From positions 1 to 36,384 of the forward strand of contig CANPHS010000011.1 of NCBI GenBank assembly GCA_947573925.1: 36,384 bases of DNA. The letters run 5' to 3'. Positions within the stretch are counted from its first letter, which is position 1, and each line of letters opens with the position of its first letter. The notes under the pieces are model-generated. The model saw only the letters and a list, made by a program, of their open reading frames with translations, was not told where the DNA came from and ran no database searches. This stretch comes from an uncultured Enterorhabdus sp. (GTDB lineage Bacteria > Actinomycetota > Coriobacteriia > Coriobacteriales > Eggerthellaceae). The position numbers and the translations under genes were made by a program. Shown in pieces: positions 1 to 36,384 of the stretch.

Positions 1-108
1 CCCCCCCCCCCCCCCCCGGGGCCCCCCCCCGCCCCCCACCCCCCCCCGGGGGGGCCCCCGGCCCCGGCGGGCCGCCCCCCCTAACCCCACGGGGCCCACC
101 CCCCCCCC
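1..108. other. Low-complexity C/G run at contig edge
   Basis: Almost only C and G, in long homopolymer runs, unlike the ordinary coding sequence that begins at about 109. It looks like an unreliable sequence end or assembly artefact rather than biology. The galT reading frame passes through it as a run of Gly codons, so that part of the translation should not be trusted. Confidence 0.7.
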
Positions 109-264
109 CACCGGCGTTCCACTCCAGCACAGCGGGCACGGGCCCTCTCCTTCGCCGGCGGCGATGGCGCGGGGGTCCTTCTCGGGCTTGGCCCGGTTGA
201 TGGTGATGTCGAGGGGGCCTGCGGGCGAGGAGGCCGTCCACGCAATGCTACGGCGGCCGCTCAT
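1..264 (-). CDS. galT: Galactose-1-phosphate uridylyltransferase, partial (runs off left edge)
   Basis: The minus-strand frame starts at an ATG (264-262) that overlaps the galK stop as ATGA, so the two are translationally coupled. The first ~50 residues include LDITINRAKPEKDP followed by AIAAGEGEGPCPLCW. This matches a conserved stretch of the Gram-positive-type GalT family (a DLEITINLSKPEKDP-like block and then a Cys-x-x-Cys metal site), which transfers UMP from UDP-glucose to galactose-1-phosphate in the Leloir pathway. In that family the block normally lies about 200 residues into the protein, so the usual N-terminal region is absent here: either a short form or a rearranged gene. From about residue 53 the frame enters the low-complexity edge and cannot be read. 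Confidence 0.6.
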   Translation of the reverse strand, partial: MSGRRSIAWTASSPAGPLDITINRAKPEKDPRAIAAGEGEGPCPLCWSGTPVGGGVGPVGLGGAARRGRGPPRGGVGGGGGPRGGGGG

Positions 265-1610
265 GGAAGGCGCCTCGCCATCACGCCGGGGCCGCCGACG
301 ACCACTTCGCGGCAGGCCCGGTAGCCCAGAAATCCGTCCATGGCCTCCACGAACGCCGGGGCCTGGGCCGTCGGCACGAAGGCGAGCACCGAGCCGCCGA
401 AACCGCCGCCGTGAATGCGCCACGCTCCCTCCTCACCGAGCAGGTGAGCGCACAGGCTCTGGATGACCATGGCCGGCTGCCGCGCCTCGGTGCCCGGCTC
501 GCGCAGCGACACGTTCTGCAGAAACTGGGCCGACGAGGCCCCCGACAGGCGCACGTTCTTCAAAAACGTCGGGAAATCCCCCGTCTCCAGGGCCTGCCGC
601 TGGGCGCACACACGCTCCACCTCGTCGTAATAGTGCAGGGCGCGCATGGCCCGCCGGTCGCCCAAATCGGTGCGCACCCGCTGCAACTGCCCCAGCAGCG
701 CCTCCACCGGTGCATCCCCCAGGCGCGTCACGCCCAGGGCATTGGCCACCATGCGCATGTCGGCGGGAATGGCGGCGAACTCGTCCTGGTGCAGCGAATG
801 GTCTTGACGGCTGTCCACGAGCACGATGCGGAATCCCGCCGCCTCGGCGTCCAGCGCCACCGGTTCCACCACGGGGGTGGCGGGGGCGAAGTCGATGGTG
901 ACCACGCCGCCGCAGGCGCTGGCCAGTTGGTCTTGGGCGCCGCAGGGTTTGCCGAAATAGCGCTGCTCGCAGGCAGTGGCGGCCAGGGCGATGGCCACCG
1001 GGTCCAGGGCCACGGGCGCCGGGGCGTTCTCGCCGTCGGCGGAAGCAGGCGACTCGCCGGCCGCCCCTGCCGGAGACGCCGCGGCCGGCGACCCCTTCCC
1101 CGCGAAGGGCCCGGGGCCGAACAGGGCCTCCAGGCAGCCGCCCAGCATCACCTCGAAGGCGGCCGACGACGACAGGCCGCGCCCGGGCGGCACATCGGAG
1201 CACGTGACCACATCGAAGCCGCGCACCATCCCGCCGGCCGCCGCGTACTGGGCCGCCATGCCCCGCACGAGCGATTCCGACGACAGCGCCTCCACGGGGT
1301 GGGGCGTCGCCCAGGCAGCATCGGCCAGATCTATCTCGTCGATGCCGAAGCCTTCCATGACCGCGCGAATGCGCCCGAGGCCGTTTTCCACGGCCAGGCC
1401 CCAGGTGCGCTCGCCGATGGCCGCCGAAATGACGCGGCCACCCTGGTGGTCCACGTGGTTGCCCGCCACCTCCATGCGCCCCGGCGCCGAGGCGAACACG
1501 GGCCGGCCACCGTCCAGGGCCGCAGCGCCGAACACCTCGGCGAAGCGCTCGCGCAGCCGCGCCAGCTTCTCCGCCGCCACCTCGTCAGTTCTCGCCGCCA
1601 CAGCGCCCAT
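261..1610 (-). CDS. galK: Galactokinase (GHMP kinase family)
   Basis: 449 aa. It phosphorylates galactose to galactose-1-phosphate with ATP, the first step of the Leloir pathway in the cytoplasm. Visible motifs: galactokinase signature GRMEVAGNHVDHQGG (residues ~44-58), GHMP ATP loop PPGRGLSSSAA (~141-151), the catalytic-Asp context CGAQDQ (~223-228) and the C-terminal GGGFGG loop. The length is slightly above the usual ~390-430 because of an Ala/Pro/Gly-rich insertion at ~166-200 that looks like a disordered surface loop. The ATG start at 1610 lies inside the end of the GH2 gene (26-base overlap), and the stop overlaps the galT start, so the three genes form one operon. The deviant signature (NHVDHQ instead of EHTDYN) is typical of distant galactokinases; a related sugar kinase remains possible. 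Confidence 0.88.
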   Translation of the reverse strand: MGAVAARTDEVAAEKLARLRERFAEVFGAAALDGGRPVFASAPGRMEVAGNHVDHQGGRVISAAIGERTWGLAVENGLGRIRAVMEGFGIDEIDLADAAWATPHPVEALSSESLVRGMAAQYAAAGGMVRGFDVVTCSDVPPGRGLSSSAAFEVMLGGCLEALFGPGPFAGKGSPAAASPAGAAGESPASADGENAPAPVALDPVAIALAATACEQRYFGKPCGAQDQLASACGGVVTIDFAPATPVVEPVALDAEAAGFRIVLVDSRQDHSLHQDEFAAIPADMRMVANALGVTRLGDAPVEALLGQLQRVRTDLGDRRAMRALHYYDEVERVCAQRQALETGDFPTFLKNVRLSGASSAQFLQNVSLREPGTEARQPAMVIQSLCAHLLGEEGAWRIHGGGFGGSVLAFVPTAQAPAFVEAMDGFLGYRACREVVVGGPGVMARRLP

Positions 1611-3528
1611 GGCCGTCCTCCTTCAGCTTGTTCACCCGCCGGTCGTAGGTGAGAATGCCGTTCACTTCCTCTTCCACGTCGGACAGCTGCGTGTACACGA
1701 AGGCGGCCAACCCGTCGTCGGCCAACGCCTCGGCCTCGGCCAGCATTCCGCGCACGGCAGAGCGCCAAGCTGCCGCATCCTTGAAGCTGTCGTAGCCGTA
1801 GCTGCCCGCGAAGGCGCAGTGGCCTTCCACCCGGAACGTAGCGCCCCCGAATTCCGACAGGGCGAAGGCGCGGCACCCGCGCTCGGCGGCATAGCCCCGC
1901 AGCGCACCGTCGTCCGGATACACCTTCAGGGCGCGGAAGTAGTTGTGCACCGACAGGAAATCGCCGCAGTGCTGGTCGTACCAGCCGCTGACCGCGTCGA
2001 TGGGCCGGGTGGGGTCGAGCCGGTGCACCGCCTCGGCCGCCAGTTCCGCGTCGAACTGGCCCCAGCCCTCGTTGAACAGCACCCAGCACACCACCGACGG
2101 ATGGTTGCGCAGGTACTCCACCGTGGCCCGACAGCCGTGCCGCCACTGGCGGCGGTAGCGTTCGTCGCCGGCGCCCAACTTCTCCTGGTGGTCGGGCACC
2201 CGATCGTCGAACGCGCCCCAGCTGCCCCGCCACAGCGTGGGCTTGAAGCTGGTCTCCCAGCTTCCGTAGGCGCCCCCGCCGCTCACCATGTCCTGCCACA
2301 CCAGCATGCCGAGCCTGTCGCAATGGTAGTACCAGCGGTCAGCCTCCACCTTCAAATGCTTCCGCAGCATATTGAAGCCGGCGTCCTTCATGGCCTGGAT
2401 GTCGAAGGCCAGGGCCTCGTCAGCGGGGGCCGTCATGAGGCCGTCGGACCAATAGCCCTGGTCGAGCACGCCGCGCAGAAGCAGCGGCTCGCCGTTGAGG
2501 AAGAACCGCGCGACGCCGTGTTCGTCGGCCTTCACCTCCGCGGTGCGGAAGGCGGTGTAGCTGCGCACCACATCGCTTCCATAGCGGAACGACAGGTCGT
2601 AGAGCCGTGGGTCGTCGGGGCTCCACCGGCGCACGGCGGGAATGTCTAGCACCAAGCGCACGCGCCGCACGGGCTCCTCCCCCGCCGCGGGCTCCGACAC
2701 CGCCGCCCCGGCTTCCGCCGGCACCGCCACCGAGCCCACCTGCGCCCCGGCACCGTCGGAGACGTACAGGCGCACGAGGCCCCCGTCTCCGCGCACGTCC
2801 ACATCGGCCACCAGGCGCCCGGTCACACCGTCGGGGTGCAACGCGAGGCGCTCGATGCGCCGGGCGGGCACCACTTCCATCCACACCGGCTGCCACAGGC
2901 CGCTTTGGGCCGAGTACCAAATGCCGCCCCGCTCCAGCCGCTGCTTGCCGCGCAGCTGGGTGCCCTCATCGCTCGGGTCGCGCACGGCCACGGCCACTAC
3001 CATTTCGGCGCGATCCCCGGCGTCAAGGGCCGCGGACGGTCCGTCGCCAGACGGGTTCAGCGCCTCGGTAATGTCGAAGGTGAAGGGAAGGTAGGCGCCT
3101 TCGTGGGTGCCCACCACCTGGCCGTTCACGCAGCAAGCGCAGGCGAAATCCGCCGCCTCGAAGTGCAGCAGGCAGCGCTCCCCCTCCCGCAGGCGCGGCC
3201 GGAGCACGCGGCGCACGTACCACAGCAGCTCGTCCGGCTGCAATGTGCGCCCGACGCCGGACAGCAGGGCCTCCGGCGAGAAGGGCACGAGAATGCGGCC
3301 GTCGACGTGGGCGGGGGGATGCACCGTGGGGCAGGCCCCCACCGGCACGATGCAGTAATCCCACCAGCCGTTCAGCATGGTGAAGTTCTCGCGGGCGAAC
3401 TGGGGGTGCGGATGCTCGGGACGCACGGCGCCGGGATCGAGCGCCTCGCCCCAGGGCGTGAGCATGCGGCATTCCGGGCCCAATGCATGCTTGCGGGGAG
3501 CGCTGGCCAGAACGCGCTTGATGTCCAT
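1585..3528 (-). CDS. Glycoside hydrolase family 2 protein (beta-galactosidase/glucuronidase-like)
   Basis: 647 aa. GH2 layout: N-terminal jelly-roll sugar-binding domain (~50-200), immunoglobulin-like domain (~210-315), TIM-barrel (~320-647). The acid/base Glu sits in WVLFNEGWGQF (about residue 485) and the likely nucleophile Glu in ALSEFGG (about 557). No signal peptide, so probably cytoplasmic. It is much shorter than LacZ and lacks the extra C-terminal domains, closer to compact beta-galactosidase/beta-glucuronidase forms. Start ATG at 3528 is chosen for the GAGGAG site 5 bases upstream. The overlap with galK argues that the released sugar is galactose, which is inference; specificity cannot be read from sequence. 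TetR gene lies upstream on the same strand. Confidence 0.85.
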   Translation of the reverse strand: MDIKRVLASAPRKHALGPECRMLTPWGEALDPGAVRPEHPHPQFARENFTMLNGWWDYCIVPVGACPTVHPPAHVDGRILVPFSPEALLSGVGRTLQPDELLWYVRRVLRPRLREGERCLLHFEAADFACACCVNGQVVGTHEGAYLPFTFDITEALNPSGDGPSAALDAGDRAEMVVAVAVRDPSDEGTQLRGKQRLERGGIWYSAQSGLWQPVWMEVVPARRIERLALHPDGVTGRLVADVDVRGDGGLVRLYVSDGAGAQVGSVAVPAEAGAAVSEPAAGEEPVRRVRLVLDIPAVRRWSPDDPRLYDLSFRYGSDVVRSYTAFRTAEVKADEHGVARFFLNGEPLLLRGVLDQGYWSDGLMTAPADEALAFDIQAMKDAGFNMLRKHLKVEADRWYYHCDRLGMLVWQDMVSGGGAYGSWETSFKPTLWRGSWGAFDDRVPDHQEKLGAGDERYRRQWRHGCRATVEYLRNHPSVVCWVLFNEGWGQFDAELAAEAVHRLDPTRPIDAVSGWYDQHCGDFLSVHNYFRALKVYPDDGALRGYAAERGCRAFALSEFGGATFRVEGHCAFAGSYGYDSFKDAAAWRSAVRGMLAEAEALADDGLAAFVYTQLSDVEEEVNGILTYDRRVNKLKEDGHGRCGGEN

Positions 3529-3736
3529 GGACGCTCCTCTCATCCGGCTCGCGCCCCAACGGGGCGACGGTTTTTCCTATGAGCCGATGATAGCCAACTG
3601 AGAGCCGAATGGGCCAAACGTAACCGATTCGCCACACCGCCCGCAGCGCGACGAACGCGCCGCATGCGCCGAGCGCGCCAAACGAGGTCTGCGACTGCCA
3701 AGGCGCCTTACGGCCCGAATCCCCGAGGCGCAGCGG

Positions 3737-4369
3737 CTAGGCGATCGCCTCCGCCTTTTCCTCCAGGTGCAGCATCTTCGACACCACGTCGATGAGCACC
3801 TCGTCGTCGGCGTCCGGATGCGAGCGCAGATAGCTGACGAGCCCCACGATGAGCACGTAGAAGGTCTCGTAGAGATGGTCGGAAGGCTCGCTGTACTTCG
3901 TGGGCGTCACCAAGGGGTGCGACACCATGAACTCGGCCCCCTGGGCGGCGAAGCGGTTGAGGAAGTCCAGGTACAGCGCGGCGTTCTCCTGGGTGGAAAG
4001 TGCCATGCGGAAGGTGTTCTTCTCGAAGAGCACCATGCGCATGATCTTCACCATAGAATGCAGCGACTCGTCGGTTTCGCTGGTTGCCCGGCTCTCGTGC
4101 CAGTGCTGCATGGCCTCGATGAAGTCGGTGATGTACTGGTCGAGCACGGCCGAAGTCACTTCCTCCTTGTTCTGGAAGTAGTGGTAGAACAGCGAGCGCG
4201 TGACGCCGACGTGGTTGGTGATGTCCTGGATGGAGGTGTGGGCGAGGCCCTTCTCCTCGTAGAGTTCGCGGGCGGCCACGACGATTTCCGCCGACCGCTT
4301 GGCCGTGTCGTTGCTGCGGAGGACTTCCCGGGTGGCGATGGCTCGCCGGTTCTTGCGTGTCGATTGCAT
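3737..4369 (-). CDS. TetR/AcrR family transcriptional regulator
   Basis: 210 aa. N-terminal TetR helix-turn-helix at about residues 24-70, containing YEEKGLAHTSIQDITNHVGV and then SLFYHYFQNKEEV, the classical recognition-helix block. The remaining ~140 residues are a helical ligand-binding and dimerisation domain without recognisable ligand specificity. Start ATG at 4369 is preceded by GGAGG. It lies upstream of and in the same direction as the GH2-galK-galT genes, separated by 208 bases without a gene, so local control of that cluster is plausible but not shown. The gene-free region upstream (4370-5354) should contain its promoter. Confidence 0.9.
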   Translation of the reverse strand: MQSTRKNRRAIATREVLRSNDTAKRSAEIVVAARELYEEKGLAHTSIQDITNHVGVTRSLFYHYFQNKEEVTSAVLDQYITDFIEAMQHWHESRATSETDESLHSMVKIMRMVLFEKNTFRMALSTQENAALYLDFLNRFAAQGAEFMVSHPLVTPTKYSEPSDHLYETFYVLIVGLVSYLRSHPDADDEVLIDVVSKMLHLEEKAEAIA

Positions 4370-4599
4370 GGGGCCTCCTTGGAACCGCGGCGCCGTGGGG
4401 CAACGCCGATGCGGGCCCGTTTGCACGGGCCGCGATGACAGGTTGTGCTGCAAAGCTATGCTTGGGACTATACGACTGCACAAAAATACGCCACCGCTGC
4501 GTAAGGCCACTGTTACCTCACCGTCATTAACTGTTAACAGACTGTCCAGAAAGTTCCATAACCCGTCATAAATGCCCTGGCGTTGCCCATTCATGCTCC

Positions 4600-4630
4600 T
4601 TGACCTTGCTTTAACTCTGACAGGGTACTG
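4600..4630 (+). promoter_or_regulatory. Possible MerR-type promoter (orphan)
   Basis: TTGACC (4600-4605), a 19-base spacer, then GTACTG. The spacer carries an interrupted dyad ACCtTG...CAgGGT, as in MerR-family promoters with 19-bp spacing. No gene follows on the plus strand, so it may be a remnant or chance; the -10 is poor. Confidence 0.25.
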
Positions 4631-5015
4631 AAGGGGTAGTCCCTCGAAGGCCCGCTCCAAGGGGTTAGCGTGCCGGCACGGCCCCGCCACGGCCGAAAAG
4701 GCGTGGAATGGGTTCGTGCTGCCCGAACGGCTCCGGACAACCGCGGCAACGGTTGACGACATTGTGCAGGCACACAAGATTCCTTTCCGAAATATTACCA
4801 GCGACCCTGCGTTAAGCAACGCGATAATGAGTTGAAGGACCAGACCCGATGCGCACCAATTTTCCCCGCTCGACAAGACCTTGCTTCAAAAGTCGAAGAT
4901 ATTTGCGCCACATTCGTCATTGCTGCTGATAATCCGATCGTCCCAACGCTTGTCGCTCGGCACCTCTCGGTAGTCGAGAAAGTAGAAGGGAAATTTACTG
5001 GTGACTCATACTTTC

Positions 5016-5072
5016 AATCGATGTTAATCGATTCCGGTCGATATCGACCAGTTTTTAATCGATGCAATCGAT
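5016..5072. repeat. Phased AATCGAT repeats around a 14-bp palindrome
   Basis: AATCGAT occurs at 5016, 5026, 5057 and 5066, two copies on each side of the perfect palindrome GGTCGATATCGACC (5036-5049). Copies within a pair are 10 and 9 bases apart, about one helical turn. This is the arrangement expected of a multi-site operator. The regulator and the regulated gene are unknown; DUF1287 is the nearest plus-strand gene. Confidence 0.6.
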
Positions 5073-5194
5073 GTGTCTAGCCATTGCAATCAACACCTGC
5101 GGAGGCGAACCTCGAATACGACCAGTCACGGGAGCCCTCCTTTCCGAAATGGCTGTCCTCCCAAATGAGAGTTGAGGAAATAAGCAACTATAAC

Positions 5195-5206
5195 AAACAT
5201 TTGTTC
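5195..5206. promoter_or_regulatory. SOS-box-like site
   Basis: AAACATTTGTTC, whose complement reads GAACAAATGTTT: one mismatch from the Gram-positive/actinobacterial LexA half-site pattern GAAC-N4-GTTC. It lies 149 bases upstream of the DUF1287 start. Similar sites occur at 28046 and 32739. Confidence 0.3.
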
Positions 5207-5354
5207 CAAAATAGTACTATTGTTCGCATAAATCAAGATAGCTTCTCAATGTTGAGGTTGAACTTTTTCTTAACAATGCGCCAGTGATTGCTTTGAGGAA
5301 AACGACAGAACGGCAGGGATGATAAGCTGTCGAAAAAATCGCAAGGGAGGTGCC

Positions 5355-6068
5355 GTGGGCAAGCGCAAGCAGTATATTTTCCGCAAGAAACGCCAGCGAT
5401 GGCCCGTGGCGGTCAGCGCGCTTGTCGTGGCGGCGCTTGCCGTCGGCGCCGTGTTCCTCGGATTTCGCGAAGGACCCCTACAGCCCACCACCGCCGAGAT
5501 TCTGCCCGGGGCCGCAGACCCCGCCTGGAGCATCCCCGCTTTCGCCAGCAGCGTAGATGCCGATGGCGACGGCATTGACGACCAGACCGACGTGCTGCAG
5601 AGCGCCGAGGCCTACGTGGCCGGCGAACCCCGCTACAAAAGCGCCTACTACGCCGAGACCGGCTACCCCGACGACGGCTTCGGCGTGTGCACCGATGTGG
5701 TGGCCTTCGCCTTGCGCGGGGCCGGCTACGACTTGCAAGCCCTCATGGACGCCGACATCCGCGAGGCTCCCGAGGCCTACGGCATCGACGAGCCCGACGC
5801 CGCCATCGACTTCCGCCGCGCCCCCAACCAGAAGGTATTCTTCGACCGCAACGCCGTCTCGCTCCCGTGCGACACCGGCGACCCTGCCCAGTGGCAGGGC
5901 GGCGACCTCGTGGTGTACGACAACCACGTGGGCATCGCCTCGGGCCGCCGCAACGCGCAGGGCCTTCCCTACCTTATTCACCACCATGGTCCCACCCAGC
6001 TCCACTACGAGGAAGACGCCCTGGAAAGCTGGGGTCCCATCATCGGTCACTACCGCATGTCGGAGTAA
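5355..6068 (+). CDS. DUF1287 family membrane-anchored protein
   Basis: 237 aa. N-terminal basic segment and one membrane helix (~17-36), then an extracytoplasmic DUF1287 domain. Family landmarks are visible: DGIDDQTDVLQSA, then the Cys-containing GVCTDVVAFALR, the block IDFRRAPNQKVFFDRNA, WQGGDLVVYDNHVGI and the C-terminal IGHYR. The Cys and His arrangement (GVCTDV; NHVGI) resembles the NlpC/P60-like papain fold, so a cell-wall amidase or peptidase is possible, but no activity is established for this family. Start GTG at 5355 is chosen over 5319 because AAGGGAGG stands just upstream of it. Monocistronic; the next gene begins 83 bases downstream with its own promoter-like site. Confidence 0.8.
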   Translation: MGKRKQYIFRKKRQRWPVAVSALVVAALAVGAVFLGFREGPLQPTTAEILPGAADPAWSIPAFASSVDADGDGIDDQTDVLQSAEAYVAGEPRYKSAYYAETGYPDDGFGVCTDVVAFALRGAGYDLQALMDADIREAPEAYGIDEPDAAIDFRRAPNQKVFFDRNAVSLPCDTGDPAQWQGGDLVVYDNHVGIASGRRNAQGLPYLIHHHGPTQLHYEEDALESWGPIIGHYRMSE

Positions 6069-6106
6069 GGCCTGCAGTATTTACTCCTCGAAACTTCATA
6101 GGCTTC

Positions 6107-6131
6107 TGCTATGCTTGCAGCATGGTGCTGC
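6107..6131 (+). promoter_or_regulatory. Extended -10 promoter with overlapping dyad
   Basis: TGcTATGCT forms an extended -10 (TATGCT at 6110-6115). Directly after it is the inverted repeat GCAGCA-TGG-TGCTGC (6117-6131), covering the expected transcription start about 30 bases before the first of three small genes. A repressor site for self-regulation is a reasonable inference. Confidence 0.4.
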
Positions 6132-6151
6132 CATCGAAGGGAGGATCCGTG

Positions 6152-6427
6152 ATGCCTCGTGAAAATATTGCCCAACTCAGCAGTGAAGGGGATCTCACGT
6201 CCTTCACCTTCGGATCCCGCCGTATTCGCTTTCGCACGCCAAATCGCCTGGAACGATATCTCGATGTGAAAGAATGGGATGATGGGTACCTCGTCGTAAC
6301 TGCCCGCTACGAGGGCCTTCCCGATACGGAAGAGTACATCGATTTGCCCCCTATTCTGGAAAACCTCTACATCGATCCCGCGTCCTTCCTTGCCCCCATC
6401 AAGAAAGTGGAGGTCAGCTATGCCTAA
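6152..6427 (+). CDS. Small conserved protein (DUF7724-like), first gene of a three-gene cassette
   Basis: 91 aa, beta-rich, with the conserved-looking blocks YLDVKEWDDGYLVV and EEYIDLPPILENLYID. I recall this as a small family widespread in gut Firmicutes and Actinobacteria (DUF7724-type); the name is from memory and its function is unknown. Start ATG at 6152 is chosen because GGGAGG lies 7 bases upstream; the longer frame has no such site. It overlaps the next gene by 8 bases. Codon use is less GC-biased than in the neighbouring housekeeping genes, hinting at transfer. Confidence 0.75.
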   Translation: MPRENIAQLSSEGDLTSFTFGSRRIRFRTPNRLERYLDVKEWDDGYLVVTARYEGLPDTEEYIDLPPILENLYIDPASFLAPIKKVEVSYA

Positions 6428-6641
6428 TCTCGAGGAAATCGCCGAGGCCGCCGACGTCATCATCAATGGCTACGCCTTCACACGAGATGGCGAAGCCTTC
6501 CGAGTGCTCAATCTCAATCGGCCCACCAGTGCGGCCGTGCTCGGCGCAACCGGCGAAGTTTGGGAAACCACCATGGACGATATCGAGCTTTCCATCGTGC
6601 GCGAATACCTCGCCCGCAGCCTCAAGTATATGGCGGCCTAG
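6420..6641 (+). CDS. Small conserved protein (DUF7723-like), second gene of cassette
   Basis: 73 aa. Contains GYAFTRDGEAFRVLNLNRP followed by ETTMDDIELSIVREYLARS. This reads like an antitoxin-sized protein with a short beta-strand part and a C-terminal helix, but no known DNA-binding motif is visible. The start ATG (6420-6422) lies inside the end of the upstream gene, an 8-base overlap, and the stop is 2 bases before the next start, so all three small genes should be co-translated. Function unknown; the family name is from memory. Confidence 0.72.
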   Translation: MPNLEEIAEAADVIINGYAFTRDGEAFRVLNLNRPTSAAVLGATGEVWETTMDDIELSIVREYLARSLKYMAA

Positions 6642-6643
6642 CC

Positions 6644-6922
6644 ATGCCGAAGTACTTCAATTTCAAGGTTTGCGGCTACTTTCTCTACTTCACCAGCCAT
6701 TGTATTATCGAGTGCATGCACGTGTACGCCAGCGATCGGAAGCTCACCGAGCAGGGCTCGGCGAAGTTCTTCGTAAAGGAGAACGGCGATTCGGTGTTGC
6801 AGAACGCCGGCGTCCTCTCTCCGCGGGAAATCCGCGCCATCCAGGAATTCATCAAGGACAACTATCAAGAAATGTACCTGAAGTGGGCCGAGCTCAGCGA
6901 CGAGGGCTTTTACCGGGGGTAG
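6644..6922 (+). CDS. DUF4160-like small protein, third gene of cassette
   Basis: 92 aa. Begins PKYFNFKVCGYFLYFTS and has a CMHVYASD stretch, then a helical C-terminal part ending with KDNYQEMYLKWAEL. The layout (hydrophobic beta start, His in a HVH-like position, C-terminal helix with KW) resembles DUF4160, a family often encoded beside DUF2442-type partners and predicted as toxin-antitoxin components. It is the last gene of the cassette; the next gene lies on the opposite strand. The toxin/antitoxin role is inference from size and organisation only. Confidence 0.72.
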   Translation: MPKYFNFKVCGYFLYFTSHCIIECMHVYASDRKLTEQGSAKFFVKENGDSVLQNAGVLSPREIRAIQEFIKDNYQEMYLKWAELSDEGFYRG

Positions 6923-6925
6923 AGC

Positions 6926-7159
6926 CTACACGTCAACGGGGTTGAAAATGGCAGGCGTGGTGTGGCCGAGGGCCAGTTCGCGCAGGGCCACGTCGCCGTC
7001 GCGGGGCTCGCAGATGGCGAAGCTCACGGCGATGTCGGCGCCGGGCAGCGCCTCGCGCAGCAGCGGGATGGCCGTGGTGCGGAACTCGGTGAAGTCGTAG
7101 TCGTCCCCGTCTTCGACGGTGTTCAGCCCGCCGCACCGGGGGTGCAGCGGGCTGAACAT
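6926..7159 (-). pseudogene. Unrecognised short ORF, possible gene remnant
   Basis: 77-codon frame 20 bases downstream of the DJ-1 gene stop on the same strand. It ends ELALGHTTPAIFNPVDV. There is no Shine-Dalgarno sequence before the ATG at 7159. Composition is consistent with coding sequence, so it may be the surviving C-terminal end of a larger gene, but I recognise no family. Confidence 0.3.
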
Positions 7160-7179
7160 CGTCGGAGCAGGAAAAGACG

Positions 7180-7734
7180 CTACTTCACCAGCATGCCGGC
7201 GGCCACCTCGTCCGCGGCGGCGTCGCCTTCCAAGGTGCGCAGAAGCTGAATGCCGAAGGGCAGGGCGGTGCCGGGGCCCGTGGCGGTGACGAGGTTGTCA
7301 TCGACGCACACGTCGGTGTCGGGCTGGTAGACACCCGCGGGCCAGCCCTCCTCGCAGCCGGGGTAGCAGGTGGCGCGGCGGCCGTTCAAGAGGCCCGCGC
7401 GGGCGAGCACCATGGGGCCGGCGCAGATGGCGGCCACGTACTCCCCCGCCTCCATGCGGCGCGTGAGCTCGGCCACGACCCGGGCGTTGCGGCCCAGGTT
7501 CTCCACGCCGACGGAGCCGCCGGGCACCACGGCCATGTCGAAGCCGGTCAGATCCAAAGCCGACAACGGGGCGTCAGCCTGCAGGGTGACAGCCTGGGCC
7601 GCCCGCACCGCGAGGTCGTCCTTCACGCTCGCGAGCACCACGTCCACGCCGCCGCGCCGCAGGGCGTCCACCGGCGCCACCACTTCCAAAGGCTCGCAGC
7701 CATCCGCCAGAAACACCACAACCGATTTCGCCAT
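7180..7734 (-). CDS. DJ-1/PfpI family protein
   Basis: 184 aa, a single DJ-1/PfpI domain. The nucleophile elbow AAICAGP places Cys104 on the sharp turn. The partner Glu14 lies in DGCEPLE, and the PGG block at ~71-73 matches the family. Related proteins include YajL/ThiJ-like chaperones or glyoxalases and cytoplasmic peptidase-like enzymes; the exact activity cannot be decided from sequence. Start ATG at 7734 is preceded by AAGGAAG; the longer upstream frame is not supported. Divergent from the EEP-fold gene with about 140 bases between. Confidence 0.88.
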   Translation of the reverse strand: MAKSVVVFLADGCEPLEVVAPVDALRRGGVDVVLASVKDDLAVRAAQAVTLQADAPLSALDLTGFDMAVVPGGSVGVENLGRNARVVAELTRRMEAGEYVAAICAGPMVLARAGLLNGRRATCYPGCEEGWPAGVYQPDTDVCVDDNLVTATGPGTALPFGIQLLRTLEGDAAADEVAAGMLVK

Positions 7735-7876
7735 GGGGAACTTCCTTTCCGAGAATTTGCCATGCACAACCCCCATTGTACGCCACCGCTGGCATCTGCT
7801 ATGCTCTTGGTGATTTTTTGTATCCCGCGCCCCTGCGCCGCATGCCGACGGGGGCCGCCCGGGGAAGGAGCCCGTC

Positions 7877-8998
7877 GTGGCCAAAACTGTTTTGAAGGTC
7901 CTCATCATCGCCCTGGCGGCCCTGGTGCTGACGGTGGGCGGCTACGTCGCCTACGTGATGCTCAGCTACGACCGCCTGGACGACAACCTGGCCCTGGCGG
8001 TGGACGCCCCGACCGTCTCCGATACCGCGCAGCCCGCGGCGGTGCCGCGCGGACAGGAGCTTACCGCCGTGACGGCGAACCTCGGTTTCGGGGCCTACAA
8101 CCGCGACTTCGACTTCTTCATGGACGGCGGCACCGGCTCGGTGGCTGCCAGCCCCGAGGTGGTGCGCGAGGACATCGCGGGCAGCGCTGCGACCGTCGCC
8201 GCCCTCGATCCCGCCTTCGTGCTCTTCCAGGAAGTGGACGTGGACGGCACCCGCAGCCACCACATCGACCAGTACGCGCTGCTGCGCGAGGCCTTCCCCG
8301 CCGATGCGGCCGTGTTCTGCCAGAACTACGACTCGGCCTTTTTGGCCTGGCCCCTCTACGCGCCCCACGGGGCCAACCGCGCCGGGCTCGCCACGTTCAG
8401 CGCCTACCCCATTGCCGACGCCACCCGCTACAGCCTGCCCATTTCCGAGGATTTCGGGAAGTTCCTCGACCTGGACCGCTGCTTCTCGGCAGTCCGCGTG
8501 CCCGTGGAAGGCGGCGCGGAGCTGGTGCTGCTGAACGTGCACCTGTCGGCCTACGGGGCCGACGCGAGCATCATGGAGGCCCAGCGGGCGCGGCTCTACG
8601 AGGTCATGGTGCGCGAGCGCGAGGCGGGCAACTACGTCATCGCCGGGGGCGACTTCAACCACGACATGATCGGTGTGTCCAACGAGGTGTACGGCAACGA
8701 GACCGACGTGGTGGCCAGCTGGGCGAAGCCCTACGACTTCGAAGGGGTGCCTGCGGGCTTCACGGTGGGGGCCAAGGTGAAGCTGGACGAGACGGGCGCC
8801 GACGCCTTCCCTGACGCTGCCACCTGCCGCGACGCCGGGCGCCCCTACGACGGCACCAACGACCGCTGGGTCATGGACACGTTCATCTACTCCAACAACG
8901 TGGAAGTCGTCGACTGCTCCACCGTGGACGCCGACTTCGCCTACTCCGACCACAACCCCGTAAAGCTCACCTTCGAGCTCGACCCCGCGGCGTCTTAG
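7877..8998 (+). CDS. Endonuclease/exonuclease/phosphatase family protein, membrane-anchored
   Basis: 373 aa. An N-terminal membrane helix (~5-29) is followed by an EEP domain: ANLGFGAYN (~67-75), metal Glu in LFQEVD (~119), GGDFNHD (~257-263) and the terminal SDHNPVK (~357). These are the conserved Asn, Glu, Asp and His positions of the DNase I/AP-endonuclease/sphingomyelinase fold. The membrane anchor suggests action outside the cytoplasm, as a phosphodiesterase or nuclease; substrate unknown. GTG start at 7877 follows GGAAGGAG. Next gene (CPBP protease) follows after 51 bases on the same strand. Confidence 0.87.
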   Translation: MAKTVLKVLIIALAALVLTVGGYVAYVMLSYDRLDDNLALAVDAPTVSDTAQPAAVPRGQELTAVTANLGFGAYNRDFDFFMDGGTGSVAASPEVVREDIAGSAATVAALDPAFVLFQEVDVDGTRSHHIDQYALLREAFPADAAVFCQNYDSAFLAWPLYAPHGANRAGLATFSAYPIADATRYSLPISEDFGKFLDLDRCFSAVRVPVEGGAELVLLNVHLSAYGADASIMEAQRARLYEVMVREREAGNYVIAGGDFNHDMIGVSNEVYGNETDVVASWAKPYDFEGVPAGFTVGAKVKLDETGADAFPDAATCRDAGRPYDGTNDRWVMDTFIYSNNVEVVDCSTVDADFAYSDHNPVKLTFELDPAAS

Positions 8999-9049
8999 GG
9001 CCCGCAGCCAGCCCGACCGCCTTGCCCGCGCCCCGAGAAAGAGGCTCCC

Positions 9050-9823
9050 ATGACTTGGATCGATGAAGCCCGCGCGAAGTACCCCCTGCCCGCCGAAGAG
9101 GAGGGCCTGCTCGTGAACGTGGTGCTCGCCTCGGCCGTGCTCTCGATGCTGGCGGCCATCGTGGGCTCCATCATACTTGCCGCCCTGCAGGGCGCAAGCC
9201 TGTGGGATGCCGTCACGTTCGGCTGGGCCGCCGGGATCGCCGATGCCCTGAAGGTGGCCTGGCCCTGGTCGCTGGCTTTGGGCTTCGGGCTGGGCGCGGT
9301 GCTGTTGGCCGTGAACGCCGTCGGGGAGGCCGTGGCCCTGCGCGGGTCCCGAAAGGAGTGGCGCGAGGCCATCTACGAGATGCGCGGCGGCCTGAGCGGC
9401 GAGCTGCCGCGGGTGACCGCCTGGAAGATTCCCCTCATGATGCTGGCCGTGGCCGCAGTGGAGGAAGTTGGGTTTCGCTACGCGCTCATCGGCGTGGTGA
9501 TGGCCGTGGCCGAGCCGGCCGTAGGGTTCGCCGGCGCCGCCGTGGTGGCCGTGGCGGCCTCGGCAGCAGTATTCGCCATCATGCACGTTCAGTACCGCGG
9601 CTATACCACCGCGCTCATTGGCGTGCTCGGCCTGCTGTTCGGCGTCGTGTACGTTGTCACGGGCGCCCTGGCGGCCGTCATCGTGGCCCACTGGCTCTAT
9701 GACGTGGCCGTCGTCTTCCTCGAGGCCCGCAAAATGACCCGCGACCCCCGCTACTTCCCCAACGGCCACGCCCCCGAAAACGCCGTCGAGGAAGAGCTCC
9801 AAAAAGCCGCTTCAGGGGAATAG
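9050..9823 (+). CDS. CPBP family intramembrane metalloprotease
   Basis: 257 aa with about six hydrophobic segments. The CPBP (CAAX protease/bacteriocin-processing, Abi) motifs are present: EEVGFR (~137), a His in FAIMHVQY (~177) and AHWLYDV (~213), the expected order for the zinc site of this family. In the last motif Asp replaces the more frequent Asn. Members cleave prenylated or peptide substrates or give bacteriocin self-immunity; no partner peptide is evident here. Start ATG at 9050 follows GAAAGAGG. Likely co-transcribed with the upstream EEP gene. Confidence 0.85.
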   Translation: MTWIDEARAKYPLPAEEEGLLVNVVLASAVLSMLAAIVGSIILAALQGASLWDAVTFGWAAGIADALKVAWPWSLALGFGLGAVLLAVNAVGEAVALRGSRKEWREAIYEMRGGLSGELPRVTAWKIPLMMLAVAAVEEVGFRYALIGVVMAVAEPAVGFAGAAVVAVAASAAVFAIMHVQYRGYTTALIGVLGLLFGVVYVVTGALAAVIVAHWLYDVAVVFLEARKMTRDPRYFPNGHAPENAVEEELQKAASGE

Positions 9824-9826
9824 AAC

Positions 9827-9949
9827 ATGGCCTTCAAGCTGCGCCAGATGCACCTGGTGAACGAGTCCATGAAGGAGTCGAAGTCATCCCTGGTGGTGCC
9901 CACCGCCTACGCCGACGGATTCACGGATTTAGAAGAAAGCAGACGCTAG
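9827..9949 (+). pseudogene. 40-codon fragment after the CPBP gene
   Basis: Starts 3 bases after the CPBP stop (ATG 9827) and encodes MAFKLRQMHLVNESMKESKS and then a short tail. It reads like the first residues of a larger protein cut off by a stop at 9947-9949. No family recognised; a true small protein cannot be excluded. Confidence 0.3.
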
Positions 9950-10002
9950 CAAGAAACCGGCGCTCACGATAAAATGGGACATCGAGCAAGGAGGTGATTT
10001 CC

Positions 10003-10341
10003 GTGGCCAAACGCATACCACCCCATTACCTCGACCAACATGGTTGGGGCCCCGATGAGTTCAATTCGCTCAACGCCTACCTGAATCGGCTGTTTCTCTA
10101 CGAATCCGATCCCGAAAAATCCCGGGTTATCGCCCAGATGGATCCTTCTCGCATGAGTCGGGAAACCATCGCCCTCATCGGTGCGATTCTGACACAGTAC
10201 GGCAAGCGCCAAGCCGTCCAGGAGAAGTACCCCAACCTTCGATATGCAGGCCTCACCGTTCCACTGGAAATCCCGCTCTATCTCAACGAACAGCCCCTCG
10301 ACCTATTCCCCGCCTACCGAGAGCTGAACATCCATTATTAG
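10003..10341 (+). CDS. Hypothetical protein preceding a nucleotidyltransferase (possible antitoxin partner)
   Basis: 112 aa, mostly helical, without a recognisable domain. The GTG at 10003 is chosen over the in-frame GTG at 9994 because AAGGAGG sits 8 bases upstream of it. It is followed after 7 bases by the DUF6036 nucleotidyltransferase, with the SD of the second gene touching the stop. Gene size, order and coupling are those of two-gene nucleotidyltransferase toxin-antitoxin or Abi modules, so an antitoxin role is a reasonable inference, not demonstrated. GC content is lower than the flanks. Confidence 0.72.
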   Translation: MAKRIPPHYLDQHGWGPDEFNSLNAYLNRLFLYESDPEKSRVIAQMDPSRMSRETIALIGAILTQYGKRQAVQEKYPNLRYAGLTVPLEIPLYLNEQPLDLFPAYRELNIHY

Positions 10342-10348
10342 GAGCAAT

Positions 10349-10978
10349 GTGACGAATCAGAAACCCACCCTCTCCCTGGAAGAATTTGCAGACCTGCTAG
10401 GCCAACTTGATAGATTTATCGGTGCGCATAACCCCGAATTGAATCTCGAAGTTCGCGCCATCGGTGGCTTCTCTCTCATGTACCACGATAAGCAGACCAG
10501 TCTCGTTCTGCTCAGAAAAGGCTCCTCCGACATCGACACGCTTACGCATTTGCCGCAATCGGTGGCCACGATGGTGGACATTATCGCTACCAACAACGAC
10601 GTCAACAGCGATTGGCTGAACGACTGCTGGTATGCCAACCACAACTTCGAGGAAGAATTCGAGCCCTATATTACCTGGGAGCCGACGGAGTACACCTTCA
10701 AGCACATCGACTTGAAAGTGGCCAACCCCAAAGGCATCCTGCTCATGAAGCTGCGGGCGGTCTGCGACGCGTTGGAATTCGCCGGCTATCCCGATAACCC
10801 GGAAGTCCTCGCCGCCGAACTGCGCACCCAAGATGTGATGGACACCGTGTCGCTTTTGCGTTTCCTCGGCATTGAAACCGTCGCAGATCTGGAGGCATTT
10901 CCGCGCCCGGTGGAAATCCTCGGCTTCGACCGCTTCGTGCGCTATGCCGTAGACCAGGGACTCGTGCGGGAACGGTAA
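10349..10978 (+). CDS. DUF6036-type nucleotidyltransferase (MNT-like)
   Basis: 209 aa. The N-terminal half carries the minimal nucleotidyltransferase core: a GGFSLMYH block (~45-52), followed by SSDIDTLT (~65-72) where the paired Asp residues bind metal. A third acidic position is likely in HIDLKVANP. This is the architecture of DUF6036/AbiEii-like proteins, some of which nucleotidylate tRNA as toxins. Start GTG at 10349 follows GGAG with a short 4-base gap, so the start is slightly uncertain. Co-transcribed with the 112-aa gene upstream. Probably an accessory defence or stress module. Confidence 0.75.
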   Translation: MTNQKPTLSLEEFADLLGQLDRFIGAHNPELNLEVRAIGGFSLMYHDKQTSLVLLRKGSSDIDTLTHLPQSVATMVDIIATNNDVNSDWLNDCWYANHNFEEEFEPYITWEPTEYTFKHIDLKVANPKGILLMKLRAVCDALEFAGYPDNPEVLAAELRTQDVMDTVSLLRFLGIETVADLEAFPRPVEILGFDRFVRYAVDQGLVRER

Positions 10979-11052
10979 TTCGGTGGGATCTGTAGCGGAT
11001 GTGCGAAAGCCGGATGAAGTACAATGCGCTTCGGAATACGGGAGGGAGCGCC

Positions 11053-12624
11053 ATGGAAGCTGATCGTCGGGAATGGGTGCCGCTGCGGCAGGTGGGGTGG
11101 GCGTTTCTGCTCGCCTGGGTGTTCTGCGTGTTCTACACCAATGCCGTGGGCGATATCGGCGGAACGGCGCATATGGCCGCGCCGACGCTCGCCTGGTCGC
11201 TGTTCTCGCTCATGCTGCCCCTGGCGGCGTCGGTGGCGTCGCTGGTGGTCATCGTGGTCCTGGAGCCGCGCTTCGGGGCGCCCACGGCCCATAGGCGTCT
11301 CGTGATCGCCGCGCCCCTGCTCACCGCCGCCAGTACGCCGCTCATGTTCCTGGTTCCGGCGAACCCCGCCGTCGGGGCCGCGCTGTTCGCCGTCGGGTCG
11401 GTGGCCACGGGCATCGGCAGCGCGCTTCTGTGGGTCATGTGGGGCGAGTACTACGCGGTGCTGCCCCGGGAGAAGTCCGAGGCCCTGGCTCCTGCCTCGG
11501 CGCTTATTTCCGCCGTGCTTGTGCTGCTCGTGTCGGCCATGGAGGGCTGGGTGGCCGTGGCGGTGGCCGCAGCGCTGCCGCTGCTGTCGGGGCTGTGCTT
11601 CTACCTGGTATGGACGGGCGACGCCGCCCGGGAAGAGGATCGCCTCGTGCGCCAAGCGCACCGCCAGCGGGCCCACCGGCCCGATGGGGCCGCAGCGCCC
11701 CTGTCCGGCCTCGGGCGCACCGGCTTCGGCATCCTGATGGTGTTCGCCATCGTCAGCATCGCCGGCATGCTGTACCCGGGCCGGGTGGAAGGGATGCCGC
11801 TCCAGATGATCCTGCTGTTCAGCGCCGGCATGATGGCCGTGGTGGCCCTCATGGCCGTCTCGGGGCCGCGGCGCATCTCGCTGGCGTTCCTCTACCGCTG
11901 GATGTGCCCCACCCTCGTGGTGGGCTTCGCCGCCGTCATCCTGTTCGGAGATGCCGGGGGCCTCGTGGCCGTGGCGGCGTCCCTCGGCGGCCGGTTCACG
12001 TTCTGCCTCATCGCCCAGGTGTACTTCGCCAGCTACGCCGCGGCCGGCCGCGCCACCCCGGCCCAGGCCTCGGGCCTCGGCTGGCTGTTCGTGCACGCCG
12101 GCGACCTGGTGGGCGGCGTGACGTGGGTTCTCGTCGAGCCGGCCGTGAGCGCCCTGCCGAACGGCGCGGTGCTGGCGAGCGTTGTCTGCATCGTGGTGCT
12201 CGTCACCGCCACCATGGCTGTCATGGGCGACGACGCCGCCTTCCTGCGCATGCCCGCCTCGCTTCCCGATGAAAGAGCCGGGGCCGAGCTGGCACAGCCC
12301 GCTTCCCCGCCGGCCCCGGTCGCCCCGAAGGTTGAGGAGCGGGCGACGGAAGAAGCGGCGACTGCGAGCACGCCCGGCAACACGGCCCCCGCCTCCGGTG
12401 ACGCATCCTCGGCCCCCGACCCCATCGCCGATTTGGCCGGTGCCCACAACCTCACGCCCCGCGAGGCGGAGGTGTTCGCGCTGCTGGCCCAGGGGCGTTC
12501 CATCCCCTATATCCGCGACGAGCTCATCATCAGCCGCGAGACGGCGGCCACCCACGCCAAGCACATCTACGCGAAGCTCGGCGTCCATTCCCGCCAGGAA
12601 CTCATCGACCTCGTGCACGGCTAA
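11053..12624 (+). CDS. LuxR family regulator with N-terminal multi-pass membrane domain
   Basis: 523 aa. About 12 hydrophobic segments cover residues ~15-400 like a major-facilitator-type sensor. An Ala/Pro-rich linker (~405-465) follows, then a C-terminal LuxR helix-turn-helix with LTPREAEVFALLAQG and ISRETAATHAKHIYAKLGV. Such membrane-tethered LuxR proteins are strongly expanded in Eggerthellaceae and often sit beside flavin reductases. Here the gene is convergent with one (12714-14429), so sensing its substrate and controlling it is the obvious hypothesis. Start ATG at 11053 follows GGAGGGAG; the upstream in-frame start at 10999 is not supported. A strong hairpin follows the stop. Confidence 0.88.
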   Translation: MEADRREWVPLRQVGWAFLLAWVFCVFYTNAVGDIGGTAHMAAPTLAWSLFSLMLPLAASVASLVVIVVLEPRFGAPTAHRRLVIAAPLLTAASTPLMFLVPANPAVGAALFAVGSVATGIGSALLWVMWGEYYAVLPREKSEALAPASALISAVLVLLVSAMEGWVAVAVAAALPLLSGLCFYLVWTGDAAREEDRLVRQAHRQRAHRPDGAAAPLSGLGRTGFGILMVFAIVSIAGMLYPGRVEGMPLQMILLFSAGMMAVVALMAVSGPRRISLAFLYRWMCPTLVVGFAAVILFGDAGGLVAVAASLGGRFTFCLIAQVYFASYAAAGRATPAQASGLGWLFVHAGDLVGGVTWVLVEPAVSALPNGAVLASVVCIVVLVTATMAVMGDDAAFLRMPASLPDERAGAELAQPASPPAPVAPKVEERATEEAATASTPGNTAPASGDASSAPDPIADLAGAHNLTPREAEVFALLAQGRSIPYIRDELIISRETAATHAKHIYAKLGVHSRQELIDLVHG

Positions 12625-12630
12625 CCGAAA

Positions 12631-12654
12631 GGGACTCCCCCGAAGGGGAGTCCC
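12631..12654. terminator. Hairpin between convergent genes
   Basis: GGGACTCCCC-CGAA-GGGGAGTCCC: a perfect 10-bp stem with a 4-base loop directly after the LuxR stop. There is no clear U-tract on either side, but the position between convergent genes and the very stable stem support bidirectional termination. Confidence 0.75.
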
Positions 12655-12713
12655 GGAACGGTCGCCTGCTGGGAGGGAGGGTGGCAGGCTCGGAAAGAGC
12701 TTGGTTCGCGCCC

Positions 12714-14429
12714 CTACTCCACGCCGAGGGCGTGCTTGGCGGCGATGCGGCCGAAGGTGGCGGTGCGGCCCGCGTTGATGCCCGTGAAGTTGCTCGGGTA
12801 GTTGTGCGGGTAGAAGCCGCCCTGGTCGTTGCCGCAGACGTAGAGGCCCTCGATGGGCGTGCCGTCGTTGCGCAGCGGCTGGGAGTTCACGTCGGTGATG
12901 ACGCCGTGGATGGTGACCAACAGCTCGCCGCCGATGCGGGCCGCGTAGAAGGGCGCGGTCTCCACGTCGGACAGGCGGTAGGCCGGCTTGCCGAAGTCGG
13001 TGTCCTCGCCGGCGGCCACCAGGCCGTTGTAGCGCTCCACCGTGGCCAGGAAAGTGGCCTTCTGGTCGGCGTCGAAGTCCATCATGTCGGCCAGGGCCTC
13101 CAGGGTGTCGGCCTTCTTCAAGGTGCCGGCCTCCAGACGCGGGTTCAGCCAGAACTCGTCCAGGTGCTCCTTGGACATGGCCTCGCAGTCGTACACGTCG
13201 GCGTTGAAGGCGGTGCCGGAGGGCGCCGGGTACAAACGCGAGCAGCCGCAGGTGTCGAACTGGGCGATGTCGTCCCAGTAGTTGCCGTCCCACACGATCC
13301 AGCTGTAGTGCTTCGGCTGGTTCGCGCCGGCGGCGTAGCTCATGGGGTAGCACTGGTCCTCGTTCATGAAGCGCTCGCCGTTCACGTTCACGTGCAGGAA
13401 GGGCTGGCTGCCGGGCAGGAAGATGTCGCCGCCCATGCGGTCCTCATTGAACTCGAAGCCGTCGGGCAGGATGGCGCGGTTCCAGATCATGCAGGCGCCG
13501 CCGGCCTCCAGCTCGGCCCCGGCCCACAGGGCCATGCGAATGCCGTCGCCGGTCTCGGTCACGGAATCGCGCAGGGCGCACCAGGCGGAATTGCCCGGGG
13601 CCAGATCGGCCAGCATCTCGTTGTTGGCGCCGTAGCCGCCGGTGCAGAGGATGACGCCCTTGGCGGCGTTCACCTGGATGAAGCCGTCCTTGCCCTCGGC
13701 CACCACGCCGGTCACGCGGCCCGACTCGTCCTGGATGAGCTGCTGGGCGGGGGTCTCGAAGCGGATCTCGCCGCCGAGGTCCTCGGTGAACACGTCGCGC
13801 ATCACTTCCAGGTGCGCGTAGGAGTTGTAGTTCGGACCGTCAGGGTTGTACTCGCCGATGCAGGGGTTGTAGCACATGGCCGGGTAGTAGGCGTGGGGGT
13901 CGTCGGGGCAGTGCCACTCGAAGGGGAAGAGCATGCCCTTGGGGCCCAGCGTGTCGGCCATCCACTCGATCATCTCGCCGGACTTCTCGGCCCAGGTCTT
14001 GTACATGAGCATGTTGGCGTCGCCGGCCTGGGTCATGTTGGCATGGTTCATCAGCTCGGGCACGTCGACCATGTGGTCGGGGGCGAGCTTCTTCGAGTTC
14101 AGGGCGCCGATGGCCTCGCGGGCCGCGGCCACGGCACCGGCCTTCTCCAGCACGACCACCTTCGCGCCGTTCTGGGCGGCGGTGGTGGCGGCGGGCAGGC
14201 CGCCGTTGCCGGCCCCCACCACGCAGATGTCGCAGTCGATGGTCTCCACGAACTCCGTGGGCATCTCCGGCTGGTCGCGCCACGTGGTGGCAGCGGCGCC
14301 GGTGTCGGCGGTCTTGGCCCCGGCCTCGGCCGGGGCGGCGGGGGCGCAGCCGGCCAGCCCCATGGCGGCCAGGGCGCTCGCGGCGCCGGCGGCGGTCAGA
14401 AACCCGCGACGGGAAAGGTTCGCTTCCAT
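12714..14429 (-). CDS. FAD-dependent reductase lipoprotein, fumarate/urocanate reductase-like
   Basis: 571 aa. The N-terminus has a twin-arginine motif (LSRRGFL, ~5-11), a hydrophobic stretch and a lipobox ending in LAGC (Cys28): a Tat-exported, possibly lipid-anchored enzyme. The FAD-binding GxGxxG lies at ~72-77 in VVGAGNGG, and the FAD_binding_2 C-terminal block YVCGNDQGG is present. Family members reduce fumarate, urocanate, cinnamates or other electron acceptors outside the cell. No haem-binding CXXCH or FMN domain is present, so electrons must come from a separate partner. Start ATG at 14429 follows AAGGAGG. Eggerthellaceae carry many paralogues; the substrate cannot be told. Confidence 0.87.
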   Translation of the reverse strand: MEANLSRRGFLTAAGAASALAAMGLAGCAPAAPAEAGAKTADTGAAATTWRDQPEMPTEFVETIDCDICVVGAGNGGLPAATTAAQNGAKVVVLEKAGAVAAAREAIGALNSKKLAPDHMVDVPELMNHANMTQAGDANMLMYKTWAEKSGEMIEWMADTLGPKGMLFPFEWHCPDDPHAYYPAMCYNPCIGEYNPDGPNYNSYAHLEVMRDVFTEDLGGEIRFETPAQQLIQDESGRVTGVVAEGKDGFIQVNAAKGVILCTGGYGANNEMLADLAPGNSAWCALRDSVTETGDGIRMALWAGAELEAGGACMIWNRAILPDGFEFNEDRMGGDIFLPGSQPFLHVNVNGERFMNEDQCYPMSYAAGANQPKHYSWIVWDGNYWDDIAQFDTCGCSRLYPAPSGTAFNADVYDCEAMSKEHLDEFWLNPRLEAGTLKKADTLEALADMMDFDADQKATFLATVERYNGLVAAGEDTDFGKPAYRLSDVETAPFYAARIGGELLVTIHGVITDVNSQPLRNDGTPIEGLYVCGNDQGGFYPHNYPSNFTGINAGRTATFGRIAAKHALGVE

Positions 14430-14528
14430 GATGATCCTCCTTGTAGACGGTTCGCGTCCGGCCCTCCCTTTCGAACCGAACGCATCGCAGCCTACCCGAG
14501 GAACCCGGCGGCGCACATCGCCCGCATT

Positions 14529-14587
14529 CGGGTATTCACCCACCCATCACCTGCGGAAACCCCAAAAATACCCGAGAATGGGTGAGG
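14529..14587. promoter_or_regulatory. Nested inverted repeat upstream of the flavoprotein gene
   Basis: CGGGTATT (14529-14536) with its complement AATACCCG (14567-14574), and just inside/outside them CACCCA (14537-14542) with TGGGTG (14579-14584). They sit 100-155 bases before the flavoprotein start, a position expected for binding by the neighbouring LuxR regulator. Regulator identity is inference. Confidence 0.4.
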
Positions 14588-14608
14588 CCAACTATGGCAA
14601 CACGTAGA

Positions 14609-14718
14609 GGAGACGCGGGGCGTTCTGACCGAGCGAGTTCCACAGCGACGAGAACAGCCCGGTGGGCTGTTCTCCAAAGCGAGGACTGTCTGAGCGAATC
14701 AGAATGCCCCGCGGCTCC
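14609..14718. repeat. 110-bp nested hairpin element
   Basis: Outer arms: GGAG-A-CGCGGGGCGTTCTGA (from 14609) pairs with TCAGAATGCCCCGCG-G-CTCC (to 14718): 15 bp with one G-U on the plus-strand RNA, a mismatch, then 4 more bp. The centre is a perfect 11-bp hairpin GAGAACAGCCC-GGT-GGGCTGTTCTC (14650-14674). It lies between two minus-strand genes. There is no U-tract. It could be a mobile palindromic repeat, a structured RNA or an attenuator. Confidence 0.7.
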
Positions 14719-14762
14719 GACCGGCGGCGAGCCGCAACCTCGAATTCAGTTGTGGCCGAGCC

Positions 14763-15908
14763 CTAGCACCCGAACAGTTCTGCCATCTTCCCCATGCGCT
14801 CGGCGATGGGCACGCCGAAGGGGCAGCGGGGCTCGCAGGCGACGCATCCCGTGCAGGCACCGGCGGTGACGGCCATGGCCTCGTAGTGCCCCTGCACCGA
14901 AGGGGGCACCTCGCCGTGCTGCTCGGCCAGGTCGTAGAACTTGTTCGCCAGCGCGATGTTGATGCCCACGGTGCAGGGGGCGCAGTGGCCGCAGTAGGTG
15001 CACTGGCCGCCGAAAGCGTGCTTGGGGGCGCAGGCCAGCACGCTGGCGTAATCGAGGTCGGCCGGAGCGGCGTCGCAGAAGGCCAGGGCCTCCTCCAGCT
15101 GGGCCACGCTTTCCACCCCCACCATGACGCTGGCCGCCGCGGGACGGGTGAGCGCGTAGTGGATGCACTGGGCCGGCGTGAGGGCCACCCCGAAAGGCGA
15201 CGCCTCGGCCGAGAGCAGCCGGCCGCCGGCGAAGGCCTTCATGACCGTGAGCGCCGTGCCCGTGCGCTCGCATTCGGCGTAGAACGCGGCCCGGGCCGGG
15301 TCGATGCCGGCGGCGTCCAGAGCGTCGTACTCGCCGTAGAGCGTGTCCAGATCGACGTTGGCCGGTTGCATGTCGTAGGCCGGATTCACCGAGAACATCA
15401 CCAGCTCGATCTCCGGCTCCCGCGCGGCCAGAAGCCCCACGGCCGGGTTGTGGGTGGAAAGCCCGATGTGGCCGATGCGGCCCGCATCGCGCAGCTCGCG
15501 CACGTATTCGATGAAGGGCCCGTTCATGATGGCGGCGAACTCGCCCACCTCGTCCACGTAGTGGATCATGCCGAATTCCACCGAGTCGGTGCGCAGCCGC
15601 GCGAGCAGGTCGTCGAAAGCGGGGCGCACGAGGGCCATGTCGCGGGTGCGCACGTACTGGCCGTCCTGCCAGGTGCTGCCGATGTGCCCCTGGATGATCC
15701 ACTGGCCGCGCGTGGGCGCGAGCGCCTCCCCCAAGGCCGAGCGCACGGCCGGGTCGGCCATCCAGCAGTCCACGATGTTCATGCCGGCCGCCGCGCCCCG
15801 GGCGGCCATGGCGTTCACGGCCTCCTGGTCCAGCTCGCCGATCCACTCGGCCCCGAACCCGATGACGCTGGCCTTACGGCCCGTGTTCCCCAACGCGCGG
15901 TATTCCAT
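14763..15908 (-). CDS. Aldo/keto reductase-like protein with C-terminal 4Fe-4S domain
   Basis: 381 aa. N-terminal AKR-type barrel (MEYRALGNTGRKASVIGFG) and a C-terminal ferredoxin-like part with CTYCGHCAPC (~300) and CTGCVACEPRCPFG (~350). The usual AKR catalytic Tyr position reads VDCWMAD and the usual Lys position reads IIQGHIG, so both residues appear replaced; the His in GMIHYVDE is kept. An ordinary NADPH carbonyl reduction is therefore doubtful, and electron transfer through the clusters more likely. Start ATG at 15908. Expression probably comes from the MerR-type promoter at 15958-15988. It is divergent from adenine deaminase. Confidence 0.85.
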   Translation of the reverse strand: MEYRALGNTGRKASVIGFGAEWIGELDQEAVNAMAARGAAAGMNIVDCWMADPAVRSALGEALAPTRGQWIIQGHIGSTWQDGQYVRTRDMALVRPAFDDLLARLRTDSVEFGMIHYVDEVGEFAAIMNGPFIEYVRELRDAGRIGHIGLSTHNPAVGLLAAREPEIELVMFSVNPAYDMQPANVDLDTLYGEYDALDAAGIDPARAAFYAECERTGTALTVMKAFAGGRLLSAEASPFGVALTPAQCIHYALTRPAAASVMVGVESVAQLEEALAFCDAAPADLDYASVLACAPKHAFGGQCTYCGHCAPCTVGINIALANKFYDLAEQHGEVPPSVQGHYEAMAVTAGACTGCVACEPRCPFGVPIAERMGKMAELFGC

Positions 15909-15957
15909 GGCTGTCCTCGTTTCCCTCGTCGTCCTCGCGCCTCTGCGCTTGCGTCCC

Positions 15958-15988
15958 ATTCAATCACGTGGAGCGCACTCCAGGTCAA
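15958..15988 (-). promoter_or_regulatory. MerR-type promoter of the aldo/keto reductase
   Basis: On the minus strand TTGACC (15988-15983) is followed by a 19-base spacer and TTGAAT (15963-15958). The spacer contains the dyad GGAGTGCGCTCC. An overlong 19-bp spacer with a central dyad is the hallmark of promoters activated by MerR-family regulators. No merR gene is in this window, so the regulator must be encoded elsewhere. Confidence 0.65.
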
Positions 15989-16112
15989 CGATTATAGCGT
16001 GAAGCCCTTCTGCTTTATCGGCCGTGCGTGCGCCGGGCGCGGCGTCCGGGCGTACACTGGGGCCATCGGCCGCCGTTCCGGCCACCGGTTCCGCACGCCC
16101 GAAGGAGGCGCC

Positions 16113-17930
16113 ATGATCAACCACTTCTGCACCAAACCGCTCTGGGAATGCACCCAGACCCTGGCCGCCGTGGCCCAGGGCCGCCAGGCCGCCGACACGG
16201 TCATCACCCACGCGCGGCTCGTGAACGTGTGCACGGCGGAAATCCAGGACGACATCGCCGTGGCCATCGCCTGCGGCCGCATCGCCTACGTGGGGCCGTC
16301 GGCCGACCACTGCATCGGCGCGGACACCCTCGTCATCGACGCCGCGGGCCAGTACATCGCCCCCGGCTTCCTCGACGGCCACATCCACGTGGAGTCCTCC
16401 ATGATGGGTGCCGGCGAGTACGCCCGGGCCGTCATTCCCCACGGCACCGTGGGCATCTACTGGGATCCCCACGAGGTGTGCAACGTGCTGGGCCTTGAAG
16501 GCGTGCAGGTTATGATGGAGGACGCCGCCCGCACCCCGCTGAAGGCCATGGTCACCACCCCCTCCTGCGTGCCGGCGGTGCCCGGCTTCGAGGACACGGG
16601 CGCGGCCGTGGGGCCCGAGGACATCGCCGAGTCCATGAGCTGGGACGGCGTGGTGGGCCTCGGCGAGATGATGAACTTCCCCGGCGTGCTGGCCGGCACC
16701 GACCACGCCCACGGGGAGCTGGCGGAAACCATGAAGGCCGACAAGGTGATCACGGGCCACTACTCGGTGCCCGAGACCGACCGGGGCCTGAACGCCTATG
16801 TGGCCTGCGGCGTGCGCTGCTGCCACGAGTCCACCCGGGCCGAGGACGCCCTCGCGAAGATGCGCCTCGGTCAGTACGCCCAGCTGCGCTACGGCTCGGC
16901 CTGGCTCGACTTGCCCCAGCTGGCGGCCGCCGTCACCGAGACCGGTATCGACACGCGCTTCGCGAACCTCATCTCCGACGACACGCACCCGCACACGCTG
17001 GTGGCCGACGGGCATCTCGACTTCATCGTGCGGAAGGCCGTGGAATGCGGCATCGACATCGTCAGCGCCATCCAGATGGTCACCATCAACACCGCCACCT
17101 GCTTCCGCATGGAGCACGAGCTGGGCTCCATCACGCCGGGCAAGTGCGCCGACATCGTGTTCCTGGACGATTTGGAAGCCGTGCACGTCACCCGCACCCT
17201 CATCGACGGCGCGGTGGTGGCCGAGAGCGGCGCCATCACCTTCGCGCTGGCGCCCTTCGACTACCCGGAGTGGGTCACCCACTCCATGCACCTGGGCCGC
17301 GAGATCACGCCCGACGCCTTCCGCATTTTGGCACCGGAGGGGACGGCCGAGGGCGACACGGTCACCGTGCGGGCCATCGAGCTTCTGCCCGGGTCGGTGC
17401 CCGACCGCGAGGCCCACGTGGCCCTTACCGTGACCGACGGGGCCTTGGAAAGCGACCTGGCCCAGGACGTGCTGAAGACCTTCGTGTTCGAGCGCCACCA
17501 CGCCACCGGCACCTTCGGCGCGGGCTTCACCAAGGGCTTCGGCATCAAGCGCGGGGCCATGGCCTCCACCGTGGCCCACGACGCTCACAACCTGCTCGTG
17601 GTGGGCACCAACGACGGGGACATGGCCCTGGCCGCCAACACCCTGGCCGCGGTGGGCGGCGGCATGGTCGTGGTGGCCGACGGCGAAGTGCTGGGCCTGG
17701 TGGAGCTGCCCATCGCCGGCCTCATGAACGACCTGGCCGCCCCCGAGATGAGCGAGAAGGTGCACCGCCTGGAGAAAACCTGGGCGGACATCGGCTGCAC
17801 CATGCCCTCCCCCTTCATGACCATGGCGCTGATCCCGCTCGCCTGCCTGCCCGAGCTGCGCCTCACCAACCGGGGCCTCGTGGACTGCACCACCTTCTCG
17901 TTCGCCGACCTGTTCGTGGCCGGGGAATAG
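16113..17930 (+). CDS. ade: Adenine deaminase
   Basis: 605 aa, amidohydrolase family. Deaminates adenine to hypoxanthine and ammonia for purine salvage. Metal ligands are visible in GFLDGHIHVESSMM (~85-98) and the following VGIYWDPHEVCNVLG matches the adenine-deaminase-specific block. DDTHPHTLVADGHLDFIV carries further His/Asp ligands, and the C-terminal half contains the additional adenine deaminase domain ending around PFMTMALIPLACLPELR. Length agrees with bacterial Ade (~580-600). Start ATG at 16113 follows GAAGGAGG. Divergent from the AKR gene; the amidotransferase gene follows after a hairpin. Confidence 0.92.
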   Translation: MINHFCTKPLWECTQTLAAVAQGRQAADTVITHARLVNVCTAEIQDDIAVAIACGRIAYVGPSADHCIGADTLVIDAAGQYIAPGFLDGHIHVESSMMGAGEYARAVIPHGTVGIYWDPHEVCNVLGLEGVQVMMEDAARTPLKAMVTTPSCVPAVPGFEDTGAAVGPEDIAESMSWDGVVGLGEMMNFPGVLAGTDHAHGELAETMKADKVITGHYSVPETDRGLNAYVACGVRCCHESTRAEDALAKMRLGQYAQLRYGSAWLDLPQLAAAVTETGIDTRFANLISDDTHPHTLVADGHLDFIVRKAVECGIDIVSAIQMVTINTATCFRMEHELGSITPGKCADIVFLDDLEAVHVTRTLIDGAVVAESGAITFALAPFDYPEWVTHSMHLGREITPDAFRILAPEGTAEGDTVTVRAIELLPGSVPDREAHVALTVTDGALESDLAQDVLKTFVFERHHATGTFGAGFTKGFGIKRGAMASTVAHDAHNLLVVGTNDGDMALAANTLAAVGGGMVVVADGEVLGLVELPIAGLMNDLAAPEMSEKVHRLEKTWADIGCTMPSPFMTMALIPLACLPELRLTNRGLVDCTTFSFADLFVAGE

Positions 17931-17952
17931 GCCCTTTCGCATCCCTTCACCT

Positions 17953-17994
17953 GCGCCGACGGCACGCCGCATGGTCGGGCGTTGCCGTCGGCGC
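17953..17994. terminator. 12-bp stem-loop after adenine deaminase
   Basis: GCGCCGACGGCA (17953-17964) and TGCCGTCGGCGC (17983-17994) are perfectly complementary around an 18-base loop, 22 bases after the ade stop. No U-tract follows, so termination strength is uncertain. Confidence 0.6.
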
Positions 17995-18012
17995 GGCCGG
18001 GTGGTATGTTCT

Positions 18013-18034
18013 TCCCCAGGAAAACGACTGGGGA
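18013..18034 (+). promoter_or_regulatory. Hairpin covering the ribosome binding site of the amidotransferase gene
   Basis: TCCCCAG (18013-18019) pairs with CTGGGGA (18028-18034) over an 8-base loop. The 3' arm overlaps the GGGGAGG site used by the GTG at 18045, so the fold would hide the ribosome site. Translational control is possible. Confidence 0.4.
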
Positions 18035-18044
18035 GGATCTACCC

Positions 18045-19007
18045 GTGATTATCGGCATTACCACCACGCTGAACGAGGCGGACGGCTTTCAGCGCGTGAA
18101 CGTGGAATACATCAACCGCGTGGCGGCCACCGGGGCCGCGCCCGTGCTGCTCACCCCCGTGCGCGGGGGTGCCGAGGCGAACCGGGCGGTGGCCCGGCGC
18201 GTCATCGACACCGTGGATGCGCTTCTCATCACCGGCGGCGGCGATGTGCACCCGCGCTACTACGTGCCCGACCCGGCCAAGAACCGCGACGCCCTGGACA
18301 TGGACGACGTGGCGGCGCTCGGCTGCGGCTCGTCGTCCCACTGCCGCTCCACCGGGGCGCGGGTGCCCTTCTGCGGACATTCCGCGTCGGACGAGGCTTT
18401 CCGCGCGGCCATGGGCGGCACGCCGGGGCCCGACGAGGTGCACGCCCTGGACGGCCGCAACGTGCTGACCGACCCCGACCGCCCCGCCGTGCCCTGCCTG
18501 TCGGACCTGCTGGCCGTGAGCGAGGACCGCGACGGCTTCGAGTTGGAGCTGGCCCGGCTCGCCCACGAGCGGCAAATACCTTGCCTCGGCATTTGCCGCG
18601 GCATGCAGGTGATGAACGTGGCCCTGGGCGGCAGCCTCTACCGCGACCTGTACAACTGCGGCGTCACCGAGCGGGGCCACCGCCAGGAGCCGCCCTACGA
18701 CCGCACCACCGACACGGTCACCATCGCCCAGGGCAGCCTGCTTTCCTGCGTGCTGGGCACCGCCGGCGCCTTCGACGTGAACTCCATGCACCACCAGGGC
18801 ATCGACCACGTGGCCACGGGGCTGCTCGTGGCCGCCCGCTCCGGCGACCGGGTCATCGAGGCCGTGGAGGACCCGGCCCGCGACTTCTACCTGGGCGTGC
18901 AGTGGCACCCCGAGTATCTCGACCGCCATCGCGGCATCTTCAACGCCCTGGCCACCGCCGGCGAGCGGTTCGCAGCCCAGCGGGAAGCAACGGTTTCGCA
19001 AGGCTAG
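18045..19007 (+). CDS. Gamma-glutamyl-GABA hydrolase-like class I glutamine amidotransferase (PuuD-like) with insertion
   Basis: 320 aa. Class I amidotransferase fold: oxyanion region LLITGGGDVHP (~60-70), nucleophile elbow LGICRGMQ with Cys184, and the His/Glu pair in QWHPEYL. PuuD-type enzymes hydrolyse gamma-glutamyl-GABA in putrescine breakdown. Between the GGGDVHP and ICRG blocks there is an extra ~70 residues compared with ordinary members (~250 aa). This insertion contains Cys94, His99, Cys100, Cys110 and His112 and looks like a possible metal site. Start GTG at 18045 follows GGGGAGG. No other polyamine gene is near, so the substrate is open. Confidence 0.82.
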   Translation: MIIGITTTLNEADGFQRVNVEYINRVAATGAAPVLLTPVRGGAEANRAVARRVIDTVDALLITGGGDVHPRYYVPDPAKNRDALDMDDVAALGCGSSSHCRSTGARVPFCGHSASDEAFRAAMGGTPGPDEVHALDGRNVLTDPDRPAVPCLSDLLAVSEDRDGFELELARLAHERQIPCLGICRGMQVMNVALGGSLYRDLYNCGVTERGHRQEPPYDRTTDTVTIAQGSLLSCVLGTAGAFDVNSMHHQGIDHVATGLLVAARSGDRVIEAVEDPARDFYLGVQWHPEYLDRHRGIFNALATAGERFAAQREATVSQG

Positions 19008-19081
19008 GGGCGCTGTCGCCGGCCCTTCCCCGCCCGTGCGCTAAGCTGAGTGCATCGAACGGCAGCGGACGGAGGGCAACC

Positions 19082-19843
19082 ATGGCAACCTACGAATGCG
19101 AGAGGCCGCCCCTCCCCTTTCCCGAGCCCTTGCGGGAGGGCGTCATCCTCGCGCGGCCGAACCGCTTCATCATGGACGTGGACCTCGGCGACGGCGTGCC
19201 CGTGCGCTGCCATTGCCCGGCAGTCTCGCGCATCGGCGGCCTGGATCTGGCGGGGCGCCCGTGTCTGGTGTCCGACTCCCATAACCCCCGGCGCAAGATG
19301 CCGCTTACCGTGGAGGCCTTCTCCCTGGCCCGGCCCGACGACGCCGTCAAGCCGTGGATCGGCATCAACCAGAACGCCTCGAACCGCTACGTGGAGCACT
19401 TCCTGCGGGAGGGGGCCTTCGAGGCCATCACCGGGCCGGTGGCCGCCGTGCGCCGCGAAGTTCCCCTGGGAGACTCGCGTCTCGACTTCCTCGTGAACGA
19501 CCGCCAGTACCTAGAAGTGAAGACGCCGCTCGTGCAGATACAGACCCCGGTGTCCGACTCCGTGCCGCGCCTGCCCGAGGCGCCCTTCAACTCCACCGAG
19601 CGGGTTGTGCGCCACCTGCGCGAACTGGCCGCGTCCTTGAAGGACCGCGAGCGGGCCGTCATCCTGTACTGCCTCTATTACCGCAACGACGGCTTCCGCT
19701 ACTACCACGGCACCACCTACGAGGAGGTCATGGCCACGGTGGACGCCGTGCGGGCCGCCGGCGTGGAGCTGTGGCAAGCCGACTTCGAGATAACCCCCGA
19801 GGCCGTGGCCCTGAAAAGCTACCACGAGCTGGAAGAGTGGTAG
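19082..19843 (+). CDS. sfsA: SfsA family DNA/RNA nuclease
   Basis: 253 aa. The SfsA pattern is recognisable: ILARPNRFIMDVDL near the N-terminus (OB-like part), a central WIGINQNASNRYVEHFL, and the PD-(D/E)xK-type core GDSRLDFLVNDRQYLEVKT with Asp ~137 and Glu-x-Lys ~150. The C-terminal block ERAVILYCLYYRNDGFRYY is also typical. SfsA was first described as a sugar fermentation stimulation protein and its fold is nuclease-like. The sequence is divergent from E. coli SfsA (for instance SRIGGL where NTGRM is usual). Start ATG at 19082. Tail-to-tail with the antiporter gene, the stops 1 base apart. Confidence 0.78.
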   Translation: MATYECERPPLPFPEPLREGVILARPNRFIMDVDLGDGVPVRCHCPAVSRIGGLDLAGRPCLVSDSHNPRRKMPLTVEAFSLARPDDAVKPWIGINQNASNRYVEHFLREGAFEAITGPVAAVRREVPLGDSRLDFLVNDRQYLEVKTPLVQIQTPVSDSVPRLPEAPFNSTERVVRHLRELAASLKDRERAVILYCLYYRNDGFRYYHGTTYEEVMATVDAVRAAGVELWQADFEITPEAVALKSYHELEEW

Positions 19844-19844
19844 G

Positions 19845-21194
19845 TTAAGCCTCCTCGGCCGCCGCGGCCGCGTGGTCGGGCTCGTAGCGGCGGTCGTCGG
19901 GGATGAAGAAGATGAACACGAGCGAGCTCAGCAGCAGGAAGAACGGGTAGAACAGAAACGGCATGATCTGGAAAGCGTTCACCGAGAAGCCGAGCTCGGT
20001 GCAGGCGGAGATGGCCACGAGCATCTGGGCGCCGTAGGGAATGACGCCCTGGAACACGCAGGAGAACGTGTCCAGGATGGAGGCCGTCTTGCGGCGGGAG
20101 ATGTCGTAGGTCTCGGCCATCTCGTGGGCGATGGGATTGGCCATCACGATGGCCACGGTGTTGTTGGCCGTGGCGATGTCCATGGCGCCCACCAAAAGCC
20201 CCATGCCCAGCTGGCCGCCCTTGCGGCCCTTGAACACGCGCTTGATGCCGTTGAGCAGGGCCACGAAGCCGCCGTTCTCGCGGATGAGCGCGCAGATGGC
20301 GCTGACGAGCACGGCCACCATGGTGGTCTCGAACATGCCGGCGGCGCCGGTGCCCATGTTGCCCAAAAGGTCGGTGGCGGCCACGGCGCCCTCGGCCACC
20401 ACGATGATGGAGCCGGACAGGATGCCCAGCAACAGCACGATGAACACGTTGATGCCGCAGATGCCGCCAATGAGCACGATCAGGTACGGGATGAGCTCCA
20501 CCAGGTTGTAGTCGTTCTGCACGGTGCCGGAAATGTCGGAGCCGAGGGACAGGGCCAAAATGACCACGAGCGTCACAATGGCCGCGGGCAGGGCGATCTT
20601 GAAGTTCTCGCGGAACTTGTCCTTCATCTGGCAGCCCTGGCCCTGACAGGCGGCGATGGTGGTGTCGGAGATGAACGACAGGTTGTCGCCGAACATGGCG
20701 CCGCCCATGACCGAGGCCACGCACAGCGGCATGGAGAAGCCCGACGCGGCCGCCACGGCCACGGCGATGGGGGTGATGAGCGTGATGGTGCCCACCGAGG
20801 TGCCCATGGAAATGGACACGAAGCAGCTGACCACGAACAGCACGGCCACGGAGAACTCCGCGGGAATGATGGAAAGCATGAGGTAGGCCACCGACTCGGC
20901 CGAGTCGCGGCCCACGGTGCCCACGAATACGCCGGCGGCCATGAAGATGAGGATCATGGTGACGATGGTCTTGTCGCCGATGCCGCGGCCCATGACCGCG
21001 AGCTTGTCGTCGAAGGGCAGCTTGCGGTTCTGGAAGCAGGCCACCAGAAGGGCGATCAGGAAGATCACCACGATGGGGATGTTGTAGAAGCCCATGGAAA
21101 TGCCCATGCCGTACTCGAACAGAATGCCGAGCCCCAGATACAGCACGAGGAACACCCCGATAGGCAAAAGCGCCGCCACATTTCCCTTTTTCAC
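19845..21194 (-). CDS. Na+/H+ antiporter, NhaC family
   Basis: 449 aa with about 11-12 hydrophobic segments. Characteristic pieces: VSCFVSISMGTSVGTITLI, then VASVMGGAMFGDNLSFISDTT, a strongly conserved block of the NhaC/ArsB-type family, and GVIPYGAQMLVA near the C-terminus. It sits in the cytoplasmic membrane; members exchange Na+ for H+ or related ions or substrates. The start is placed at GTG 21194, after ACGGAG, giving KKGNVAALLPIG; an open frame continues upstream without a better start, so a few residues are uncertain. Divergent from the DEAD-box helicase. Confidence 0.85.
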   Translation of the reverse strand: MKKGNVAALLPIGVFLVLYLGLGILFEYGMGISMGFYNIPIVVIFLIALLVACFQNRKLPFDDKLAVMGRGIGDKTIVTMILIFMAAGVFVGTVGRDSAESVAYLMLSIIPAEFSVAVLFVVSCFVSISMGTSVGTITLITPIAVAVAAASGFSMPLCVASVMGGAMFGDNLSFISDTTIAACQGQGCQMKDKFRENFKIALPAAIVTLVVILALSLGSDISGTVQNDYNLVELIPYLIVLIGGICGINVFIVLLLGILSGSIIVVAEGAVAATDLLGNMGTGAAGMFETTMVAVLVSAICALIRENGGFVALLNGIKRVFKGRKGGQLGMGLLVGAMDIATANNTVAIVMANPIAHEMAETYDISRRKTASILDTFSCVFQGVIPYGAQMLVAISACTELGFSVNAFQIMPFLFYPFFLLLSSLVFIFFIPDDRRYEPDHAAAAAEEA

Positions 21195-21332
21195 GTCGAA
21201 CTCCGTTTTCTTCGTCTCTGAAAAGTGCTGGCCTATAGTACACCAGAAAAACCGCTGCCGATGCGTCATCTTCTTCGCGCGGCCCTTACTTATAATAGAT
21301 GGCGAACGATCGCGCCCCCAGAAGGGAATCCC

Positions 21333-23975
21333 ATGACCGATACCACCGCATCCACCTACGAAACGCCCGAGGACATCGCCGCCGAAGCGGCCCGCGAGGC
21401 CGCCAACCCCATCGCCCCCGTGGACCCCTTCGAGCCCGGCTCGCTCGGGTGGCTGCTCCCCTGGGCGGAAACCGGCGAGGGCGACGTGCTCACGCCCGAC
21501 GAGGCCTTGGAGGTGTTCCTGGAATGGGTGGACGCCCGCGGCATGGAGCTGTGGCCCCACCAGGAGGACGCGCTCATGGACTTGGCCGTGGGCGACTCGG
21601 TGATTCTGGGCACGCCCACGGGCTCTGGCAAGTCCATGGTGGCCTTGGGGCTCTGCTTCATGGCCGTGGCCACGGGGCGCACTGCCTACTACACCGCCCC
21701 CATCAAGGCGCTCGTGTCCGAGAAGTTCTTCGACATGGTGGACATCCTCGGCCGCGAGAACGTGGGCATGATCACGGGCGACAGCACCATCAACACCGAA
21801 GCGCCGGTCATCTGCTGCACGGCGGAGATCCTCGCGAACCAGGCCCTGCGCGAGGGGCCCGCGTCGAAGGTGGCCTGCGTGGTGATGGACGAGTTCCACT
21901 TCTACGCCGACCCCGACCGCGGCTGGGCCTGGCAGGTGCCGCTGCTCACGCTGCCGAACGCGCAGTTCCTGCTCATGAGCGCCACCCTGGGCGACGTGAG
22001 CGACATCGCCGCCATGCTCCAGGAGCGCACAGGGCGTCCTGTCGACCTCGTGACCGACGCACCGCGCCCGGTGCCGCTGTCCTACGACTACACCCTGGAG
22101 ACCCTGGAGGCCACGGTGGAGCTAGGCCTGCGAGCCGGCGAGGCGCCTCTGTACATCGTGCACTTCTCCCAAGACGAGGCCCTGAAGAACGCCCGGTCGC
22201 TGGCCAGCTACGGCGTGTCGGAGAAAGACCAGCGCGAGGCCATCAAACAAGCCATGAAGGGCACAAAGTTCACCACCCCCTTCGGCAAGATCCTGCAGCG
22301 GCTGCTGGCGGCGGGCGTGGGCGTGCACCACGCGGGCATGCTGCCGCGCTACCGGCTTTTGGTGGAGCGCCTGGCCCAGCAGGGGCTCCTGCCCGTCATC
22401 TGCGGCACCGACACCCTGGGCGTGGGCATCAACGTGCCCATCCACACCGTAGTGCTCACCCAGCTCACCAAGTTCGACGGCACCAAGATGCGCCGCCTGC
22501 GCAGCCGCGAGTTCCACCAGATCGTGGGCCGGGCGGGCCGGGCCGGCTTCGACACCGAGGGCATGGTCATAGCACTCGCCCCCGAGCACGAGATCGAGAA
22601 CCACAAGGCGATGCTGAAGGCGGGCGACGACCCGAAGAAGCAGCGGAAGGTGAAGAAGAAGCAACCGCCCGAGGGCTTCGTCAGCTGGAACAAGCAGACC
22701 TTCGAGCACCTCATCGAGAAGCCGCCGGAGAAGCTCACCCCCCGCATGCGCATCACCCACTCCATGGTGCTGTCGGTGGTGAGCCGCGGGGGCGACGCCT
22801 GGGCCAACGTGCACCAGCTGATCGCCGACTCGGCCCAGAGCCCCGAGGAGAAGATCAAGCTGAACGCCCGGGCCGACGAAATATTCGCCACGCTGCTGGA
22901 GGCGGGCGTGGTGGTGAAGGGCACCGCCGAGGATGGCAGCCCCGCCTACGAGCTCACCGTGGAGCTGCCCGAGGACTTCGCCCTGGACCAGCCGCTGTCA
23001 CCGTTTTTGCTGGCGGCGCTGGAGCTGCTTGACCCCGAGAGCCCCGACTATGCCCTGGACGTGATTTCGCTGGTGGAGGCCACCCTGGAGAACCCGGCGA
23101 AGGTGCTGCGGGCCCAGGAGCGCAAGGCCCGGGACGCCGCCATGGCCGCCATGAAGGCCGACGGCGTGGAATACGAGGAGCGCCTGGAACGCTTGGCCGA
23201 GATCACCTACCCGAAGCCCTTGGAGGAGCTGCTCGACCACGCCTTCGAGCTGTACTGCCAGTCCGTGCCCTGGGCCCGCGACTACGAGCTGCTGCCGAAG
23301 AGCGTCCTGCGCGACATGGTGGAGACGGCGAGCGACTTCAAGACCTACATCGGCCGCTACGGCATCGCGAAGTCGGAGGGGACGCTGCTGCGCTACCTGT
23401 CCGACGCCTTCCGCGTGCTCGTGCGCACCCTCCCGCCCGACGTGCTGGACGACCGGCTGCGCGACATCATCGCCTGGCTCGGCTTCATGGTGCGCACCAC
23501 CGACTCGTCCCTCGTGGACGCCTGGGAAAGCGCCGGCGATCTGCCCGAGGCCGGGGCGCCGCCCGTGGCCGCCGACGCCGTGGTGGCCGACCGTCACGGC
23601 ATGGAAGTGATGGTGCGCAACGCCCTCTTCGCCCGGGTGCGCCTGGCGTCCCTGGACCGCACCCACGAGCTGGGGAACTTGGACGAGAACTGGGGCTTCG
23701 GCGAACGCGCCTGGGACGCTGCCCTGGACGACTACTTCGCCGAGCATCATGAGATCCGCATCGACGGCGACGCCCGCAGCGCCGCCTACCTGGTCATCGA
23801 CGAGTCCCCCGAGCAGGAAGCGCACCTGTGGCATGTGCGCCAGATCTTCCTGGACGAGGACGCCGCCGGCGACTTCCGCATCGAAGCCGACGTCGACCTG
23901 GACGCCACCCAGGAGGAAGGCGAAGTCATCTTCAAGAACTACCGCGTCGGCTTCGTGGAGGATTTGACGGAGTAG
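21333..23975 (+). CDS. DEAD/DEAH-box helicase, Ski2/Mtr4-like with DUF3516 C-terminus
   Basis: 880 aa, superfamily 2 helicase. Walker A GTPTGSGKS (~92-100), motif II VVMDEFHFY (~184), motif III SATLGD (~214) and motif VI QIVGRAGRAGFD (~395-405). The residues after ~530 match the helical DUF3516 domain that accompanies this actinobacterial helicase family. Likely acts on structured RNA or in DNA repair; the exact role is not established. Start ATG at 21333 follows GAAGGGA; the longer frame from 21225 overlaps the antiporter promoter region and is not favoured. It ends 8 bases before the zeta-toxin stop on the other strand. Confidence 0.88.
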   Translation: MTDTTASTYETPEDIAAEAAREAANPIAPVDPFEPGSLGWLLPWAETGEGDVLTPDEALEVFLEWVDARGMELWPHQEDALMDLAVGDSVILGTPTGSGKSMVALGLCFMAVATGRTAYYTAPIKALVSEKFFDMVDILGRENVGMITGDSTINTEAPVICCTAEILANQALREGPASKVACVVMDEFHFYADPDRGWAWQVPLLTLPNAQFLLMSATLGDVSDIAAMLQERTGRPVDLVTDAPRPVPLSYDYTLETLEATVELGLRAGEAPLYIVHFSQDEALKNARSLASYGVSEKDQREAIKQAMKGTKFTTPFGKILQRLLAAGVGVHHAGMLPRYRLLVERLAQQGLLPVICGTDTLGVGINVPIHTVVLTQLTKFDGTKMRRLRSREFHQIVGRAGRAGFDTEGMVIALAPEHEIENHKAMLKAGDDPKKQRKVKKKQPPEGFVSWNKQTFEHLIEKPPEKLTPRMRITHSMVLSVVSRGGDAWANVHQLIADSAQSPEEKIKLNARADEIFATLLEAGVVVKGTAEDGSPAYELTVELPEDFALDQPLSPFLLAALELLDPESPDYALDVISLVEATLENPAKVLRAQERKARDAAMAAMKADGVEYEERLERLAEITYPKPLEELLDHAFELYCQSVPWARDYELLPKSVLRDMVETASDFKTYIGRYGIAKSEGTLLRYLSDAFRVLVRTLPPDVLDDRLRDIIAWLGFMVRTTDSSLVDAWESAGDLPEAGAPPVAADAVVADRHGMEVMVRNALFARVRLASLDRTHELGNLDENWGFGERAWDAALDDYFAEHHEIRIDGDARSAAYLVIDESPEQEAHLWHVRQIFLDEDAAGDFRIEADVDLDATQEEGEVIFKNYRVGFVEDLTE

Positions 23976-23982
23976 CTGCCCG

Positions 23983-24591
23983 TTACGCCCGCCAGATTTC
24001 GTCATCGCGGACGGCGTCCATGAGCCACGAGCCGTGGGCGGCAAGATTGCCGACCCAAGACAGCACGCCGCCCGTCCAACGGGCCAGGGCGGTGAACTCC
24101 ACCGTGTTGTCGAAGATGGTCGCCTCGTCGCACAGGTCGAGGGCGCGGGAAAGATTGCGCAGCGACGTGCGCCACCGCCGGCGCACCGCCTCCTCGTCGA
24201 TGGGATGGCCGCCGAGGGCGACCCGGTGAGCGATGCGGGCGACGGCGTCCTCGGCCGAGGCGATGCCGATGTAGTAGAGCACCACGCGATAGCCCGCCTC
24301 CCGCGCTCGCTGAATGGTCTTTAGGCACGTGCGACCCGTCAGCGTCGTCTCCTGGTTGAAGCTGGCACGACGGGCAAGGCAATGGTCGATGCGAAGAAGC
24401 GCCTCGCGGTCGGCCCGGAGCTGGTCGGCATCCGACCGGGGGTCGCCGCCGTTCGCAACTACGATCTCGTCGGAGTTCACCCGCGCAAGCGAGCGTGGCA
24501 TGGACGGATCGCGCCAGAACCCCGCATGGTAGAACGTCGATTTCCCCGCCCCGTTCACCCCGGCGAACGCCACGTAAACCGGGCGTCCCAT
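23983..24591 (-). CDS. Zeta toxin family protein (ATP-dependent kinase toxin)
   Basis: 202 aa. P-loop AGVNGAGKSTF at ~9-19, then the substrate-base region VNSDEIV and NQETTLTG, which correspond to the conserved Asp and Glu of zeta/PezT kinases; basic RRRWRTSLRNL follows. Zeta toxins phosphorylate UDP-N-acetylglucosamine and block cell-wall synthesis, though chromosomal homologues vary. The start ATG shares one base with the stop of the upstream HTH gene (TGATG), the usual coupling of antitoxin then toxin. The pair is probably repressed through the palindrome at 25033-25054. Confidence 0.87.
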   Translation of the reverse strand: MGRPVYVAFAGVNGAGKSTFYHAGFWRDPSMPRSLARVNSDEIVVANGGDPRSDADQLRADREALLRIDHCLARRASFNQETTLTGRTCLKTIQRAREAGYRVVLYYIGIASAEDAVARIAHRVALGGHPIDEEAVRRRWRTSLRNLSRALDLCDEATIFDNTVEFTALARWTGGVLSWVGNLAAHGSWLMDAVRDDEIWRA

Positions 24592-25013
24592 CAGAAGATC
24601 CCCGCCTTCACGAGCTGGGCCTGGCGCTGTTGGAGGAAAAAGTCGGTCACAGCCATATAAAATGCCGCCTCCTCCCGGCTTTGCGCCTGGGCCATCATCT
24701 CGGACGAGGGAATGCGCCGGAACAGGGCCCGACATTCCTCGTACAACTCGTGGGCTGTCGCTTCGGGCGATGTTGATTCGCCGGCAGGACGCCTTCCCGC
24801 CGCCCTCGTACCCGGGCGACTATCTTCCGTAGTCGCCTTTGCAGCCGGTCGGCCGGCCCGGGGCCGCGACACTACCCGCTGCAGAACATCCTCTTCCCGC
24901 AGCACCCACGCCCGCCCGTTCTTCTCCGCAGGCAGCTGCCCCGCCTTGATGAGCGCCCGCACCCGAGCCGGACTCACCCCGAGCCGCTCTGCACTCTCCG
25001 CCACCGACATCAT
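24591..25013 (-). CDS. Helix-turn-helix protein, antitoxin partner of zeta toxin
   Basis: 140 aa. Residues ~1-45 form a MerR/excisionase-type HTH: SVAESAERLGVSPARVRALI, followed by LPAEKNGRAWVLREEDV. A low-complexity Arg/Ala/Pro linker (~50-85) and a helical C-terminal part (~88-140) follow; the latter would neutralise the toxin. This combination, DNA binding plus toxin binding in one protein, differs from the classical epsilon antitoxin. ATG at 25013 has AGAAGG 6 bases upstream; a second ATG follows directly. The palindromic operator lies 20 bases upstream. Confidence 0.82.
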   Translation of the reverse strand: MMSVAESAERLGVSPARVRALIKAGQLPAEKNGRAWVLREEDVLQRVVSRPRAGRPAAKATTEDSRPGTRAAGRRPAGESTSPEATAHELYEECRALFRRIPSSEMMAQAQSREEAAFYMAVTDFFLQQRQAQLVKAGIF

Positions 25014-25032
25014 GGCCCACCTTCTTCCCTCA

Positions 25033-25054
25033 ATTATTGCGATATCGCAATAAT
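25033..25054. promoter_or_regulatory. 22-bp perfect palindrome, operator of the HTH-zeta operon
   Basis: ATTATTGCGAT followed by its exact complement ATCGCAATAAT. It lies 20 bases upstream of the antitoxin start, where the core promoter should be, and is AT-rich against GC-rich surroundings. Autoregulation by the HTH protein is the natural inference. Confidence 0.75.
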
Positions 25055-25093
25055 ATCATGACCGAGAGATGCAGGAGCTGAATTCTTGCAAAC

Positions 25094-25303
25094 CTAAGCT
25101 GCCACCCGATGGAACTGCACGGTTTGGTGCTTCATGGAGATCTTCCCCACTTCCCAGCCGCGGGGCAGAAGTTCCTTCTTGTAGTTCAAAAACGAGTGGT
25201 CCAGGGGCACGCCGGCATGCTCGCCTACTTCGTCGAAGGTGAGGGTCAGCTCGTCGCCGGGCTGCTCCGCCACCCAGTCCCACAGCTTGTCGTACTTGCT
25301 CAT
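25094..25303 (-). CDS. DUF7662 domain small protein
   Basis: 69 aa: SKYDKLWDWVAEQPGDELTL, then FDEVGEHAGVPLDHSFLNYK and a terminal strand VQFHRV. It resembles the small DUF7662 domain (KYDPL start, LTFEEIE helix, winged-helix-like layout), often found in or beside restriction and defence proteins; the family name is from memory. Start ATG at 25303 follows GGAAAGGG; a few in-frame codons upstream are unlikely to be used. It stands alone, between the zeta operon and the symporter leader, on the minus strand. Role unknown. Confidence 0.68.
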   Translation of the reverse strand: MSKYDKLWDWVAEQPGDELTLTFDEVGEHAGVPLDHSFLNYKKELLPRGWEVGKISMKHQTVQFHRVAA

Positions 25304-25394
25304 AATGCGCCCTTTCCGCATTTCAAAATCCTCAAGAACGCCCCTATTCTCCCATTCCCCTCTCCTTTTCGACGGGCAGCGCGATTTTGTATCG

Positions 25395-25534
25395 AAAACG
25401 CGACTTATCAGCGTCTCGATGCCCATCTCACACGAACCGCTTCATAGACATTTCAAGAAATCCCAGGTCACAGCTTCCCAATGCATAGCGCCATTGTCAA
25501 ATTCCGTAACACGGACGCTGATAAGTCGCATTTT
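25395..25534. repeat. Long inverted repeat, 21-bp arms 98 bp apart
   Basis: The left arm (25395-25415, core GCGACTTATCAGCGTC) and right arm (25514-25534, core GACGCTGATAAGTCGC) match as inverted copies at 20 of 21 positions. The 98 bases between have no gene. It looks like a small palindromic or MITE-like element, or a pair of regulator sites, within the 578-base gene-free stretch 25304-25881. Confidence 0.65.
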
Positions 25535-25619
25535 GCCTCATTTTTTCGACGTTGAGTCGCAGAAGCCCTCCCTATCCGGCGCCTTTCGCGCCTAAAACGA
25601 ACGGTGAGTGAAATAGTTG

Positions 25620-25660
25620 TTGATTGACGGGGCGTCAGGGTGTAGAGTGGCCCCGTCAAT
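25620..25660 (+). promoter_or_regulatory. Sigma70-type promoter embedded in an inverted repeat
   Basis: TTGATT (25620-25625), 17 bases, TAGAGT (25643-25648). The flanking arms ATTGACGGGG (25623-25632) and CCCCGTCAAT (25651-25660) are a perfect 10-bp inverted repeat enclosing the -10. Transcription would start near 25655, about 60 bases before the glycine riboswitch. A repressor or the hairpin could add control to the riboswitch. Confidence 0.5.
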
Positions 25661-25716
25661 ATTTCTGTGATGCCTTCGGAATGGCGGCGCGGCCGGCAGA
25701 CCGGGGGCGGAGAAAA

Positions 25717-25813
25717 CTCTGGAGAACTCTTAAGTGAGTGCCGAAGGTGCAAGGTCTTTCGCGATGTGCGAGCGCACGCGAAAGCGCCGAATCTCTCAGG
25801 CAAACGGACAGAG
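25717..25813 (+). ncRNA. Glycine riboswitch (single aptamer)
   Basis: Conserved glycine-aptamer positions are in order: CTCTGGAGA at the 5' side, GCCGAAGGTGCAAG in the middle, a GC-rich variable hairpin, and GCGCCGAATCTCTCAGG with CAAACGGACAGAG at the 3' side. CTCTG (25717-25721) pairs with CAGAG (25809-25813) to close P1. Only one full aptamer is seen. It lies 68 bases before the start of an alanine/glycine:cation symporter, a known arrangement that implies control of glycine uptake or disposal. Confidence 0.9.
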
Positions 25814-25881
25814 AAGCTGATGACCCTCGCCACCGGCTTGCGCGTTCTCCCGAGTTTTCTCGCGAAGAAGAAAGGGAGATC

Positions 25882-27357
25882 GTGGAAGAAGCACTGCTCG
25901 GTATCGTCACCACCATCAACAACTATCTATCGAACTACATCCTCATCATTTTGCTGCTCGGCATGGGCATTTGGTTCACCGTGCGCACGAAGGCCATCCA
26001 GTTCCGCTGCTTCGGCGAGGGCTGGCGGCGGGTGTTCGGCGACTTCAGCCTGCGCGGCGGCAACCAGGGCGGCGGCATGACGTCGTTCCAGGCGCTGTCC
26101 ACGGCCATCGCGGCCCAGGTGGGCACCGGCAACATCGTGGGCGCGTGCGGCGCCATCATCGTGGGCGGCCCGGGCGCCATCTTCTGGATGTGGATCATCG
26201 CCCTGCTCGGCATGGCCACCAACTACGCCGAGGCCGTCATGGCCCAGAAGACCCGCGTGGTGGACGAGGACGGCACCGTCCACGGCGGTCCGGTGTACTA
26301 CATCACCACCGCCTTCAAGGGGAACGGCGGCAAGTTCCTCGCCGGCTTCTTCGCCGTGGCCATCATTTTGGCCCTCGGCTTCATGGGCTGCATGGTGCAG
26401 TCCAACTCCATCGCCGAGACCATGAACACCGCCTTCGGCATTCCCACCTGGGTCATGGGCCTTATCGTGGTCATCCTGGCCGGCATCGTGTTCATCGGCG
26501 GCGTGTCCCGCCTGGCCGCCGTGACCGAGAAGATCGTGCCCGTCATGGCCATCCTCTACGTGCTCGGCTCGCTCATCGTGCTCATCATGAACGCGGCGAA
26601 CATCCCGGCCACCTTCGCCCTCATCTTCGAGTGCGCCTTCAACCCCGCCGCCACCGTGGGCGGCGCCACCTTCGGCATCATCGCCGCCATCAGCCAGGGC
26701 GCCAAGCGCGGCCTGTTCTCCAACGAGGCCGGCATGGGCTCTACCCCGCACGCCCACGCGCTGGCCGAGGTGAAGGACCCGCATGAGCAGGGCGTGGTGG
26801 CCATGATCGGCGTGTTCGTGGACACCATCGTCGTGGTGACCATGACCGCGCTCGTGGTGCTGTCGGTGCTCTACGTGGGCGACGGCATGCTGGCCACCGG
26901 CGACTACGCCAGCCTCACCGCTGAGACCATCACCAAGACCAACATCGCCCAGCTGGCCTTCGGGCAGTTCTTCGGCGCGAACGTGGGCGCCTGGTTCGTG
27001 GCCATCTGCCTGTTGTTCTTCGCCTTCTCCACCATCCTGTCGTGGAACCTGTTCGCGAAGCTGAACGTGGAGTGGCTCTTCGGCAAGAAGGCGGTGCTGC
27101 CCTTCACCGTGATCGCGCTGGCCTTCATCTTCATGGGGTCGCTGCTCTCCAACGATCTGGTGTGGGAGCTCGCCGACATGTTCAACCAGCTGATGGTCAT
27201 CCCGAACGCCATTGCGCTGTTCGCCCTGTCTGGCGCCGTGCTGGCCATCGCTAACGCCAAGCACGACCCGAAGGCCCTCGATGTAGCCGAGGAGAAGCTG
27301 GCCAATGCGGAACGCGCCGCCATGAACGCCATGGTAGACGAGGACGCGCGAAAGTAA
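25882..27357 (+). CDS. Alanine/glycine:cation symporter (AGCS family)
   Basis: 491 aa with about 10-11 membrane segments. AGCS hallmarks: GGMTSFQALSTAIAAQVGTGN then IVGGPGAIFWMW near the N-terminus, and GLFSNEAGMGSTPHAHA in the middle. It imports alanine or glycine with Na+ (or H+). Start GTG at 25882 follows AAAGGGAG and gives MEEALLGIVTTIN; the longer in-frame reading from 25738 overlaps the riboswitch and is not real. The riboswitch points to glycine as the relevant substrate. A strong intrinsic terminator follows. Confidence 0.92.
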   Translation: MEEALLGIVTTINNYLSNYILIILLLGMGIWFTVRTKAIQFRCFGEGWRRVFGDFSLRGGNQGGGMTSFQALSTAIAAQVGTGNIVGACGAIIVGGPGAIFWMWIIALLGMATNYAEAVMAQKTRVVDEDGTVHGGPVYYITTAFKGNGGKFLAGFFAVAIILALGFMGCMVQSNSIAETMNTAFGIPTWVMGLIVVILAGIVFIGGVSRLAAVTEKIVPVMAILYVLGSLIVLIMNAANIPATFALIFECAFNPAATVGGATFGIIAAISQGAKRGLFSNEAGMGSTPHAHALAEVKDPHEQGVVAMIGVFVDTIVVVTMTALVVLSVLYVGDGMLATGDYASLTAETITKTNIAQLAFGQFFGANVGAWFVAICLLFFAFSTILSWNLFAKLNVEWLFGKKAVLPFTVIALAFIFMGSLLSNDLVWELADMFNQLMVIPNAIALFALSGAVLAIANAKHDPKALDVAEEKLANAERAAMNAMVDEDARK

Positions 27358-27397
27358 GCCTCCTCTCACATGACCACTCGCCTCTTGCGAGCACCCA

Positions 27398-27423
27398 GGG
27401 CGCCCTTCGGGGCGCCCTTTTTT
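27398..27423 (+). terminator. Rho-independent terminator of the symporter gene
   Basis: GGGCGCCC-TTCG-GGGCGCCC followed by six T residues: perfect 8-bp stem, stable UUCG-type loop and U-tract, 41 bases after the stop. Confidence 0.92.
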
Positions 27424-27531
27424 CGGGCCCGCGGCAACTCATCCCGAAAATACCATGCTCCGTATGATGGATGCGGAAGGCGGCCATGGTAGACTTGCCG
27501 TCGGAAAACCCGTTGATGTGAGGAGAATTTC

Positions 27532-27957
27532 ATGGCCCGTTGCTCATTGTTCCTGCGGACAACCCTTGTCGCCGCCCTCGCCCTCGGCACCGTGGCGCTG
27601 GCCGGATGCTCGTCGAACCATCCCATCACGAAAAGCGGCGAGGCCTGCGCCTCGTGCCACAGCGACGGGCGCGCGGCCGCCTGGGGAGCCGAGGTGCCCG
27701 ACGCTACGGAGACCGGTCTTGCCTTCGCCGTGGAGAGCAGCGCCGACGAGGTGTACCTGTGCACCGCCTACGTGGCCGAGGACGGCACCGTGGTTCCGGC
27801 CCAAATGCGCAAGCTGACCGCCGACGAACTCGGTGCCGTCACGGTGAGCGAGGGAGGCCTCTACGCCCTCTGCACCGGCGACATCTCAGGCCCCAGCGCT
27901 GTCGTCCTCGTAAACGCCACGGAAACGGGCCACGCCGATGCGGTGGTGAAGCTGTAG
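27532..27957 (+). CDS. Small lipoprotein with a single c-type haem motif
   Basis: 141 aa. Lipoprotein signal peptide ending in ALAGC (Cys26), then a haem c site CASCH (Cys39, Cys42, His43) right after the anchor. The rest (~50-141) is small and beta-rich with no recognised domain; no clear distal Met ligand can be assigned. A haem on an outside-facing lipoprotein suggests electron transfer to extracellular reductases such as the flavoproteins common in this family of bacteria. Start ATG at 27532 follows GAGGAG. It is a single gene between two terminators. Confidence 0.78.
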   Translation: MARCSLFLRTTLVAALALGTVALAGCSSNHPITKSGEACASCHSDGRAAAWGAEVPDATETGLAFAVESSADEVYLCTAYVAEDGTVVPAQMRKLTADELGAVTVSEGGLYALCTGDISGPSAVVLVNATETGHADAVVKL

Positions 27958-27978
27958 CCGGCAGCCGTTCAATCGTCA

Positions 27979-28025
27979 TAGCAGACTCACGCGTATGTTA
28001 CCCATGAGTCTGCTATTTTATTTTT
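27979..28025 (+). terminator. Rho-independent terminator of the haem lipoprotein gene
   Basis: TAGCAGACTCA (27979-27989) pairs with TGAGTCTGCTA (28005-28015) around a 15-base loop, followed by TTTTATTTTT. It also insulates the RNA promoter at 28069 from upstream transcription. Confidence 0.88.
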
Positions 28026-28045
28026 GTCAGTTCTATTAGATACGG

Positions 28046-28057
28046 GAACATTTGTTT
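28046..28057. promoter_or_regulatory. SOS-box-like site beside the RNA promoter
   Basis: GAACATTTGTTT, one mismatch from GAAC-N4-GTTC. It lies 11 bases upstream of the -35 of the candidate structured RNA. The same 12 bases occur at 32739 before the SNF2 helicase gene. LexA binding is inference. Confidence 0.3.
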
Positions 28058-28068
28058 TCATATTGGCA

Positions 28069-28097
28069 TTGCCGCGAAATGAAGCACCTGCTATAAT
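28069..28097 (+). promoter_or_regulatory. Sigma70-type promoter for the candidate structured RNA
   Basis: TTGCCG (28069-28074), exactly 17 bases, then a perfect TATAAT (28092-28097). The expected start, 7-8 bases after the -10, falls on A28105, the first base of the 12-bp terminal stem. No open reading frame with a ribosome site follows, so the promoter appears to drive a non-coding RNA. Confidence 0.7.
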
Positions 28098-28104
28098 CTA
28101 TTTC

Positions 28105-28202
28105 ACCAAAGCCGACTTGAGTGGATACAAGCTGGGTTCCCGAATGGGAGTAGGCATCAGTTGAATGCTTAGAATTCCTTTGCTCCTGGGGTCGGCTTTG
28201 GT
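28105..28202 (+). ncRNA. Candidate structured small RNA convergent with the HEPN gene
   Basis: ACCAAAGCCGAC (28105-28116) and GTCGGCTTTGGT (28191-28202) form a perfect 12-bp closing stem around 74 bases. Inside are small hairpins such as TCCC-GAAT-GGGA and GCAT-CAGTTGA-ATGC. The predicted transcription start coincides with the first base of the stem. The 3' third is antisense to the last 11 codons of the DUF3644/HEPN gene. Similarity to the RNA partners of other HEPN systems is a hypothesis. No terminator U-tract is evident after 28202. Confidence 0.5.
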
Positions 28203-29221
28203 CGCTTCGCAACTTCTTTCTTCAGGCGATCGATGATGCCTTCCGGATTCTCTCGCACCTTATCCCAAATCAAATCTATCACTTGCTGCGAGTAAATGAA
28301 AGAAGAAGGCTCTCCTTCCAGCGAGTTATCATAAGAGTATCGGCTATCGGCTTTCATTCCATAGAATGAGGTGAACAGCCCGAACATATAGAGGTTGAAG
28401 GGACGACGGTTCTTCGTGCGGGCACGCGTATCCGAACCATCCTGCATAAGCACAACGCCCGACTTCGCCAAACGCTCGCAAATAGCCTTCACCACTCCAC
28501 TCGGACGATAGGGGTACTTGTTCTTAACTTCAACAGGAGTTTTGATAACCGCCACGGGCACATCACCGCTCTCAGCAATGCGGAAGGTATGGTCAGCATC
28601 GCCTTTCTTCGTACTTCTCAGCTCGGTTACATAGGTGCAGCTGAATTTCCTGTTGTCAAGCTCATCGGCTATGGTAAGAATGCCCTCGCGCTTCTCTAGC
28701 ATCTTCTCAAGAACAACGGGGTCGTAGCGAGCGCGGCACTCATCTTCATCTACCGTAGATTTGCGAACAGACAAAACAAGGTAGTTCTCCGGAATAAGAT
28801 CGCTAACCTCAATACCCAAGAGCCGCCTTGCCTGGCGATCGAAATTCTCAACGGAAGCCTGAAGAATTGGCCCGTAGAAACTCTCGTATTCGGGAACGAC
28901 GAAATGGGCGCTGGTATTTCGCACATCAATGAGCTTGTCCATGTTCCTGCGAAGAGGGTCTTTGCTGTTCGTAAACACCTTTTTGAGACAGTCCTCTAGA
29001 GAAAGGGTGCGCGTATTTCCAGGATAATAGATCTCTTCAATTCCGTACCGCTCAACAATATGAGCCTTAAGCATGAGCTCCCATGCATTGCAGAGGAAGA
29101 AAGAACAGCCTTCTACATGGTATTGAATAGTAGGGCGATTATAGAGCTCGATAGCGAGCAAGAAAGCCTCTTGAGCCTTTCGCATAAGTCGATCGTATGT
29201 CTGTTGTTCCTGATCGTTCAT
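28169..29221 (-). CDS. DUF3644 protein with HEPN ribonuclease motif
   Basis: 350 aa. The N-terminal part matches DUF3644 (RKAQEAFLLAIELYNRPTIQ and SFFLCNAWELMLKAHIVERYG). DVRNTSAHF contains Arg101-Asn102-x3-His106, the R-x4-H signature of HEPN RNases. The C-terminal part has a conserved-looking PSGVVKAICERL segment and FYGMKADSRYSYDNS, possibly nucleic-acid binding. GC content and codon use are clearly lower than in the neighbours, a sign of transfer. ATG at 29221; an extended -10 lies ~45 bases upstream. It converges with the candidate RNA at 28105-28202. Probably a defence or toxin-type RNase; this is inference. Confidence 0.8.
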   Translation of the reverse strand: MNDQEQQTYDRLMRKAQEAFLLAIELYNRPTIQYHVEGCSFFLCNAWELMLKAHIVERYGIEEIYYPGNTRTLSLEDCLKKVFTNSKDPLRRNMDKLIDVRNTSAHFVVPEYESFYGPILQASVENFDRQARRLLGIEVSDLIPENYLVLSVRKSTVDEDECRARYDPVVLEKMLEKREGILTIADELDNRKFSCTYVTELRSTKKGDADHTFRIAESGDVPVAVIKTPVEVKNKYPYRPSGVVKAICERLAKSGVVLMQDGSDTRARTKNRRPFNLYMFGLFTSFYGMKADSRYSYDNSLEGEPSSFIYSQQVIDLIWDKVRENPEGIIDRLKKEVAKRPKPTPGAKEF

Positions 29222-29262
29222 GCCTTTGCCCCCGCTTCCGCATCCTCCAACAATGGCGGGAC

Positions 29263-29271
29263 ATCATAGCA
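29263..29271 (-). promoter_or_regulatory. Extended -10 promoter of the HEPN gene
   Basis: On the minus strand TGCTATGAT, an extended -10, 42 bases before the start codon at 29221. No good -35 is seen. It lies in the 96-base gap after the SNF2 helicase stop. Confidence 0.4.
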
Positions 29272-29317
29272 CGGGCGAAGATTCGTATCTCTTGGACGTG
29301 CCGAAAACTTATACCTT

Positions 29318-32300
29318 TTACTCATCCCCCAGCAGTTCGGCCAGGCGTTTGCGGGTGAGGCCTTCCAGGGCATCGGCGCTCGTGGCGGCCACGACCGAGT
29401 CGGAAAGGTCGCGCTTGGCCTGCTGCAGGGCCACGATACGCTCCTCGATGGTGCCCTTGGCCACCACCTTGTACACGTCCACGTCGCGGCGCTGGCCGAT
29501 GCGGTGGGCACGGTCGGTGGCCTGGTCGGTGGCGGCGGCGTTCCACCAGGGGTCGGCGTGCACCACCACCGAGGCCCCCGTGAGGTTGAGGCCCGTGCCG
29601 CCGGCCTTCAGCGACACGAGGAACACCGGCGTGCCGTCTTCGTTGAAGGCGTTCACGAGGCGCACCCGCTCCCGCTTGGGCGTGGCGCCGGTGATGGTGA
29701 AGTGCGCGACGCCCTGGCGCTCCAGTTCGGCGGCGAGCACGTCCAGATAGCTGGTGAATTGGGAGAACACGAGTACCTTGCGGTCGGCGTCCATGGCCTC
29801 GCGCACCAGCTCCATGATGGCCCCCAGCTTCTCGGCGCCGCCCTTGTAGTTCTCGAACACGAGCGCCGGGTCCAGGGCGATCTGGCGCAAGCGTGTCAGT
29901 TCCGCCAGCACCTCCACGGTGCTCTTCTCCGCCTCGCGCACGTGGCCCCGCTTGTTGGCCCGCGAGGCGTTCTGCCGCTTTTGGGCGTTCAAGTCCTCCC
30001 GCAGCTTCTGCTCGGCCCCGTCGTAGAGCCGCCGCTGCTCGCGGCCCAGGGGCACGTACACCACGTTCTCCTGCTTGGCGGGCAGATCGTGCAGCACGTC
30101 GGCCTTGCGGCGGCGCAGCAGGAAGGGCTCCACCAGCGCCCGCAGCCGGGCAGCCGCGCCTTCGTCGCCGCCGACGATGCCCAGCTCGAAGCGCTCGCGG
30201 AACCGCTCGTAGCTGCCGAGGAGCCCCGGCATGAGGAAGTCGAAGATGCTCCACAGCTCCGAGAGACGGTTCTCCACCGGCGTACCCGTGAGCGCGAACC
30301 GCAGACGGGAGCGCAGGCGCTTCACGACCCGGGTGGTCTTGGTGGCGTGGTTCTTGATGTACTGGGCCTCGTCCAGCACCACGAGGCCCCAGGAGGCCTT
30401 GGCCAGCAGCGCCGCGTCGATGCGCACCCGGTCGTAGGAGGCCACGAGCACGCAGGGCTCCCCGCCGGGGCGCTCCCCGGCGCCGATGGCCGCCCCGGCA
30501 TCGGCCGTTGCGGCCTGGGCCCGGGCCAGCAGGGCGGCCCGCTCCAACTTCGTGCCCTCGAAGGGGGCCACGGGCACGTCCGGCGCGAAGCGGGCGAACT
30601 CGTCGGTCCAGTTGAACACGAGGGAGGCCGGGCACGCCACGAGCACCGGGCCCTCCAGGCGCCCCCCGTCGCGCAAGCTCTTCACCAGGGCGATCATCTG
30701 GAGCGTCTTGCCGAGGCCCATCTCATCGGCCAGAATGCCGCCGAAGCCGAGGGCCGCCAAGCGCGAGAGCCATCCGAAACCCTCTTCCTGGTAGGGGCGC
30801 AGCGTGGCCGCCAGCCCCGCGGGCGCGGGCACGGGCACGTCCGGCGCATCCAAGCGGGCCAGGTAGTCTTCGAAGGCGACGTCGCGCACGGCGTCGCCAT
30901 ATTCCCGATCCAGGTAGAAGGCCTGGTAGGTGGGTACTTCCGCGCCGTCTTCCAACAGCTCGGCGGCCGAGACGCCCAAGTCGCGCACCATATCGGCCAG
31001 ACGGGCCACGTCCCCCGCCCCCAGGGCCGCGATGCGCCCGTCGCTCATGCGGTGGAAGCGCTTGCGCTGCCGGTAGGAGGCGAGCATGGCGGCCAGCTCG
31101 TCGCGGGACAGGTCGCTCTCGCGCACGTCCATCTGGATGAGGTTCGCCGCCAGCGACAGCCCGAGCTGCACCCGGGGCGGCGTCTCCACCACCAGGCGGT
31201 CGAAGGCCGGGGTGGTGAACACCTCGCCGGCGGCGCGGAACTGGGCCAGGCCGCTGTAGAGCAGCTCGCCGGCCAGCTCCGTCTGGCGCACCGGCAGGGT
31301 CATGGAACCGTCGAAGAACTGGGCCGCCAGCATGACGGCCCCGTCCTCCAGGGCCTGGTCGCGGAAGGCCTGCTGGCTCGCGGGCTTAAGCTCCGGCTCC
31401 TCGGGCGAGTCGGCGGGGCTCGCCAGCACCACCTCCCGCTCGCCGTAGAAGGCCTTCACCGTGAGGCGGATGAGCGAGGCCTCCTTCTTCCCCGTCTTGT
31501 CGAAGTAGAAGGCCAGCGTGCCGGCCACGGGGCGCAGGGCCTCCCAGGCCTCGGGCAGGGCCACGTCCATGGTCTCCTCCAGCACGGGCAGGGCCCGGCG
31601 ACAGAAGGCCTCGGCGTCGCGCTCGGCCACGAAGGCCCCCGCGCCGTCGGTGAGCCCCGCCTCCCGCAGCCACGCGAAGGCCGCGGCGTCGCGGCCCGCT
31701 ACGGGCGCGGCCACGCCCCCGTCCAGCACGAAGGACGCCTCCAGCCCGCGCACCACGAGCACGTCCCGGGAAAGGCGCAGGTCGTACCCGCCCTCGGCTG
31801 CGGCGAATTCCAGCCGCAGGGCCGGGGCGTCCTCCCCGATGCGCCACGGCGTAGGCTCGGCGGCTCCCGCGCGGCGCTCCAGGGTGAACGACGCGCCCTC
31901 GCCCATGGCCGCCAGCAGGTCCGCCAGTTCCGCTTCCCGCAGGCGCACCTCGCGCTTACCGTCCGCGGTGCGGAAGGTGGAGCCGCCGAACAGGCGCTCG
32001 TCGGGGAACAGCTCCGCCAGCTTCCGCGCCACGGCCCGGGACGGCCCGTCGAAGGCCGCGAGCCGGTGGGCGAAGGCGAGCTTCTTGCCGTAGGCGTAAA
32101 ACTCGCCGCGCTGCACCCGATGGGCGAAGGCCTCCGCATCGCGCACCACGTAGCTGCCCCGCGGGCCTTCCGCGTCCAGCCGCAACGACCACAAGCGGCC
32201 GTCGTAGGCCAGGTGCACCCCCAGGTGAACGCTGCCCGGCGCGACCCCGAGGGCGCAGGCGCCGTCCGCGTCCCCCGCACCGGCCGCGCCCACGGCCCGC

Positions 32301-32716
32301 TTCAGGCCGCGGCCGGCCCCCTCCCCCGCCAAGCAGCGGGCCAAGGCCTCGCTCGTCGGCCGGGCCACGGGGGCCGCCGCCCGCGCCGCCGTCGCGTCCT
32401 CGAAGGACTTCGGCTGGGTGAAGTAGGTGGTCACCAGCGCCACGCAATGCTTGCAGAGGCCGTCGAACCGGGCGATGGCGGGGCATGTGCACTCGTAGTC
32501 CACGATGCGCGATTCCCAATCGCCGAACATCACCGAGGTCTCAAAGTAATCGGCGATGCCCGAGGCCGAGGCCACGCGCCCGGCGATGACGGTCACGTCC
32601 TCGTCGCGCCGCACCGTGCGGGCCGCCACCGACTTGCCCGAGGCCGCAATGCCCACCCCGCGCGACACCGCCCGCGGATCGGCGTAATCGGCCAACTTCA
32701 CCGCCCCAAGGCCCAC
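29318..32716 (-). CDS. SNF2-family helicase with N-terminal SWIM zinc finger
   Basis: 1132 aa. SWIM zinc finger near the N-terminus: Cys76-x-Cys78 in YECTCPA and Cys88-x-His90 in GLCKHC. The middle (~110-600) is a bacterial SNF2 helicase-associated region. The SNF2 ATPase follows: Walker A ADEMGLGKT at ~665, DEAQ box LDEAQYIKNH at ~783, and the helicase C-terminal motifs SLKAGGTGLNLT and ATDQATDRAHRIGQ. It should move along DNA and remodel protein-DNA complexes; some relatives are in defence systems, others are housekeeping. GTG start at 32716 follows GGAGGG. A -10-like TATCAT and an SOS-box-like site lie just upstream. Confidence 0.92.
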   Translation of the reverse strand: MGLGAVKLADYADPRAVSRGVGIAASGKSVAARTVRRDEDVTVIAGRVASASGIADYFETSVMFGDWESRIVDYECTCPAIARFDGLCKHCVALVTTYFTQPKSFEDATAARAAAPVARPTSEALARCLAGEGAGRGLKRAVGAAGAGDADGACALGVAPGSVHLGVHLAYDGRLWSLRLDAEGPRGSYVVRDAEAFAHRVQRGEFYAYGKKLAFAHRLAAFDGPSRAVARKLAELFPDERLFGGSTFRTADGKREVRLREAELADLLAAMGEGASFTLERRAGAAEPTPWRIGEDAPALRLEFAAAEGGYDLRLSRDVLVVRGLEASFVLDGGVAAPVAGRDAAAFAWLREAGLTDGAGAFVAERDAEAFCRRALPVLEETMDVALPEAWEALRPVAGTLAFYFDKTGKKEASLIRLTVKAFYGEREVVLASPADSPEEPELKPASQQAFRDQALEDGAVMLAAQFFDGSMTLPVRQTELAGELLYSGLAQFRAAGEVFTTPAFDRLVVETPPRVQLGLSLAANLIQMDVRESDLSRDELAAMLASYRQRKRFHRMSDGRIAALGAGDVARLADMVRDLGVSAAELLEDGAEVPTYQAFYLDREYGDAVRDVAFEDYLARLDAPDVPVPAPAGLAATLRPYQEEGFGWLSRLAALGFGGILADEMGLGKTLQMIALVKSLRDGGRLEGPVLVACPASLVFNWTDEFARFAPDVPVAPFEGTKLERAALLARAQAATADAGAAIGAGERPGGEPCVLVASYDRVRIDAALLAKASWGLVVLDEAQYIKNHATKTTRVVKRLRSRLRFALTGTPVENRLSELWSIFDFLMPGLLGSYERFRERFELGIVGGDEGAAARLRALVEPFLLRRRKADVLHDLPAKQENVVYVPLGREQRRLYDGAEQKLREDLNAQKRQNASRANKRGHVREAEKSTVEVLAELTRLRQIALDPALVFENYKGGAEKLGAIMELVREAMDADRKVLVFSQFTSYLDVLAAELERQGVAHFTITGATPKRERVRLVNAFNEDGTPVFLVSLKAGGTGLNLTGASVVVHADPWWNAAATDQATDRAHRIGQRRDVDVYKVVAKGTIEERIVALQQAKRDLSDSVVAATSADALEGLTRKRLAELLGDE

Positions 32717-32738
32717 GGACGCCCTCCCTTCGCTAAGC

Positions 32739-32750
32739 GAACATTTGTTT
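32739..32750. promoter_or_regulatory. SOS-box-like site upstream of the SNF2 helicase
   Basis: cGAACATTTGTTTt, one mismatch from GAAC-N4-GTTC, 22 bases before the GTG start and directly downstream of the minus-strand -10-like TATCAT (32764-32759), where a repressor would block transcription. Identical to the 12 bases at 28046. Confidence 0.35.
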
Positions 32751-32863
32751 TCAAGTTCATGATACTACAATCGGGAGAATTTCTACCAGTCGACTTCCGC
32801 GCAAGCGAATCCCTGTTTTTCCAGTCGTGACGCACAGCATAACCGAACGGCTCCCGCAAAGCT

Positions 32864-34246
32864 TTACGCCCAGTCGTCGAAGGATATCTCGTCTAACTGC
32901 AAGCCGCCGAAATCATCCTCGCGCTCCTCGCCCAGGCACATCGTCATATAGAGGGGCAGGTAGTACACCGGCTTACCCGCGCGCTCTTCTACCGATACGT
33001 TGTGCTCGGAAAGCACGTAGGCGCATTCGACGGCCTCCCCCTTCTCCCCCAGCAGATTGTTGAGGGCCATGTGGCGCTTATAGTCCTTGCCGGATTTCAC
33101 TTCCACGGGCAGCACTTTCTCGTCTTTGGTCTCCAGGAGAAAGTCCACTTCGCCCTTGCGGTTGTTGTGATAGTAGAACAGCGGAAACCCCGCGCTGGCG
33201 ATCTCCTGGGCGACCACGTTCTCGTAGACCGCTCCGAAGTTGGCGTCGCCTTCCCCAGCCACCACATCCATGGCGCTGCGCGTGGGATACTGGGAGAGCA
33301 GAACGCCGCAATCCGACGAGAACAACTTGAACTTGCTCCCCTGCTTCGTGCGCAGCAGAGGGAACTTCGCCTCGTTCACCAAAGTCGTCTGCAACGCCAC
33401 TCCTGCCTTGACAAGCCACGAGAAGTCGTTTTCCAGACGCTCGTACGTGGCGTTTTGTCCCACGGACATCATGGTAAAGCGCTTGTTCTCCTTGGCGAGC
33501 TGTCCGGGAATGTTATCGAAAATGGCGAGAACAGGCATCTTGCGTTTCCCGGTGTACTTCACGATATCGTAGCGGTACTGCTCGGCGATATCGGTATCTA
33601 CGGCTCGCGCCGCTCCCAAGTCCCGGTTCAGATCGATGAACTGCTGCACTGCCTCGGGCATACCGCCCACGGCAATGAAGCGCCGAAAAAGTGCCGTGAG
33701 ACGGTCATGCAGGGATTCCTCGAGCGGCGCTTTCAACCGATAGGCCTCACGCACCTGATCCAGCACCGATCCCGGCACACCGGATGCCCAACAAAATTCC
33801 TCGAAGTCGAGGGGATACATGCGAAGTATCTTCGCATAACCCACGGGAAACGACGTCACACCCTCCAGGGCAGTTCCCAGAAGCGAGCCGGAGAGAACGA
33901 GACTGAAGCGACCGTCGTCAAGCAGGAACTTCGATAACGTAACCACATCGCGTCCCAGATGCTGCACCTCGTCAAAAAAAACGAGCGTACCCGGCTGAAT
34001 GGGACGACCGACGATGAGCGAGAGTCGACTTACCAGCTCCTCGGCACTCGATGCGCTCGCAAGAAAACGGCCGTTCTCCTCGTCCTCCAAGAAGTTAACC
34101 TCGATGAAGCCATCGTAGCACGCCCGCGCGAACTGACGAACGATGTAGGTTTTGCCGGTTTGGCGAGCGCCCAGCAGCAGAAGCGCCTTCCGGTCGTCCT
34201 CGCGGCTCCAAGCGACAAGCCGATCGTACATTTTGCGCTTCAGCAT
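32864..34246 (-). CDS. AAA ATPase with DUF4143 C-terminal domain
   Basis: 460 aa. N-terminal AAA domain with Walker A GARQTGKT (26-33) and Walker B TLVFFDEVQ (Asp92-Glu93), and a sensor-like SLVLSGSLLG at ~113. The C-terminal DUF4143 part has a PD-(D/E)xK-like core, GEVDFLLETKDEKVLPVEVK, which is nuclease-like. This family is very common in gut anaerobes and its role is unknown; it is often patchily distributed and probably mobile or stress-related. Start ATG at 34246 follows AGGAGG. The three 17-bp direct repeats upstream overlap its promoter region. Confidence 0.88.
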   Translation of the reverse strand: MLKRKMYDRLVAWSREDDRKALLLLGARQTGKTYIVRQFARACYDGFIEVNFLEDEENGRFLASASSAEELVSRLSLIVGRPIQPGTLVFFDEVQHLGRDVVTLSKFLLDDGRFSLVLSGSLLGTALEGVTSFPVGYAKILRMYPLDFEEFCWASGVPGSVLDQVREAYRLKAPLEESLHDRLTALFRRFIAVGGMPEAVQQFIDLNRDLGAARAVDTDIAEQYRYDIVKYTGKRKMPVLAIFDNIPGQLAKENKRFTMMSVGQNATYERLENDFSWLVKAGVALQTTLVNEAKFPLLRTKQGSKFKLFSSDCGVLLSQYPTRSAMDVVAGEGDANFGAVYENVVAQEIASAGFPLFYYHNNRKGEVDFLLETKDEKVLPVEVKSGKDYKRHMALNNLLGEKGEAVECAYVLSEHNVSVEERAGKPVYYLPLYMTMCLGEEREDDFGGLQLDEISFDDWA

Positions 34247-34261
34247 GTTTACCTCCTATTT

Positions 34262-34342
34262 TGCCGCTAGAACAGAAAATATTATGCCAAAAATGCCGCT
34301 AGAACAGAAAGAATTTCTCAAAAAATGCCGCTAGAACAGAAA
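34262..34342. repeat. Three 17-bp direct repeats at 32-bp period
   Basis: TGCCGCTAGAACAGAAA occurs identically at 34262-34278, 34294-34310 and 34326-34342, each start exactly 32 bases (about three helical turns) after the previous one. The 15-base spacers differ, apart from A-rich ends. Read on the minus strand, a -10-like CATAAT lies between the first two copies and the AGGAGG of the ATPase gene follows. An iteron-like operator is most likely. Confidence 0.85.
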
Positions 34343-34355
34343 ATGGGAAGTCGAA

Positions 34356-34420
34356 GCCTGCAGTCCGCAGGCCAGAGACCATTCTCTGCCCCGCTTGAAC
34401 TTGTGCATGTCATGCACAAG
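34356..34420. repeat. Three consecutive hairpins including a 21-bp palindrome
   Basis: GCCTGC-AGTCC-GCAGGC (34356-34372), directly followed by CAGAGA-CCAT-TCTCTG (34373-34388), and after 11 bases the perfect palindrome CTTGTGCATG-T-CATGCACAAG (34400-34420). They fill the 306-base gap between the ABC exporter stop and the ATPase start, together with the direct repeats. The rest of the gap (34421-34552) shows nothing I can name. Confidence 0.7.
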
Positions 34421-34552
34421 CCCCCGCCGTTCTCCGAGAGCAGTTGTCGCAATTTTTGCACCAACGGCTTCAGGGGCGCCGTCGGATGCTGCGCTCAAGA
34501 TTTTGTTGATGCGCCGGTTACCCCCGCCTTCTTCCTTGACCGAAGAGAGATC

Positions 34553-36330
<1,778 letters not shown>

Positions 36331-36334
<4 letters not shown>

Positions 36335-36384
36335 TTCCTCTTCCTCTCGTGAATCCCCGCCGGTCGGAGCCGCCGGGTACCTCT
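36331..36384 (-). CDS. C-terminal end of an upstream gene, partial (probable partner ABC half)
   Basis: 17 codons open from the window edge, ending in a TGA that overlaps the exporter start as ATGA. The residues (ending AGIHERKRK) are basic, as at the end of a cytoplasmic ABC domain. Paired ABC half-exporters are usually adjacent in this way, so a second half-transporter is likely; the fragment is too short to be sure. Confidence 0.45.

What the first reader, a model, noticed from the sequence alone, without database searches (positions are those of the whole stretch)
34262..34342. Three identical 17-bp repeats at exact 32-bp spacing before a DUF4143 ATPase
Identical copies one to three helical turns apart in the promoter region imply cooperative binding of a protein on one DNA face. 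The ATPase has no known regulator or function, so a conserved iteron upstream would be a handle on the family.
Basis: seen in the sequence. Interest (0 to 1): 0.6.

Follow-up and report, generated by a model that had tools for sequence, protein, structure and literature searches.

The report
Private operator arrays of DUF4143 ATPases
A very common but unstudied bacterial and archaeal ATPase-nuclease family (a candidate anti-virus defence gene) nearly always carries, in front of its own gene, two to five copies of a short DNA word that differs from gene to gene and changes together with the protein's DNA-reading helix, so these proteins very probably bind and control their own promoters.

Summary
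But homologues carry their own words in the same layout. Of 305 non-redundant homologues from several phyla and an archaeon, 242 have upstream direct repeats beating all 50 shuffles, 216 of these at lag 31-34; only 9 of 150 neighbouring genes pass a similar test. A -10 box sits between the last two copies (60 hits, 11 expected). Aligned in one frame, words covary with the protein: the strongest of about 6,450 residue-by-base pairs is residue 267, at the start of the winged-helix recognition helix, against word position 14. Arg/Lys go with G (161 of 178), other residues do not (9 of 56); none of 3,000 simulations along the tree reached this. The window's own pair is an exception. Best reading: each STAND-type ATPase-nuclease binds, and probably represses through, its own operator array. 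The family is PADLOC's PDC-S01, reported as the fourth commonest defence in prokaryotes, not yet validated. No earlier description was found.

The parts
34326..34342 (-). operator word copy 1 (promoter-distal), TTTCTGTTCTAGCGGCA in gene orientation
34294..34310 (-). operator word copy 2; covers where a -35 element would lie for the -10 box below
   Evidence: position by inspection
34262..34278 (-). operator word copy 3 (promoter-proximal), between the -10 box and the ribosome site, over the expected transcription start
   Evidence: position by inspection
34281..34289 (-). putative extended -10 box TGGCATAAT between copies 2 and 3
   Evidence: sequence; across 87 family loci -10-like hexamers are 60 in the last inter-repeat interval against 11.4 in shuffles. 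The generic promoter scan found nothing here
34251..34257 (-). Shine-Dalgarno AGGAGGT
   Evidence: sequence
32864..34246 (-). AAA_14-DUF4143 ATPase, 460 aa (PADLOC PDC-S01, E 5e-168)
33791..34192 (-). AAA_14 ATPase domain (residues 19-152), STAND-like fold
33317..33550 (-). winged helix (residues 233-310); recognition helix about residues 267-280 = 33407-33448; residue 267 codon = 33446-33448
   Evidence: AlphaFold2 model, mean pLDDT 93; covariation
32954..33244 (-). C-terminal PD-(D/E)XK-like nuclease part of DUF4143 (E342, E366/D368, E382-x-K384)
   Evidence: E342 and K384 invariant, E366, D368, E382 at 90% or more in 106 sequences; fold assignment from the motif and from PMC12988326

Best explanation
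The three repeats are the private operator of the downstream gene. The encoded protein, a STAND-type AAA ATPase with a winged helix and a PD-(D/E)XK nuclease-like end, binds them head to tail on one face of the DNA, probably one winged helix per 32-bp unit. Bound at copies 2 and 3 it covers the -35 region and the transcription start around the -10 box and so represses its own promoter. Most members of this clade have such an array with their own word; word and recognition helix change together, so the many paralogues of one genome (up to about two dozen) would not cross-react. Shown: the arrays, their spacing, position, generality, divergence and the residue-base covariation. Inferred: direct binding, cooperativity, repression rather than activation, and release of repression as part of a (possibly antiviral) response.
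For: Arrays: 86 of 107 Eggerthellaceae homologues and 66 of 80 named homologues from many phyla beat all 60 shuffles; 242 of 305 in the non-redundant set beat all 50, lags 31-34 in 216 and 62-66 in 18. Controls: 9 of 150 neighbouring genes. Position: -10-like hexamers 60 observed against 11.4 expected between the last two words; median 27 bp from last word end to start codon. Words align to one 20-nt frame with consensus TTTTTTGGAAAA(A/G)TGTAAAA. Covariation: residue 267 x word position 14 ranks first of about 6,450 pairs; R/K with G 161 of 178, others 9 of 56; simulation on the tree: phi 0.71 against null sd 0.11, 0 of 3000. Relatives differing at 267 differ at position 14, e.g. L239 (R) TTGGATTGAAAAGTG... 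and L376 (Q) TTGGATTGAAAAGTA...; disjoint pairs 5 expected direction, 0 opposite, 3 no difference. Residue 267 is at the start of the recognition helix in a model of mean pLDDT 93. Gene and array are absent together from the same site in same-genus relatives.
Against: No binding or expression experiment. The window's own protein has T267 while its word has G at position 14, one of nine such exceptions. Frame alignment of words used protein neighbours, which is partly circular; in a subset anchored only on GAAAA the contrast is 29 of 46 against 0 of 13. As a region the winged helix is only mildly enriched among the top 50 pairs (14 against 9.6 expected), and a partial-correlation scan peaked elsewhere (residues 116-135). 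About a fifth of the genes lack a clear array.
Confidence: 0.78

Rival explanations
1. The array is bound by the ATPase, but not mainly for repression: it is an assembly or anchoring site where the STAND ATPase loads as an oligomer on DNA (as Orc1/Cdc6 do on origin boxes), for nuclease activity, for replication of a mobile element, or for activation.
For: Model matches include STAND ATPases, Orc1/Cdc6 bound to origin DNA and MuB filaments; direct, not dyad, repeats at a fixed integral-turn spacing; the covariation fits equally well.
Against: The -10 box lies inside the array, the place for a repressor; no replication or transposition gene was found among the four neighbours of the window gene that were scanned.
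Confidence: 0.25
2. A separate, unlinked regulator binds the repeats.
For: Nothing here proves which protein binds.
Against: The word differs for each gene, including paralogues of one genome, and varies with the ATPase's own recognition helix; a shared regulator would keep a shared word.
Confidence: 0.06
3. The repeats are an RNA-level or CRISPR-like element, or a by-product of slippage or transposition.
For: 17-bp repeats with 15-bp spacers look superficially like a very short CRISPR array.
Against: Only the last copy would be transcribed from the -10 box found; words are conserved in position and spacing over several phyla but not in sequence; the exact word occurs nowhere else in the genome. 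Spacers are short and hold the promoter.
Confidence: 0.04

Closest known systems
PADLOC PDC-S01 (phage defence candidate, single gene 01)
   Same: The protein scores E 5e-168 to a PDC-S01 model; ATPase fused to a PD-(D/E)XK domain, as described in PMC12988326.
   Different: PDC-S01 is defined by protein models only; the passages read do not mention operator arrays. Antiviral activity is stated to await validation for most such candidates.
Archaeal STAND ATPases (PDB 2qen, 2fna)
   Same: Best structural matches, Z 16.9 (rmsd 4.4, 268 aligned) and 16.0 (rmsd 4.2, 267 aligned), ATPase plus winged helix.
   Different: Only 15-18% identity; the match covers residues 1-321, not the nuclease part; no operator array is known to me for them.
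Autoregulated controllers of restriction-modification systems (C proteins) and repressors such as RptR
   Same: A defence-associated gene controlled through repeats at a promoter (C proteins from general knowledge; RptR paper PMC12255303 appeared, abstract only).
   Different: There the regulator is a separate DNA-binding protein; here the putative effector ATPase-nuclease itself carries the DNA reader. Direct repeats, three turns apart.
Iterons of plasmid replication initiators / Orc1-Cdc6 origin boxes
   Same: Direct repeats near whole helical turns bound by a winged-helix protein that may also repress its gene (general knowledge); Orc1/Cdc6 among structural matches.
   Different: No origin or plasmid backbone seen; arrays surround a promoter; each paralogue has its own word.

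Membership tests
DUF4143 / AAA_14 ATPase | Pfam models over the curated cut-offs | tested here: met
   PF13635 86.6 bits (cut-off 28.1), PF13173 73.4 bits (cut-off 27)
PADLOC PDC-S01 | match to a PDC-S01 protein model over the full length | tested here: met
   PDLC04792, E 5e-168, residues 1-445
PADLOC PDC-S01 | antiviral activity | not testable with these tools
   validation pending for most PDCs according to PMC12988326
STAND NTPase | fold similarity to STAND ATPases (ATPase + winged helix) | tested here: met
   2qen Z 16.9, 2fna Z 16.0, CED-4 and NLRs Z 14-15
PD-(D/E)XK nuclease | conserved E, D, E-x-K active-site motif | tested here: met
   E342 and K384 invariant; E366, D368, E382 nearly so in 106 sequences. 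Fold of this part not tested apart
Autorepressor with its own operator | candidate binding sites overlapping its own promoter | tested here: met
   word arrays around -10 boxes
Autorepressor with its own operator | protein binds its sites and lowers expression | not testable with these tools
   covariation supports binding; no experiment
Plasmid iteron initiator | array within a replication origin of a plasmid | tested here: inconclusive
   window gene lies between genes shared with same-genus relatives; relatives exist on 60 of 72,556 plasmids; origin function not tested
CRISPR array | conserved repeats with unique spacers beside cas genes | tested here: not met
   3 copies of 17 bp with 15-bp spacers holding a -10 box; flanking genes are an SNF2 helicase and an ABC transporter

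The most novel reading that the evidence does not exclude
One of the commonest candidate defence families of prokaryotes consists of self-labelled units: a STAND ATPase-nuclease kept silent on its own, privately coded operator array, with a readable residue-to-base code that keeps many paralogues of a genome orthogonal, and released from the DNA by an infection signal so that derepression and nuclease activation are one switch.
Probability: 0.3. Interest if true: 0.9.

Novelty: new variant of a known kind. Interest (0 to 1): 0.76.

Why it matters
DUF4143 ATPases (PDC-S01) are reported as the fourth commonest defence across prokaryotes (PMC12988326), yet the held literature names DUF4143 in one paper only. 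The arrays give each gene a predicted binding site, a predicted promoter and a predicted specificity residue, so binding, regulation and triggering can be tested directly. They also offer a large natural set of matched winged-helix proteins and operators.

Tried and rejected
Exact word elsewhere in genome and family: absent; identical array in viral contigs: none. Region-wise link between word similarity and protein similarity: weak overall (rho 0.09), peak at residues 116-135, not used as evidence. First covariation run with 144 loci gave residues 118 and 267 at the top but little enrichment of the winged helix; 234 loci gave 267 first. Phage-borne relatives are few (12 IMG/VR contigs, 11 phage records), so the genes are mainly chromosomal. 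Solved-structure search by sequence: only weak AAA matches. CRISPR, RNA element and separate regulator considered and set aside (see rivals). Generic promoter and terminator scan: none found; the -10 call rests on position statistics over the family instead. Literature searches for AAA_14 with winged helix and repeats, and for COG1373, gave nothing on arrays.

Full report
Observation. Against dinucleotide shuffles they are far beyond chance (score 37; maximum of 500 shuffles 14). In the orientation of the gene the word is TTTCTGTTCTAGCGGCA. The order is word, spacer, word, spacer with TGGCATAAT (an extended -10 box), word, AGGAGGT, ATG. The gene on the minus strand (32864-34246) encodes 460 aa with AAA_14 and DUF4143. 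The region of the array is A+T-rich (36% G+C) in a 66% G+C window.

The exact word is private. It does not recur in the own genome, nor upstream of other DUF4143 genes in 138 genomes of the family. Family f1 is Eggerthellaceae, judged from named records that carry the same genes. In same-genus relatives where the neighbouring genes were matched, the stretch between the ABC transporter and the SNF2 helicase has no DUF4143 gene and no array, so gene and array came together, probably by horizontal transfer; the closest homologues (65-72%) are in other genera.

The architecture is general. When homologues' upstream regions were read, nearly each showed its own repeated word, for example TTTCTGTTTTAGAAACA (L012), TTTCTGTACTAGTTG (L013), AACTCGTCGCAA (L059, a paralogue in the same genome as the window), CTTGGAAAAGCGGCAAA (Bacteroides caecigallinarum, L169), TTGGAAAAACGGACAAA (Odoribacter, L176), ATCGGAAAACGCACCTTTTTAGG (Bacteroides, L231). 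Scanning all lags from 16 to 70, 86 of 107 Eggerthellaceae loci beat all 60 shuffles; among the 91 loci that at most 3 of 60 shuffles reached, the best lag is 32 in 34 and 33 in 40 loci. In 80 named loci from Bacteroidota, Bacillota, Actinomycetota, Akkermansia, Fibrobacter, Treponema and Methanocorpusculum it was 66, again lags 32 (25) and 33 (33). In 305 non-redundant genes it was 242 of 305, with 216 at lag 31-34 and 18 at 62-66. Of 150 upstream regions of neighbouring genes only 9 passed. Thirty-two to 33 bp is three helical turns.

Other clades of DUF4143 use other layouts: direct repeats 22-24 bp apart (e.g. L158, L421, L434) or inverted repeats (13 of 25 loci beat all shuffles; e.g. L140, L149, L155), each again with its own sequence. 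One complete genome (G019) has 23 DUF4143 matches and the window's genome 16.

Promoter. In 87 family loci, -10-like hexamers are concentrated between the last two words: 60 against 11.4 in shuffles, with offsets mostly 15-18 and 25-29 from the word start; other intervals show no comparable excess. A protein on the last two words would cover the promoter. This is the ground for repression rather than activation; it is inference.

Who binds? Words from 265 loci were aligned in one 20-nt frame by an iterative procedure; positions 8-14 are among the most conserved between copies of one locus. Mutual information between protein columns and word positions, with APC correction, in 234 loci (effective number 65) ranks residue 267 x word position 14 first (Z 5.4). 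With R at 267 position 14 is G in 128 of 141 loci, with K in 33 of 37, with T in 3 of 33, with Q in 0 of 4. Binary table: R/K and G 161, R/K and not G 17, other and G 9, other and not G 47. The states changed about 20 and 27 times on the tree; simulating the word character along the tree gives phi sd 0.11, maximum 0.34 in 3000, observed 0.71. The pair was chosen as the best of about 6,450, which the simulation does not correct for, but the margin is wide. In a subset whose frame was fixed only by an unambiguous GAAAA, R/K have G in 29 of 46 and others in 0 of 13; in disjoint pairs of relatives 5 go the expected way, none the opposite, 3 show no difference. L239 and L376 (67-68% identical) have words identical up to position 13 and then G with Arg or A with Gln, the textbook contacts (general knowledge). 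In the AlphaFold2 model (mean pLDDT 93) residue 267 directly precedes helix 268-280, the third helix of a winged helix. The window protein itself (T267, G14) is an exception and may read that base otherwise.

What the protein is. Model matches: STAND ATPases 2qen and 2fna (Z 16.9, 16.0), CED-4, plant NLRs, and further down Avs5 and Orc1. The C-terminal motif (E342, E366-x-D368, E382-x-K384) is that of PD-(D/E)XK nucleases and conserved. PADLOC calls it PDC-S01. [quoted passage not shown]

Mechanism proposed. Protomers bind the words side by side on one face and block the promoter; private words prevent paralogues from repressing each other; infection or another signal acting on the ATPase would release the array. 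Steps shown by sequence: array, position, divergence, covariation. Steps inferred: binding, cooperativity, repression, trigger, nuclease action.

Novelty. Autoregulation from repeats is a known kind. New, as far as the held library shows, is that a whole large family of putative effector ATPase-nucleases does it with gene-specific words and a recognisable residue-base code. The library is open-access only, so earlier description elsewhere is possible.

Noticed in passing
window 28169-29221: DUF3644 + EC042_2821-like endonuclease gene, PADLOC PDC-S19 (E 6e-153): a second single-gene defence candidate near the DUF4143 gene; same-genus relatives carry a different gene order here.
   Followed up: partly
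L131, L135, L138, L140, L142, L147-L149, L152, L154, L155, L157: Distant DUF4143 clades have inverted repeats or dyads, in several loci around a -10-like box, instead of direct repeats, again private to each gene.
   Followed up: partly
L418, L421, L434, L158: DUF4143 clades with direct repeats 22-23 bp apart (two helical turns), e.g. ATTCGGATTTTGGTA several times in L434, in the window's own genome.
   Followed up: partly
places flagged with stops_inside (e.g. L034, L039, G008:C1:22405-23724): Several homologues are interrupted by one or two stop codons, suggesting fast gain and loss of these genes.
   Followed up: no
window 1-81: Run of C with G blocks at the contig start, probably an assembly or low-complexity end.
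   Followed up: no
G304 (genome of L189), G019: Genomes with 16 and 23 DUF4143 matches; good material for testing orthogonality of the words.
   Followed up: partly
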